Assembly (NCBI RefSeq): GCF_041410465.1
Contig: NZ_CP166961.1
Span: forward strand, 2,852,001-2,916,000
Length of the DNA stretch: 64,000 bases
Reading direction: 5' to 3'
From: Thalassotalea sp. 273M-4
GTDB taxonomy: Bacteria > Pseudomonadota > Gammaproteobacteria > Enterobacterales > Alteromonadaceae
The stretch's first letter is position 1. The number at the start of each line of letters is the position of its first letter. The translations under genes and the position numbers were made by a program. The notes under the pieces are model-generated. The model was not told where the DNA came from. It saw only the letters and a program-made list of their open reading frames with translations, and made no database searches. Of this stretch, positions 1-64,000 are shown piece after piece.

Positions 1-211
1 AACCTTCATTAAAGATAACGTGATCGCCAACTTTTACATCCAAGGCGCGAACTTCACCGTTTTCGAGGATGCGACCGTTGCCAACAGCGATTACTTCACC
101 GCGAGTCGACTTTTCTGCTGCACTGCCTGTTAATACAATTCCGCCAGCAGATTTAGCTTCTACTTCTTTACGTTTAATGATTACACGATCGTGTAAAGGA
201 CGAATGCTCAT
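1..211 (-). CDS. groS: Co-chaperonin GroES (Hsp10), 3' end outside the window
   Basis: GroES forms the heptameric lid of the GroEL folding chamber in the cytoplasm. The 70 visible codons begin [16 protein letters not shown], followed by the mobile-loop region SAGGIVLTG (about residues 22-30) and [11 protein letters not shown], which are hallmarks of the family. The usual length is about 96 residues, so roughly a quarter of the gene lies beyond the window edge; groEL is expected next. The ATG at 209-211 has an AGGAG ribosome-binding site six bases upstream. A sigma-32-type promoter lies just upstream. The fxsA gene follows the common gammaproteobacterial groES-fxsA neighbourhood. Confidence 0.97.
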
Positions 212-265
212 TTATATCTCCTGATACTGATAGATAATGAATTACAATTTTTTGTTAATGAAGAA

Positions 266-291
266 ATGGGGTGCAATATTCTGATCTCAAG
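266..291 (-). promoter_or_regulatory. Candidate sigma-32 heat-shock promoter of groES
   Basis: On the minus strand CTTGAG (286-291) and CCCCATTT (its CCCCAT at 266-271) are separated by 14 bases. This closely fits the established sigma-32 pattern CTTGAA-N13/14-CCCCATNT. It lies about 55 bases upstream of the groES ATG. Confidence 0.8.
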
Positions 292-311
292 AGTGAAATC
301 GAAAAAAATTT

Positions 312-347
312 AAAAAAAAGGCCAAAATTTGATCTTCATTTGGCCTT
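312..347 (-). terminator. Intrinsic terminator after fxsA
   Basis: Read on the minus strand, AAGGCCAAA (339-347) pairs with TTTGGCCTT (318-326) across a 12-base loop and is followed by a run of T residues. It lies 23 bases after the fxsA stop and before the groES promoter, so it separates the two transcription units. Confidence 0.8.
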
Positions 348-369
348 AATCTTAAGTGAACGTTTTCAA

Positions 370-864
370 TTAATTTTTTCGCTCAAATTCACCTTCTATG
401 GTGGTGTTATCTTTAACCTTATCTACCGAAGGTGGTTGCCCTTGCTCAAATGAGTCAAAGCTTTGATGGTGAAAAGATTGCGAAAAGCCTTGTTGCGATA
501 CACTTGAGTGCACAATCAGTTTCTTTTTCACGAGGTTTATCATCATTTGACGGGTAACTGGCCACAAAATTAAAAAGCCAAATATATCGGTAATAAAACC
601 TGGGGTAATTAGCAACACACCAGATACTAACAACAACAATGCGCCAATAATTTCATCCGATGGCATTTCGCCAGTGTGAAGCTTATGCTGTACTGATTGA
701 TAAGTCGCCATCCCTTGCTGTTTCACCCGATAAGCACCTAACCATGCGGTAATAATAACTATCGCAATGGTTTGCCATGCCCCAATTAATGCCCCTACAT
801 TAATTAATACAAGGATTTCTAGGATGGGCATAAAAACAAATAGTAAAAATAAAATTCGAAACAT
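370..864 (-). CDS. fxsA: FxsA family membrane protein
   Basis: Small integral membrane protein of the FxsA family (164 aa). The E. coli member affects exclusion of phage T7 by the F plasmid; its normal role is unknown. The N-terminus starts with a hydrophobic helix (MFRILFLLFVFMPILEILVLI), then a second hydrophobic stretch (AIVIITAWLGAYRVKQQG, with the family's G-A-x-R-V-K-x-Q-G turn), and a third pair around residues 72-100 (IIGALLLLVSGVLLITPGF). The last 60 residues are polar and glutamine/serine rich. It sits upstream of groES on the same strand but is cut off from it by a terminator. Confidence 0.88.
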   Translation of the reverse strand: MFRILFLLFVFMPILEILVLINVGALIGAWQTIAIVIITAWLGAYRVKQQGMATYQSVQHKLHTGEMPSDEIIGALLLLVSGVLLITPGFITDIFGFLILWPVTRQMMINLVKKKLIVHSSVSQQGFSQSFHHQSFDSFEQGQPPSVDKVKDNTTIEGEFERKN

Positions 865-1096
865 ATTGGATCCGCAAGTGACGATAAAACGTTTAAGCCA
901 ATTAACCCGTTTTTGCCCGTCATAAATATCTGGCTAGGTCGGATAAATTTAACTTGTTACATGAAACTTATATGGGGTTAAAAGGGTCTATTTCAAGCGC
1001 ATAGGTAAGTAAAGCTTGCAATTGGCCTAAGATTAAATCATAAACAGTTTAAATAATACCAATCCCATTAAGATATTTTAAAAAGGGTGTAAGTAA

Positions 1097-1414
1097 ATGT
1101 ATCATCTGGTCTTAACGAACTGCCCAGACCAACAGAGTGCACACAAAATAGCCAATGGTTTAGTTGCAAAGCAACTGGCCGCCTGTGTTAATATAGTGCC
1201 TAAAATTCAATCTGTTTATCAATGGCAGGGCGAGATACATTGCGATAATGAAGTGCAGTTACTAATAAAGTCAAAAGCGAGCCTTTATTTACGCATTGAA
1301 CAATACATAATGGATAACCATCCATATGATGTGCCAGAAGTTATTGCTCTGAATATCCAGCAGGGCAGTAAAGCATATTTAAACTGGATCAACGACACGG
1401 TAGTAGATACGTAA
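1097..1414 (+). CDS. cutA: Divalent-cation tolerance protein CutA
   Basis: CutA is a trimeric cytoplasmic protein linked in E. coli to copper and other divalent-metal tolerance, with an unclear biochemical role. The 105 residues contain the family core: LVLTNCPDQQSAHKIANGLV near the N-terminus, LAACVNIVP, SVYQWQGEI, and the HPYDVPEVIAL motif at about residues 75-85. Length matches the family. The stop codon overlaps the ATG of dsbD (TAATG at 1412-1416), so the two are translationally coupled, as in many gammaproteobacteria where cutA precedes dsbD. Confidence 0.95.
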   Translation: MYHLVLTNCPDQQSAHKIANGLVAKQLAACVNIVPKIQSVYQWQGEIHCDNEVQLLIKSKASLYLRIEQYIMDNHPYDVPEVIALNIQQGSKAYLNWINDTVVDT

Positions 1415-3267
1415 TGCGCTCGATATTCAGCATATTTTTACTCGTTTTAAGTACTTTTTCTTATTCGGCCCACGCTCAAGATTCTATTTTTGACACGAGC
1501 CTAAACTCATTGTTCAGTAATCAACAAGAGTTTTTACATGTTGATCAAGCTTTCCAACTTGATTTTTACCAGCAAGGTGAAGAGTTAGAGTTATTTTTTA
1601 ATATTGCTGATGGCTACTACCTGTATCAAAACAAATTAAAATTCAGCATAAAAAATGGTGACATTAGCGACACCATTTTACCACCTGCGGTCGATCATGA
1701 GGATGAGTACTTTGGTATTCAACCCGTCTATTATGAACAAGCAAAAATAGGCGTGATAATTAGTCAGGCAGTTGATAATGCCGAACTGACCGTCACCTAT
1801 CAAGGCTGTGCAAGTAAAGGTTTATGTTACCCTCCAACTAAAAAAACATTACCAATAAACAAGCTCATATTGCCAGCAAGCGATGCAAGCGCGGCTTCAC
1901 CGCTGAATGTTTTATCGGCCATTTCTTCGACTGCGAATCCTTTAGAAAATGTATCGAACAATGCACCAGAGGCTATCTCTTTAGCCGACAATTCGGTTAG
2001 CCAACAGCATGAGCTTGCTTCAATGCTTGCCGGTAACAGCCTGTTACTTACCCTACTGTCATTCTTTGGCTTGGGAGTGTTATTATCATTTACGCCATGC
2101 GTATTTCCTATGTACCCAATTTTAACTGGGATCATTGTTGGTCAAGGCAATCAATTAACCACCAAAAAAGCCATTGCGTTGTCATTTTCTTATGTTCAAG
2201 GGATGGCAATAACCTACACCCTATTAGGGGTTGTGGTAGCCCTTGCTGGCGCCCAATTTCAAGCCGCATTTCAACACCCTGCGGTACTGATTATATTAAG
2301 CATTTTGTTTGTATTTTTAGCCCTATCTATGTTTGGGGTCTTTAATTTGAGCCTACCGGCCAGCTGGCAAAACAAGCTGACTCATTTAAGCAATAAACAA
2401 AAAGGTGGCTCAAGCTTGTCTGTTTTTGTAATGGGCGCAATTTCTGGATTAGTGGCTTCACCTTGCACTACGGCCCCCCTTACTGGCGCATTAATTTACA
2501 TAGCTCAAACGGGTGATGTGGTGATTGGTGGTTCAGCATTATATGCGCTGAGCTTAGGAATGGGGTTACCGCTTCTGGTATTAGGAAGTTCTGGTGGCAA
2601 ACTATTACCTAAAGCGGGCCAATGGATGAATGTGATCAAAAACATCTTTGGCTTATTATTACTTGCCGTTCCCATCTTCTTATTAGAACGCTTTATCGAT
2701 GAGTCTGTGGCCAATTTGTTATGGGCATTACTCGGCCTTTCTGCAGCCACCTACTTTTATGTGGTCAATAGCAAAACAAACACCGGAAGTTTTTGGTTTG
2801 GTCTGCGTTCGTTGATAATATTTATGATGTTGTTTTTCTCTGCCAACTTTGGCTATCAAACACTTTTTCCCAGCACTAGCCATATAAATGCACCTGCACA
2901 CAAAGAGTTTGTGAAAGTATCGTCGTTAGATGAGTTATACCAACAAGTTGCAAACGCTAATGCCAATGGCCAGAGTGTGATGCTAGATTTATACGCTGAT
3001 TGGTGCGCCGCTTGCAAAGAATTTGAAAAATACACCTTTCCAAAACCCGAAGTACAAAAAGCATTAGAAAACACCTTACTGGTGCAAATTGACTTAACCG
3101 ATACTGGCACCGACGCTAATGTTGAAATCATGTCACACTTCAATGTATTTGGATTGCCGTCTATTTTGTTTTTTGATCAGCAAGGAAACGAACTCGACTC
3201 ACAACGTATCACCGGCTTTATGTCGGCCCCCGAATTCGCTGCTCATATTGAAAAGCTGTTCAGTTAA
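1414..3267 (+). CDS. dsbD: Thiol:disulfide interchange protein DsbD
   Basis: Inner-membrane electron conduit that takes reducing equivalents from cytoplasmic thioredoxin to the periplasmic isomerase DsbC and other partners. There is a signal peptide (to about residue 22, ending SAHA). The periplasmic alpha domain carries the CASKGLC cysteine pair at about 132-138. The polytopic beta domain carries the two membrane cysteines in FTPCVFP and ASPCTTAP. The C-terminal thioredoxin-like gamma domain has DLYADWCAACKEFEKYTF, whose CxxC is the redox centre. At 617 aa it is full length with all six cysteines present. It overlaps cutA by one base and is followed by a strong terminator. Confidence 0.97.
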   Translation: MRSIFSIFLLVLSTFSYSAHAQDSIFDTSLNSLFSNQQEFLHVDQAFQLDFYQQGEELELFFNIADGYYLYQNKLKFSIKNGDISDTILPPAVDHEDEYFGIQPVYYEQAKIGVIISQAVDNAELTVTYQGCASKGLCYPPTKKTLPINKLILPASDASAASPLNVLSAISSTANPLENVSNNAPEAISLADNSVSQQHELASMLAGNSLLLTLLSFFGLGVLLSFTPCVFPMYPILTGIIVGQGNQLTTKKAIALSFSYVQGMAITYTLLGVVVALAGAQFQAAFQHPAVLIILSILFVFLALSMFGVFNLSLPASWQNKLTHLSNKQKGGSSLSVFVMGAISGLVASPCTTAPLTGALIYIAQTGDVVIGGSALYALSLGMGLPLLVLGSSGGKLLPKAGQWMNVIKNIFGLLLLAVPIFLLERFIDESVANLLWALLGLSAATYFYVVNSKTNTGSFWFGLRSLIIFMMLFFSANFGYQTLFPSTSHINAPAHKEFVKVSSLDELYQQVANANANGQSVMLDLYADWCAACKEFEKYTFPKPEVQKALENTLLVQIDLTDTGTDANVEIMSHFNVFGLPSILFFDQQGNELDSQRITGFMSAPEFAAHIEKLFS

Positions 3268-3301
3268 CCTGCATAGATAGACCTCTTGGCAATCAAAATG
3301 T

Positions 3302-3339
3302 AAAAAAGGCAAAAGCATGAAAACGCTTTTGCCTTTTTT
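3302..3339 (+). terminator. Intrinsic terminator after dsbD
   Basis: AAAAAGGCAAAAGC and GCTTTTGCCTTTTTT form a 14-bp stem with an eight-base loop and a T tract, 35 bases after the dsbD stop. Confidence 0.9.
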
Positions 3340-3391
3340 GCATCTGCGCTGATTAGACCAGTAATTTGGTGCTAATGTCTGCGAAAATCAC

Positions 3392-3397
3392 TATAAT
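3392..3397 (+). promoter_or_regulatory. Candidate -10 element of the aroQ-accB-accC operon
   Basis: A perfect TATAAT is followed by a GC-rich discriminator (GTGCCCGC). No good -35 hexamer is visible at the right distance. It lies about 110 bases upstream of aroQ and after the dsbD terminator, so it is the best candidate for the operon promoter. Confidence 0.5.
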
Positions 3398-3505
3398 GTG
3401 CCCGCATCCTAATTTTTACATATTTTCACTGGTCATTTACATGATATTTATGCAAATATGTAGGGAATGGTAAAATAAAAACAAATTCAATGGATTTAGC
3501 AGCAG

Positions 3506-3958
3506 ATGGCAACAAAGTTTAAAATTTTAGTGTTAAACGGCCCTAACTTGAACATGTTGGGCGTAAGAGAGCCTGATGTGTATGGCGCACAGACATTAGA
3601 ACAGATCATTTCTGCGTTAACAGAACGCGCAAATGAACTGGGGATATCGCTCGACCATCTGCAAAGTAATGCCGAATCTGAACTAATCAATAAGATTCAT
3701 GATGCGTATCAAAATACAGATTTTATTATCGTTAACCCAGCAGCATTTACTCATACTAGCGTAGCGCTTAGGGATGCTCTATTAACGGTTAATATTCCAT
3801 TTGTCGAGGTACATTTGTCTAACGTACACAAACGTGAATCTTTTCGACATCATTCATACCTTTCGGATATCGCCGAAGGGGTGGTGTGTGGTTTGGGGGC
3901 CCAAGGTTACAACTATGCTTTGGACTATGCCTATAACACATTGAAAAAAAATAATTAA
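3506..3958 (+). CDS. aroQ: 3-dehydroquinate dehydratase, type II
   Basis: Cytoplasmic dodecameric enzyme of the shikimate pathway that removes water from 3-dehydroquinate. Family signatures are all present in 150 aa: [18 protein letters not shown] with the catalytic tyrosine region at the N-terminus, the QSNAESELI loop, [16 protein letters not shown] in the middle, and [18 protein letters not shown] with the catalytic histidine. It is the first gene of an aroQ-accB-accC cluster (23 bases to accB), an arrangement widely conserved in gammaproteobacteria. Confidence 0.97.
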
Positions 3959-3981
3959 TATAATCATTACAAGGTAAACTA

Positions 3982-4431
3982 ATGGATATTCGTAAAATTA
4001 AAAAATTAATCGAACTTGTTGAAGAATCAGGTATTAATGAGTTAGAAATTTCAGAAGGCGAAGAATCTGTACGCATCAGCCGAGGCGGACAAATTGTATC
4101 GAGTGCGCCAGCTCCTGTATTTCAACAAGCTGCGGCTCCAGCACCAGCGCCTGCAGCAACGCCAGCACCTGCTACCGATGCCCCTGTTGAATTAACAGGT
4201 CACATTGTACGTTCACCTATGGTTGGTACCTTTTACTCAGCGGCCGCACCTGGTTCGCCAGCGTTTGTTGAAGTTGGTCAACACGTTAATGCGGGTGACA
4301 CATTATGTATCATCGAAGCGATGAAAATGATGAACCAAATCGAAGCCGACAAATCAGGTGTTATCAAGCAAATCCTTGCACAAAATGAAGACACAATCGA
4401 ATTTGACCAACCTCTATTCGTAATTGAATAA
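3982..4431 (+). CDS. accB: Biotin carboxyl carrier protein of acetyl-CoA carboxylase
   Basis: Carries the biotin that shuttles carboxyl groups in acetyl-CoA carboxylase, the first committed step of fatty-acid synthesis. The N-terminal domain ([17 protein letters not shown]) is followed by an alanine/proline-rich linker (about residues 40-68). The biotinyl domain ends in [12 protein letters not shown], where the lysine of AMKM is biotinylated. The thumb region typical of BCCP ([23 protein letters not shown]) is present. At 149 aa the length is normal. It lies 21 bases upstream of accC in the same operon. Confidence 0.97.
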
Positions 4432-4452
4432 ACCCAATTTAAGGTTAGTTTC

Positions 4453-5799
4453 ATGTTAAATAAAGTAGTTATCGCCAACAGAGGCGAAATTGCATTACGT
4501 ATTTTACGTGCATGTAAAGAGCTTGGAATTAAAACGGTTGCCGTTCATTCCACAGCCGATAAAAATTTAAAGCACGTGCTATTAGCGGATGAAACCATTT
4601 GTATTGGTAAGGCATCGGCACTAGATAGTTATCTAAATATCCCTCGCTTGATCACAGCAGCGGAAGTTACCAATGCCGATGCGATTCACCCTGGCTACGG
4701 CTTTCTTGCCGAAAATGCCGACTTTGCCGAGCAAGTTGAAGACTCAGGTTTTGCCTTTATCGGCCCTCTAGCCGATAGCATCAGATTGATGGGTGACAAG
4801 GTGTCTGCTATTGCTGCCATGAAAAAGGCGGGTGTACCTTGTGTACCAGGCTCTGATGGTCCATTAACAGATGACGATGCGGCGAACCTAGCCCATGGTG
4901 AGCGCATTGGCTACCCTGTTATTATCAAAGCATCTGGTGGTGGTGGCGGTCGTGGTATGCGAGTGGTACGAAGCGCAGATGAATTACTTGAAGCCATTCA
5001 ACTTACCAAGTCAGAAGCTCGAAGCGCGTTTAATAACGATATGGTTTACATGGAGAAATTCCTTGAGAACCCACGTCACGTTGAAATTCAGGTTTTAGCG
5101 GACGGCAAAGGCAATGCAATTCACTTGGCTGAACGTGACTGTTCAATGCAGCGTCGCCACCAAAAGGTTGTTGAAGAAGCACCAGCTCCAGGTATTAGCC
5201 CTGAGCTTCGCGCTAAAATCGGTGCCCAATGTTGTAATGCCTGTATCGAAATTAACTATCGTGGAGCGGGTACTTTTGAATTCTTATATGAAAATGGCGA
5301 GTTTTATTTCATTGAAATGAACACCCGTATTCAAGTAGAGCACCCCGTTACCGAGATGATCACCGGTGTTGACTTAATTAAAGAGCAACTTCGTGTGGCA
5401 GCAGGTTTAGGCTTAACCGTGACCCAAGATGATATCAAAGTAAACGGTCATGCTATTGAGTGTCGTATTAACGCAGAAGATCCACGCACGTTTATTCCTT
5501 CACCGGGTAAAATTTCTCGCTTTCACCCACCAGGTGGTATGGGTGTGCGTTGGGATTCGCATATTTACACCGACTACTCGGTACCGCCGCATTACGATTC
5601 CATGATCGGAAAGTTGATCACTTACGGTGAAACCCGAGATGTGGCAATTGCAAGAATGAAAAATGCTCTTGATGAATTAGTGATTGACGGTATTAAAACC
5701 AACATAGCTTTACAAGAAGACATTATGAACGATCCTGGCTTTGCTAAAGGTGGTGCCAACATTCATTATCTTGAAAAAAAATTAGCCGAGCATAAATAA
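4453..5799 (+). CDS. accC: Biotin carboxylase subunit of acetyl-CoA carboxylase
   Basis: ATP-grasp enzyme that carboxylates biotin on AccB using bicarbonate. It starts [20 protein letters not shown], the standard biotin-carboxylase N-terminus. It carries the glycine-rich ATP loop [14 protein letters not shown] (about residues 159-172), the [19 protein letters not shown] segment and the catalytic [20 protein letters not shown] segment. The C-terminal domain has YDSMIGKLI. Its 448 residues match the family (449 in E. coli). It is the last gene of the aroQ-accB-accC operon and is followed by a terminator. Confidence 0.98.
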
Positions 5800-5820
5800 G
5801 TTTTCTTATCTTTGACAGCT

Positions 5821-5846
5821 AAAAACCCTGCTTTGGCAGGGTTTTT
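5821..5846 (+). terminator. Intrinsic terminator after accC
   Basis: AAAAACCCTGC-tttg-GCAGGGTTTTTT forms a short GC-rich stem followed by T residues, 22 bases after the accC stop. Confidence 0.9.
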
Positions 5847-5905
5847 TATTGGCTTAAACTTAGATAGTATAAAAAGATTAGAATGTGACAATAATTGAGA
5901 ACGAA

Positions 5906-6070
5906 ATGTCTGACAAAATAGAGCAACTTGAAAAGCCTGTCCCGCCAGCAGATGGTGAATGTTGTGAAAGTGGTTCATGTAACCCATGCGTATGGGACAG
6001 TTATTATGCTGAACTACAACAATGGCGCATTGAACAAAGTAAATTAAAAGAACAGCAAGAGCAAGATTAA
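5906..6070 (+). CDS. Small oxidoreductase-like domain protein
   Basis: A 54-residue protein starting MSDKIEQLEKP with a conserved cysteine motif, CCESGSCNPCVWDSYYAEL. This fits the small 'oxidoreductase-like protein, N-terminal' family (proline-rich start, then C-C-x3-C-x2-C-V-W-D-x-Y). The biochemical role of that family is not established; the cysteines suggest metal or redox chemistry. An in-frame GTG at 5885 would add seven residues, but the ATG at 5906 begins where family similarity starts and has a GAG-containing upstream sequence. It stands alone between accC and the PEP-CTERM gene. Confidence 0.72.
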   Translation: MSDKIEQLEKPVPPADGECCESGSCNPCVWDSYYAELQQWRIEQSKLKEQQEQD

Positions 6071-6287
6071 CGTCTTGCTTTGCCCTTTCACCCGCCAACG
6101 ACTCCACCTGCCCCTCTGAGCTAACACGAATACGACTAAAAATTGTCAGCTTTTTTTACATATTTAATTTTTTAATCAACGCAGTCCTTGACATGCCAAA
6201 GTAAGCAACTGATAACTTTTAGGTTCTTTTTCGCGGAATAAAATATGCATGAAACCCTTGTATAATCACGCATAGGGGACAAAAACA

Positions 6288-7007
6288 ATGCATGGTATTA
6301 AAATTTTTATCTTATTTTTGCTTTTAACCTTATCTTTCATGGCAAACAGTGCCGTCATTACCTATTCAAGCTTTTTTCATGCTGGCACGGAACACGTAAA
6401 TTATAAAGTAACCGTGGACGACGTCGCTATTTCAGGAAAATTTTTAGTTACTTATGAAGTGACCTCTAATGTTGTTGGAAAGCTTACTGGGTTCTTCTTT
6501 GATTTTGGTCCGATAACTGAAGATCGAACTCCTGCTAATAGCCCTGTTTGGGATCCAGATACTAGCGATCCATACGCTGATGAAACCGCACTCGGGTTAA
6601 GTAATGAATCAAATCCCAGTAATTCTTTAGTTTGTGCCAAAGCCTTTGGCGATGTAAATAGTGTGAGTTCTGGTGGTTGTAGTTCTACTTTTAATATCGG
6701 TGATTTTTGGATTAATGGGGTGGATTATCAGGGCTTCTTATTCGATGTCGGTTTAGCTTGGAAAACGAATGATTTAACACCTCCTGATACCAGTGGTCAG
6801 TTTGCGATTAATAAAAATGGCTTTACACTTGCAAGTTGGGGAATAGTCGGCCTAAGGGGACAAGCAGTAGATGGTGATGGCAGTGCCAAAGAATTTGCCT
6901 TAGTGAGCACCAGACGCCCTGATGATAGAAGCCTACCTGAGCCTGCAACACTTTTCATTTTGGCTTTAGGTTTGATTGGTCTGGGGGCTGTACGCAAAAA
7001 AGTTTAG
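6288..7007 (+). CDS. PEP-CTERM sorting domain protein, secreted
   Basis: A 239-residue exported protein of unknown function. The N-terminus is a signal peptide (MHGIKIFILFLLLTLSFMANSA). The body is polar and Asp/Ser/Gly rich with two cysteines (VCAKAFGDVNSVSSGGC), consistent with an extracellular fold. The C-terminus is a textbook PEP-CTERM signal: LPEPATLFILALGLIGLGAVRKK, that is PEP, a hydrophobic helix, then a basic cluster. Such proteins are processed by exosortase and usually delivered to the surface or biofilm matrix; no exosortase gene lies in this window. The ATG is preceded by AGGGGAC. Confidence 0.85.
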   Translation: MHGIKIFILFLLLTLSFMANSAVITYSSFFHAGTEHVNYKVTVDDVAISGKFLVTYEVTSNVVGKLTGFFFDFGPITEDRTPANSPVWDPDTSDPYADETALGLSNESNPSNSLVCAKAFGDVNSVSSGGCSSTFNIGDFWINGVDYQGFLFDVGLAWKTNDLTPPDTSGQFAINKNGFTLASWGIVGLRGQAVDGDGSAKEFALVSTRRPDDRSLPEPATLFILALGLIGLGAVRKKV

Positions 7008-7212
7008 CCTGTTTGAGTGCTTAATAGATGTCGGCAAATTTTACATTTAGTTTGCTTTTTAGCCAGGCAATCGGAGATGCACTTTTGATGTCGTTGAATT
7101 TAAAGGGCTTTATTGTTTCTTTGCAAGTTGGCTCCTTTTTTGCTCTTTAAGTACTGCTACTAGTTTGAAGTCCAAACTACATTAAATGCTCGCAATTTTT
7201 TCCAGAACGTTT

Positions 7213-7236
7213 GCCCTTCATTTGAAGGGCTTTTTT
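7213..7236 (+). terminator. Intrinsic terminator in the gap after the PEP-CTERM gene
   Basis: GCCCTTCA-tt-TGAAGGGC followed by TTTTTT. It lies 205 bases after the PEP-CTERM gene stop. The 404-base gap (7008-7411) holds this hairpin and nothing else I can identify. Confidence 0.8.
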
Positions 7237-7411
7237 CTTGCTAAAAATTTATCTTTGTTTGTCTTTAACTGAGGTTTTTAATTGGTGAACAACGATGACT
7301 TGAACAAACATCCCATCCCCCTAAAGCAGATCATTTACTACCTTAACCAAGTCATAAATTGCTATATTAGACAAATAAATAACTTGCCACTTACACACAC
7401 TGGATATTTTG

Positions 7412-8230
7412 ATGATCACGTTAACGGATATTATGATCTACCCAATAAAATCGACTGCGGGAATCGCCCTAAACAAGGCACATATTGGTGACACTGGTTT
7501 GCCTTTAGATCGTCATTTTGTTATTACCGATCTTAATGGGAAATTTATTACTGGCAGAACCAAAGCCCAGTTGGTTCATGTAAAAACCAAAATGCAGGGG
7601 CAAGCTTTATCTGTCCGTGCTCCAGGCATGCCTGATCTTGAATTAAACCCGCTAAACTTTGCAAATGAATACCAACAAGTGCAAGTTTGGCAAGACAAGA
7701 TTGACGGTCAAACATGCAATAAAGAAGCTGACGACTGGTTTAGCCAATACCTAAATACGCCATGTCGTTTATTTTACTACGGTCATAAAAGTGCACGTCA
7801 GGTGGTTAATAGTGAACACCAACTCAGTTTTGCCGATGGTTTCCCGTTACTTGGGATTTCTAAAGCCTCATTAGATGATTTAAACCAAAAGTTAGCCGAG
7901 CCTGTGACAATGGCGCAATTTCGCCCTAATTTAATATTTTCAGGTACCTTACCATTTGCTGAAGATGGTTGGCTCCAAATTGCCATCGGGGAATGTCAGT
8001 TCTTAGTCGCGAAACCTTGTAGTCGATGCATTTTTACTACCGTAGATGCTTTAACAGGCGAGCGTAATCCTTTGCGAGAACCGTTAACTACACTAATGAA
8101 ATATCGCCAAGCAGAAGACGGTCAGATTTATTTTGGTCAAAATATGATCCCATTGACCAAGGGAGAACTGAATGTTGGCGATGAAGTTAGAATTCTTTCA
8201 AATCAGAAACCGCTCAAATTAAATGGATAA
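7412..8230 (+). CDS. MOSC domain protein, YcbX-like
   Basis: Cytoplasmic protein with an N-terminal MOSC beta-barrel domain (MITLTDIMIYPIKSTAGIALNKA, about 1-90) and a C-terminal MOSC domain. The key cysteine is in AKPCSRCIFTTVDALTGER (about residues 205-223), where MOSC proteins bind or transfer the molybdenum-cofactor sulfur. E. coli YcbX, the nearest named relative, reduces N-hydroxylated bases such as 6-hydroxylaminopurine. That activity is a family inference here. The protein lacks the C-terminal ferredoxin domain found in YcbX (272 aa against about 370). The ATG at 7412 is chosen over an upstream TTG at 7409. Confidence 0.85.
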   Translation: MITLTDIMIYPIKSTAGIALNKAHIGDTGLPLDRHFVITDLNGKFITGRTKAQLVHVKTKMQGQALSVRAPGMPDLELNPLNFANEYQQVQVWQDKIDGQTCNKEADDWFSQYLNTPCRLFYYGHKSARQVVNSEHQLSFADGFPLLGISKASLDDLNQKLAEPVTMAQFRPNLIFSGTLPFAEDGWLQIAIGECQFLVAKPCSRCIFTTVDALTGERNPLREPLTTLMKYRQAEDGQIYFGQNMIPLTKGELNVGDEVRILSNQKPLKLNG

Positions 8231-8336
8231 ACCAATACTAACAACTTATTTTAATAGCCCCTAACCACCACAAAGCCTTTATTTCTGTGGCTTTTAGTGG
8301 AATAATCCATGGCCAAAATGTAATGGTATTCTTCCT

Positions 8337-8933
8337 ATGATATTGATGATTGATAATTATGACTCGTTTACTTTTAACCTAGTGCATTATTTTATGCATT
8401 TGGAACATGAGGTTAAAGTGATTCGAAACGATGAATTAACCATTGAGCAAATTATTCAATTATCACCATCCCATATCGTGATTTCTCCAGGTCCTTGCGA
8501 TCCTAATCGCGCCGGTATATCGCTTGAAGTATTAGCGAAATTGTCTGATCGCTTTCCTATTTTAGGCGTTTGTCTGGGACATCAATGTATTGCGCAACAT
8601 TTTGGTGGCAAAGTGGTTAGGGCAAGCAAAGTCATGCATGGCAAAACCAGCCTCATTAATCACAATCAGACGGGCCTATTTCAAGATCTTAACAACCCAC
8701 TGCAAGTAACTCGATACCATTCCCTGCTCATTGAGCCTAATACCTTACCCTCATGCCTAAAGGTCACAGCGTGGATTGAAAACGAATTAGGCGAAAAAGA
8801 AATAATGGCGATTGAGCATACACAACTGCCGATTATGGGCGTTCAATTTCACCCAGAATCTGTTCTCACCGAACAGGGACATGAGTTATTGGCAAACTTT
8901 TTATCTTTAACGGCCAATATGGTCACTCGTTGA
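8337..8933 (+). CDS. pabA: Glutamine amidotransferase of aminodeoxychorismate/anthranilate synthase
   Basis: Class I glutamine amidotransferase that feeds ammonia to chorismate-using partners (PabB for folate, TrpE for tryptophan). It begins [19 protein letters not shown]. The catalytic cysteine is in [15 protein letters not shown] (about residue 81), and the histidine/glutamate pair in [14 protein letters not shown] near the C-terminus. At 198 aa it is full length. The position upstream of argD is shared with many gammaproteobacteria, where it is annotated pabA or trpG; sequence alone does not separate the two roles. A separate trpG in a trp operon would favour pabA. Confidence 0.93.
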
Positions 8934-9264
8934 TGAACGACGAGCTCAAATAAACGCAATAAAAGTACCCTACTTATTTTTCACATTGCCCGATTTCTTC
9001 GTGGCTCTATTCAAATAGCCTATTCTACCTCTTCATTAGATTTGATTTTATCTTCCGCCTTACACCAAGCTAATAAGCCAATGTGTGTTCTTTAAGGTAA
9101 TACCAACACCTTAGGATCTATCAAGAGAGCTCATTTTATGCTGTTAACAACCCCGTTTACATCAGAATAACAATTTCAATAAAAATGCCCTATAAGTGGC
9201 TGTAAACAGTGTATTTTATTGGCTTAAATGGCAATAAAAACAGAGTTTATTTGACAAAAATAGT

Positions 9265-9282
9265 TATGCATTATTTTTGAAT
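9265..9282. promoter_or_regulatory. Weak candidate ArgR box upstream of argD
   Basis: TATGCATTATTTTTGAAT fits the E. coli ARG-box pattern TNTGAATWWWWATTCANW with three mismatches. It lies about 170 bases upstream of argD in a 518-base gap (8934-9451). A TTGACA at 9251-9256 lies just before it. A second box at the usual three-base spacing is not visible, so this is tentative. Confidence 0.35.
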
Positions 9283-9336
9283 AAATGCGCTAACCCCTTA
9301 TTTTTATTGGCTTATAGCCATTCTCAATGAAGACAA

Positions 9337-9366
9337 GTTGCAACATTTCTGACATAATGTTGCAAC
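9337..9366. promoter_or_regulatory. Perfect 11-bp inverted repeat over the argD promoter, probable operator
   Basis: GTTGCAACATT (9337-9347) is repeated exactly in inverted form as AATGTTGCAAC (9356-9366), with an eight-base spacer. A promoter candidate, AAGACA (9330-9335) - 17 bases - CATAAT (9353-9358), runs through it, so a bound protein would cover the -10 region. There is no T tract, which argues against a terminator. The cognate regulator is not identified. Confidence 0.6.
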
Positions 9367-9451
9367 AAAATCGAACAAGGCCCGACAATTACAAAGATTT
9401 TTTTACAAATAGGCGCTTGTTCATCCCCATAGATTTATAAGGATTTTAGAA

Positions 9452-10672
9452 ATGACTGTACAATTCCCCATAAACCGTGAACTTTTTGATCAAGTAATGG
9501 TGCCTAACTATTCACCTTCTGCTGTGATCCCGGTTAGAGGACTTGGTTCTAAAGTATGGGATCAAAACGAAAAAGAATATATCGACTTTGCCGGTGGTAT
9601 TGCAGTGAACTGTCTTGGCCATTGCCACCCTGCCTTGGTTGCAGCATTAAAAGAGCAAGGTGAAAAAATTTGGCACCTTTCCAATGTAATGACCAACGAG
9701 CCGGCATTACGCTTAGCGAAAAAGATGGTTGATGCCACCTTTGCCGATAAAGTTTACTTTGCCAACTCTGGGGCTGAATCAAACGAAGCGGCTCTTAAGC
9801 TCGCGCGTCGTTGGGCCTTAGATGTTCACGGAGAAGATAAAACTCAAATCATCGCGTTTAAGCAAGGCTTCCATGGCCGTACTTTCTTTACTGTAACTGT
9901 AGGTGGTCAAGCAGCATACTCAGATGGTTTTGGTCCAAAGCCAGGTGATGTTGTTCATGCTGAATACAACAACTTAGAATCGCTAAAAGCATTAATTTCA
10001 GATAAAACGTGTGCCGTTGTGATGGAGCCCCTGCAAGGGGAAGGTGGCATTGTATCGCCAACTCAAGAGTTTGTTGAAGGCGTTCGTGAATTATGTAACC
10101 AACACAATGCATTATTAATCTTCGATGAAGTACAAACAGGCGTTGGCCGAACCGGTGAGTTATACGCTTACATGGGTTTAAACGTTACCCCTGACATTCT
10201 AACAACAGCAAAAGCTTTAGGTGGTGGATTCCCAATCGGTGCAATGATCACCACAGACAACATCGCTAAACACCTTAAAATAGGTACCCACGGCAGTACC
10301 TATGGTGGTAACCCTCTTGCTTGTGCTGTAGCAGAAGCGGCATTTGATACAGTAAATAACAAAGAGTTATTAGAACAAGTCAAAGTTAAAGAGCAAATGT
10401 TCAAGGATGGCTTAAATACGATCAACGAAAAATACGGTGTGTTTAAAGAAATTCGAGGTAAGGGTTTATTAATTGGCTCGGTACTAACTGACGAATATCA
10501 AGGTCAAGCCAAAGCATTTTTAAATGCAGCGATGGATGAAGGTTTAATGACCCTAGTCGCGGGTGCTAGTATCATTCGCTTTGCCCCATCACTTATCATC
10601 CCTGAGCAAGAGATCATTGAAGGTCTAGCTCGATTTGAACGCGCTGTTGCCAAAATGGTTGCGGCTAAGTAA
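9452..10672 (+). CDS. argD: Acetylornithine/succinylornithine aminotransferase
   Basis: PLP-dependent class III aminotransferase. In arginine synthesis it makes N-acetylornithine; in the AST degradation pathway it acts on succinylornithine. Key segments are [15 protein letters not shown], the cofactor-contacting [15 protein letters not shown] (about 109-123) and [27 protein letters not shown] with the PLP aspartate, and [15 protein letters not shown] with the Schiff-base lysine. At 406 aa it is full length. Its position just upstream of astA and astD supports use in degradation (AstC); a single enzyme serving both pathways is also common. Confidence 0.95.
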
Positions 10673-10687
10673 CTATCGGCGTTGATG

Positions 10688-10718
10688 TTCTTGTACCAGT
10701 TTCAAGCTGGTACAAGAA
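10688..10718 (+). other. Perfect intercistronic hairpin between argD and astA
   Basis: TTCTTGTACCAG and CTGGTACAAGAA form a 12-bp perfect stem with a seven-base loop, 15 bases after the argD stop and 30 bases before astA. No T run follows, so it looks like a stabilising or processing stem, or a weak attenuator, rather than a full terminator. Confidence 0.65.
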
Positions 10719-10748
10719 TAGATAACCCAGTATTACAGAGATTATCTT

Positions 10749-11756
10749 ATGATTATCATACGCCCAATTCGCAGTAGCGATTATGAAAGCCTGCATCAAA
10801 TTGCGATTGAATCTGGTCATGGATTCACGTCTTTACCCGTTAATGAAGACTTATTAGTAAGTCGGATCAATCGCGCTGGTTACTCATTTCACAAGCAACA
10901 AGTAGACGGTGATGAAGGTTACTTGTTTGTCATGGAAGACTCCGAGACAGGTGAAGTTGTTGGTACCACGGCCATTGAAGCGGCCGTTGGTTTAAGCGAT
11001 GCCTTTTACCATTACCATGTAGGTAAAGTTGTTCACTCTTCAAGAGAGCTCAAAATTTACAACAATATCGACATTTTAAGCTTATGTAATGACTATACCG
11101 GTGCTAGCGAGTTATGTACCTTATTTTTAAAAGATCAGTACCGTAAAAATAACAACGGAAGATTCTTATCTAAAGTTCGCTTTCTTTTTATGGCCGAACA
11201 TCCAGAGCGCTTTAATGATACTGTCATCGCAGAAATGCGTGGTGTGTCAGATGAAAATGGCAACTCACCATTTTGGCAATGGTTAGAGGAGCATTTCTTT
11301 TCAATGGATTTTCCTACCGCAGATTACCTATCTGGTATCGGCAAGAAAGAATTTATTGCAGAGTTAATGCCTAAATATCCTATTTATGCCAACCTGTTAA
11401 GCCCTGAAGCCCAAGCGGTTATCGGCAAAGTTCACCAAAATACGGTACCCGCTTTACGTTTGTTGGAAAACGAAGGCTTTGTGTATCGTAACTACGTCGA
11501 TATTTTTGACGCGGGGCCAACCGTTGAAGCACAACTTAAATCGATAAAAACTGTCCGTCATTCGCGTAAATTACAAGTTCGTATTGATGATATTCACACA
11601 CCCGTTAAACACATGGTATGTAATACCAAATTAGCCGATTTTAGAGCAGCTCAAGTTGCTATCGAAGTAGACGAAGAACATAATTTGGCGATATTAGACC
11701 AAGCTACAGCTAAGGCCTTACAGGTTAATTCGGGTGACTTGGTTCGCATCGGTTAG
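10749..11756 (+). CDS. astA: Arginine N-succinyltransferase
   Basis: First enzyme of the ammonia-producing arginine succinyltransferase (AST) pathway; it transfers succinyl from succinyl-CoA to the alpha-amine of arginine. The start MIIIRPIRSSDYESLHQIAIESGHGFTSLP is characteristic of AstA. Further family segments are GTTAIEAAVGLSDAFYHYHVGKVVHSS, LCTLFLKDQYRKNNNGRFLSKVRFLFMAEH and FDAGPTVEAQLKSIKT. Length of 335 aa matches the family (about 340). It lies in line with argD upstream and astD 31 bases downstream. Confidence 0.96.
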   Translation: MIIIRPIRSSDYESLHQIAIESGHGFTSLPVNEDLLVSRINRAGYSFHKQQVDGDEGYLFVMEDSETGEVVGTTAIEAAVGLSDAFYHYHVGKVVHSSRELKIYNNIDILSLCNDYTGASELCTLFLKDQYRKNNNGRFLSKVRFLFMAEHPERFNDTVIAEMRGVSDENGNSPFWQWLEEHFFSMDFPTADYLSGIGKKEFIAELMPKYPIYANLLSPEAQAVIGKVHQNTVPALRLLENEGFVYRNYVDIFDAGPTVEAQLKSIKTVRHSRKLQVRIDDIHTPVKHMVCNTKLADFRAAQVAIEVDEEHNLAILDQATAKALQVNSGDLVRIG

Positions 11757-11787
11757 TGCCAATTAAAAAAATAATGAGAGGAAATAA

Positions 11788-13257
11788 ATGACAAATTCAG
11801 TACATTTTATTAATGGCCAGTGGGTGCCGGGTTTAGGGCACAACTTCGAATCGTTAAACCCAGCCAGAAACGAAGTTATTTGGTCCGGTAACAGCGCGAG
11901 TGCCCCCCAAGTTAACGAAGCCATAAACAGTGCGAGAATCGCCTTTTACGATTGGGCTTTGTTATCGGTTGATGAGCGAATCAAGGTCATTGAGGCCTAT
12001 GGTGCTGAGCTTAATGACAATAAAGAGCAAATGGCCATAACCATTGCACAAGAAACGGGTAAACCGTTATGGGAAGCTCGTACTGAAGCGGGTGCAATGA
12101 TTGGAAAAATCAACCTATCCATAAAAGCCTATAATGAGCGCACGGGGGTAACGGAAAATCCAATGCCGGGTGCCAAAGCTTTCATTCGCCATAAACCACA
12201 TGGCGTGGTTGCCGTGTTTGGGCCATATAACTTCCCAGGCCATTTACCTAATGGTCACATTGTTCCGGCCCTTATTGCAGGGAATACAGTGGTTTTCAAA
12301 CCGTCTGAGCTAACCCCAAAAGTAGCAGAGTTCACTTTGCAATTATGGCAAAAGGCTGGTTTACCTGCTGGCGTTATTAACCTAATTCAAGGTGAGATTG
12401 AAACTGGCAAAGCATTAGCAAATCACCCAGGCATTGATGGATTATTCTTCACTGGTAGCTCAACCACGGGTAAGTTATTGCATCAACAGTTTGCTGGACA
12501 GCCTGGCAAGATTTTAGCGTTAGAAATGGGTGGAAATAACCCATTAATCGTAAAAGACGTAAGTGATATCAATGCCGTTGTTCATGATATCGTGCAGTCG
12601 GCTTTTATCACCACAGGGCAACGTTGTACTTGTTCACGCCGCTTGTTCATTGAAAAAGGTGAGCAAGGTGATGCCATTATTGAAAAACTTATCGCGGTCA
12701 CTAAAGCCATAAAAATTGGTTATTATGACGATCAAGAGCAACCCTTTATCGGCTCAATGATTTCTGCTAAAGCTGCCTCATCTTTGGTTAATGCTTATCA
12801 AAGTCTATTATCAATGGGCGGGAAATCACTTGTTGAATTAACTCAAAAAGATCCCGAAACAGGTTTTGTTACACCTGGGATTGTCGATGTTACTGACATT
12901 GACGATTTACCCGATGAAGAGCATTTTGGGCCATTGTTAAAGATTCAACGTTACGACGATTTTGATGTCGCTATTACCATGGCAAATAATACCAGCTTTG
13001 GTTTATCCGCCGGTTTATTAAGTGACAGCGAAGAGCTATACAATCACTTCTTTACACGTATTCGTGCGGGTATTGTAAACTGGAACAAACCCATTACTGG
13101 GGCGAGTGGTGCGGCACCTTTTGGTGGCATTGGTGATTCAGGAAACCATCGAGCAAGCGCTTACTACGCTGCTGACTACTGTGCTTATCCTGTGGCTTCT
13201 GTTGAAGCTGAAAAAGTACAGTTACCAGAACAACTAAGCCCAGGCTTGAGTATTTAA
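11788..13257 (+). CDS. astD: N-succinylglutamate 5-semialdehyde dehydrogenase
   Basis: NAD-dependent aldehyde dehydrogenase that oxidises succinylglutamate semialdehyde in the AST pathway. It shows [31 protein letters not shown] (substrate and cofactor entry), [15 protein letters not shown], the general base in [11 protein letters not shown] and the catalytic cysteine in [13 protein letters not shown] (about residue 283). Its 489 aa match the family. The ATG has a GAGAGG site upstream. astB and astE are not in this window, so the pathway must be completed elsewhere. Confidence 0.96.
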
Positions 13258-13349
13258 GATGAACGCCATGTCGAGCATCACAAAATGTTGTGGTTTAACA
13301 CCACCGTTTTTTAGCTGTATCGATAACCTATAACCCAGGTATTCAGTCC

Positions 13350-13375
13350 ATGACCTGCACCAAAGTGCAGGTCAT
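13350..13375 (+). terminator. Hairpin after astD, probable terminator
   Basis: ATGACCTGCAC-caaa-GTGCAGGTCAT is a perfect 11-bp stem with a tetraloop, followed by only TTT. It lies 93 bases after the astD stop. The short T run makes termination likely but not certain. Confidence 0.6.
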
Positions 13376-13450
13376 TTTGGCTATCTAACACCTGTGCCTT
13401 CCACATTGTTGGCTAGCCTCCGTAAATAACAATTATAAAGGATGTTAGTT

Positions 13451-14245
13451 ATGTCAAAAAAAGTAAAAGCCTTATTCGATAAAATTTGGGCACAATATTT
13501 AACCGTGACGCCATCGGCTAAAAAGGTGCATCAGTTACTTGGTAACGGCGATGATTTAATAAATGATCACGTCGCTTATCGCACCTTTAATTTAGCCAAA
13601 GTAAATTTAGATACATTAGCTCAAAGCTTGATAAAGTTGGGCTACAAAGAATGTGGGCAATATACATTTGTCGCGAAAAAGCTTAATGCTAAACATTTTG
13701 AACACCCAGATGAAAGCCAACCTAAAGTATTCATTAGTGAGTTATTAGTTGAAGAATTCTCAGACCCCGTACAAAAGATCATTCATCGCATCGTAGAGCA
13801 AGTTGATGCCGACAAAGTCAGCGAGGAAGCTTTTTTATATTCTGGTACACACTGGCAAATCAGCAGTGATGAATATCAGACATTATTAAATGAAAGTGAG
13901 TATGCAGCTTGGCTAGCAGCTTGGGGTTATCGAGCGAACCATTTTACGGTCAGCATTAATCATTTAAATGACTATGACAGCATAGAACAAGTAAATGAAA
14001 CCATTAAACAAGGTGGCTTTGAGCTTAACACCTCGGGCGGTGAAATTAAGGGCAATGAACACGTTAAACTGGAACAATCTTCAACTATGGCTGACCATGC
14101 AGAAGTAGAGTTTAGCGATATCAAATTAACCATTCCTAGCTGTTTCTATGAATTTGCCAAACGCTACCCACTAGCAAACGGAAAACTGTATACCGGCTTT
14201 GTTGCAGCTTCGGCCGATAAAATTTTCGAAAGTACCAATCGTTAA
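13451..14245 (+). CDS. DUF1338 family protein (2-oxoadipate dioxygenase/decarboxylase-like)
   Basis: A 264-residue DUF1338 protein. Characterised members (HglS/YdcJ family) are iron-dependent VOC-fold enzymes converting 2-oxoadipate to 2-hydroxyglutarate in D-lysine breakdown; this shorter form has not been assigned. Visible family features are NDHVAYRTFNL near the N-terminus (a probable metal histidine), ISELLVEEFS, GYRANHFTVSINHL with a conserved histidine, and YEFAKRYPLANGKLYTGFVAASADKIFEST at the C-terminus. The ATG at 13451 is used because the AAAGG ribosome site directly abuts the upstream ATG at 13442. It follows the ast genes, suggesting an amino-acid catabolic role by context. Confidence 0.8.
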   Translation: MSKKVKALFDKIWAQYLTVTPSAKKVHQLLGNGDDLINDHVAYRTFNLAKVNLDTLAQSLIKLGYKECGQYTFVAKKLNAKHFEHPDESQPKVFISELLVEEFSDPVQKIIHRIVEQVDADKVSEEAFLYSGTHWQISSDEYQTLLNESEYAAWLAAWGYRANHFTVSINHLNDYDSIEQVNETIKQGGFELNTSGGEIKGNEHVKLEQSSTMADHAEVEFSDIKLTIPSCFYEFAKRYPLANGKLYTGFVAASADKIFESTNR

Positions 14246-14432
14246 TCAAAACAGGTAAACGTTGTTAATAGCGCTATAGCAAAATCTATAGTGCTTACCT
14301 TATGGTAATGGCGCTTGTAACCAAACGGTTAATAACAACCGCAATGGGTTCTAGTTGTGATAACTAATGAACTTTATAGATAAAAACATTACACTAACGA
14401 CATTATGTTGAAGATTAAAATGGATTAAAAAA

Positions 14433-14840
14433 ATGAAAGCAACAGTGACATGGGTTGAAAACCAATTATTCATGGGAACATCAGAAACAGGCCATTGTGT
14501 GGTTATGGATGCTAATGCTGGTGCGCTAGCACCAAGTCCAATGGAAAACGTACTAATTTCATTAGGTGGCTGTTCATCAGTTGATGTCGTGAGTATATTA
14601 GACAAAGCCAGACAACAAGTTAGTGGCTGTAAAGTGGAACTTTCAGGCAATCGAGTTGATAGTGTCCCTCGAGTATTTTCTGATATTCATTTGCATTTTG
14701 TTATCACTGGCAACAAAGTGAGTGAAAAACACGTTGAGCGCGCTGTTCAATTGTCGGCAGACAAATACTGTTCCGTTGCTCTTATGCTCAATAAAAGCGT
14801 CAAAATCAGCCACGATTTTGAAATAGTTGAAGCAGATTAA
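14433..14840 (+). CDS. OsmC family protein, YhfA-type
   Basis: Cytoplasmic OsmC/Ohr-superfamily protein (135 aa). The two conserved cysteines are in SLGGCSSVDVVSIL (about residue 49) and SADKYCSVALML (about residue 112), the pair used for peroxide reduction in the superfamily. E. coli YhfA is the closest named relative, and its gene lies beside prkB, as here (prkB is convergent 104 bases downstream), which supports the assignment. The substrate is not established. A shared hairpin separates the two genes. Confidence 0.88.
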   Translation: MKATVTWVENQLFMGTSETGHCVVMDANAGALAPSPMENVLISLGGCSSVDVVSILDKARQQVSGCKVELSGNRVDSVPRVFSDIHLHFVITGNKVSEKHVERAVQLSADKYCSVALMLNKSVKISHDFEIVEAD

Positions 14841-14859
14841 ACTCAGATTTTGAGAGCAG

Positions 14860-14885
14860 AAAAGCGGCATAAGCCGCTTTTTTTT
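14860..14885. terminator. Bidirectional terminator between yhfA-like gene and prkB
   Basis: AAAGCGGC-ataa-GCCGCTTT followed by TTTTT on the plus strand and preceded by A residues. It lies between two convergent genes. Confidence 0.88.
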
Positions 14886-14943
14886 ATAGGAATATTAACG
14901 GAACAAGGCGTTAAGAAACCCTGCCGGTATAGAATATATAAAT

Positions 14944-15858
14944 TTAGCTTCGTTTTAAGCTGTCTTTTTTCATCCAGCTCATCTTTAATTGGGCTTCTTT
15001 TTTGCGCGCCATTAACTCGACAACTAATGGTCGCAGGATTAATTCCATGGCAAAGCCCATTTTACCGCCCGGAACAACCAAGGTATTCACCCGTGACATA
15101 AACGATCCATCGATCATCCGAAGATAATAAGGAAAATCTACGTTGGTAATTTCACGAAAACGGATAACAACAAAACTTTCATCCTGACTAGGAATAGTTT
15201 TGGCGCTAAAAGGGTTTGAAGTGTCTACCGTAGGGACCCGTTGAAAGTTGATGTGTGTCCGTGAAAATTGAGGGGTAATGTAATGGAAATAATCATCCAT
15301 ACTTCGCACGATTCCTTCATTTACGGCTTCACGAGAATGACCTCGTTGATTGGTGTCGCGAACAATTTTTTGAATCCATTCAAGATTAACAATGGGCACC
15401 ATTCCAATGAGCAAGTCTACATGCTGCGCTACGTCATTTTTTTCAGTCACTACCCCACCATGAAGGCCTTCATAGAATAAAAGGTCTGAGTTACTTGGTA
15501 GGGGCTCCCAGGGGGTAAAAGTACCTGGCATTTGATTATACGGCACAGCTTCATCAAAAGTATGCAAATATCGGCGCATAACACCTTGACCAGTTTCACC
15601 AAAATCTTTAAACAGCTTTTCTAAAGCATCAAAATCGTTAGCAACATCACCAAAGTAGCTTACTTGGCCACCTTCAGCTTGTGCTTTACGCCGTTCTAAA
15701 TCCATTTCAGGGCGAGTAAAGCGATGAAAGCTATCGCCTTCAACCAACGCGGGACTAATACCTAGTGAGCGGAACATATGAGCGAAAGCCTCAGAGGTTG
15801 TTGATGTTCCTGCACCGGAAGAGCCCGTTACGGCGATTATTGGATTTTTTGCTGTCAT
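14944..15858 (-). CDS. prkB: Phosphoribulokinase-like protein PrkB
   Basis: P-loop kinase of the phosphoribulokinase/uridine kinase family, with the Walker A loop AVTGSSGAGTSTTSEAF at residues 9-25, the catalytic-region EGDSFHRFTRPEMD and LLFYEGLHGGVV. The length is 304 aa (about 290 in E. coli PrkB). Organisms of this type lack RuBisCO and the Calvin cycle, so the true substrate is uncertain. The gene is convergent with the OsmC-like gene, as at the E. coli prkB-yhfA-crp locus. The 277 bases between it and rplQ hold only the rplQ terminator. Confidence 0.9.
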   Translation of the reverse strand: MTAKNPIIAVTGSSGAGTSTTSEAFAHMFRSLGISPALVEGDSFHRFTRPEMDLERRKAQAEGGQVSYFGDVANDFDALEKLFKDFGETGQGVMRRYLHTFDEAVPYNQMPGTFTPWEPLPSNSDLLFYEGLHGGVVTEKNDVAQHVDLLIGMVPIVNLEWIQKIVRDTNQRGHSREAVNEGIVRSMDDYFHYITPQFSRTHINFQRVPTVDTSNPFSAKTIPSQDESFVVIRFREITNVDFPYYLRMIDGSFMSRVNTLVVPGGKMGFAMELILRPLVVELMARKKEAQLKMSWMKKDSLKRS

Positions 15859-16084
15859 AAGATCACTTTGAATAAATAGACTATTACTTTTATACGGGTT
15901 TGTGCGAGTGAGGTCAAGTTAGCTGATGGGTTAATGAACAAAGGAAAACCAAATTAAACAGTAACTTAAGCAGTTGAAATTTAAAACCATTAAGACCTGA
16001 GTACGATTAATGAGGTTGAATCTAGAGGAAGTTAGAACGAGTATTAACCCAACAAAGGGGCGTCAATTGAGGTAAGTAAAAGTC

Positions 16085-16114
16085 AAAAAAAAAGGAGCCC
16101 TAAAGGCTCCTTTT
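16085..16114 (-). terminator. Terminator of the alpha ribosomal operon
   Basis: On the minus strand AAAAGGAGCC pairs with GGCTCCTTTT around a five-base loop and runs into a long T tract. It lies 22 bases after the rplQ stop, closing the S10-spc-alpha superoperon. Confidence 0.92.
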
Positions 16115-16135
16115 ATAAATCAATATTTAAACTGA

Positions 16136-16543
16136 TTATGCTTCAGTTGAAACTTCTTCCGTTTGTTCAACAGTTTCTTCAACTGCTGGACGGTCTACTA
16201 ATTCAATGTAAGCCATTGGTGCTTTATCACCAGTACGGTAACCGCATTTTAAGATGCGAGTGTAACCACCTGGACGTTCTTGGTAACGAGGACCAAGTTC
16301 GTTGAATAAAATACCTACTACTTCTTGATCGCGAGTACGAGCGAAAGCTAAACGACGGTTAGCAACGCTATCTGTTTTAGCCAATGTGATTAGTGGCTCA
16401 ACAACGCGACGTAATTCTTTAGCTTTAGCAACGGTAGTTTTGATAACGCCGTGCTTAACTAGAGAACTTGCCATATTGCGGAACATCGCCTGGCGATGAC
16501 TGCTATTACGGTTTAACTGGCGACCGCTTTTACGATGGCGCAT
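16136..16543 (-). CDS. rplQ: 50S ribosomal protein L17
   Basis: Large-subunit protein near the exit tunnel. The start [29 protein letters not shown] is the invariant L17 N-terminus. The core [30 protein letters not shown] follows, and an acidic tail ([15 protein letters not shown]) ends it. It has 135 aa (127 in E. coli). It is the last gene of the alpha operon (rpsM-rpsK-rpsD-rpoA-rplQ), 41 bases after rpoA, followed by an intrinsic terminator. Confidence 0.99.
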
Positions 16544-16584
16544 AAGTTAATCCTTATCTCTTAAACTATTAAAACGATGTCGAC

Positions 16585-17574
16585 TTAGTCGTTATCAGCA
16601 ATGCTTTCAGGCGGCCAGTTTTCTAGGCGCATACCCAGAGAAAGACCACGAGACGCTAAAACGTCTTTGATTTCAGTTAAAGACTTCTTACCTAAGTTAG
16701 GTGTTTTAAGAAGCTCAACTTCTGCACGCTGTACTAAGTCACCAATATATTGAATCGCTTCTGCTTTTAAACAGTTGGCTGAACGAACTGTAAGCTCTAG
16801 GTCATCAACAGGGCGAAGAAGGATTGGGTCGAAAGCAGGTTTAACTTCTTCCGGCTCAACTTCTTTCACGTCGCGTAAGTCAACAAACGCATCTAGCTGT
16901 TCAGCTAAGATGGTTGAAGCACGACGGATAGCTTCTTCTGGATCTAACGTACCGTTAGTTTCCATGTCGATAACAAGCTTGTCTAAATCAGTACGCTGCT
17001 CAACACGAGCAGAGTCAACATCATAAGCAATTCTTTCAACAGGACTGAAAGACGCGTCAACTAGTAAACGACCAATTGCACGATCTTCCTCTTCGGCGTT
17101 ACGACGAGCAGAAGCAGGAACGTAACCACGACCCATTTCTACTTTAATGCGCATGCTGATAGAGCCATCACCTGTTAAATTACAGATAACGTGTGCAGGA
17201 TTAGCGATTGTTACATCACCATCATGCTGGATATCAGCGGCCGTTACAGGGCCTTCTCCTGACTTAGTTAAAGTTAAAACTGCTTCAGTTTTGCCTTCTA
17301 AACCAACTGCCAGTCCTTTTAGGTTTAACAGAATTTCGATGATGTCTTCTTGAACACCTTCTTTAGAACTGTATTCATGCAATACACCATCAATTTCAAC
17401 TTCAGTCACTGCACAACCTGGCATTGATGAAAGAAGAATACGACGTAGCGCATTACCTAAAGTATGACCAAAACCACGTTCAAGTGGTTCTAAAGTTACC
17501 TTAGCACGAGTGTTAGAAACGTTTTCGATCCCAACAAGTTTTGGCTTAAGGAATTCGGTTACAGAACCCTGCAT
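16585..17574 (-). CDS. rpoA: DNA-directed RNA polymerase subunit alpha
   Basis: Dimer scaffold of RNA polymerase. The N-terminal domain (about 1-235) carries [24 protein letters not shown], the dimer and beta contact region. A linker ([15 protein letters not shown]) leads to the C-terminal domain with [25 protein letters not shown], which contains the DNA/UP-element residues equivalent to E. coli R265, N268 and C269, and [23 protein letters not shown]. At 329 aa it is identical in length to E. coli. It lies between rpsD and rplQ in the alpha operon. Confidence 0.99.
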
Positions 17575-17599
17575 TATTGTCCTCTCTTAAAGTTCAGCT

Positions 17600-18220
17600 T
17601 TATTTCGAGTAAAGCTCGACAATCAACTGTTCGTTGATTTCGGCTGATAGGTCAGAACGATCTGGAATACGCTTGAACGTACCTTCCATTTTCTTATTAT
17701 CAACTTCAACCCAGACTGGCTTCTCACGTTGTTCAGCTAGTTCTAAAGCAGCGATGATACGCGCTTGAGTTTTAGCTTTCTCACGAATTGATACCACATC
17801 GTCTGCTTTAACAGCGAAAGATGGAATGTTAACAACTTTACCGTTTACTACGATAGCTTTGTGGCTAACTAGCTGACGAGCTTCTGCACGAGTAGATGCA
17901 TAACCCATACGGTAAACAACGTTGTCTAGACGCTTTTCTAAAAGTTGCAACAAGTTTTCACCAGTGTTGCCTTTAAGACGAGCGGCTTCTTTGTAGTAGT
18001 TACGGAATTGTTTTTCTAGAACACCGTAAATACGACGTACTTTTTGCTTCTCACGAAGTTGTACACCGTAGTCAGATAAACGACCGCGACGAGCGCCGTG
18101 CTGACCCGGGATAGTTTCGATCTTACATTTAGTGTCAATTGCCCTAACACCACTTTTAAGGAACAAGTCTGTTCCTTCGCGGCGGCTAAGTTTTAGCTTA
18201 GGACCTAAATATCTTGCCAT
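17600..18220 (-). CDS. rpsD: 30S ribosomal protein S4
   Basis: Primary 16S rRNA-binding assembly protein and, in E. coli, the autogenous repressor of the alpha operon. It starts [29 protein letters not shown]. The S4 domain [38 protein letters not shown] is at about 94-130. At 206 aa it matches E. coli. It lacks the N-terminal zinc cysteine cluster found in zinc-binding S4 forms. A probable S4 target leader precedes rpsM in the same operon. Confidence 0.99.
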
Positions 18221-18241
18221 GTTATTTCTCCAACAAACCTA

Positions 18242-18631
18242 TTAAACGCGACGTTTCTTAGGTGGACGACAACCATTATGAGGAATAGGTGTAACGTCAG
18301 TAATGTTGGTGATTTTGAAACCAGCAGCATTTAAGGCACGGATAGCAGATTCACGACCTGGACCTGGACCTTTAACGAACACTTCAATATTCTTCAAGCC
18401 AAACTCTTGTGCTACTTTACCAGCACGATCAGCAGCAACCTGTGCAGCGAATGGAGTTGATTTACGTGAACCACGGAAACCAGAACCACCTGCAGTTGCC
18501 CAAGATAAAGCGTTACCTTGACGATCTGTAAGAGTTACGATTGTGTTGTTGAAAGACGCATGGATGTGCGCCATACCATCAGCAACTTGTTTTTTTACGC
18601 GACGCTTTGCGCGAGTTGGTGTTTTAGCCAT
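18242..18631 (-). CDS. rpsK: 30S ribosomal protein S11
   Basis: Small-subunit platform protein near the E site. Family segments are [51 protein letters not shown] and the C-terminal [20 protein letters not shown]. It has 129 aa as in E. coli. It lies between rpsM (16 bases upstream) and rpsD (21 bases downstream) in the alpha operon. Confidence 0.99.
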
Positions 18632-18647
18632 GTCTAATTACCTCGAT

Positions 18648-19004
18648 CTACTTTTTAATCGGCTTACGAGGACCTTTACGGGTGCGCGCATTAGTCTTAG
18701 TGCGTTGACCACGTAGAGGAAGACTGCGACGATGGCGTAAACCACGATAACAGCCAAGGTCCATCAGACGCTTGATGTTCATTGATACTTCACGACGTAA
18801 ATCACCTTCTACGGAAAATTTCGCCACTTCTGCACGAAGCAAATCGATTTGAGCTTCGTCTAATTCACTGATCTTGATATCTTCAGCAATACCGGCGTTC
18901 GCACAAATTTCTTTTGCACGCGTTGCGCCGATACCGTAGATAGCTGTAATGGCAATTACAGCATGCTTACGATCAGGGATGTTAATGCCAGCGATACGGG
19001 CCAC
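18648..19004 (-). CDS. rpsM: 30S ribosomal protein S13
   Basis: Head protein of the small subunit that contacts the P-site tRNA and bridges to the large subunit. The sequence [26 protein letters not shown] and the C-terminal tail [21 protein letters not shown] are typical. A GTG start at 19004 gives 118 aa, the E. coli length, with AGGAG eight bases upstream; an upstream in-frame GTG at 19010 would sit almost on the ribosome-binding site. It is the first gene of the alpha operon and the expected site of S4 translational control. Confidence 0.98.
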
Positions 19005-19075
19005 TAACACATCTCCTATACTTAGGTTAAAAGAAACCGGTTGAAAAGCCCGTTAGGATACTCAACCAGCGATGT
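19002..19075 (-). promoter_or_regulatory. Alpha-operon ribosome-binding-site leader (S4 target)
   Basis: On the minus strand the rpsM leader contains TTGAGTATCCT followed by ACGGGCTTTTCA, then the AGGAG site and GTG start. This matches, as I recall it, the E. coli alpha leader (TTGAGTATCCTGAAAACGGGCTTTTCAG), which folds into the nested pseudoknot bound by S4 and traps the ribosome. The start codon is also GTG in both. The assignment rests on this similarity and the position; folding was not computed. Confidence 0.75.
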
Positions 19076-19084
19076 TTTTGCAAA

Positions 19085-19119
19085 CTAAAGCGCCATTTTT
19101 TCATAAAATGACGCTTTAG
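19085..19119 (-). terminator. Hairpin between rpmJ and rpsM, possible attenuator
   Basis: CTAAAGCG-T-CATTTT pairs with AAAATG-G-CGCTTTAG on the minus strand (14 bp plus one mismatch), six bases after the rpmJ stop. The following T tract is poor (TTTGCAAAAA), so it may be a partial terminator or processing stem separating the spc and alpha parts. Confidence 0.55.
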
Positions 19120-19125
19120 TAAAGA

Positions 19126-19239
19126 TTAGCCTTGCCTTTGCTTGTGCTTTGGCTCACTGCAAATTACGCGTACAACGCCAGCGCGCTTTACTACTTTACA
19201 GTTACGACAAATCTTTTTCACGGATGCACGAACTTTCAT
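19126..19239 (-). CDS. rpmJ: 50S ribosomal protein L36
   Basis: The smallest large-subunit protein: 37 residues, [20 protein letters not shown] then [17 protein letters not shown]. The C-x2-C...C...H zinc ligands (C11, C14, C27 and a histidine at 32) are intact, so this is the zinc-binding form. It lies between secY (21 bases upstream) and rpsM, the standard spc position. The start at 19239 has a GGAGT sequence upstream. Confidence 0.97.
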
Positions 19240-19260
19240 TTTATACTCCGTAGCCTTAGC

Positions 19261-20586
19261 CTATCGGCCGTAGCCTTTAAGATTGGCTTTTTTCAGCACA
19301 TTGTCATATTGATGAGACATCAAATGAGTCTGTACTTGTGCCATGAAGTCCATGATAACAACTACCATAATTAGTAGGGAAGTACCGCCAAAATAAAACT
19401 GTACATTCCAAAATACCATCATGAATTCAGGAACCAAACAAATAAAAGTAATGTATAACGCGCCAGCTAATGTGAGGCGTGTCATTACTTTGTCGATATA
19501 TCTGGATGTTTGCTCACCCGGGCGAATGCCTGGAATAAACGCACCAGATTTCTTCAAATTATCTGCTGTTTCACGCGGGTTGAATACAAGCGCCGTGTAG
19601 AAAAAGCAGAAAAAGATTATTGCTGCTGCATACAGCATTACATACAACGGTTGACCCGGAGACAGAGCTAGAGAAACCTCTTGCAATGTATCGGCTACAA
19701 CACCGTCACCTTGACCAAACCAACTTGCGATGGTACCTGGGAACAAGATGATACTTGATGCAAAAATTGGTGGAATAACACCTGCCATATTCACTTTAAG
19801 TGGTAAGTGAGTGCTTTGAGCGGCAAATACTTTACGTCCTTGTTGACGTTTAGCATAGTTTACCACAATGCGACGTTGGCCGCGCTCTACAAATACTACA
19901 AAATAAGTTACGGCAAATACCAACACACCAATAAGAAGTAATGCTAATAAGTGCAATTCGCCTTGACGCGCCATTTCAGCTGTAGCTCCTACAGCTGAAG
20001 GCATGCCAGCAACAATACCTGCAAAAATAATGATTGAAATACCGTTACCGATACCGCGCTCAGTAATTTGTTCACCTAACCACATTAAGAACATGGTACC
20101 GGTTACTAGAGAAACCATTGCAGTGAAAATAAAACCAGGACCTGGGTTAATTACCAGACCAGGCATCATTCCCGGTAAGCCATTTGCAATCGCAAATGAT
20201 TGTACTGTTGCCAGAGCTAAAGTGCCGTAGCGTGTGTATTGGCTGATCTTACGACGTCCAGCTTCACCTTCTTTTTTCAATTCCTGCATACTCGGTACAA
20301 TGTGTGTACTAATTTGCATGATAATCGAAGCTGAAATGTACGGCATAATACCAAGTGCCAATACAGAGGCTCGCTCAAGAGAACCACCAGAGAACATGTT
20401 AAACATTTCAATGATGGTGCCCTTTTGTTGTTCAATCAACTGAGCTAGTACAGCGGCGTCAATACCAGGGATTGGTACAAAAGAACCTAAACGGAACACG
20501 ATAAGTGCGCCGAATACGAACAATAATCTTTGTTTCAACTCAGACAACCCGCCTTGAGTCTTATTTTCCATTCCTGGTGTAGCCAT
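19261..20586 (-). CDS. secY: Protein translocase subunit SecY
   Basis: Central channel of the Sec translocon in the inner membrane. Of its 441 aa, the start [43 protein letters not shown] is typical. The plug region [30 protein letters not shown] follows. The conserved cytoplasmic loop [22 protein letters not shown] binds SecA and the ribosome, and [24 protein letters not shown] is the second conserved loop. About ten hydrophobic segments are visible. It sits in the spc operon directly after rplO. Confidence 0.99.
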
Positions 20587-20592
20587 TGTGTA

Positions 20593-21027
20593 CTATTCCT
20601 CTACTGTACCACCGGCAGCTTCAATTGCTGCACGCGCACCTTTTGTTACTGCTAGGCCACGAACCGTAATCTTACGGCTGATTTCGCCAGATAACATGAT
20701 CTTTGCAGATACGATGTTACGAGTGACGATGCCCGCGTCTTTAAGCGCATGGATATCAACAACATCTGCAGTAATTTGGTTTAATTCGTGTAAACGAACT
20801 TCTGCATGCGATAACGCTTTGCGAGAAGTGAAACCAAACTTAGGCAAACGTTGCTTAAGTGGCATCTGACCGCCTTCGAAACCAGGACGTACGCCACCGC
20901 CAGAACGAGACTTCTGACCTTTATGACCACGACCACCAGTTTTACCTAGGCCAGAACCAATACCACGACCAACACGCTTCTTGGCTGATTTTGAGCCAGG
21001 TGCAGGGGATAATGTGTTTAAATGCAT
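20593..21027 (-). CDS. rplO: 50S ribosomal protein L15
   Basis: Late-assembling large-subunit protein. It starts [44 protein letters not shown], the basic glycine-rich extension that reaches into the rRNA. The C-terminal domain includes [21 protein letters not shown]. It has 144 aa as in E. coli. It lies six bases before secY. Confidence 0.99.
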
Positions 21028-21030
21028 TGT

Positions 21031-21210
21031 TTAGTCCTCCACCTTAACCATGTAATTAACTGCGTTAATCATACCACGTACTGATGGAGTATCTTCTAAC
21101 TCTACAGTATGATTGATGCGACGTAAACCCAGTCCTTTCAAAGTTGCTCTATGAGCCGGTAAACGACCGATAGAACTTTTAACTTGTGTTACTTTAACTG
21201 TCTTTGCCAT
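21031..21210 (-). CDS. rpmD: 50S ribosomal protein L30
   Basis: A 59-residue protein, [20 protein letters not shown] followed by [20 protein letters not shown] and a closing [12 protein letters not shown], the L30 fold of bacteria. It lies between rpsE (six bases upstream) and rplO (three bases downstream), its standard spc place. The ATG at 21210 is the only reasonable start. Confidence 0.98.
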
Positions 21211-21216
21211 TGTTCA

Positions 21217-21720
21217 TTACCCCATGATGTCAGTAACGTTTAGGCCACGCTTAGCTGCAACAGACTCAGGCGATTTCATGTTCGCTAGAGCGCCGATAGT
21301 AGCGCGTACTACGTTAATTGGGTTAGTAGAACCGTATGCTTTTGACAATACGTTCTGTACGCCAGCAACTTCAAGTACTGCACGCATCGCACCACCGGCG
21401 ATGATACCTGTACCTTCAGAAGCAGGTTGCATGTAAACTTTAGAACCTGAATGCTTACCTTTAACAGCGTGCTGTAAAGTAGTACCTTTAAGGTCAACGT
21501 TTACGATATTACGGCGAGCCTTTTCCATTGCTTTTTGAATTGCAGCAGGAACTTCACGTGCCTTACCGTAACCAAAACCAACACGACCGTTGCCGTCACC
21601 AACTACAGTTAGTGCAGTGAAGCTGAAGATACGACCACCTTTAACCACTTTTGATACGCGGTTAACGGCGATTAACTTTTCAGCGAATTCACTTTGTTGT
21701 GTGTTTTCTACATTAGCCAT
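21217..21720 (-). CDS. rpsE: 30S ribosomal protein S5
   Basis: Small-subunit protein important for decoding accuracy and mRNA helicase activity at the entry tunnel. The double-stranded-RNA-binding-like domain has [43 protein letters not shown] (about 16-58). The second domain contains [29 protein letters not shown]. At 167 aa it equals E. coli. The loop where spectinomycin-resistance changes map (SKVVKGGR) has the wild-type form. Confidence 0.99.
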
Positions 21721-21729
21721 TATCTACTC

Positions 21730-22080
21730 CTAGAATTTAAGGCCAGCTTCACGAGCTGCTTCAGCAAGAGCTTGAATACGACCGTGGTATAAGAAACCTG
21801 AACGATCGAAAGCAACTGATTCTACGCCTTTGGCAGCTGCGCGTTCTGCAATAGCTTTACCTACAGCAGCAGCGGCTTCTTTGTTGCCAGTAGCTTTAAC
21901 TTGCTCACGCAATTCCTTGTCTAAAGTAGATGCTGATGCAAGCACTTCAGAGTTAGCATTGATAAGCTGTGCGTAAATGTGACGAGGAGTACGGTGAACG
22001 ACTAGGCGATTCGCACCCAACTCGCTGATTTTAGCGCGCGTGCGTTTTGCACGGCGTAAACGAGATGTTTTCTTATCCAT
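21730..22080 (-). CDS. rplR: 50S ribosomal protein L18
   Basis: 5S rRNA-binding protein of the central protuberance. It starts [40 protein letters not shown] and ends [26 protein letters not shown], both strongly conserved. It has 116 aa (117 in E. coli). It lies nine bases upstream of rpsE in the spc operon. Confidence 0.99.
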
Positions 22081-22089
22081 AGTATTACC

Positions 22090-22623
22090 CTACTTCTTCT
22101 TAGCTTCTTTACGACGAACGTTTTCGTCTGAGTAACGAATACCTTTACCTTTGTAAGGCTCTGGCTTACGGTACGCACGAATGTTCGCAGCTACTTGACC
22201 AATCACCTGCTTATCAGCACCCGTAAGTACGATTTCAGTTTGACTAGGAGTTTCAACTTTAACACCAGCTGGAATTTCGTGGTCAACTGGGTGAGAGAAA
22301 CCTAATGCAAGGTTTAAGCTCTGACCAGCAGCTTTAGCACGGTAACCAACACCGTTTAAAATTAAGCGTTTTTCAAAGCCTTGGCTCACACCAACAATCA
22401 TGTTATTGATTAATGCGCGAGCTGTACCAGCTTGTGCCCAAGCGCCTTTAACGTCAGCTACGATGTTAGTGATGATGTTGTTGTCTTCTTGAGATACAAC
22501 TACGTCACTGTGGATCGTACGAGTTAATTCGCCCTTAGGACCTTTTACTTTAATGTCTTGACCAGATAACGTAACTTCAACGCCAGCAGGGATCGCGACA
22601 GGTGCTTTTGCAACACGAGACAT
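22090..22623 (-). CDS. rplF: 50S ribosomal protein L6
   Basis: Large-subunit protein near the sarcin-ricin loop and factor-binding site. It has a duplicated fold: the first half starts [31 protein letters not shown], and the second half contains the signature [24 protein letters not shown] at the C-terminus. It has 177 aa as in E. coli. It lies between rpsH and rplR, nine to eleven bases from each. Confidence 0.99.
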
Positions 22624-22634
22624 AATTCTGCTCC

Positions 22635-23021
22635 TTAAGCTACGGTACCGATGATCTCACCGCCTAAACCTGCATTACGTGCAGCGCGGTCAGTCATAAG
22701 ACCTTTAGAAGTTGAAACAATAACGATACCTAGACCAGCTAGTACTTGAGGAAGCTCAGTAGCACCCTTGTACACGCGAAGACCTGGACGTGAAACACGT
22801 TGGATCGTATCGATTACTTCTTTACCTTCAAAATATTTTAAAGTTACTTCTAACTGAGGCTTGGCATCAGTAGTTACTTCAAAACCGTTAATGTAACCTT
22901 CTTCTTTAAGCAAGTTAGCAATTGCTACTTTTAGCTTGGAAGATGGCATAGTCACTGCAACTTTTTTAGCAGCTTGACCGTTACGGATGCGTGTAAACAT
23001 ATCCGCGATAGGATCAGTCAT
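22635..23021 (-). CDS. rpsH: 30S ribosomal protein S8
   Basis: Primary 16S rRNA binder and, in E. coli, the autogenous repressor of the spc operon through a site at the rplE start. The sequence [20 protein letters not shown] opens it, and [31 protein letters not shown] closes it. Two adjacent ATG codons occur (23024 and 23021); either may be used, giving 129 or 128 aa. It follows rpsN by about 15 bases. Confidence 0.98.
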
Positions 23022-23038
23022 CATAATCGCTTACTCCC

Positions 23039-23344
23039 TTACCAACTTGCTTTCTTAAGACCAGGTACTTCACCACGCATGGTAGCTTCACGTAATTTGA
23101 TTCGGCTTAAACCGAACTTACGTAAGTAACCGTGTGGACGACCAGTAACAACACAACGGTTACGTTGGCGGCTGCTGCTTGAATCACGTGGTAAAGATTG
23201 TAGTTTTAGTACTGCATCCCAACGCTCTTCTTCAGAAGAATTAACGCTAGAGATGATCTCTTTTAGTGCTGCACGCTTTTCAGCGTATTGAGCTACTAAT
23301 TTTGCACGTTTTGCTTCACGTGCTTTCATTGATGATTTAGCCAT
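23039..23344 (-). CDS. rpsN: 30S ribosomal protein S14
   Basis: Small-subunit head protein. It starts [28 protein letters not shown] and ends [38 protein letters not shown]. The 101-residue length and the absence of paired CxxC motifs mark it as the zinc-independent long form. It lies between rplE (11 bases upstream) and rpsH in the spc operon. Confidence 0.99.
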
Positions 23345-23355
23345 AACTCTACACC

Positions 23356-23895
23356 TTATTTCTTAAATGGGAAGTTAAAGGCAGTCAGCAAAGCACGACC
23401 TTCCGCATCTGTGTTCGCAGTAGTAGTGATAGTAATATCCATACCACGAATTTTATCGATTTTATCGTAATCGATTTCAGGGAAAATAATTTGCTCACGC
23501 ACGCCCATGCTGTAATTACCACGGCCATCGAACGACTTAGGGTTCAAGCCACGAAAATCACGGATACGAGGAACTGAGATCGCGATTAAACGCTCTAAAA
23601 AGTCCCACATGCGCTCACCGCGTAAAGTTACTTTTGCACCAATAGGGTAGCCTTCACGAATCTTAAAGCCAGCAACAGACTTGCGTGCTTTAGTGATCAT
23701 AGGCTTTTGACCAGAGATTGCAGTAAGATCATTGGTTGCGTTGTCTAATACTTTCTTATCAGCAATCGCTTCACCAACACCCATGTTAAGGGTGATCTTT
23801 TCAATCCGAGGGACTTGCATGACACTTTTGTACCCGAACTCTTTGGCCAGTTCAGCAACAACTGTATCTTTGTAAAAATCATGCAGTTTCGCCAT
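23356..23895 (-). CDS. rplE: 50S ribosomal protein L5
   Basis: 5S rRNA-binding protein that contacts P-site tRNA. Key segments are [58 protein letters not shown] and the C-terminal [28 protein letters not shown]. It has 179 aa as in E. coli. The rplX-rplE junction is where S8 binds the mRNA in E. coli; I did not model that structure here. Confidence 0.99.
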
Positions 23896-23910
23896 CGTTT
23901 TTACTCCAAA

Positions 23911-24225
23911 TTAAACTAATTCGTTATTAGACTTGAAGAAACGAACTTTTTTGCCGTCTTCAATTCTAAAACCTACACGATCAGCCTTGCCAGTAGCAGG
24001 GTTTTTGATCGCAACGTTTGATACGTCGATTGCAGCTTCTTTCTCAACAATGCCACCAGCTTGCTGTAACTGAGGTACAGGCTTTTGGTGTTTCTTGACT
24101 AAGTTGATGCCTTCAACGAAAACTTTACCTTCAGCTGTAAGAACTTTAGTGACTTTGCCACTTTTGCCCTTATCTTTACCAGCTAAGATTACTACTTCGT
24201 CATTTTGACGAATTTTAGAGGCCAT
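23911..24225 (-). CDS. rplX: 50S ribosomal protein L24
   Basis: Assembly initiator of the large subunit with a KOW motif. It starts [29 protein letters not shown], and the central [35 protein letters not shown] is characteristic. It has 104 aa as in E. coli. It follows rplN by ten bases and precedes rplE by 15. Confidence 0.99.
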
Positions 24226-24235
24226 ATCAGACTCC

Positions 24236-24604
24236 TTATAGTACTTCAGGAGCTAGAGAAACGATCTTCATGAACTTTTCAGTTCTTAATTCACGTGTCA
24301 CTGGCCCGAAAATACGTGTACCAATTGGCTGTAAGTTTGCATTTAGCATTACTGCCGCGTTTCCATCAAAACGAATGGCTGAGCCATCCGGACGACGAAC
24401 GCCTTTTCTAGTGCGCACCACTACCGCATTAAGAACATCACCTTTCTTCACTTTACCGCGAGGAATTGCTTCTTTAACAGAAACTTTGATGATGTCGCCA
24501 ATACCTGCATAGCGACGGTGCGAGCCACCTAGAACCTTTATACATTGCACGCGTCGAGCGCCGCTGTTGTCAGCAACGTCTAGCTGTGATTGCATTTGGA
24601 TCAT
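24236..24604 (-). CDS. rplN: 50S ribosomal protein L14
   Basis: Conserved beta-barrel protein at the subunit interface and first gene of the spc operon. The sequence from [34 protein letters not shown] to [24 protein letters not shown] covers 122 aa (123 in E. coli). The ATG at 24604 is preferred over an upstream in-frame ATG at 24640 because it matches the family N-terminus and has GGAG nine bases upstream. Its upstream neighbour rpsQ is unusually far away (1.84 kb), so the gene must rely on its own promoter. Confidence 0.98.
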
Positions 24605-24695
24605 GTTTATGTGCTCCGCTGTTATTAAATTCAAGGCCAAAAATTTGACCCGTCACTGCCTTTATCCACCAACCTCTACAGTCGGTGGGCGCGAG

Positions 24696-24724
24696 ATTAT
24701 AACACCACTTAAAAAAAAGTGGTA
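24696..24724 (-). promoter_or_regulatory. Candidate promoter of the spc operon (rplN)
   Basis: On the minus strand TATAAT (24696-24701) is followed by a GC-rich discriminator CTCGCGCCC, typical of stringently controlled ribosomal promoters. The -35 region 17 bases upstream (TACCAC) is poor. An imperfect hairpin (CCACC...GGTGG, 24666-24688) falls in the predicted leader. The rest of 24725-25118 is AT-rich with no gene I can support. Confidence 0.65.
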
Positions 24725-25274
24725 CTTTATTTAAGCAGAAAATATAAATCTTCTTATTTCCTGCTTAATAACCTCGGAAATACCGGTTACAAGTGCTTGA
24801 AATATAGAATTTCTGTTTAAAATAAACGCCAAACAAAAAATATTTAAGTATTTGATGATTGGTCGCAAAACAACGTCTCTATCTCGCAGGACAGACTCAA
24901 TCGCCGTTACAAGGCTTTATCTTGTTTGCCTGAGTATAATAAAACAACATTCGACGAAAAGTCGTAATAAATTGTAGCAATTATTTAACAACTGTTTATC
25001 AGCTAATTAACCCGATAATAATGTGTACTATTAATCAATAAGTTAGCTCAAAATAGAAAGAATCTTTATTTTAGTTTTAAGCTCGCAACAGGTGTAAATA
25101 TTTGCCAACCGCAATCGGCTTTAGTTACTAGCTCTACTTAGGACCACTAAAGTCCAAGACTTAGGCTTAGAAACCGAATTGGTATGGTCACATTCTTGAA
25201 TGTGCACTTTTAAGCAGACCATCGCTGAATGCTGTATATAAAGCCAAGACTTATAAAATTCAGCGATAAAAAAA

Positions 25275-25300
25275 GGCCCCAAAACATACAGCTTGGAGCC
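25275..25300 (-). terminator. Array terminator 1 (degenerate stem)
   Basis: GGCTCCAA pairs with TTGGGGCC on the minus strand; the middle of the stem has decayed (AAAACATACAGC on the plus strand). A T run follows. Confidence 0.65.
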
Positions 25301-25495
25301 TTCTTAGAGAACAATCAGCTTATACTTAGTTTTAGCTAAGCTTTAGTTACTAGGTCTACTTAGGTCCACTAAAGTGCAAGACTTAGTCTTAGAAACAGAA
25401 TTGGTATAGTCACATTCGTGAATGTGCATTTTTAAGCAGCCCATCGCTGAATGCTGTATATAAAGCCTAGACTTATAAAATTCAGCGATAAAAAA

Positions 25496-25520
25496 GCCCC
25501 AAGCCATACAGCTTGGAGCC
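25496..25520 (-). terminator. Array terminator 2
   Basis: Minus strand GGCTCCAAGC-tgtatg-GCTTGGGGCT followed by TTTTT; one G/C pair has been lost relative to the other copies. Confidence 0.8.
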
Positions 25521-25718
25521 TTCTTAAAGAACAATCAGCTTATACTTAGTTTTAGCTAAGCTTTAGTTACTAGGTCTACTTAGGTCCACTAAAAATTCCA
25601 AGACTTAGTCTTAGAAACAGAATTGGTATGGTCACATTCGTGAATGTGCATTTCTAAGTAGCCCATCGCTGAATGCTGTATATAAAGCCTAGACTTATAA
25701 AGTTTAACCATAAAAAAA

Positions 25719-25744
25719 GGCCCCAAGCCATACAGCTTGGAGCC
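25719..25744 (-). terminator. Array terminator 3
   Basis: Minus strand GGCTCCAAGC-tgtatg-GCTTGGGGCC followed by TTTTTTT. Confidence 0.88.
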
Positions 25745-25950
25745 TTCTTAAAGAACAATCAGCTTATAGTTAGTTTTAGCTAAGCTTTAGTTACTAGGTC
25801 TACTTAGGCCTACTTAGGTCAACTAAAGTGCAAGACTAAGGCTTAGAAACCGATTTGGTATGGTCACATTCTTTAATGTGCATTTCTAAGTAGCCCATCG
25901 CTGAATGCTTTATATAAAGCCAGGACTTATAAAATTCAGCGATAAAAAAA

Positions 25951-25976
25951 GGCCCCAAGCCATACAGCTTGGAGCC
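25951..25976 (-). terminator. Array terminator 4
   Basis: Same stem and T run as array terminator 3 (GGCTCCAAGC...GCTTGGGGCC, T7). Confidence 0.88.
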
Positions 25977-26172
25977 TTCTTAAAGAACAATCAGCTTATA
26001 CTTAGTTTTAGCTAAGCTTTAGTTACTAGGTCTACTTAGGTCCACTAAAGTGCAAGACTTAGTCTTAGAAACCGATTAGGTATGGTCACATTCTTGAATG
26101 TGCATTTCTAAGTAGCCCATCGCTGAATGCTGTATATAAAGCCAGGACTTATAAAGTTTAACCATAAAAAAA

Positions 26173-26198
26173 GGCCCCAAGCGATACAGCTTGGAGCC
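26173..26198 (-). terminator. Array terminator 5
   Basis: Same stem with a single loop change (tgtatc), followed by T7. Confidence 0.88.
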
Positions 26199-26395
26199 TT
26201 CTTAGAGAACAATCAGCTTATACTTAGTTTTAGCTAAGCTTTAGCTAAGCTTTAGTTACTAGGTCTACTAAAGTGCAAGACTAAGGCTTAGAAACCGAAT
26301 TGGTATGGTCACATTCGTGAATGTGCACTTTTAAGCAGACCATCGCTGAATGCTTTATATAAAGCCAGGACTTATAAAGTTTAACCATAAAAAAA

Positions 26396-26421
26396 GGCCC
26401 CAAGCCATACAGCTTGGAGCC
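26396..26421 (-). terminator. S10 operon terminator (native copy, after rpsQ)
   Basis: GGCTCCAAGC-tgtatg-GCTTGGGGCC with a T7 run on the minus strand, starting 25 bases after the rpsQ stop. This is the copy in its natural place at the end of the S10 operon and the probable source of the amplified ones. Confidence 0.9.
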
Positions 26422-26445
26422 TTCTTAGAGAACAATCAGCTTATA

Positions 26446-26694
26446 TTAAGCTTTAGTTACTACGTCCACTAAAGTCCAAGACTTAGTCTTAGAAATTGGT
26501 GCACATTCACGAATTGTTACTACATCACCTTCGTTACATACGTTAGCTTCATCATGCGCTTTCAACTTAGTTGAACGGATCATGAATTTACCGTAGATAG
26601 GGTGCTTTACACGACGCTCGATAAGAACAGTGATAGATTTATCCATCTTGTTACTAACAACGCGACCTTGTAGAGTACGAATAGTCTCAGTCAT
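26446..26694 (-). CDS. rpsQ: 30S ribosomal protein S17
   Basis: Primary 16S rRNA-binding OB-fold protein. It starts [37 protein letters not shown] and ends [21 protein letters not shown], typical of S17 (82 aa; 84 in E. coli). It overlaps rpmC by one base (TAATG), so the two are coupled. It is the last gene of the S10 operon. Downstream lies the tandem array built from its own 3' end. Confidence 0.99.
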
Positions 26695-26885
26695 TATGAT
26701 GCTGCCTTCTCAGTTAGGATAGTCTTAACACGTGCGATATCGCGACGTACGTTACGTAGCAAATGAGTTTGAGCTAGCTGACCAGTGCTTGCTTGCATGC
26801 GATAGTTAAACTGTTCGCGCAATAAGCTTAGTAATTCAGCATTAAGCTCTTCAATGCTTTTGTCTTTAAGTTCGCTAGCTTTCAT
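26694..26885 (-). CDS. rpmC: 50S ribosomal protein L29
   Basis: Helical-hairpin protein at the exit tunnel that docks trigger factor and SRP with L23. The 63 aa include [57 protein letters not shown], the family signature. It overlaps rplP and rpsQ by one base each (TAATG), indicating translational coupling. Confidence 0.99.
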
Positions 26886-27298
26886 TACATTACCGTCCGA
26901 GTTACGAAAGTTGTCTTAAATGGAAGTTTAGCAGCTGCTAGTTCAAATGCTTCACGAGCTAATGCTTCGTTAACACCTTCCATTTCATACAAGATACGTC
27001 CTGGTTGAATTTGGCATACCCAGTATTCTACAGAACCTTTACCTTTACCCATACGAACCTCAAGAGGTTTCTTGGTAATTGGCTTGTCTGGGAATACACG
27101 AATCCAGATTTTACCTTGACGCTTAATGTGACGTGTCATTGCACGACGAGCTGCTTCGATTTGACGAGCAGTCATACGGCCACGTGCCACAGCTTTTAAG
27201 CCATAAGTACCGAAGCTAACTGTGCTACCAGTGTGCGCTAGGCCACGGTTACGCAGTTTAAATTGCTTACGGAATTTAGTACGTTTTGGTTGTAACAT
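26885..27298 (-). CDS. rplP: 50S ribosomal protein L16
   Basis: Large-subunit protein next to the A-site tRNA. It starts [37 protein letters not shown]. The conserved [50 protein letters not shown] carries the arginine hydroxylated in E. coli (RMGKGKG region). It has 137 aa (136 in E. coli). It is coupled to rpmC. Confidence 0.99.
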
Positions 27299-27309
27299 TA
27301 CTTATTTCC

Positions 27310-28008
27310 TTACTTAGAGCTCTTGCCTTTGCCTTTTCTTTTAGGCTTAGGAGCTGGTGCTTCTGCCTGTAGAGGCATGTTACCAATTACTTCACCTTTA
27401 AAGATCCAGACTTTAACACCAATAACACCGTAAGTAGTGTCAGCACGAGCTGTTGCGTAATCAATGTCAGCACGAAGAGTGTGAAGAGGTACACGACCTT
27501 CACGGTACCACTCAGAACGTGCGATGTCAGCGCCGCCTAAACGACCACTTACTTCAACTTTGATACCCTTAGCACCTAAACGCATTGCGTTTTGTACTGC
27601 ACGCTTCATAGCGCGACGGAACATAACACGACGCTCTAATTGGCTCGCGATACCGTCAGCAACAAGTTGCGCATCCATCTCTGGCTTACGAACTTCTGCA
27701 ATGTTAATTTGCGCTGGAACACCTGCGATTTGAGAAACTTTCTTACGTAATTTCTCAACGTCTTCGCCTTTCTTACCAATCACAACACCAGGACGTGCAG
27801 TGTGGATAGTCACGCGAATTGACTTCGCTGGACGTTCGATAACGATTTTAGATAAAGAAGCACGCTTTAACTCTTCAGTTAGGTAAGCACGAACTTCGTG
27901 ATCACCTTTGATGTTAGCTGCATACTCTTTGCTGCTTGCATACCAAGTAGACGCAAAAGGCTTAGTGATACCTAGACGAATACCGATAGGATGTACTTTC
28001 TGACCCAT
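27310..28008 (-). CDS. rpsC: 30S ribosomal protein S3
   Basis: mRNA-entry protein with two KH-like domains. It starts [24 protein letters not shown]. The type II KH domain has [23 protein letters not shown] (GxxG loop GKKG), and the C-terminal domain has [27 protein letters not shown] basic tail ([12 protein letters not shown]) ends it. It has 232 aa (233 in E. coli). It lies 11 bases after rplV. Confidence 0.99.
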
Positions 28009-28019
28009 ACTAATATCTC

Positions 28020-28352
28020 CTAGGAATCAGCTACAATCACAGTAATGTGACTAGTGCGCTTAAGGATACGATCCGCGCGACCTTTCGCACGAGGTTTAAT
28101 ACGTTTCATTGTTGGACCATCGTCAACCATAATGGTTTTAACGAATAATTCATCAATGTCTGCACCTTCATTATGTTCAGCGTTAGCAATTGCTGAGTTA
28201 AGAACTTTCTTAACTAAAACAGCAGCTGATTTGTTGCTGTAAGTTAAGATTTCAAGTGCTTTCTCAACTTGCAAACCGCGGATTTGGTCAACAACCAAAC
28301 GAGCTTTTTGAGCTGAACCACGGGCAAATTTATGTTTAGCGATAGCTTCCAT
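28020..28352 (-). CDS. rplV: 50S ribosomal protein L22
   Basis: Protein whose beta-hairpin lines the exit tunnel near the macrolide site. It starts [36 protein letters not shown]. The hairpin [34 protein letters not shown] is intact, with no deletion of the kind seen in macrolide-resistant mutants. It has 110 aa as in E. coli. Confidence 0.99.
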
Positions 28353-28363
28353 TTAATTTCCCC

Positions 28364-28660
<297 letters not shown>

Positions 28661-29485
28661 TTACTTAGTACGACGACGGACAATAAACTTGTCAGTGCGC
28701 TTGTTTTTACGAGTCTTATAACCCTTAGTTGGTACACCCCAAGGTGATACCGGGTGACGACCGCCTGAAGTTTTACCTTCACCACCACCGTGTGGGTGAT
28801 CTACCGGGTTCATGGCAACACCACGAACTGTCGGACGAACACCACGCCAGCGTGTAGCACCTGCTTTACCCAAAGAGCGAAGCATGTGTTCAGCATTGCC
28901 GATTTCACCTAAAGTTGCACGACAATCCGCTTCGATTTTACGCATTTCGCCTGAACGAAGACGTACAGTTACGTAAGCGCCGTCTTTAGCAACTAGTTGT
29001 GCATATGTACCAGCAGCACGAGCTAGCTGAGCACCTTTACCAGGCTTAAGTTCGATTGCATGGATAACGCTACCTAGAGGAACATTACGTAGTGGTAATG
29101 TGTTACCTGCTTTGATAGGTGCATCTACACCAGACTGGATAGTATCACCAGCTGAAACACCTTTTGGTGCTAGGATGTATTTGCGCTCACCGTCTGCGTA
29201 TAAAACTAGTGCAATGTTTGCACTACGGTTTGGATCATATTCCAAACGCTCTACTTTCGCAGGGATGCCGTCTTTGTTGCGTTTAAAGTCAATCAGACGG
29301 TAGTGATGCTTGTGACCACCACCAACGTGACGAACTGTAATACGACCAGTATTGTTACGACCACCAGACTTAGAGTTTTTCTCTAAAAGTGGAGCGTAAG
29401 GCTTGCCTTTGTACAGATCCGGGTTAACCACTTTAACAACGTGGCGACGACCCGGAGAAGTAGGCTTACATTTAACAATAGCCAT
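28661..29485 (-). CDS. rplB: 50S ribosomal protein L2
   Basis: Conserved protein next to the peptidyl-transferase centre and needed for subunit association. It starts [20 protein letters not shown]. The key segment [29 protein letters not shown] contains the histidine linked to peptidyl-transferase assembly (His229 in E. coli). It has 274 aa (273 in E. coli). It lies 17 bases after rplW. Confidence 0.99.
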
Positions 29486-29502
29486 TTTTGTAACCTCTCC
29501 TA

Positions 29503-29805
29503 TTACTCTGCGCCGCCGACGAAGTCGATGTCGCTACCTTCTTTAAGAGTAACGTAGGCCTTTTTCCAATCGCTACGACGACCGAAACGAGCACCAGTAC
29601 GCTTTGTTTTACCCTTAACATTTAGAGTACGAACACCTGTCACTTCAACTTCGAAAAGTTTTTCAACAGCTGCTTTGATTTCAAGCTTGCTAGCATCTTT
29701 AGCTACTTTGAAAACAACAGTGTTGTTTAACTCAGCAGACATAGTTGCTTTTTCAGAAATGTTAGGTGCTAAAATCACCTTCAACAAACGTTCTTCGTTG
29801 ATCAT
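29503..29805 (-). CDS. rplW: 50S ribosomal protein L23
   Basis: Exit-tunnel protein and docking site for trigger factor and SRP. It starts [55 protein letters not shown], typical of the family. It has 100 aa as in E. coli. It overlaps rplD by four bases (ATGA), so translation is coupled. Confidence 0.99.
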
Positions 29806-30407
29806 GCTAACATCTCCTCAATTTGCTTAACTGCATCAGCAGTTACCAATACTTTCTCGAAACCAACTAGGCTAACAGGATCGATACCAGCTACGTCACG
29901 AACGTCAACTTTGTATAAGTTGCGAGCAGATAAGAATAAGTTCTCATCAACTTCTTTCGTTACGATTAGAACGTCTTTAAGTTCTAATTCTTTTAGCTTA
30001 GATACCAATTCTTTAGTTTTTGGTGTTTCTACCGCAAAGTTTTCAACCACGATTAGACGATCTTGACGTACTAATTCTGAAAGGATGCTTTGGATCGCAC
30101 CACGATACATTTTACGGTTAACTTTTTGGCTGTGATCTTGTGGACGAGCAGCGAATGTTACGCCACCTGAACGCCAGATTGGACCACGAGTTGTACCAGC
30201 ACGTGCACGGCCAGTACCTTTTTGACGCCATGGCTTTTTGCCACCGCCGCTAACTTCTGAACGAGTTTTTTGCTTTACAGTACCTTGACGAGCACCTGCT
30301 GCGTAAGCAACAACTACTTGGTGTACTAGAGCTTCGTTAAACTCACGTCCGAAGGTAGCTTCAGACACTTCAAGAGCACCAGATGCGTCTTTTAATGCTA
30401 ATTCCAT
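29802..30407 (-). CDS. rplD: 50S ribosomal protein L4
   Basis: Large-subunit assembly protein and, in E. coli, the autogenous repressor of the S10 operon at both transcription and translation. It starts [35 protein letters not shown]. The tunnel-lining loop [41 protein letters not shown] is intact. It has 201 aa as in E. coli. The ATG at 30407 is preferred to a preceding in-frame GTG. A hairpin plus T run in the rpsJ leader is its likely target. Confidence 0.98.
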
Positions 30408-30424
30408 CACTAATCTCCTGGACG

Positions 30425-31063
30425 TTAGGCTTTAACAGCTGGTTTAACGATAACGTTGCCGTTAACTGCGCCCGGAACTGCACCTTTGATAAGAAGCAAG
30501 TTACGGTCCGCATCAACGCGAACGATTTCAAGGTTTTGAGTAGTAACTTTCTCAGCACCCATGTGACCAGACATTTTTTTGCCTTTAAATACACGACCTG
30601 GTGTTTGACACTGGCCGATTGAACCGTTTGAACGGTGTGAGATAGAGTTACCGTGAGTAGCGTCTTGCATGCTGAAGTTCCAGCGCTTGATACCACCTTG
30701 GAAACCTTTACCTTTAGAAGTACCGGTAACGTCTACTAATTTGGTTTCATTGAATAACTCAACAGTGATTTCACTGCCAGCTTCAATACCTTCACCTTCA
30801 CCATCTTTTAAACGGAATTCCCACAGACCACGACCTGCTTCAACGCCCGCTTTAGCATAGTGACCAGCTAAAGGCTTAGTAACACGACTAGCTTTACGAG
30901 TGCCAGTTGTTACTTGTAAACCGCGATAACCATCGTTTTCAAGAGTTTTAACTTGAGTAACGCGGTTAGCTTCAACTTCTAAGACTGTAACTGGAATTGA
31001 TACGCCATCTTCAGTGAAGATACGAGTCATACCAACTTTACGTCCGACTAAACCAATAGTCAT
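30425..31063 (-). CDS. rplC: 50S ribosomal protein L3
   Basis: Assembly initiator near the peptidyl-transferase centre. It starts [40 protein letters not shown]. The long loop [44 protein letters not shown] contains the glutamine methylated by PrmB in E. coli (QTPG). It has 212 aa (209 in E. coli). It is the second gene of the S10 operon, 15 bases after rpsJ. Confidence 0.99.
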
Positions 31064-31078
31064 AGTTAAATCCCCTTA

Positions 31079-31466
<388 letters not shown>

Positions 31467-31600
31467 CGCTTATATACATTCAACTCCCAATCGGAGTTGC
31501 TGTTGATTAGTGTTTTCTTGTTATTTGGCATTTATTAAATAATAAAAACCAAGGTGAAAACCTAATATATTGCCTTAACCATCTCGGCTAAGGCTGGCGT

Positions 31601-31628
31601 ATTATACACAAATGAAAATACAACTCAA
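31601..31628 (-). promoter_or_regulatory. Candidate S10 operon promoter
   Basis: On the minus strand TTGAGT (31623-31628), a 16-base spacer and TATAAT (31601-31606), with ACGCCAGCC as discriminator. It lies about 210 bases upstream of rpsJ, leaving room for the regulatory leader. Confidence 0.75.
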
Positions 31629-31999
31629 GTTTATTTTTTAAACAAAGCCAATAAATATTCGCTCTGCTGCTCTTGGTTAGTGTAAAGACCAGACCTAAGT
31701 ATAAACGACAATAGGATGTGGGTTCTAACAGTGTTTTGTTATTATTTGTTAAGTCAAGGTTAAAACGCTGCTTTGCACTGGTTTTGCCTTAACCTGCAAT
31801 GACTTTTAAACTCGCGTTATTTGCAGCTCTTAGACTCGATTAAAGCCAATCCGATTTTAGTCTGCACCATTTAACCTAAGTTCCTGGTGTTTATGCTACT
31901 TATCTATTGGGTAAAAATTATGTCATAATAAACGATTCTCGATTTTCTCTGCTCTAGTCTTATTAATGCAGAGTTTCAGCTCAAGCGGAAGGAAGTAAG

Positions 32000-34822
32000 A
32001 TGAAAACAATCGAAGTTCGCGGTGCTCGTACCCATAATCTAAAAAACATTGACTTAGATATCCCTAGAGACAAGTTGATTGTCATTACTGGGTTATCGGG
32101 GTCGGGCAAATCATCCTTAGCCTTTGATACCCTATATGCCGAAGGCCAGCGTCGATATGTTGAGTCTTTATCTTCTTACGCTCGTCAATTTTTATCCTTA
32201 ATGGAAAAGCCCGATGTAGATCACATAGAGGGTCTCTCACCGGCTATTTCAATAGAGCAAAAATCAACTTCGCACAATCCGCGCTCAACCGTCGGTACCA
32301 TTACCGAAATCTACGATTACCTGCGTTTACTATACGCCCGTGTTGGTGAGCCTCGCTGCCCTACCCATAAACAACCTTTGGCCGCGCAAACCATAAGTCA
32401 GATGGTTGATAAAGTTTTAGAGCTCGACGAAGGCACTAAAGTGATGTTATTGGCCCCTGTGGTGCAAAATCGGAAGGGCGAGCACATTAAGTTATTAGAT
32501 AACCTTGCCGCGCAAGGTTACATTCGTGCCCGAATAGATGGTGAAGTATGTGACTTGTCCGATCCACCGACCTTGGACTTACATAAAAAGCATACCATTG
32601 AAGTGGTAGTTGACAGACTCAAAGTACGTGATGATATTCAAACTCGTTTAGCCGAATCATTTGAAACGGCACTATCTCTTACCGATGGTATCGCCGCCAT
32701 TGCCTTTATGGATGCGCCTGATAAGCCTGAACTTCTTTTTTCCGCAAACTTTGCCTGTCCGCAATGTGGCTACAGTATGCAAAAGCCAGAGCCTCGATTA
32801 TTCTCTTTTAATAACCCTGCAGGGGCTTGTCAAAGTTGTGATGGCTTAGGTATTAAACAGTTCTTTGACCCACATCGGGTGATCAGTAACCCAGAACTAA
32901 GCCTGGCAGGTGGTGCGATTAGAGGCTGGGATAAACGCAATTTTTATTACTTTCAAATGTTAACGTCATTGGCAGATCACTACGGTTTTGACTTAAATAA
33001 ACCGTTTCAACAACTTACCGATGAACAGCAACAGCTGATCTTAAATGGTAGCGGTGATGAAGACATTCAGTTCAAATATATGAACGATAGAGGTGACATC
33101 GTTGTTCGCAAGCACCCGTTTGAAGGGATTTTGGTGAATATGGACAGGCGCTATCGCGAAACCGAATCGAATGCGGTGCGTGAAGAGCTGTCTAAATACT
33201 TAAACTCACAAGCGTGTCCAAGCTGTGAGGGCAGTCGTTTGCGCCAAGAAGCGCGCAATGTCTTTATTGATGATAAGCCTTTGCATCATATTACTGAATA
33301 CTCTATTGCCGACTCTGCTCAGTTTTTTAGTCAATTAGCGCTTGTAGGTCAACGCCAGCAAATTGCCGAGAAAATATTAAAAGAAATTAATGACCGTTTA
33401 GGCTTCTTAGTTAATGTTGGTCTCAATTACCTGAGCCTGTCTCGAAGCGCCGATACCTTATCAGGTGGCGAAGCGCAGCGTATTCGACTTGCTTCTCAAA
33501 TTGGTGCCGGCTTAGTGGGGGTCATGTACGTATTAGATGAACCGTCCATTGGTTTGCATCAACGCGATAACGAACGCTTATTAAAAACCCTTATTCATCT
33601 TCGTGATTTGGGTAATACGGTCATTGTGGTAGAACACGATGAAGACGCGATTAAAGAAGCCGACCACATTATCGATATTGGCCCAGGGGCGGGTGTACAT
33701 GGCGGTCAAGTTATTGCCCAAGGGAGCTTACCAGATATTCTAGCCAATCCTCATTCAATCACTGGTAAGTATTTATCTGGCGAAGAGTTCATTGCGGTTC
33801 CTAAAAAACGTACACCGATAACATTAGACAAAGTGGTAAACTTAACCGGCGCTACAGGTAATAACCTGAAGAATGTCGATTTAACCATTCCAGTTGGTTT
33901 AATGACCTGTGTTACCGGTGTTTCAGGCTCGGGTAAATCGACCCTAATTAATGATACTTTATATAAGTTGGCGCATATTGAATTAAACCGCGCCACCTTA
34001 GATGAACCTGCGCCGTATAAGAGTATTAGTGGGCTTGAACATTTAGATAAAGTTATCGACATAGACCAAAGTCCTATTGGGCGAACCCCACGTTCAAACC
34101 CGGCCACCTATACCGGTATATTTACCTCGATTCGTGATATTTTTGCCGCTACTCAAGAATCTCGCTCACGTGGTTATAAACCAGGTCGCTTTAGTTTTAA
34201 CGTAAAAGGTGGGCGTTGTGAAGCCTGTCAGGGTGATGGCGTTATCAAAGTTGAAATGCACTTCTTACCCGATGTGTATGTACCATGTGATGTTTGTAAA
34301 GGCCAACGCTATAACCGTGAAACCCTAGAAATTCGCTACAAGGGAAAAAACATTCACGAAGTGTTGGATATGACCATCGAAAACGCCTTTGACTTTTTTC
34401 ATGCCATTCCAGCGGTTAAGCGTAAATTACAAACTTTAATGGATGTGGGCTTGTCTTATATTAAGCTAGGCCAGTCTGCTACCACCCTATCTGGTGGTGA
34501 AGCGCAGAGGGTGAAACTGTCAAAAGAGTTATCTAAGCGTGATACCGGCCAAACCTTGTATATTTTAGATGAGCCCACCACGGGATTACACTTTCACGAT
34601 ATACGCCAATTAATGACGGTACTTCATCGCCTGCGCGATCATGGTAATACCATTGTTATCATTGAACATAATTTAGATGTGATAAAAACCGCCGATTGGA
34701 TTGTAGACCTTGGCCCTGAAGGCGGCTCTGGTGGCGGTGAAATTTTAGTGGCTGGTACACCAGAAGAGGTTGCTGAGCATAAAGCGTCTCATACCGCGAG
34801 GTTTTTAAAGCCGCTACTTTAA
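32000..34822 (+). CDS. uvrA: Excinuclease ABC subunit A
   Basis: Damage-recognition ATPase of nucleotide excision repair. Of its 940 aa, two ABC modules are visible: Walker [15 protein letters not shown] (about residues 31-44) and [15 protein letters not shown] (about 640). Signature motifs are LSGGEAQRI and [11 protein letters not shown], with Walker [15 protein letters not shown] and [14 protein letters not shown]. Zinc modules are CPQCGYSM...CQSCDG and CEACQGDG...CDVCKG. The ATG has GGAAGGAAG upstream. It is divergent from rpsJ. No LexA box of the CTGT-N8-ACAG type is visible in the 31391-31999 gap. Confidence 0.99.
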
Positions 34823-34835
34823 GCTATCGCTAATA

Positions 34836-34939
34836 CTGTAAGGCTGTAAGGCTGTAAGGCTGTAAGGCTGTAAGGCTGTAAGGCTGTAAGGCTGTAAGGC
34901 TGTAAGGCTGTAAGGCTGTAAGGCTGTAAGGCTGTAAGG
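34836..34939. repeat. Thirteen perfect copies of an 8-bp tandem repeat
   Basis: CTGTAAGG is repeated 13 times without a mismatch (104 bases), starting 14 bases after the uvrA stop codon. Such perfect microsatellites change copy number by slippage. It is outside any convincing reading frame, so it is not an obvious coding phase switch. The gap 34823-35225 holds this repeat and two short hairpin repeats. Confidence 0.97.
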
Positions 34940-35019
34940 CAAAGTGTGCTCAAACCAAATTATTAGTAAAGCCAAAATATCAGACAAAGAGTGCCGTTAC
35001 ACCTCCATAGAAAGAGAAA

Positions 35020-35045
35020 CGTCATCCCGTTGAAGAACGGGATCT
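35020..35045. repeat. REP-like hairpin repeat, copy 1
   Basis: A 26-base element with the stem ATCCCGTT-gaag-AACGGGAT. An identical copy lies 89 bases downstream. Confidence 0.75.
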
Positions 35046-35108
35046 ACTTCGGTTCGAGGTGGCCCTAATGTCGCTTTTGTGCCAAGAACAAAAGTTAGAA
35101 AAAAGCAT

Positions 35109-35134
35109 CGTCATCCCGTTGAAGAACGGGATCT
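35109..35134. repeat. REP-like hairpin repeat, copy 2
   Basis: Exact repeat of the element at 35020-35045, same orientation. Short elements of this form (ATCCCG hairpin) are common dispersed intergenic repeats in Proteobacteria. Confidence 0.75.
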
Positions 35135-35225
35135 CCTTAAGATTCAAAGTAAACAAGAACCCTTGTTTTAGAGCACACTTTTACTAAAGGAGGTTGCGGC
35201 AACTGCTCAGAACAGCCGTTAACGG

Positions 35226-37277
<2,052 letters not shown>

Positions 37278-37468
37278 TTAAAGTCTTATCTGTAACAAAA
37301 AACTTACGTGCTATAACCGTAAAATACAAGCACTATTTAAACACTTGTATGAAAAAGCCCAGTTGGTGTCGGCAATATCTGCAGCTTACGTTAAAATATA
37401 CGCTATGACTTGAGGATTACGGTTTCACAGGCTAGAATTCGCCACCTCATTAATTAAGAGAAATTTAC

Positions 37469-38563
37469 ATGTTAAGTCACATCCACCCTGACAATTACGC
37501 TTCCCAACTTGAAACCAAAACGCTAGCAATGACCGAATTATTTGCGCCGTTTTCACCGCCAGAGGTTGAAGTATTTACGTCTGAACCTTTGCATTATAGA
37601 TTACGAGCAGAGTTTAGAGTTTGGCACGACGGTGACGATGTGTATTACATCATGTTTAACCAAGAGACTCGCGAAAAATACCGCGTTGATCAATTTCCCG
37701 TTGCGAGCAAACTGATTAATGAGGCAATGCAATCTTTAATTACGTACATCAAAGACAAAGAAGTTCTACGTCGTAAGCTTTTCCAAGTAGATTTTTTATC
37801 AACCTTGTCAGGTGAGTTATTGGTTAGTTTGTTGTACCACAAGCAATTAGACGATGAATGGCAACAACAAGCAGAACAATTAAAAGCTAAGCTCAATGAG
37901 CTTGCCAATACGAGCCTTATCGGTCGCGCTCGCAAACAGAAAGTGGTACTAGGCCAAGATTACGTCACCGAAGTATTACACGTTAAAGGCAAGCAGCTTA
38001 CTTATCAGCAAGTAGAAAACAGCTTTACTCAACCAAACGGTGGCGTTAATGAAAAGATGCTCACTTGGGCCGTTGATGCAACAGCCAATGCTAACACCGA
38101 CTTAGTCGAACTATATTGTGGTAATGGTAATTTCTCGATAGCTTTAGCGCCAAACTTTAACAAAGTACTGGCAACCGAAATTTCTAAAAGCTCGGTTAAC
38201 TCGGCGCAGTTTAACATTGCGGCAAACGCTGTTAACAATTTAGATATTATCCGTATGTCCAGTGAAGAGTTTAGCCAAGCAATGAATGGTGAACGCCAAT
38301 TTCGACGCTTAGAGGGCTTTGACTTAAGCCAATACAGTTATGACACCGTATTGGTCGATCCTCCTCGTTCAGGGCTAGATCCGGCATCTGAAGAGTTGGT
38401 CTCTCGTTTTAACAAGATCCTATATATATCGTGTAATCCACACACCCTAGCGCATAACTTAGAAACGTTAACCAAAACCCATAAAATTGATCAGTTTGCT
38501 TTGTTCGACCAATTCCCTTACACCGACCACATCGAATGTGGCATGGTGCTAACCCGAAAATAA
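37469..38563 (+). CDS. trmA: tRNA (uracil-5-)-methyltransferase TrmA
   Basis: SAM-dependent enzyme making ribothymidine-54 in the T-loop of tRNA (also acting on tmRNA). Of its 364 aa, the SAM site is [15 protein letters not shown] (about residues 214-228). The motif [12 protein letters not shown] and the catalytic cysteine in [15 protein letters not shown] (about 324) follow, and the end [16 protein letters not shown] is typical of TrmA. As in E. coli it lies near fabR, here convergent with it. Confidence 0.98.
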
Positions 38564-38579
38564 CCAATATTTACGGGAC

Positions 38580-38610
38580 AATGCCCAAACGGCAATAACG
38601 TTTGGGCATT
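38580..38610. terminator. Convergent terminator between trmA and fabR
   Basis: AATGCCCAAACG and CGTTTGGGCATT form a 12-bp stem with a seven-base loop between the two convergent genes. T-rich sequence follows on the plus strand; the stem abuts the fabR stop codon. Confidence 0.75.
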
Positions 38611-39233
38611 TATTCTTTGCGTTTAGCGTCGATTTCTGCCACCGCATACGTACCACGGACAACATAACGAAGTTGTTTTATTGTCCGTTCGGTAATTTCT
38701 TCTCGCTCTTGTTTATTGGCATCAAGTGCTTCAGCCCCCGCACTAAACACAAGAATCACTAGCGCATTGGCTTGTAAATAACAGGTCTCTGGATCTAATT
38801 TGGTTGCCTTTTGTAAGTAATCACAAAGCTCCATAGTAAAATAACGAATTTCACGATTTACCGCGGCCCGAAACTCTGCTGACGTACCAGAACGCTCTCG
38901 TAACAACAACCGAAATACATTACCGTTAGCTTCAATAAATTCCATAAAGGTGATCACAGAAATTTTGATCACAGAACCACCTTTTTCAATTCTTTGTCTG
39001 GCTTGGCGCATCAATTGACGTAACGTTAGGCCTGCTTCATCAACCAAGGTTAGGCCAAGCTCATTCATGTCATTAAAGTGTCGATAAAACGATGTCGCGG
39101 CCAAACCGGCTTCTTTGGCAACTTCGCGTAAACTTAAATTTGAAAAACTCTGTTCAGCACTCAGTTGATTTAAGGCGGCATCGATTATTTGCCGTCTGGT
39201 GCGCTCTTTTTGTTTTGCTCGGATACCTGTCAT
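38610..39233 (-). CDS. fabR: TetR-family unsaturated fatty-acid repressor FabR
   Basis: Transcription factor that senses the ratio of unsaturated to saturated acyl-ACP/CoA. The N-terminal helix-turn-helix is [53 protein letters not shown] (about 8-62), and the following [29 protein letters not shown] is specific to FabR. It has 207 aa (215 to 234 in enterics). It is divergent from a fatty-acid desaturase whose promoter region carries a FabR-like operator. Confidence 0.94.
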
Positions 39234-39280
39234 AAGACCCTACATAAATGTCTGTAATCCAAAATAGTATAACTTTTTCA

Positions 39281-39326
39281 TTGACCCAGAGTAAACTCAA
39301 GTTAAAATAGCGTACACTTGTTCACT
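39281..39326 (+). promoter_or_regulatory. Desaturase promoter with FabR-like operator
   Basis: TTGACC (39281-39286), 16 bases, then TAAAAT (39303-39308). Directly after the -10 lies AGCGTACACTTGTTCACT (39309-39326), an imperfect palindrome closely resembling the FabR site of E. coli fabA/fabB (AGCGTACA...TGTTCGCT as I recall it). Binding there would block transcription start, giving feedback control of desaturation. Confidence 0.75.
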
Positions 39327-39360
39327 CAAGTTTAGTTCTAATTATTATAATGAGAAATAA

Positions 39361-40479
39361 ATGAAAAAAGCTCCCATCATTTGGTTAAACGTGTTGATAT
39401 TTTCGATTACGTTTTTATTCGCCATCATCGCTGTCCCTTATCGAGCAATTACCCATGGTTTTGATGCCTTTGAAATCATCACCGCAATTATTTGTTTTTG
39501 TTATTGTGGAATGTCAATAACAGCTGGGTATCACCGCTTATGGTCACACAAAGCATTTCAGGCGAATGCCGTATTTCGTTTTATTTGCGCCATTGGTGGT
39601 GCCTTTGCCTTACAAAATAGTATATTGCATTGGTGCTCAGATCATCGCGTGCATCACAAACACGTCGATAAAAACGATATTGACCCATACTCTGCTAAGC
39701 GAGGTTTTTGGTACAGTCACATTGGCTGGATGCTAAGAGACTATCAACCACACACCTACGACAATTATGACAATGTGCGAGACTTACAAAAAGATAAAAT
39801 TGTGATGTGGCAACACAAGCATTACATTGCCCTAAGTTTAGCAACCAACTTTGGTATTCCTATTGCCTTAGGTTTGCTCCATGGTGATGTTATCTCTGCC
39901 ATCTTACTTGCTGGTGTATTGCGTTTAGTGTTAAGTCATCACACCACATTTTTTATCAACTCTTTGGCTCATATCTGGGGTAAGCAAACTTATACGGACA
40001 AAAACTCGGCACGAGATAATGGCTTTTTAGCTTTATTCACCTTTGGCGAAGGCTACCACAACTTTCATCATATATTTGAAAACGATTACCGCAATGGCAT
40101 TCGTTGGTGGCATTTTGACCCAACCAAATGGCTGATTAAGTTTTGCAGTTACTTTAACTGGACAACCAAGCTTCGTAAAACCCCTGAAGACAAAATCGCC
40201 AAGTCAAAAGCGCGAATGCAGTGGCTAAATGCATCTAAACAGCTTGAGAATAAACACAATTCACAAGAACTATTAGTGACTCTGCAACAAGAATATGATG
40301 CGCTAATTGATAAAATGACGGTGTATTATGAAACTAAGAAAAAACTATTAGCTAAGAAAGGCAACCAATTAAGTGAAGATGTTGAAAAAACCGCTTTAGC
40401 TAAGCAATATAAACAGTTAAAACAAGAGCTCAATATGCACATCGAGCAATGGAATAACTTTAGAGCTCAATTCGCCTAA
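39361..40479 (+). CDS. Acyl-CoA delta-9-type fatty-acid desaturase
   Basis: Integral-membrane di-iron desaturase (372 aa) that introduces a double bond into acyl chains, used for membrane fluidity at low temperature. The three histidine boxes are present: HRLWSH (about 60-65), HRVHHKH (about 96-102) and HNFHH (about 234-238). Hydrophobic segments occur at the N-terminus and around residues 155-200. After about residue 270 the protein has a charged helical extension of roughly 100 aa, probably coiled coil, which is not part of the catalytic core. It is divergent from fabR with a FabR-like operator. Confidence 0.92.
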   Translation: MKKAPIIWLNVLIFSITFLFAIIAVPYRAITHGFDAFEIITAIICFCYCGMSITAGYHRLWSHKAFQANAVFRFICAIGGAFALQNSILHWCSDHRVHHKHVDKNDIDPYSAKRGFWYSHIGWMLRDYQPHTYDNYDNVRDLQKDKIVMWQHKHYIALSLATNFGIPIALGLLHGDVISAILLAGVLRLVLSHHTTFFINSLAHIWGKQTYTDKNSARDNGFLALFTFGEGYHNFHHIFENDYRNGIRWWHFDPTKWLIKFCSYFNWTTKLRKTPEDKIAKSKARMQWLNASKQLENKHNSQELLVTLQQEYDALIDKMTVYYETKKKLLAKKGNQLSEDVEKTALAKQYKQLKQELNMHIEQWNNFRAQFA

Positions 40480-40499
40480 GCGTTACTCGCAAGCATACA

Positions 40500-40524
40500 A
40501 AAAGCAGACTATGTCTGCTTTTTG
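40500..40524. terminator. Bidirectional terminator after the desaturase
   Basis: AAAAAGCAGAC-tat-GTCTGCTTTTT, 21 bases after the desaturase stop and shared with the convergent lipoprotein gene. Confidence 0.88.
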
Positions 40525-40571
40525 TATATTTATTAAATCATGACTATTTTAAATACTAACTCATAAGATCA

Positions 40572-41024
40572 TCAAATCTCACTTGGTGTTACCTTCACTC
40601 CCGGCACCAGCACTTCAACGTGTTTAACCCTAAATGGCACCCCCCACTGATAAATGGTCATTATCGAATTATCCACCCTGCCTAGTATTTTTACTTTGGC
40701 GCCATCTTGTTGAAACTCTTTGGCTAAATTTAACAATAAAAACTTCTCGCCAGTGTTACTCATAAGACCGTAAAAACCACCCTCTAAATTGATGAATTTT
40801 ATCGTCCCTGTATACCATTGAAATTGCTCTTTTGGTTTACGGCTTAAAGACTCGGGGACTTCTGTAGGGTGTTTCATTGGCAATGATTCATGCTTCGTGG
40901 CCATGGTTTTTCCAGCGCTGGTATCCATAGTGTTAGCTGATTTAGCACAACCCATTAGGGGGGCTAAGAAAATGAATAAAAAGAGCATGGTAAGCAATGC
41001 TCGGATGTTTAAACTTACTATCAT
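40572..41024 (-). CDS. Hypothetical lipoprotein
   Basis: A 150-residue protein with a lipoprotein signal peptide (hydrophobic to about 24, lipobox LMGC, then AKSANTMD). The mature part is a short disordered stretch followed by a compact beta-rich domain (FQWYTGTIKFINLEGGFYGLMSNTGEKFLLLNL ... VKILGRVDNSIMTIYQWGVPFRVKHVEVL) that looks like an OB-type fold. I do not recognise the family. It follows a second lipoprotein gene by 34 bases on the same strand, so the two are probably one operon. Confidence 0.7.
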   Translation of the reverse strand: MIVSLNIRALLTMLFLFIFLAPLMGCAKSANTMDTSAGKTMATKHESLPMKHPTEVPESLSRKPKEQFQWYTGTIKFINLEGGFYGLMSNTGEKFLLLNLAKEFQQDGAKVKILGRVDNSIMTIYQWGVPFRVKHVEVLVPGVKVTPSEI

Positions 41025-41058
41025 TGTACTTCCCGTTCAACGTGATATAGCCATTTTT

Positions 41059-41817
41059 CTACTGTATATCTTTCAAACCCAATTGCCATTGGGTGGTAAC
41101 ATCAAAGTATAAATCAAATTCTTCGTCGGTATCAGGGTCTTTCACCCCAATTTTATCGTAAGATTTCTCTCCGATTTCAATTAAGCTTTGCTTTACCACT
41201 TCTAACCCCGTTAAAGATAAGAATGAATAAAGCTCTACATTGCTGGTGCTATAAATCGCTTGTTCTGGTGAACGCCCATTCCCCGATGACCACATAGCTT
41301 CTAATAACATGCTTAAAATCGTGCGATGTTGTTTACTATGGTGATGTTGTTCTGTTTCAAAATAACACGCCATAGCGCCATAATGACCATTAATACTAAT
41401 AAAGTTTTCAGCTAAAATTTGCTTGGCACTGACCAAACACTTACGCCATTGTTTATTATTGATTTGTTGAAATAGGTTTACGCTTAAATCATGCTCATCA
41501 CCTAGAAAGGGTTGATAATAATCTGTTTGAATATACAAATTTTTAAGCTTAACAATGTCTTCTAAGGTGGGTAACACCTTTACTTTGCTCAGTAATTCGT
41601 TGTATTTAAGGTTTTGTTGATGATGCTTAGACTTGGGCTTAGCACTATCGTTATTACCTGAAATGAGGCCTTTAGAGTCAGGACTTGCCCTATTGTCAGC
41701 TAACGGTAACTGTGAGTTTATTTGACCAGACTTGCTCTTGTCCAAAAGCGCTAGCTTATCGTGACTGGCACAACCCGTTAAGAGCATCAGGGTGATAATA
41801 GAAAAAATTCTTAGCAT
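41059..41817 (-). CDS. Hypothetical lipoprotein
   Basis: A 252-residue protein with the lipobox LLTGC at about residues 13-17 (MLRIFSIITLMLLTGCASHDK). The mature region has a polar linker (about 20-75) and then a helical domain with tetratricopeptide-like spacing (KVLPTLEDIVKLKNLYIQTDYYQPFLGDEHDLSVNLFQQINNKQWRKCLVSAKQIL). The function is unknown. It is the upstream partner of the smaller lipoprotein gene and lies next to mscS. Confidence 0.7.
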   Translation of the reverse strand: MLRIFSIITLMLLTGCASHDKLALLDKSKSGQINSQLPLADNRASPDSKGLISGNNDSAKPKSKHHQQNLKYNELLSKVKVLPTLEDIVKLKNLYIQTDYYQPFLGDEHDLSVNLFQQINNKQWRKCLVSAKQILAENFISINGHYGAMACYFETEQHHHSKQHRTILSMLLEAMWSSGNGRSPEQAIYSTSNVELYSFLSLTGLEVVKQSLIEIGEKSYDKIGVKDPDTDEEFDLYFDVTTQWQLGLKDIQ

Positions 41818-41849
41818 GAAAAGATTTTAATAAAGGTTAGTAGTAGTGA

Positions 41850-41887
41850 TTAATTGGAACCTGCGACAAAGCAAAGGTTCCAATTAA
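41850..41887 (-). terminator. Terminator-like hairpin after mscS
   Basis: TTAATTGGAACC and GGTTCCAATTAA form a perfect 12-bp stem with a 14-base loop, between the mscS stop and the next gene. A T-rich stretch follows only partly. Confidence 0.6.
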
Positions 41888-41911
41888 TTATTTGATTAGT
41901 TTCGTGATAAC

Positions 41912-42727
41912 CTAATCGCTTTTGTGCATATGAACATCCATTTGCGGGAATGGGATATTAAGACCTTCTTTATTGAAGGTATTGTAAATATTTTCATTCA
42001 TATCGAAATATACCCCCCAATAATTTTCGGCATTGACCCAGGCGCGAACGACAAAGTTTACAGAACTGTCAGCCAAGGCAGATACTGCAATAAAAACCTC
42101 TGGATCTTTTAAAATTCGATCATCGGCATCACATAAAGCTTTCATAACCTGCTTAGCTTTTTCGGTATCATCACCATAAGCGATACCAAAAGTCCAATCG
42201 ACTCGTCTTTTAGGTTCTGTTGAAAAGTTAGTCATAGAACTTGTGGCTAAACCGCCATTGGGAATAATAATGGTTTTATTATCGGGTGTTTTTAAAATGG
42301 TATTAAAAATTTGGATTTCACTGACCTTACCGGTATAACCTTGAGCATCAATCACGTCTCCAACTTTAAATGGTTTAAACAGCAAGATCATAACCCCACC
42401 CGCAAAGTTTTGCAGCGTGCCAGATAACGCCATACCAACGGCTAAGCCGGCAGCACCCAATATTGCGATAAACGATGTCATCTCAATACCAATCATGCTC
42501 AATACGGTGATAATCAGTAAGATTTTTAATAACGCGCCAATAATGCCTTGAATGAATGGGCGAAGTGAATTATCAACCCCAGCCTTTTCCAGCATTTTGG
42601 TAAAAGCCATCTGTAAGCCTTTAATAATCCAAGAACCGATAATCCACACCAAAATGGCGCCAATTAGCTTAGGTCCGTATAAGACCGCCATATCGATTAA
42701 ATCTGCACTAATTTTTTCATAGTCCAT
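41912..42727 (-). CDS. mscS: Small-conductance mechanosensitive channel MscS
   Basis: Heptameric inner-membrane channel that releases solutes during osmotic down-shock. Of its 271 aa, three N-terminal membrane helices are visible. The pore helix AILGAAGLAVGMALSGTLQNFAGGVMILLFKPFKVGDVIDAQGYTG carries the conserved glycine/alanine packing pattern and the NFAGG and FKVGD motifs. The cytoplasmic vestibule domain has TPDNKTIIIPNG and RVDWTFGIAYGDD. It is close in length to E. coli MscS (286). Confidence 0.95.
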   Translation of the reverse strand: MDYEKISADLIDMAVLYGPKLIGAILVWIIGSWIIKGLQMAFTKMLEKAGVDNSLRPFIQGIIGALLKILLIITVLSMIGIEMTSFIAILGAAGLAVGMALSGTLQNFAGGVMILLFKPFKVGDVIDAQGYTGKVSEIQIFNTILKTPDNKTIIIPNGGLATSSMTNFSTEPKRRVDWTFGIAYGDDTEKAKQVMKALCDADDRILKDPEVFIAVSALADSSVNFVVRAWVNAENYWGVYFDMNENIYNTFNKEGLNIPFPQMDVHMHKSD

Positions 42728-42877
42728 AGCTTTTTCCCATCGTTGATATTATTAACAATCTGATAAGCATAGACTATAAATCAAACATTTAAAGCAAGTA
42801 TAGAGTTCTAACCGAATGAGTTTTTCAGCTTAAATCTGTAATTTTTAGCACTACATTTTTTTATCTCAGAAAGCAAG

Positions 42878-42899
42878 AAAGAGCGCCGAAGCGCTCTTT
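42878..42899 (-). terminator. Duplicate tuf-type terminator
   Basis: AAAGAGCGC-cgaa-GCGCTCTTT, identical in stem and loop to the terminator of tuf copy 2 (48409-48430), and followed by the similar ATTTAGGTTTGGT. It belongs with the tuf relic at 43029-43072. Confidence 0.75.
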
Positions 42900-42934
42900 T
42901 ATTTAGGTTTGGTTTATACCAAATCTATCGATGA

Positions 42935-42950
42935 CCACCATGGATGGTGG
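42935..42950. other. Perfect CCACCAT/ATGGTGG inverted repeat
   Basis: CCACCATGGATGGTGG, with two-base spacer, inside the gap 42728-43257. Downstream, GGAGCAATT occurs twice (43001-43009 and 43015-43023). No gene is recognisable; it may be part of a dispersed intergenic element. Confidence 0.5.
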
Positions 42951-43028
42951 AAATGCAATTAATGCACTAGCTCAGGGATGAGCGTAGGTAGAACAATGCA
43001 GGAGCAATTGTCGAGGAGCAATTAATTG

Positions 43029-43072
43029 TTATTCGATGATTTTAGATACAACACCAGCACCTACGGTACGGC
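43029..43072 (-). pseudogene. Relic of a tuf 3' end
   Basis: 44 bases matching the last 14 codons and stop of tuf copy 2 (48465-48508) with one mismatch; they read ...[17 protein letters not shown] on the minus strand. The matching tuf-type terminator lies downstream (42878-42899). The neighbouring complete tuf copy 1 ends differently at nucleotide level, so the relic marks a past duplication or recombination at the tuf 3' end. Confidence 0.85.
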
Positions 43073-43208
43073 TCAAGTAAACCACGAATGGTTCATCCCA
43101 ATACCAGAGGCATTGGGCAAATTCTAAAAACTGTCCATTCGGACACTTTTAAAAAGAATTTGTCATCACCCTAATACATATCTGACCCTGAAGCTGGCCG
43201 TACATACA

Positions 43209-43235
43209 AAAAGAGCAGCCAATGGCTGCTCTTTT
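43209..43235 (-). terminator. Terminator of tuf copy 1
   Basis: Minus strand AAAAGAGCAGCC-att-GGCTGCTCTTTT with T residues, 23 bases after the tuf stop. Confidence 0.9.
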
Positions 43236-43257
43236 CAGGTTCGGTGTTTAAAAATTA

Positions 43258-44442
43258 TTATTCAATAATTTTTGAAACAACACCAGCACCTACGGTACGG
43301 CCACCTTCACGGATAGCGAAACGTAAACCTTCGTCCATCGCAATTGGGTTGATTAGCTCTACAACAAACTTTAAGTTGTCGCCTGGCATTACCATTTCTA
43401 CGCCTTCTGGTAACTCAACTGCACCAGTGATGTCCGTTGTACGGAAGTAGAATTGTGGACGGTAACCTTTGAAGAATGGCGTGTGACGACCACCTTCATC
43501 TTTCGTTAGTACGTATACTTCTGACTCAAACTTAGTGTGTGGCTTGATTGAACCAGGCTTACACAATACTTGACCACGTTGTACTTCATCACGCTTAGTA
43601 CCACGAAGAAGAACACCACAGTTCTCACCCGCACGACCTTCGTCTAGAAGCTTACGGAACATCTCTACACCAGTACATGTTGTCGTTGTTGTATCTTTGA
43701 TACCAACGATTTCTACGTCATCACCTACACGTACGATACCACGCTCAACACGACCTGTTACTACTGTACCACGACCTTGGATTGAGAATACGTCTTCGAT
43801 TGGAAGAATGAAATCACCATCGATTGCACGCTCTGGCTCTGGGATGTATGTGTCTAGCTCGTTTGCTAGCTCAAGAATCTTCTCTTCCCACTTCGCTTCA
43901 CCGTTCAATGCACCTAGTGCTGAACCTTGAATGATTGGTAAGTCATCACCTGGGAAGTCGTATTCTGAAAGAAGTTCACGTACTTCCATCTCTACTAGCT
44001 CTAGTAACTCTTCGTCGTCTACCATGTCACATTTGTTTAGGAATACGATGATGTAAGGTACACCAACCTGACGAGAAAGAAGGATGTGCTCACGTGTTTG
44101 TGGCATTGGGCCGTCTGTTGCCGCTACTACTAAGATAGCGCCGTCCATTTGAGCTGCACCTGTGATCATGTTTTTAACGTAATCGGCGTGACCTGGACAG
44201 TCTACGTGCGCGTAGTGACGGTCTGCTGTGTCGTACTCAATGTGAGACGTGTTGATTGTGATACCACGCTCACGCTCTTCTGGAGCGTTATCGATTTGAG
44301 CAAAATCGCGCAGTTCACCACCGTGAGTTTTAGTAAGTACTGCAGAGATAGCAGCTGTTAGAGTTGTTTTACCGTGGTCAACGTGACCGATAGTACCAAC
44401 GTTAACGTGCGGTTTCGAACGTTCAAATTTTTCTTTAGCCAT
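43258..44442 (-). CDS. tuf: Elongation factor Tu, copy 1
   Basis: GTPase that delivers aminoacyl-tRNA to the ribosome. The 394 aa start [32 protein letters not shown] with the P loop GHVDHGKT. Switch regions [12 protein letters not shown] and [13 protein letters not shown] follow, with NKCDMVDD for guanine binding and the C-terminal [15 protein letters not shown]. The protein is identical to copy 2 at 48465-49649. The ATG at 44442 is chosen by family start; a longer frame upstream is not used. It has its own promoter and stands alone, divergent from fusA2. Confidence 0.98.
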
Positions 44443-44597
44443 TTTTAAATACCTATTAAAAGTGTTATTTCGACGGGTGGTGCCCGACATTTGCTTACAT
44501 ATATGTATTTTGTATTTGCGCGAATCGTTACCCCAAAATGGTTATGTTTTTATCTAAAAACAACCGGATGTGACAACGAGTCAAATTTACGGGGCAC

Positions 44598-44626
44598 AAT
44601 TTAGCAAACTCTATAGATATTGTCTA
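44598..44626 (-). promoter_or_regulatory. Candidate promoter of tuf copy 1
   Basis: On the minus strand TAGACA (44621-44626), 17 bases, TAAATT (44598-44603), then a GC-rich discriminator GTGCCCCG, as in stringently controlled promoters. The leader is about 150 bases. Confidence 0.7.
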
Positions 44627-44770
44627 AACTTTATGCTTTTCTTCGAGTAATTTTCATAAAAAAATTAAAAAAGACATATTTAAAGATAAAAATACGACTC
44701 TATTTATCGATTTTTTTTACTGATTGGTTATTTTTTAACGAATTATGGTGTTTGTATTCTTTATCTGATG

Positions 44771-44776
44771 TATAAT
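44771..44776 (+). promoter_or_regulatory. Candidate -10 element of fusA2
   Basis: TATAAT followed by CCGCG. A good -35 is not visible (GTGTTT at 17 bases). The GC-rich discriminator resembles those of ribosomal promoters. It lies 55 bases upstream of the fusA2 ATG. Confidence 0.6.
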
Positions 44777-44830
44777 CCGCGAAAAATTTTTTTAACGTAA
44801 CTTTTTATTATTATTAAGTAGAGTATTGCA

Positions 44831-46918
44831 ATGGCAGATTTATCAAAATACAGAAACATTGGTATTTTCGCTCACGTTGATGCGGGTAAAACCACAACAA
44901 CTGAACGTATCCTTAAACTTACAGGTAAGATCCACAAGCTTGGTGAGGTTCATGATGGTGAGTCAACAACTGACTTCATGGAACAAGAAGCAGAACGTGG
45001 TATTACTATCCAGTCTGCTGCTGTAACTTGTGAATGGAAAAAACACCGTTTTAACGTTATCGACACCCCGGGCCACGTTGACTTCACTGTTGAAGTTTAC
45101 CGTTCATTAAAAGTTCTAGACGGTGGTATCGGTGTATTCTGTGGTTCTGGTGGTGTTGAACCACAATCAGAAACCAACTGGCGTTACGCGAACGAGTCAA
45201 AAGTTGCTCGTTTGATCTTCGTTAACAAGCTAGACCGTTTAGGTGCTAACTTCTTCCGCGTTAAAGATCAAGTTAAGAAAGTACTAGGTGCTAACCCTCT
45301 TGTTATGACTTTACCAATCGGTGAAGAAGATAACTTCGTAGGTGTAGTAGACGTATTATCTCAAAAAGCCTACGTATGGGATGACTCAGGTCAACCAGAA
45401 AACTACGAAATCACTGACATTCCAGCAGACATGGTAGAGCAAGCAGCAGAATACCGTGAAATGTTAATCGAAACTGCTCTAGAAGCAGACGAAGACATGC
45501 TAATGGATTACCTAGAAGGTGAACTAGACCCAACTGACGAGCAAATCAAAGCGTGTATCCGTAAAGGTACTAACGAATTGTTGTTCTTCCCAACATACTG
45601 TGGTTCTGCGTTCAAAAACAAAGGTATGCAGCTTCTTCTTGATGCTGTTGTTGATTACCTACCTTCACCAACAGAAGTTCCACCTCAGCCGTTAACTGAC
45701 GAAGAAGGTAACCCAACGGGTGAATTCGCTATCGTTGACGCAGAAGAGCCGTTCCGTGCGCTTGCATTCAAAATTATGGATGACCGTTTCGGTGCCCTAA
45801 CTTTCGTACGTGTATACTCTGGTCGTCTTAAGAAAGGTGATACCATTCTTAACTCATTCACCGGAAAAACTGAGCGTGTTGGCCGTATGGTTGAGATGCA
45901 AGCAGATGACCGTACTGAACTTACCGAAGCACAGGCAGGTGACATTCTTGCTATCGTTGGTATGAAAAACGTTCAAACTGGTCACACTTTATGTGAAGTT
46001 AAGAACCCTTGTACTCTTGAAGCAATGGTATTCCCAGAGCCGGTAATCTCTATCGCTGTATCTCCAAAAGAAAAAGGTGGTGCAGAGAAAATGGGTATTG
46101 CTATCGGTAAAATGGTTGCAGAAGATCCAACTTTCCAAGTTGAAACTGACGAAGATTCAGGTGAAACCATCCTTAAAGGTATGGGTGAGCTTCACTTAGA
46201 CATCAAAGTAGACATCCTTAAGCGTACTTACGGTGTTGAACTAGAAGTTGGTAAACCACAAGTTGCTTACCGTGAAACAATCACAATGCCAATTGAAGAT
46301 TCTTACACCCATAAGAAGCAATCAGGTGGTTCTGGTCAGTTCGGTAAAATCGATTACCGCATCAAGCCAGGTGAGCCAAACACTGGTTTCAAATTCACTT
46401 CTACCGTTGTTGGTGGTAACGTACCTAAAGAATTCTTCCCAGCGATCGAAAAAGGTTTCGCATCAATGATGGAAGAAGGTCCAGTTGCAGGTTTCCCTGT
46501 ACTAGACGTTGAAGTTGAACTATTTGACGGTGGTTACCACGCAGTTGACTCATCAGCAGTTGCATTCGAAATCGCAGCTCGCGGTGCATTCCGTCAATCA
46601 ATGCCTAAAGCTGGTGCTCAATTACTAGAGCCAGTGATGAAGGTTGACGTGTTCACTCCAGAAGACAACGTTGGTGATGTTATCGGTGACTTAAACCGTC
46701 GTCGTGGTATGATCAAAGACCAAGAAGCTGGCACTACAGGTGTTCGCATCAAGGCTGACGTACCTCTTTCTGAAATGTTTGGTTACATCGGTCACTTACG
46801 TACAATCACTTCAGGTCGTGGTCAATTCTCAATGGAATTCAGCCACTACTCAGCAGCTCCACAAAACATTGCAGAGCAAGTTGTAGCTGAAGTTAAAGAG
46901 CGTAACGCTAAGAAGTAA
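44831..46918 (+). CDS. fusA2: Second elongation factor G (FusA2/EF-G2)
   Basis: Translational GTPase paralogous to EF-G (695 aa). The P loop [16 protein letters not shown] is at residues 14-29, switch II in [26 protein letters not shown] for guanine recognition, and the switch I region reads [16 protein letters not shown]. It differs clearly from the str-operon FusA in domains G and II. Its role (translocation, recycling or stress) is not determined in this organism. Codon use is strongly biased to ribosomal-type codons (GGT, CGT, AAC), more so than in fusA. It is divergent from tuf copy 1. Confidence 0.93.
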
Positions 46919-46937
46919 TTAAACTTCTGAACAGTTT

Positions 46938-46967
46938 AAAAAGGTCGCATCTGCGACCTTTTTTTAT
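46938..46967. terminator. Bidirectional terminator after fusA2
   Basis: AAAAAGGTCGCA-tc-TGCGACCTTTTTTT, 20 bases after the fusA2 stop, shared with the convergent DUF3291 gene. Confidence 0.9.
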
Positions 46968-46970
46968 ATC

Positions 46971-47390
46971 TTACCTTAAGGTAAATACATCATCATTTGA
47001 GCCTTGCTCTCGCAGCTCCATCAACTTAACCACCGCTTCTTCTAAGGTCGGTAAGTTCTTATCCTGACGCCACCACAATACATAATTAGCTTCATTTGTG
47101 GGCATAAACCAACGCTTTTTTTGCTTGTAAAAAGATAGATGTGGGCTATTAAAGAGAAAGTTTTTTAGACTCGCGATATCTTGCCACAAAGTCAAAGTAT
47201 AGATGGTGCGTTTATCGTCTAATAAATCAAAACCTGTGATGTCTGTCACCGGCTCAAGATTACGGGCAATAAAACCTGGACTCGTTTCCGCGATTCCATT
47301 GACATAGTCGAGGCTGTCAACAAACTCTTTTAAGGTCTCTGAATCTAAATCATCGATAGCATGTGCGACATTAAATTGAGCTAAGTACAT
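46971..47390 (-). CDS. DUF3291 domain protein
   Basis: A 139-residue cytoplasmic protein of the DUF3291 family, whose members resemble antibiotic-biosynthesis monooxygenase/dimeric ferredoxin folds but have no defined reaction. Visible features are MYLAQFNVAHAIDDLDSETLKEFVDSLDYVNGIAETSPGFIAR at the start, YTLTLWQDIASLKNFLF, the aromatic KKRWFMPTNEANYVLWWR, and LPTLEEAVVKL. The start at 47390 (MYLAQ) has AAGGA seven bases upstream and fits the family. An in-frame ATG at 47426 would add 12 residues. Confidence 0.82.
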   Translation of the reverse strand: MYLAQFNVAHAIDDLDSETLKEFVDSLDYVNGIAETSPGFIARNLEPVTDITGFDLLDDKRTIYTLTLWQDIASLKNFLFNSPHLSFYKQKKRWFMPTNEANYVLWWRQDKNLPTLEEAVVKLMELREQGSNDDVFTLR

Positions 47391-47531
47391 ATAACATTCC
47401 TTGGTTTTTCCTTTAAATATAGTCACTTATTTAAAGACAGCAAACTGGTACTACCATCAAAACAATGTTTTTTCTGCCCTCTGTAGCACGGCGTTGATAT
47501 AATATGGCAAATTTAATTAAAACGACCCCTT

Positions 47532-48083
47532 ATGAAATATTTTTTAATCGCTCTTTTTACCCTTATCTCTCTTAATGTATCTGCCAAAGACGTAGCAGGT
47601 AGTGAAGTAAATGACTCGATTACCGTTGCCGAGCAAACTCTGATTTTAAATGGTGTTGGGATCCGTGAAAAATGGGTATTTGATGTCTACAGTGCAGCTT
47701 TGTATTTAACAAAGGTCAATCATCAAGCAAACTATATTATCGACGCCAATGAGACAATGGTGATAGAACTTAAAATGCTTCGTGATGTAGATGGTAAGTC
47801 GATGGCAGAAGCGATACATCAAGGCTTTACATCAGCTTTGAATAACGATTTAACGTCCCTAGAAAACAAGATAAACACATTCTTGCAAGTATTTGGTAAT
47901 GAAGCTGTTAAAGGCAATGTCTATACCTTGGCCTACAGTCCAGAGATTGGTACACAAATTAACATTAATGGAAAATTGGTAAGCACGATTGAAGGTTTAG
48001 ACTTTAAGCAAGCCCTATATGCCATTTGGCTTGGTAAAGATCCGGCTCAAGACAGTTTAAAAAACAATCTACTCGGTTTGTAA
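47532..48083 (+). CDS. Chalcone isomerase-like periplasmic protein
   Basis: A 183-residue protein with a signal peptide (MKYFLIALFTLISLNVSAKD) and a chalcone isomerase-like domain: EQTLILNGVGIREKWVFDVYSAALYLTK, ANETMVIELKMLRDVDGKSMAEAIHQGFTSAL and FKQALYAIWLGKDPAQDSLKNNLLG. Bacterial members of this family are secreted and their substrate is unknown; the plant name reflects fold only. It is a stand-alone gene with its own terminator. Confidence 0.85.
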   Translation: MKYFLIALFTLISLNVSAKDVAGSEVNDSITVAEQTLILNGVGIREKWVFDVYSAALYLTKVNHQANYIIDANETMVIELKMLRDVDGKSMAEAIHQGFTSALNNDLTSLENKINTFLQVFGNEAVKGNVYTLAYSPEIGTQININGKLVSTIEGLDFKQALYAIWLGKDPAQDSLKNNLLGL

Positions 48084-48094
48084 ACTCATTTAAT

Positions 48095-48122
48095 AAATAA
48101 GAGCGCCCAAGCGCTCTTATTT
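48095..48122 (+). terminator. Terminator after the chalcone isomerase-like gene
   Basis: AAATAAGAGCGC-ccaa-GCGCTCTTATTT, 11 bases after the stop. The rest of the gap to 48408 (about 290 bases) shows no gene. Confidence 0.85.
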
Positions 48123-48408
48123 ATATAGATTGATATCCGTTAAAGTCACTGTTAAATATCTTGCTATAACAGCAGTCTATTATAAATAGGGTAACAGTGC
48201 ATTTATAAATGTATCAAATTAGGTGTCCAAAACACTTTTAGGGCTACTTATAGAAATAACCCACAAAGGATACTAACAATTGCGTTTAGCCCGTTAGAAC
48301 GAACAACAGCACCTCTTATTTGCATATTCTGGCTGACTGAGCAAAAACGTAGTGCGATTGGTATTAACACACACGGTTATCAGCCTGTACCCTTGCCTTA
48401 AAAACAAA

Positions 48409-48430
48409 AAAGAGCGCCGAAGCGCTCTTT
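48409..48430 (-). terminator. Terminator of tuf copy 2 (end of the str operon)
   Basis: AAAGAGCGC-cgaa-GCGCTCTTT on the minus strand with flanking A/T runs, 34 bases after the tuf stop. Confidence 0.9.
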
Positions 48431-48464
48431 TTTTAGGTTTAGTGTAAAACTAAATCAGTCGAAA

Positions 48465-49649
48465 TTATTCGATGATTTTAGATACAACACCAGCACCTAC
48501 AGTACGGCCACCTTCACGGATAGCGAAACGTAAACCTTCGTCCATCGCGATTGGGTTGATTAGCTCTACAACAAACTTTAAGTTGTCGCCTGGCATTACC
48601 ATTTCTACGCCTTCTGGTAACTCAACTGCACCAGTGATGTCCGTTGTACGGAAGTAGAATTGTGGACGGTAACCTTTGAAGAATGGCGTGTGACGACCAC
48701 CTTCATCTTTAGTCAGTACGTATACTTCTGACTCAAACTTAGTGTGTGGCTTGATTGAACCAGGCTTACACAATACTTGACCACGTTGTACTTCATCACG
48801 CTTAGTACCACGAAGAAGAACACCACAGTTCTCACCCGCACGACCTTCGTCTAGAAGCTTACGGAACATCTCTACACCAGTACATGTTGTCGTTGTTGTA
48901 TCTTTGATACCAACGATTTCTACGTCATCACCTACACGTACGATACCACGCTCAACACGACCTGTTACTACTGTACCACGACCTTGGATTGAGAATACGT
49001 CTTCGATTGGAAGAATGAAATCACCATCGATTGCACGCTCTGGCTCTGGGATGTATGTGTCTAGCTCGTTTGCTAGCTCAAGAATCTTCTCTTCCCACTT
49101 CGCTTCACCGTTCAATGCACCTAGTGCTGAACCTTGAATGATTGGTAAGTCATCACCTGGGAAGTCGTATTCTGAAAGAAGTTCACGTACTTCCATCTCT
49201 ACTAGCTCTAGTAACTCTTCGTCGTCTACCATGTCACATTTGTTTAGGAATACGATGATGTAAGGTACACCAACCTGACGAGAAAGAAGGATGTGCTCAC
49301 GTGTTTGTGGCATTGGGCCGTCTGTTGCCGCTACTACTAAGATAGCGCCGTCCATTTGAGCTGCACCTGTGATCATGTTTTTAACGTAATCGGCGTGACC
49401 TGGACAGTCTACGTGCGCGTAGTGACGGTCTGCTGTATCGTACTCAATGTGAGACGTGTTGATTGTGATACCACGCTCACGCTCTTCTGGAGCGTTATCG
49501 ATTTGAGCGAAGTCACGTAATTCACCACCGTGAGTTTTTGTAAGTACTGCAGAGATAGCAGCTGTTAGAGTTGTTTTACCGTGGTCAACGTGACCGATAG
49601 TACCAACGTTAACGTGCGGTTTCGAACGTTCAAATTTTTCTTTAGCCAT
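48465..49649 (-). CDS. tuf: Elongation factor Tu, copy 2 (str operon)
   Basis: Protein identical to copy 1 at 43258-44442 (394 aa, GHVDHGKT P loop, NKCD). At nucleotide level the two copies differ by a few synonymous changes, clustered toward the ends (for example the last codons and the GELRDFAQ region). It is the last gene of rpsL-rpsG-fusA-tuf. An eight-base-pair stem TTGCACAG/CTGTGCAA (49675-49697) lies in the 57-base fusA-tuf gap. Confidence 0.99.
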
Positions 49650-49706
49650 TTTAAAAATACCTTAAAGTGTAAAATTGCACAGCACTTCACTGTGCAAACA
49701 AAAATA

Positions 49707-51815
49707 TTAGTAACCCAATCGAGATTGAGTAATTGCTTCTGCAACATTTTTTGGAGCTTCACTGTATTGTTGAAACTCCATCGAATAGGAGGCACGACCT
49801 TGGGTAGCACTACGTAAATCGGTAGCGTAACCAAACATTTCAGCCAGTGGCACAATGGCATTCACTAACTTCATTCCCGCCGGTCCTTCATCCATTCCTT
49901 CAATCATTCCACGACGACGATTTAAATCACCCACAACATCTCCCATGTTTTCTTCAGGAGTTGTTACTTCGACCTTCATCATCGGCTCTAATAAAACAGG
50001 GTTAGCTTTTAAAGCCCCCTCTTTAAAGCCCAATGAAGCAGCGACTTTAAATGCCATTTCATTGGAATCAACATCATGGAATGAACCATCAAATAACGTC
50101 ACTTTGATATCAAGCATAGGGAAGCCGGCTAACACGCCGTTATCCATTTGCTCAGCACAACCTTTTTCAACGGCGCCCCAATATTCACGAGGAACGGCAC
50201 CGCCAACGATTTCGCTTTCAAATTGAAAACCTTCGCCTTCGGCAAGAGGTTCCATTTTTAACCAAACGTGACCAAATTGACCGCGACCGCCAGACTGACG
50301 CACAAACTTGCCTTCTACTTCTACCGCTTTGCGGATAGTTTCGCGATAAGATACTTGTGGCTTACCAACGTTACAGTCAACTTTAAATTCGCGTTTCATT
50401 CGATCAACGATAATGTCTAGGTGAAGCTCACCCATACCAGAAATGATTGTCTGGCCTGTTTCGTCATCGGTTTCAACGCGGAAAGATGGATCTTCTGCCG
50501 CCAATTTACCTAAAGCAATACCCATTTTTTCTTGGTCTGCTTTGGTTTTTGGCTCTACGGCAACAGAGATTACAGGTTCTGGGAATTCCATACGCTCAAG
50601 GGTTATAACCTTGTTTGGATCACATAATGTATCACCAGTGGTTACGTCTTTTAAACCAATGAATGCTGCGATGTCACCAGCGCGAACTTCTTTGATTTCC
50701 TGACGGTCATTAGCGTGCATTTGTACAATACGGCCAATGCGTTCTTTTTTCGACTTAACCGGGTTGTATACGGAATCACCTGAATTAACCACACCTGAAT
50801 AAACACGAACAAACGTTAACGTGCCAACAAATGGGTCGGTTGCAATCTTAAATGCTAATGATGCGAAAGGCGCTTTATCATCGGCTTCACGAACACCTTC
50901 GGATTCATCTTTGTCATCATTAATACCGCGAATCGCTTCAACTTCTGTTGGCGAAGGCATGTATTCAATAACGCCATCAAGAACCGCTTGTACCCCTTTG
51001 TTTTTAAACGCAGAGCCACAAGTACAAAGAATGATTTCATTGTTTAAGGTGCGCTGTCTTAATCCCGTTTTGATTTCGTCTTCTGATAAGTCGCCTTCGT
51101 TAAGGTACTTATCCATTAACTCATCACTTGCTTCAGCCGCAGCTTCAACCATATGCTCACGCCATTCGTGGGCAAGATCTTGCATATCGGCTGGGATTTC
51201 TTCGTAAGAGAAAGTCATCCCCTGGTCTTCTTCATTCCAGTTGATTGCTTTCATTTTTAGAAGATCGACAACACCTTTAAATTCTTCTTCGGCACCAATT
51301 GCAATTTGGATTGGAACTGGATTGGCCCCAAGTCTGTCTTTCATTTGCTCAACAACGTTTAAGAAGTTGGCACCAGCACGGTCCATCTTATTGACGAAAA
51401 CCATACGTGGGACAGCATACTTTTCCATTTGTCGCCAAACGGTTTCGGTTTGAGGTTGTACACCTGAAGAAGCACAAAGAACAAGAACAGCACCATCAAG
51501 TACACGCAATGAACGCTCTACCTCAATGGTAAAATCAACGTGTCCTGGGGTGTCAATAATATTGATACGGTGCTCATCAAACTGACCTTGCATACCTCGC
51601 CAAAAACAGGTTGTCGCAGCAGATGTGATCGTGATGCCACGTTCTTGCTCCTGCTCCATCCAGTCCATGGTTGCAGCGCCATCGTGGACCTCACCAATTT
51701 TGTGAGATAAGCCGGTGTAGAAAAGTACCCTTTCCGTAGTCGTGGTTTTACCAGCATCTACGTGGGCGCAAATACCGATATTACGATAACGCTCTATTGG
51801 GGTTGTTCGAGCCAA
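49707..51815 (-). CDS. fusA: Elongation factor G (str operon copy)
   Basis: Translocase GTPase. Its 702 aa start [35 protein letters not shown], with [31 protein letters not shown] (switch I), [33 protein letters not shown] and the C-terminal [19 protein letters not shown]. This is the canonical EF-G, with high similarity to E. coli. Its codon use includes less favoured codons (AGG, ATA, CGA near the start), unlike fusA2. It lies between rpsG and tuf. Confidence 0.99.
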
Positions 51816-51872
51816 AATAATGTCCTCTTTCTAAGGTTGTTAGTGCTTTTAGTTGCCTTAGATTGCAGAAAA

Positions 51873-51896
51873 GGATAGCTACTAATGTAGCTATCC
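51873..51896 (-). promoter_or_regulatory. Perfect hairpin between rpsG and fusA
   Basis: GGATAGCTAC-atta-GTAGCTATCC on the minus strand: a 10-bp perfect stem with tetraloop in the 89-base intercistronic gap. No T run follows, so it is more likely a processing or translational-control element than a terminator. Confidence 0.55.
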
Positions 51897-51904
51897 AGAT
51901 GTTA

Positions 51905-52378
51905 TTACCAGCGGTAATGTGCGAACGCTTTGTTCGCTTCAGCCATACGGTGAACGTCTTCACGTTTCTTAACAGCTGAACCTTTGTTGTCAGACGCATC
52001 TAGCATTTCGTTTGCTAGGCGCTGAGCCATTGATTTTTCACCACGTTTACGAGCAGCTTCAACTAACCAACGCATGGCTAGAGCATTACGACGAACTGGA
52101 CGAACTTCAACTGGCACTTGATAAGTAGAACCACCTACACGGCGAGATTTAACCTCAACCTGTGGACGGATGTTATCTAGAGCAACTTCGAAAAGCTCTA
52201 AATGTTCTTTATCTTTTTGCTTGTCAGCTAAAATGTCTAATGCACCGTAAACAATTTTTTCTGCTGTAGATTTTTTACCATCAACCATAAGGATGTTGAT
52301 GAATTTCGCTAAAAGTTCACTATGGAACTTCGGATCAGGTAAAATTTTACGCTGTCCTACGACACGTCTTCTTGGCAT
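51905..52378 (-). CDS. rpsG: 30S ribosomal protein S7
   Basis: Primary assembly protein of the 30S head and, in E. coli, the autogenous repressor of the str operon at the rpsL-rpsG gap. It starts [48 protein letters not shown]. The beta-hairpin ends [35 protein letters not shown]. It has 157 aa. The 84-base gap to rpsL would hold the S7 site; I did not model it. Confidence 0.99.
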
Positions 52379-52462
52379 TTTTCAATACTCCGATAGTATT
52401 TCAGGAATTTCCCAAAACAATAGTTAATTTAAAGTTGTTTGGCCTTACTTGACGGAGTTCCG

Positions 52463-52837
52463 TTAAGATTTAGGGCGCTTAGCACCGTACTTAGAACGGC
52501 CTTGTCTTCTGTCGTTAACACCAGAACAGTCTAGTGCACCACGAACGGTGTGGTAACGCACACCTGGTAAATCTTTAACACGACCACCGCGGATTAAGAT
52601 AACGCTGTGCTCTTGTAAGTTGTGACCTTCACCACCAATGTAAGAAGTTACTTCGTAGCCGTTAGTTAAACGTACACGAGCTACTTTACGTAGTGCTGAG
52701 TTTGGTTTCTTTGGTGTAGTTGTATACACACGAGTACATACGCCACGACGTTGTGGACAAGCTTGTAACGCAGGTACGTTACTTTTTGTTACTTGTCTAA
52801 CACGTGGTTTACGTACTAGTTGGTTAATAGTTGCCAT
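52463..52837 (-). CDS. rpsL: 30S ribosomal protein S12
   Basis: Decoding-site protein. It starts [63 protein letters not shown]. The lysines where streptomycin-resistance changes occur (TPKKPNS and [13 protein letters not shown]) are wild type, and the aspartate methylthiolated by RimO is present (KDLPG). It has 124 aa as in E. coli. It is the first gene of the str operon. Confidence 0.99.
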
Positions 52838-52918
52838 TAATGGGCTCCTGGTTAGTTAAATTTGTGCTTATATCACAGTTTTTTTCTGTAACTTTCACAC
52901 GCTCATAAACGTGAAAAA

Positions 52919-52944
52919 CCGCGACCCTACGTTGAGGGTCGCGG
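52919..52944 (-). promoter_or_regulatory. str leader hairpin with T run
   Basis: CCGCGACCCT and AGGGTCGCGG form a 10-bp perfect stem on the minus strand, followed by TTTTT. It begins at the predicted transcription start of the str promoter, the same arrangement as I recall for E. coli rpsL (promoter, then a stem and T run at the start of the leader). It may also serve as a terminator for rpoC read-through. Confidence 0.7.
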
Positions 52945-52945
52945 A

Positions 52946-52974
52946 ATTTTATAGGTGATGCACCTTACTGTCAA
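52946..52974 (-). promoter_or_regulatory. str operon promoter (rpsL)
   Basis: Minus strand TTGACA (52969-52974), exactly 17 bases, TAAAAT (52946-52951), then the GC-rich discriminator TCCGCGACCC. This is a near-consensus sigma-70 promoter with the stringent-type discriminator, about 110 bases upstream of rpsL. Confidence 0.88.
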
Positions 52975-52980
52975 GTTCTA

Positions 52981-53012
52981 GCGCAAAAGATCCTTGATCT
53001 TTTTTGTTGCGC
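52981..53012 (-). terminator. Hairpin after rpoC, possible terminator
   Basis: GCGCAA...AAAAGATC pairs with GATCTTTT...GCGC on the minus strand, about 30 bases after the rpoC stop and just upstream of the str promoter. The T run is inside the stem, so efficiency is uncertain. Confidence 0.5.
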
Positions 53013-53043
53013 TATGATCTTTTCAGTGTTCTAAACGCGTTGA

Positions 53044-57258
<4,215 letters not shown>

Positions 57259-57342
57259 ACTCTGTCTCCTGTCGGAGTTAACATCAAAGGAGGGCTACGC
57301 CCTCCCTGTATTCTGTCGGGAACCTTTAGCTAGGCTAATCGG

Positions 57343-60300
57343 TTATTCCTGATCCAATTCGATATTGATACCTAACGAACGGATTTCTTTCAACAATACG
57401 TTGAACGATTCAGGCATACCTGGTTCCATACGGTGATCACCATCAACAAGGTTTTTGTACATTTTAGTACGACCGTTAACGTCATCTGATTTCACCGTTA
57501 GCATCTCTTGCAGGGTATAAGCAGCACCGTATGCTTCTAATGCCCATACTTCCATCTCACCGAAACGCTGACCACCAAATTGAGCTTTACCACCCAATGG
57601 TTGCTGAGTAACAAGTGAGTAAGAACCTGTAGAACGCGCATGCATTTTGTCGTCTACTAAGTGGTTCAGTTTCAGCATGTACATGTAACCAACGGTTACT
57701 GGACGCTCAAACGCACGACCAGTACGGCCATCATATAAGGTGAACTGGCCACTTTCTGGCATGTCCGCTAAACGGAATAGCTCTTTGATCTCTTTCTCTG
57801 CTGCACCATCGAATGCTGGTGTTGCAATTGGAAGACCTGCGCGCAAGTTGTCTGCTAAACGCAATACTTCGTCGTCAGAGAAACTGTCAATGTCAACTTC
57901 CTGATGCGAGTTACCTACGTTGTAAACTTCTTTTAAGAACCCACGAAGCTTGATCAGCTCTTGTTGTTCTTTCAACATACGGTCAATCTTTTCACCGATA
58001 CCGCGTGCAGCCATACCTAAGTGAGTTTCAAGGATCTGACCGATGTTCATACGTGAAGGTACACCTAGCGGGTTAAGAACGATGTCTACTGGCTCACCAT
58101 TCTTGTCGTATGGCATATCTTCCACAGGAACAACGTTAGAAATAACACCCTTGTTACCGTGACGACCCGCCATCTTATCACCTGGTTGTAGGCGACGTTT
58201 TACCGCAAGGTAAACTTTAACAATCTTAAGAACGCCTGGTGCTAAATCGTCACCTTGAGTGATCTTACGACGTTTCACTTCAAACTTCTTATCAAAGTCT
58301 TGTTTAATCGCGTCATACTGCTCTGCGATTTGCTCAAGTTCAGTTTGTTGTGCTTCATCGCTTAAGCTTTGGTTTAACCATTTGTCACGAGACATACCGT
58401 TAAGGTCTGATTCGTTGAAACCAGCGCTTAGAAGCAATTTCTTCGCACGTGCATAAATGCCATCTTCAAGAATGCTAAACTCATCACCCAAGTCTTTCTT
58501 AACTTGTTTCAGTTGCATTTCTTCAATTTCAAGTGCACGAGCATCTTTCTCTACACCATCTCGGGTAAAGATTTGTACATCGATGATGGTACCTGATACT
58601 GAGTTTGGTACACGTAAAGAGCTGTCTTTAACGTCAGCGGCTTTCTCACCGAAGATAGCACGTAATAGTTTTTCTTCTGGGGTTAACTGGGTTTCACCTT
58701 TAGGTGTAACTTTACCTACAAGGATGTCACCACCGTTAACTTCTGCACCAATGTAAACAACACCTGACTCATCAAGTTTGCTAAGCGCAGATTCACCTAC
58801 GTTAGGGATATCTGAAGTAATTTCTTCAGCACCTAACTTGGTGTCACGAGCGATACAAGATAATTCCTGAATATGAATAGTGGTGAAACGATCTTCTTTC
58901 GTTACACGCTCAGAAATCAACATTGAATCCTCGAAGTTATAACCATTCCACGGCATGAACGCGATACGCATGTTTTGACCTAGAGCCAACTCACCTAAAT
59001 CGGTAGAAGGGCCATCAGCTAAAACATCACCACGTTGTACCGGCTCACCAACATTACACGTAGGACGTTGGTTGATACATGTGTTTTGGTTAGAACGAGT
59101 GTATTTTGTTAAGTTGTAGATATCGATACCGGCTTCACCAGGTACCATTTCATTTTCGTTAACACGAACAACAATACGAGACGCATCGACATAATCTACC
59201 ACACCACCACGTTTGGCTACGGCGGTTACACCTGAGTCAACAGCGATGGTTTTTTCCATACCTGTACCCACTAAAGGCTTATCAGCTTTTAATGTTGGTA
59301 CCGCTTGACGTTGCATGTTCGCACCCATCAAGGCACGGTTAGCATCATCGTGCTCTAGGAATGGAATAAGTGATGCCGCCACAGAGATGATCTGCTGTGG
59401 AGATACATCCATATACTGAACTTGCTCTGAAGACATAAGAGTAAATTCGTTCTTATGACGACAGTTTACTAGACCTTCAACAAGTTTGTTGTTGGTATCA
59501 ACTTCAGCGTTTGCCTGAGCGATAACAAAGTTACCTTCTTCGATAGCAGATAAGTAATCGATTTCATCGGTTACTACGCCATCGACTACCTTACGATAAG
59601 GGGTTTCAAGGAAACCGTAATCGTTGGTACGCGCATAACAAGATAACGAGTTGATCAAACCGATGTTTGGACCTTCAGGCGTTTCGATTGGACATACACG
59701 ACCGTAATGGGTTGGGTGAACATCTCGAACCTCGAAACCAGCACGTTCACGCGTTAGACCACCTGGGCCTAAGGCAGAGATACGACGTTTGTGCGTTACT
59801 TCTGATAACGGGTTGTTTTGGTCCATAAATTGTGACAATTGTGAAGAACCAAAGAATTCTTTAACCGCTGCAGAAATAGGTTTTGCATTGATCAAGTCTT
59901 GAGGCATGATGGCATCAAGGTCACCTAGTGATAAACGCTCACGAACGGCACGTTCAACACGAACTAAACCAACTCGGAATTGGTTTTCAGCCATTTCACC
60001 AACAGAACGAATACGACGGTTACCTAAGTGATCGATATCGTCCACTTCGCCTTTACCATCACGAATTGAGATCAATGTTTTCATAACATCGATAATATCG
60101 TCTTTTGATAGTACGCCTTCACCTGTGCTCTCATCACGACCAACACGACGGTTGAACTTCATACGACCAACAGTTGAAAGGTCGTAACGCTCGTCAGAGA
60201 AGAAAAGGTTGTCAAATAATGCTTCAGCCGCATCTTTTGTCGGTGGCTCACCTGGGCGCATCATACGGTAGATTTCAACTAAGGCTTCTAAACGGTTAGT

Positions 60301-61371
60301 TGAGCTGTCGATACGTAAGGTGTCAGACATGTATGAACCACAATCGAATTCATTCATGTATAAAGTGTCAAACTCTTTGTAACCCGCTTCTGATAATTCA
60401 GCTAACAATTCTAATGTTAACTCAGTGTTTGCTTCAGCAATCACTTCACCAGTGCTTTTGTTAACGTAATCTTTAGCTAATGAACGACCTACAATATAGT
60501 CTGCAGGTACTTCTAATGTAGATACGTTTTCTTTGTCTAGAGTTTTAATGTGACGAGCCGTGATACGACGGCCCTGTTCTACTAATACGTCGCCGTTTGG
60601 TAATTTAATGTCGAACGTTGCAGTTTCACCACGTAAACGATCAGGCACAAGCTCCATAACTAGCTTGTTTTTCTTAATTTCAAAACGGGTAGTATCAAAG
60701 AAGGTCTCTAGGATTTCTTCTGTTGAGTACTCAAGTGCACGCAAAATAATAGATGCAGGCAATTTACGACGACGGTCGATACGTACGAACAGGTTGTCTT
60801 TTGGATCAAATTCAAAGTCTAACCATGAACCACGGTATGGGATCACTCGGGCATTGTATAAAACTTTACCTGAAGAGTGGGTTTTACCTTTATCATGATC
60901 GAAGAAAACACCAGGTGAACGGTGTAATTGAGAAACAATAACACGCTCTGTACCGTTGATAACAAAAGTACCATTTTCAGTCATTAATGGGATTTCACCC
61001 ATGTAGACTTCTTGTTCTTTAATATCTTTAACTGTACCAGCAGCGGCTTCTTTATCATAAATAACTAAGCGCAGTTTTACACGCAATGCCGCAGAATAAG
61101 TTACGCCACGGATTTGACATTCTTTAACGTCAAATAATGGCTCACCTAAACGGTAGCTTACGTACTGTAATTCTGAACTACCAGAATAACTTTTAATTGG
61201 GAAAACACTGCGAAATGCGGCTTCTAAGCCTACTTCACCAGTAGTGTCGATATCAATAAACTTACGGAAGGATTCAAGTTGGATCGATAAAAGAAATGGA
61301 TAATCCATAACTTTTTCGCTTTTACCAAAGTCCTTTCTAATTCGTTTCTTCTCAGAATAAGAGTAAACCAT
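57343..61371 (-). CDS. rpoB: DNA-directed RNA polymerase subunit beta
   Basis: Beta subunit of RNA polymerase. A start at 61371 ([35 protein letters not shown]) gives 1342 aa, the E. coli length; a longer frame upstream adds 21 residues with no family match. The rifampicin-binding region [32 protein letters not shown] is wild type at the common resistance positions. The C-terminal switch region includes [34 protein letters not shown] lies upstream of the start. Confidence 0.99.
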
Positions 61372-61554
61372 GGGTTCCTCATCTTGCTGGTTATGGCCGG
61401 ATCTGTCTGTAAAGACAGGAATAAATCTAAACAATTACCTAATTTGAACGCAAATCTTAATTGTTAAATTTAAGTAATGTTTAATAATGCACTGTTTTGA
61501 TTTAAAAAAAAACCAAATATTTTTAGTTTTAAAAAAAATCGTTATCTTTAGCGC

Positions 61555-61584
61555 AAAAAGGCCGGTGACAAAAAATCACCAGCC
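61555..61584 (-). terminator. rplL-rpoB attenuator
   Basis: Minus strand GGCTGGTGA-ttttttg-TCACCGGCC (one G-T pair) followed by TTTTT. It lies in the 253-base gap between rplL and rpoB, where E. coli has a partial terminator that lowers rpoBC relative to rplJL. Confidence 0.8.
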
Positions 61585-61604
61585 ATTGCCCAAATATTAG
61601 GCAG

Positions 61605-61628
61605 ATAATCTGTCAAAAGACAGATTAT
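61605..61628 (-). promoter_or_regulatory. Hairpin over the rplL stop codon
   Basis: ATAATCTGTC-tttt-GACAGATTAT: a 10-bp perfect stem that includes the rplL stop codon (61625-61627). It is possibly an RNase III-type processing site or part of the rplL-rpoB control region. Confidence 0.6.
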
Positions 61629-61993
61629 TTGATTTCAACCGTAGCACCGGCAGCTTCAAGTTCTTCTTTAAGAGCTTCAGCTTCTTCTTTAGATACGCCT
61701 TCTTTGATAGCTTTAGGAGCAGCTTCAACTAACTCTTTAGCTTCTTTAAGACCTAGGCCAGTAGCACCACGTACTGCTTTGATTACAGCAACTTTCTTCT
61801 CGCCGAATGAAGCAAGAACTACGTCGAATTCAGTTTGCTCAGCAGCAGCTGCACCAGCATCGCCACCAACAACAGCAACAGCTGCAGCAGCAGAAACGCC
61901 GAATTTTTCTTCCATTGCTTCTACTAGTTCAACAACATCCATTACAGACATTTCTGCAATAGCATTTAAGATATCATCTTTAGAGATAGACAT
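61625..61993 (-). CDS. rplL: 50S ribosomal protein L7/L12
   Basis: Multi-copy stalk protein that recruits translation factors. It starts [41 protein letters not shown]. An alanine-rich hinge leads to the globular domain [33 protein letters not shown]. With the start at 61993 it has 122 aa (121 in E. coli); an ATG two codons earlier (61999) is also possible. It lies 69 bases after rplJ. Confidence 0.98.
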
Positions 61994-62068
61994 ATTCATC
62001 TTTCCTATTTAAAAAAACAGCCAACACGCTGTTATGTATAACTATATAAATACAAGCTAACAGCGCAA

Positions 62069-62563
62069 TTAAGCTGCTTCTTGCTCTTTCTGATCGCGAA
62101 TTGCAGCAATAGTACGGGCAAGTTTGCCTGCAGATGCTTCTTTCATAGCGCTCATTAAACGTGCAATTGCTTCGTCGTAAGTTGGAAGTTTCGCTAGTAC
62201 TGAAACGTCAACTGCGTTACCTTCGAATGCTGCTGCTTTAAGTTCTAAGTTTTCGTTAGTTTTAGCGAAATCTGAGAACAAACGAGCTGCGGCACCTGGG
62301 TGTTCGTTAGAGAATGCAATTAGTGAAGGACCAACTAAAGAATCTTTGATAGATTCAAACTGAGTACCTTCTAAAGCGCGACGTGCTAAGGTGTTACGAA
62401 CAACTTTCATCCATACACCGTTTTCACGTGCTTCTTTACGTAAAACAGTAATTGCATCAACTGTAACACCGCGAGAGTCTGCGATTACAACTGATTGAGC
62501 GCCAGCAGCCGCTTCTTGAACTTCAGCAACAATTGCTTTTTTATCATCAAGATTGATAGCCAT
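62069..62563 (-). CDS. rplJ: 50S ribosomal protein L10
   Basis: Base of the L7/L12 stalk; the L10-L12 complex represses its own operon. From [19 protein letters not shown] the sequence includes [40 protein letters not shown] and ends in the L12-binding helix ([29 protein letters not shown]). The start at 62563 gives 164 aa (165 in E. coli), with CAGGAG upstream. The longer upstream frame is the leader, not coding. Confidence 0.98.
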
Positions 62564-62624
62564 TGGCTTTAACTCCTGGTTCAACCGGATAAACCGGTAA
62601 TTAAAACTCCTAAACAAACAATCT

Positions 62625-62770
62625 CATTTGTCTAGGCCATTACGGCGAGAGCCAGGTATTTAAGGAAATTCTTAATACTTGGGTAACACCATCTACGTAG
62701 GAAATTAAGTCATTATTACCACACTCATAAAGTGCTTAAGGCTTTAATCACACCTACGGTCTTGGACGGG
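62625..62770 (-). promoter_or_regulatory. L10 leader (rplJ autoregulatory RNA)
   Basis: The minus-strand leader holds CGTCCAAGACCGTAGGTG, then CCTACGTAGATGGTG, and further on CTCTCGCCGTAATGG. These match, as I recall them, the conserved blocks of the E. coli L10 leader (CGTCCAAGACCGCAGG... CCTGCGTAGACGGTG...). The paired CCGTAGG/CCTACG segments fit the L10-L12 binding fold. Folding was not computed. Confidence 0.75.
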
Positions 62771-62848
62771 AGCAGAGTAAACAAAGAAATCTATCTCCTT
62801 GTAGTATGCTAAACATACCCTCTGCACCTACCAAATTTTAGGGGCGAA

Positions 62849-62877
62849 ATTATAGTCTAATTTCTCCCCCTTGTAAA
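62849..62877 (-). promoter_or_regulatory. rplJ promoter
   Basis: Minus strand TTTACA (62872-62877), exactly 17 bases, TATAAT (62849-62854), then TTCGCCCC as discriminator. It is just after the rplA stop (62884), so rplJL-rpoBC have their own start. Confidence 0.85.
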
Positions 62878-62883
62878 CGACAA

Positions 62884-63582
62884 TTAGATGTCAGATAACG
62901 AACTTTGAGCGATAGCTACACCAGCACCCATAGTTGTTGAAAGACTGATCTTCTTGAAGTAAGCACCTTTAGCTTGAGCTGGCTTAGCTTTCTTAAGAGC
63001 AGCCAATAAAGCAACAAGGTTTTCTTCTAATTGTGCGTTTTCGAAATCTACCTTACCGATAGTGGTATGGATGATACCGTTCTTGTCGTTACGGTAACGA
63101 ACCTGACCAGCTTTTGCGTTTTGTACCGCAGTAGCTACGTCTGGAGTTACAGTACCAACTTTAGGGTTAGGCATAAGACCACGTGGACCTAGAACCTGAC
63201 CTAGTTGGCCAACAACACGCATTGCGTCTGGAGTAGCGATAACAACGTCAAAGTTCATTTCGCCTTTCTTAACTTGCTCAGCTAAGTCTTCCATACCAAC
63301 GATATCTGCACCAGCTTCTTTAGCTTTCTCAACGTTAGCACCTTGAGTAAATACTGCAACGCGAACGTCACGACCAGTACCGTTTGGTAGTACAGCTGCA
63401 CCACGTACGTTTTGGTCTGATTTACGAGCATCAATGCCAAGGTTTACAGAAACATCTACACTTTCTTTGAAGTTAGCTGTTGCTAGTTCTTTCAACAAAG
63501 CTAATGCTTCATTGATTTCATATTCTTTTAAAACGTCTACTTTTTCACGGATAAGACGAGCGCGTTTTGATAATTTAGCCAT
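62884..63582 (-). CDS. rplA: 50S ribosomal protein L1
   Basis: L1-stalk protein that moves deacylated tRNA out of the E site and represses the rplKA operon in E. coli. It starts [27 protein letters not shown]. The signature region [55 protein letters not shown] is intact. It has 232 aa (234 in E. coli). It lies three bases after rplK. Confidence 0.99.
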
Positions 63583-63585
63583 TGA

Positions 63586-64000
63586 TTAGTCCTCTACCAC
63601 TAAACCCATTGCACGAGCAGAGCCGGCAATTGTACGCACTGCAGCTTCCATTGAGCCAGCAGTTAGATCAGGTTCTTTCATCTTAACGATTTCTTCAAGT
63701 TGAGCTGTAGTAACAGTACCAACTTTCTCAGTGTTAGGACGACCTGAACCGCTCTTGATACCAGCAGCTTTCTTAAGTAAGTAAGAAGCAGGTGGAGTCT
63801 TAGTTTCAAAAGTGAAAGAACGATCGTTGTACACAGTAATAACTACTGGTACTGGAGCGCCTTTGTCTAATGAATCTGTTTTTGCGTTGAACGCTTTACA
63901 GAATTCCATGATGTTTACACCGTGTTGACCTAGTGCAGGACCAACTGGTGGTGACGGGTTAGCTGCACCAGCAGCAACCTGTAGCTTGATTAAAGCTTGG
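63586..64000 (-). CDS. rplK: 50S ribosomal protein L11, 5' end outside the window
   Basis: GTPase-centre protein needed for RelA activation. The visible part begins [37 protein letters not shown], continues with the rRNA-binding domain [39 protein letters not shown] and ends [10 protein letters not shown]. About ten N-terminal residues lie beyond the window; the internal methionine at 63909 is not the start. It is followed directly by rplA. Confidence 0.97.

Follow-up and report, generated by a model that had tools for sequence, protein, structure and literature searches.

Tandem copies of the rpsQ 3' end and its terminator where the S10 and spc operons meet, with similar duplications behind tuf and a second EF-G gene

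Ribosomal genes and those for elongation factors serve as a reference for conserved sequence and gene order, and the locus described here raises the question of how partial copies of such a gene come to be lined up directly behind it. rpsQ closes the S10 operon and rplN opens the spc operon, a junction at which one would in any case expect a terminator and a promoter. In the window, by which we mean the whole stretch of 64,000 nucleotides analysed, the two genes are separated by a tandem array whose units derive from the 3' end of rpsQ and its terminator.

Layout of the array in the window

TRF describes the array as head-to-tail copies of one unit (period 222, 6.0 copies, 91% matches, score 2074; feature coordinates are collected in Table 1), a repeat search of the window gives start-to-start unit spacings of 222, 220, 224, 232, 233 and 201, and the end-to-end distances of the six rpsQ-tail copies are about 200, 233, 232, 221, 220 and 221 bases. 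Six tandem units of about 200-233 bp had been proposed in a preliminary description, which traced them to the tail and the terminator of rpsQ; both points hold, with spacings of 201-233 bp and with an alignment of the units to rpsQ that agrees with this origin. Read on the minus strand, rpsQ is followed by its own terminator, by the six tail copies and then by rplN, from which the array end is separated by about 510 bases whose ORFs are all short and chance-like. An intact terminator hairpin lies 3' of tail copies 1-5 and is missing from the sixth, at the rplN-side edge, so that the proposal of one hairpin per unit stands for the first five copies and fails for the last. All six hairpins of the junction have the form of an intrinsic terminator, G+C-rich and followed by a T-run; their energies lie between -17.8 and -24.2 kcal/mol, and every one of them beats 200 shuffles. 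Units of such arrays also take in spacer DNA beyond the T-run, which is repeated at up to 98-99%.

Table 1. Features of the rpsQ-rplN junction and of the tuf tail copy (positions in the window)
Feature	Position	Strand	Basis or measure
rplN (L14), first spc-operon gene	24236..24604	-	ORF
Probable -10 element TATAAT in GTGTTATAATCTCGCGCC, putative spc promoter	24696..24701	-	pattern upstream of rplN
Whole array, six periods including last 11 nt of rpsQ	25118..26456	-	TRF
Tail copy 6, array edge, without terminator	25119..25173	-	sequence, unit alignment
Duplicated terminator after copy 5, weakest	25270..25307	-	-17.8 kcal/mol
Tail copy 5	25340..25395	-	sequence, unit alignment
Duplicated terminator after copy 4	25490..25527	-	-21.7 kcal/mol
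Tail copy 4	25560..25617	-	sequence, unit alignment
Duplicated terminator after copy 3	25714..25749	-	-24.2 kcal/mol
Tail copy 3, internal repeat twice	25781..25849	-	sequence, unit alignment
Duplicated terminator after copy 2	25946..25981	-	-24.2 kcal/mol
Tail copy 2, 10-nt internal duplication	26013..26071	-	sequence, unit alignment
Duplicated terminator after copy 1	26168..26203	-	-23.4 kcal/mol
Tail copy 1	26246..26294	-	89.8% over 49 nt to own rpsQ tail
rpsQ own intrinsic terminator	26391..26426	-	-24.2 kcal/mol, z -5.25
rpsQ (S17), last S10-operon gene, intact, 82 aa	26446..26694	-	ORF and ortholog matches
Single tuf (EF-Tu) tail copy, about 190 nt behind tuf (stop at 43258)	43029..43072	-	sequence

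The units are mosaic. Units U1, U2 and U4 carry the linker GGTTAAACT and units U3, U5 and U6 the linker CGCTGAATT, which together with the downstream ATTCAGCGAT forms a perfect 10-base inverted repeat; the repeat is perfect in three of the six linkers and imperfect otherwise, and its perfection would fit template switching at hairpins. These two alternating variants and the ten-base internal duplication, to which attention had been drawn earlier, are both present. Pairwise identity among the six units is 89.8-95.9%, and 110 of 171 pairs of informative sites fail the four-gamete test; because these pairs are incompatible with a single tree, the window units have probably exchanged segments, and the earlier argument for repeated exchange rather than a single event is borne out. 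Over the last 33 nt the window copies are on average 82% identical to their own rpsQ, and the best of them reaches 87.9%. They are more diverged from rpsQ than the copies of most aligned genomes, the best copy being at least 93.9% identical in 14 of 19, and a general decay of such copies is not supported.

Because a predicted promoter element before rplN is conserved, the array most likely sits between two transcription units, S10 and spc, and not inside one ribosomal operon as first described: a TATAAT-CGCG element occurs upstream of rplN in 48 of the 49 genomes with rplN in reach, at 93-177 bases from the gene among the 45 matches listed. Copies of the rpsQ tail are commoner where rplN is not close, at 18 of 49 separated against two of 32 adjacent junctions (Fisher p 0.0016, in a test that ignores phylogeny), with junction classes set after subtracting the array's own length; uncorrected classes gave 20/51 against 0/30. 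The window is one of the two adjacent junctions with copies (net gap 539), and on account of these two, the idea that copies occur only where the link between S10 and spc is broken was abandoned. Relatives with a short, repeat-free gap had been named beforehand as grounds for doubting the array if it were also misassembled: such relatives exist, 30 of the 32 adjacent junctions being without copies, and there is no sign of misassembly here.

Tail copies in relatives and behind other genes

Among 81 genomes with an S17 identity of at least 80% (three of 84 were dropped, being cut by contig edges), copies of the genome's own rpsQ tail lie behind rpsQ in 20, which belong to four genera and include the window genome, and 61 are without a recognised copy. 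The carriers are 10 of the 15 genomes of the window's genus, the window included, and 10 genomes of other genera; with further copies behind tuf and the second EF-G gene, the array is not the lone event that it had been taken for. TRF finds arrays behind rpsQ with periods of 152-229 in twelve copy-bearing genomes and with a period of 67 in G444; an array in G007 (period 182) is without the rpsQ tail, and the remaining rpsQ loci have no repeats or short ones with periods of 52-102 (181 loci, some genomes twice). In a control on 72 loci (1.05 Mb, 5,476 ORF ends), all centred on rpsQ and nearly all from other genera, with L127 and L128 Colwellia-like, there was one match, a non-coding repeat in Alteromonas lipotrueiana.

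The hairpin has been retained along with the tail. A terminator-like hairpin of -8 kcal/mol or better with a T-run follows 34 of 42 rpsQ copies, against four of 61 shuffled stretches (the one counted for copies 2 and 3 of G012 may be part of an insertion), and each of the eight copies without it is the last or only copy of its array. In G004, G012 and G008 (L048, L051 and L053) we observed an insertion of about 75-85 nt after the same AAAG of the rpsQ-tail copy, whose stems vary while the loops are conserved (TCCAT, CCCTGCGGG-like and TCCAGACAA); tuf-tail copies, too, are interrupted by hairpin-rich insertions of a similar kind. The idea that the hairpin loops form a family spread over the genome was considered and set aside, their counts being low (CATCCATG 37 times against 23 expected by base composition in 864 kb). 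A different repeat of about 100 bp (TGCGAGACTAAAG...) follows the rpsQ copy in L055 (G006), 200-511 bases behind rpsQ, and in L054 (G011), and is tandem in G006.

The tuf copy of the window is followed, as read from the sequence, by a terminator-like hairpin near 42876-42900. In the window's genus, tuf-tail copies were found at eight of 25 tested ends, in six genomes (not every tuf match had a locus; 28 of the 30 loci returned were entered, 25 of them with a usable end), and tail copies of the second EF-G gene (fusA2) at four of 13 valid ends, a count that leaves out L386, where a neighbouring ORF was tested, and in which the G010 match (L378) was scored from a short copy ORF, the copy being also seen at the gene itself. 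The nearest EF-G tail copy equals the gene at 60 of 60 positions in G010 and likewise in G003. Matches to the tuf tail at copy-like spacing were obtained in three of the 20 other-genus genomes searched (G035, G052 and G055). No tail copies were found in the window's genus at 15 groL ends or at 13 valid rplS ends (L400 and L405 were excluded, a neighbouring ORF having been tested).

Scans of gene ends, from which matches at tRNAs and inside long ORFs were filtered out, gave five matches in 864 kb (about 26%; 2,726 ORF ends) of the window's own genome, G000, where rpsQ and tuf are the real genes; eight in 400 kb (8%; 1,173 ORF ends) of G010, among them rpsQ, three tuf genes and EF-G; and eight in 400 kb (12%; 1,426 ORF ends) of G004, among them rpsQ and tuf. 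The other matches were judged to be short ORFs and not real gene ends (L277, L317 and L339 were inspected). The genes echoed in this way, rpsQ, tuf and the second EF-G gene, all lie in or beside the ribosomal cluster, so that expression and location are indistinguishable here. High expression alone was rejected as the cause, since groL and rplS, for which high expression is likewise expected, have no copies, even though groL is a mere 28 kb or so away from rpsQ in G000. At least three tuf genes are present in the same genome, two in the window (43258-44490 and 48465-49649) and one beyond it (G000:C1:2918309); near the ribosomal cluster there is also the second EF-G gene, on the plus strand at 44831-46918 of the window (Pfam was run on the G010 homologue).

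Probable exchange between gene tails and their copies

Copies track their own genome rather than the orthologous copies of relatives. At sites where the own rpsQ differs from that of a congener, the copies of genus g1 match their own gene in 1725 cells, the other gene in 11 and neither in 69; the corresponding counts are 345, 7 and 13 in g39 and 2, 0 and 2 in g31, the cells not being independent. G041 was aligned and left out of this count; G444, with a run of N in its array, was left out of both the count and the unit alignment. A cruder best-match test is mixed because sister genomes share tails: for the tail, the best own copy beats the best foreign one in eight of 19 genomes, with four ties, and for the terminator stretch the own copy wins in 13 of 19.

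The copies also have flanks of their own. Those of g1 carry the palindrome CACATTC-NN(N)-GAATGTG followed by NCANNACC (the exact pattern in five of 15 genomes, variants in further aligned ones); this palindrome and its flank are found on copies across species and are absent from the genes, and an insertion after AAGTCT is common to g1 and Colwellia units. Since such copy-specific flanks are common to several species, the copies look older than the species, and they seem to be old duplications under concerted evolution, in which the gene overwrote the 3' part of the copy or the copy that of the gene. If each lineage had made new duplications independently, however, the copies would also match their own gene, and the shared flanks alone argue for the old origin. 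The hairpin pattern with a 3-nt centre had no match in the window's own genome, and it is unfit there, the window's own centre being 2 nt. A peptide encoded by the array was considered and dropped, as the short ORFs are not frame-conserved and the units of G014, G004 and G003 have a different centre length.

Terminators have been reshuffled as well. The three tuf loci of G010 show two terminator types in the orders B-A-B, A-B-B and A-B over gene and copies, and from these mixed orders we conclude that gene and copies traded 3' flanks; exchange between units is thus seen in the tuf terminators as in the four-gamete failures. A weak hint of the same trading comes from g1, where the rpsQ 3' flank of G011 is nearer to the copy flank of G006 (0.839) than to its gene flank (0.774). 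In G013, S17 has four extra C-terminal residues (TLIK) that its copies encode as well, while in G003 a similar extension is confined to the copies; this is no more than suggestive of a transfer from array to gene.

Origin of the arrays and their place among known systems

We consider it probable that the arrays result from tandem duplication of operon 3' ends and have been kept by recombination between the gene tail and its copies. What has the best support is an echo of operon ends that perpetuates itself. The seed would be a tandem duplication of the rpsQ 3' end (the last 50-75 nt or so of coding sequence, the stop codon, the terminator and some spacer), and judging from the inferred age this first duplication would predate the separation of the species in the genus. 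Later growth, shrinkage and homogenisation would have followed by homologous recombination, of gene tail with copy and of copy with copy. A crossover or conversion within the shared tail would leave S17 readable if the copy encodes the same residues, and would therefore be tolerated; each exchange would make the tail of a copy, in many cases together with the terminator, equal to that of the gene, or would do so in the opposite direction. Slippage and template switching are probably favoured by the terminator hairpins and the short palindromes. The result would be a series of intrinsic terminators, redundant with one another, at the S10-spc junction, and the same process would act at tuf and the second EF-G gene.

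Such redundancy could itself have been favoured, if the extra hairpins form a bank under selection that stops read-through from a very strong operon. The good hairpins behind most copies, with the failures confined to last or only copies, would agree with this, as would the excess of copies at separated junctions; that excess, however, comes from a comparison which ignores phylogeny and to which the window is itself an adjacent exception, selection on terminators alone needs no copied or identical coding tail, and the single terminator of the rpsQ gene is already strong, at -12.5 to -26.2 kcal/mol in 19 of 19 genes. We find this reading doubtful as an explanation of the arrays, and any benefit of the extra terminators is putative. 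It is improbable that the units are a tandem set of small RNA genes that would each begin with a hairpin and end in a terminator. The palindrome at the start of the g1 unit is conserved, terminators are present, and unit c1, folded together with its terminator, is more stable than its shuffles (z -3.84), but ten unit bodies without the terminator gave z values of +0.41 to -3.58, against -1.5 to -4.7 for five rpsQ coding controls, and a structured RNA was rejected because the bodies fold no better than these controls. A sigma-70 consensus scan detected no promoter in the array (two sites in the region against 6.5 in shuffles), and no Rfam match reached the gathering score there.

Islands that integrate at the end of a gene typically leave its 3' part duplicated, and this resemblance, together with recurring copy starts at -33 and -50 in rpsQ and at -44 in tuf, is what would recommend site-specific elements that left accreted attachment sites behind rpsQ, tuf and the second EF-G gene. 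The units, however, are of variable length (152-233 bp), without a recognisable gene, and no common core was seen in the three genes. Accretion driven by a tyrosine integrase was rejected, since in 18 of the 20 copy-bearing genomes the Phage_integrase matches (PF00589) listed for the rpsQ contig include none closer to rpsQ than 20 kb; the nearest matches lie at about 22 kb in G320 and about 36 kb in G003 and G241. We regard such elements as very improbable, and hold the same, more firmly still, of retroposition, in which terminated mRNA 3' ends would be reverse transcribed and inserted: the copies do end in a terminator and source transcripts are expected to be abundant, yet spacer beyond the T-run is repeated too, and the rpsQ units of the window's own genome lie only beside rpsQ. 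That genome is a single contig of 3,372,503 bases in which all seven unit matches fall in the array, a distribution at odds with the scattered copies of a dispersed REP/MITE family, and a mobile dispersed unit was rejected for this reason. Tandem repeats may be misassembled, and copy number is known here from the assembly alone; an artefact is nevertheless extremely unlikely, as the units differ at many sites, the assembly is in one contig, and other one-contig genomes of the genus (e.g. G014, G004 and G003) have different arrays of their own.

Tandem duplication followed by recombination between gene and copies has parallels in known systems. REPs are dispersed over the genome; like REP/BIME clusters, the arrays are intergenic, hairpin-rich, variable in number and placed at operon ends, and unlike them the unit is confined to its parent gene and stems from coding sequence. 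pilS of Neisseria undergoes gene conversion from silent cassettes. vlsE of Borrelia is another such system (PMC11499132). As in these two systems, partial copies stand in tandem beside an intact gene, with no promoter by the sigma-70 consensus scan, and seemingly exchange sequence with it; unlike in them, the copies are 3' tails with the terminator of essential translation genes, and exchange homogenises instead of diversifying and has no antigenic role. As in the concerted evolution of tuf and other repeats, copies within a genome are more alike than between species and recombination is probably the driver; here, however, what is echoed behind the parent gene is an end of 30-60 nt and not the gene as a whole. 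Gene conversion between duplicate tuf genes is mentioned in PMC8046335. The passages of that article on the same ribosomal cluster present operon junctions as sites of gene insertion and synteny loss and treat gene-level events, whereas here a sub-gene tail is duplicated; 'terminator', 'Colwellia' and 'Alteromonadales' do not occur in its main text. No description of such arrays was found in the open-access literature, as judged from titles and abstract starts among the matches listed; tandem repeats, concerted evolution and terminators are known, and their recurrent combination behind core translation genes appears to be new.

It is conceivable, although we think it unlikely, that the copies form a Colwellia-type recombinational 3'-end reservoir, in which silent cassettes let rpsQ, tuf and the second EF-G gene swap terminator, 3' UTR and last codons in frame and so allow a modular evolution of 3' ends. 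If 3' ends are echoed, homogenised and swapped, even core translation genes recombine with their own fragments, and caution is due in treating the 3' ends of such genes as a matter of simple vertical descent. The several genes and genera would provide natural replicates for the study of terminator duplication, of selected redundancy and of the minimal homology for bacterial gene conversion.

Some repeats were also observed away from these genes. Thirteen perfect copies of CTGTAAGG lie at 34836-34940 of the window, just behind a uvrA-like ORF (32000-34822), and an array in G004 (L339:11878-12772), with a period of 252 and a hairpin per unit, has no recognised gene end upstream. In the window's own genome, TRF reports tRNA tandem arrays, another local amplification, at L254:7708-8326, L255:27-560, L256:17279-17696 and L265:333-649, which by reading of the sequence hold about six, three, four and three tRNA-like units, respectively.
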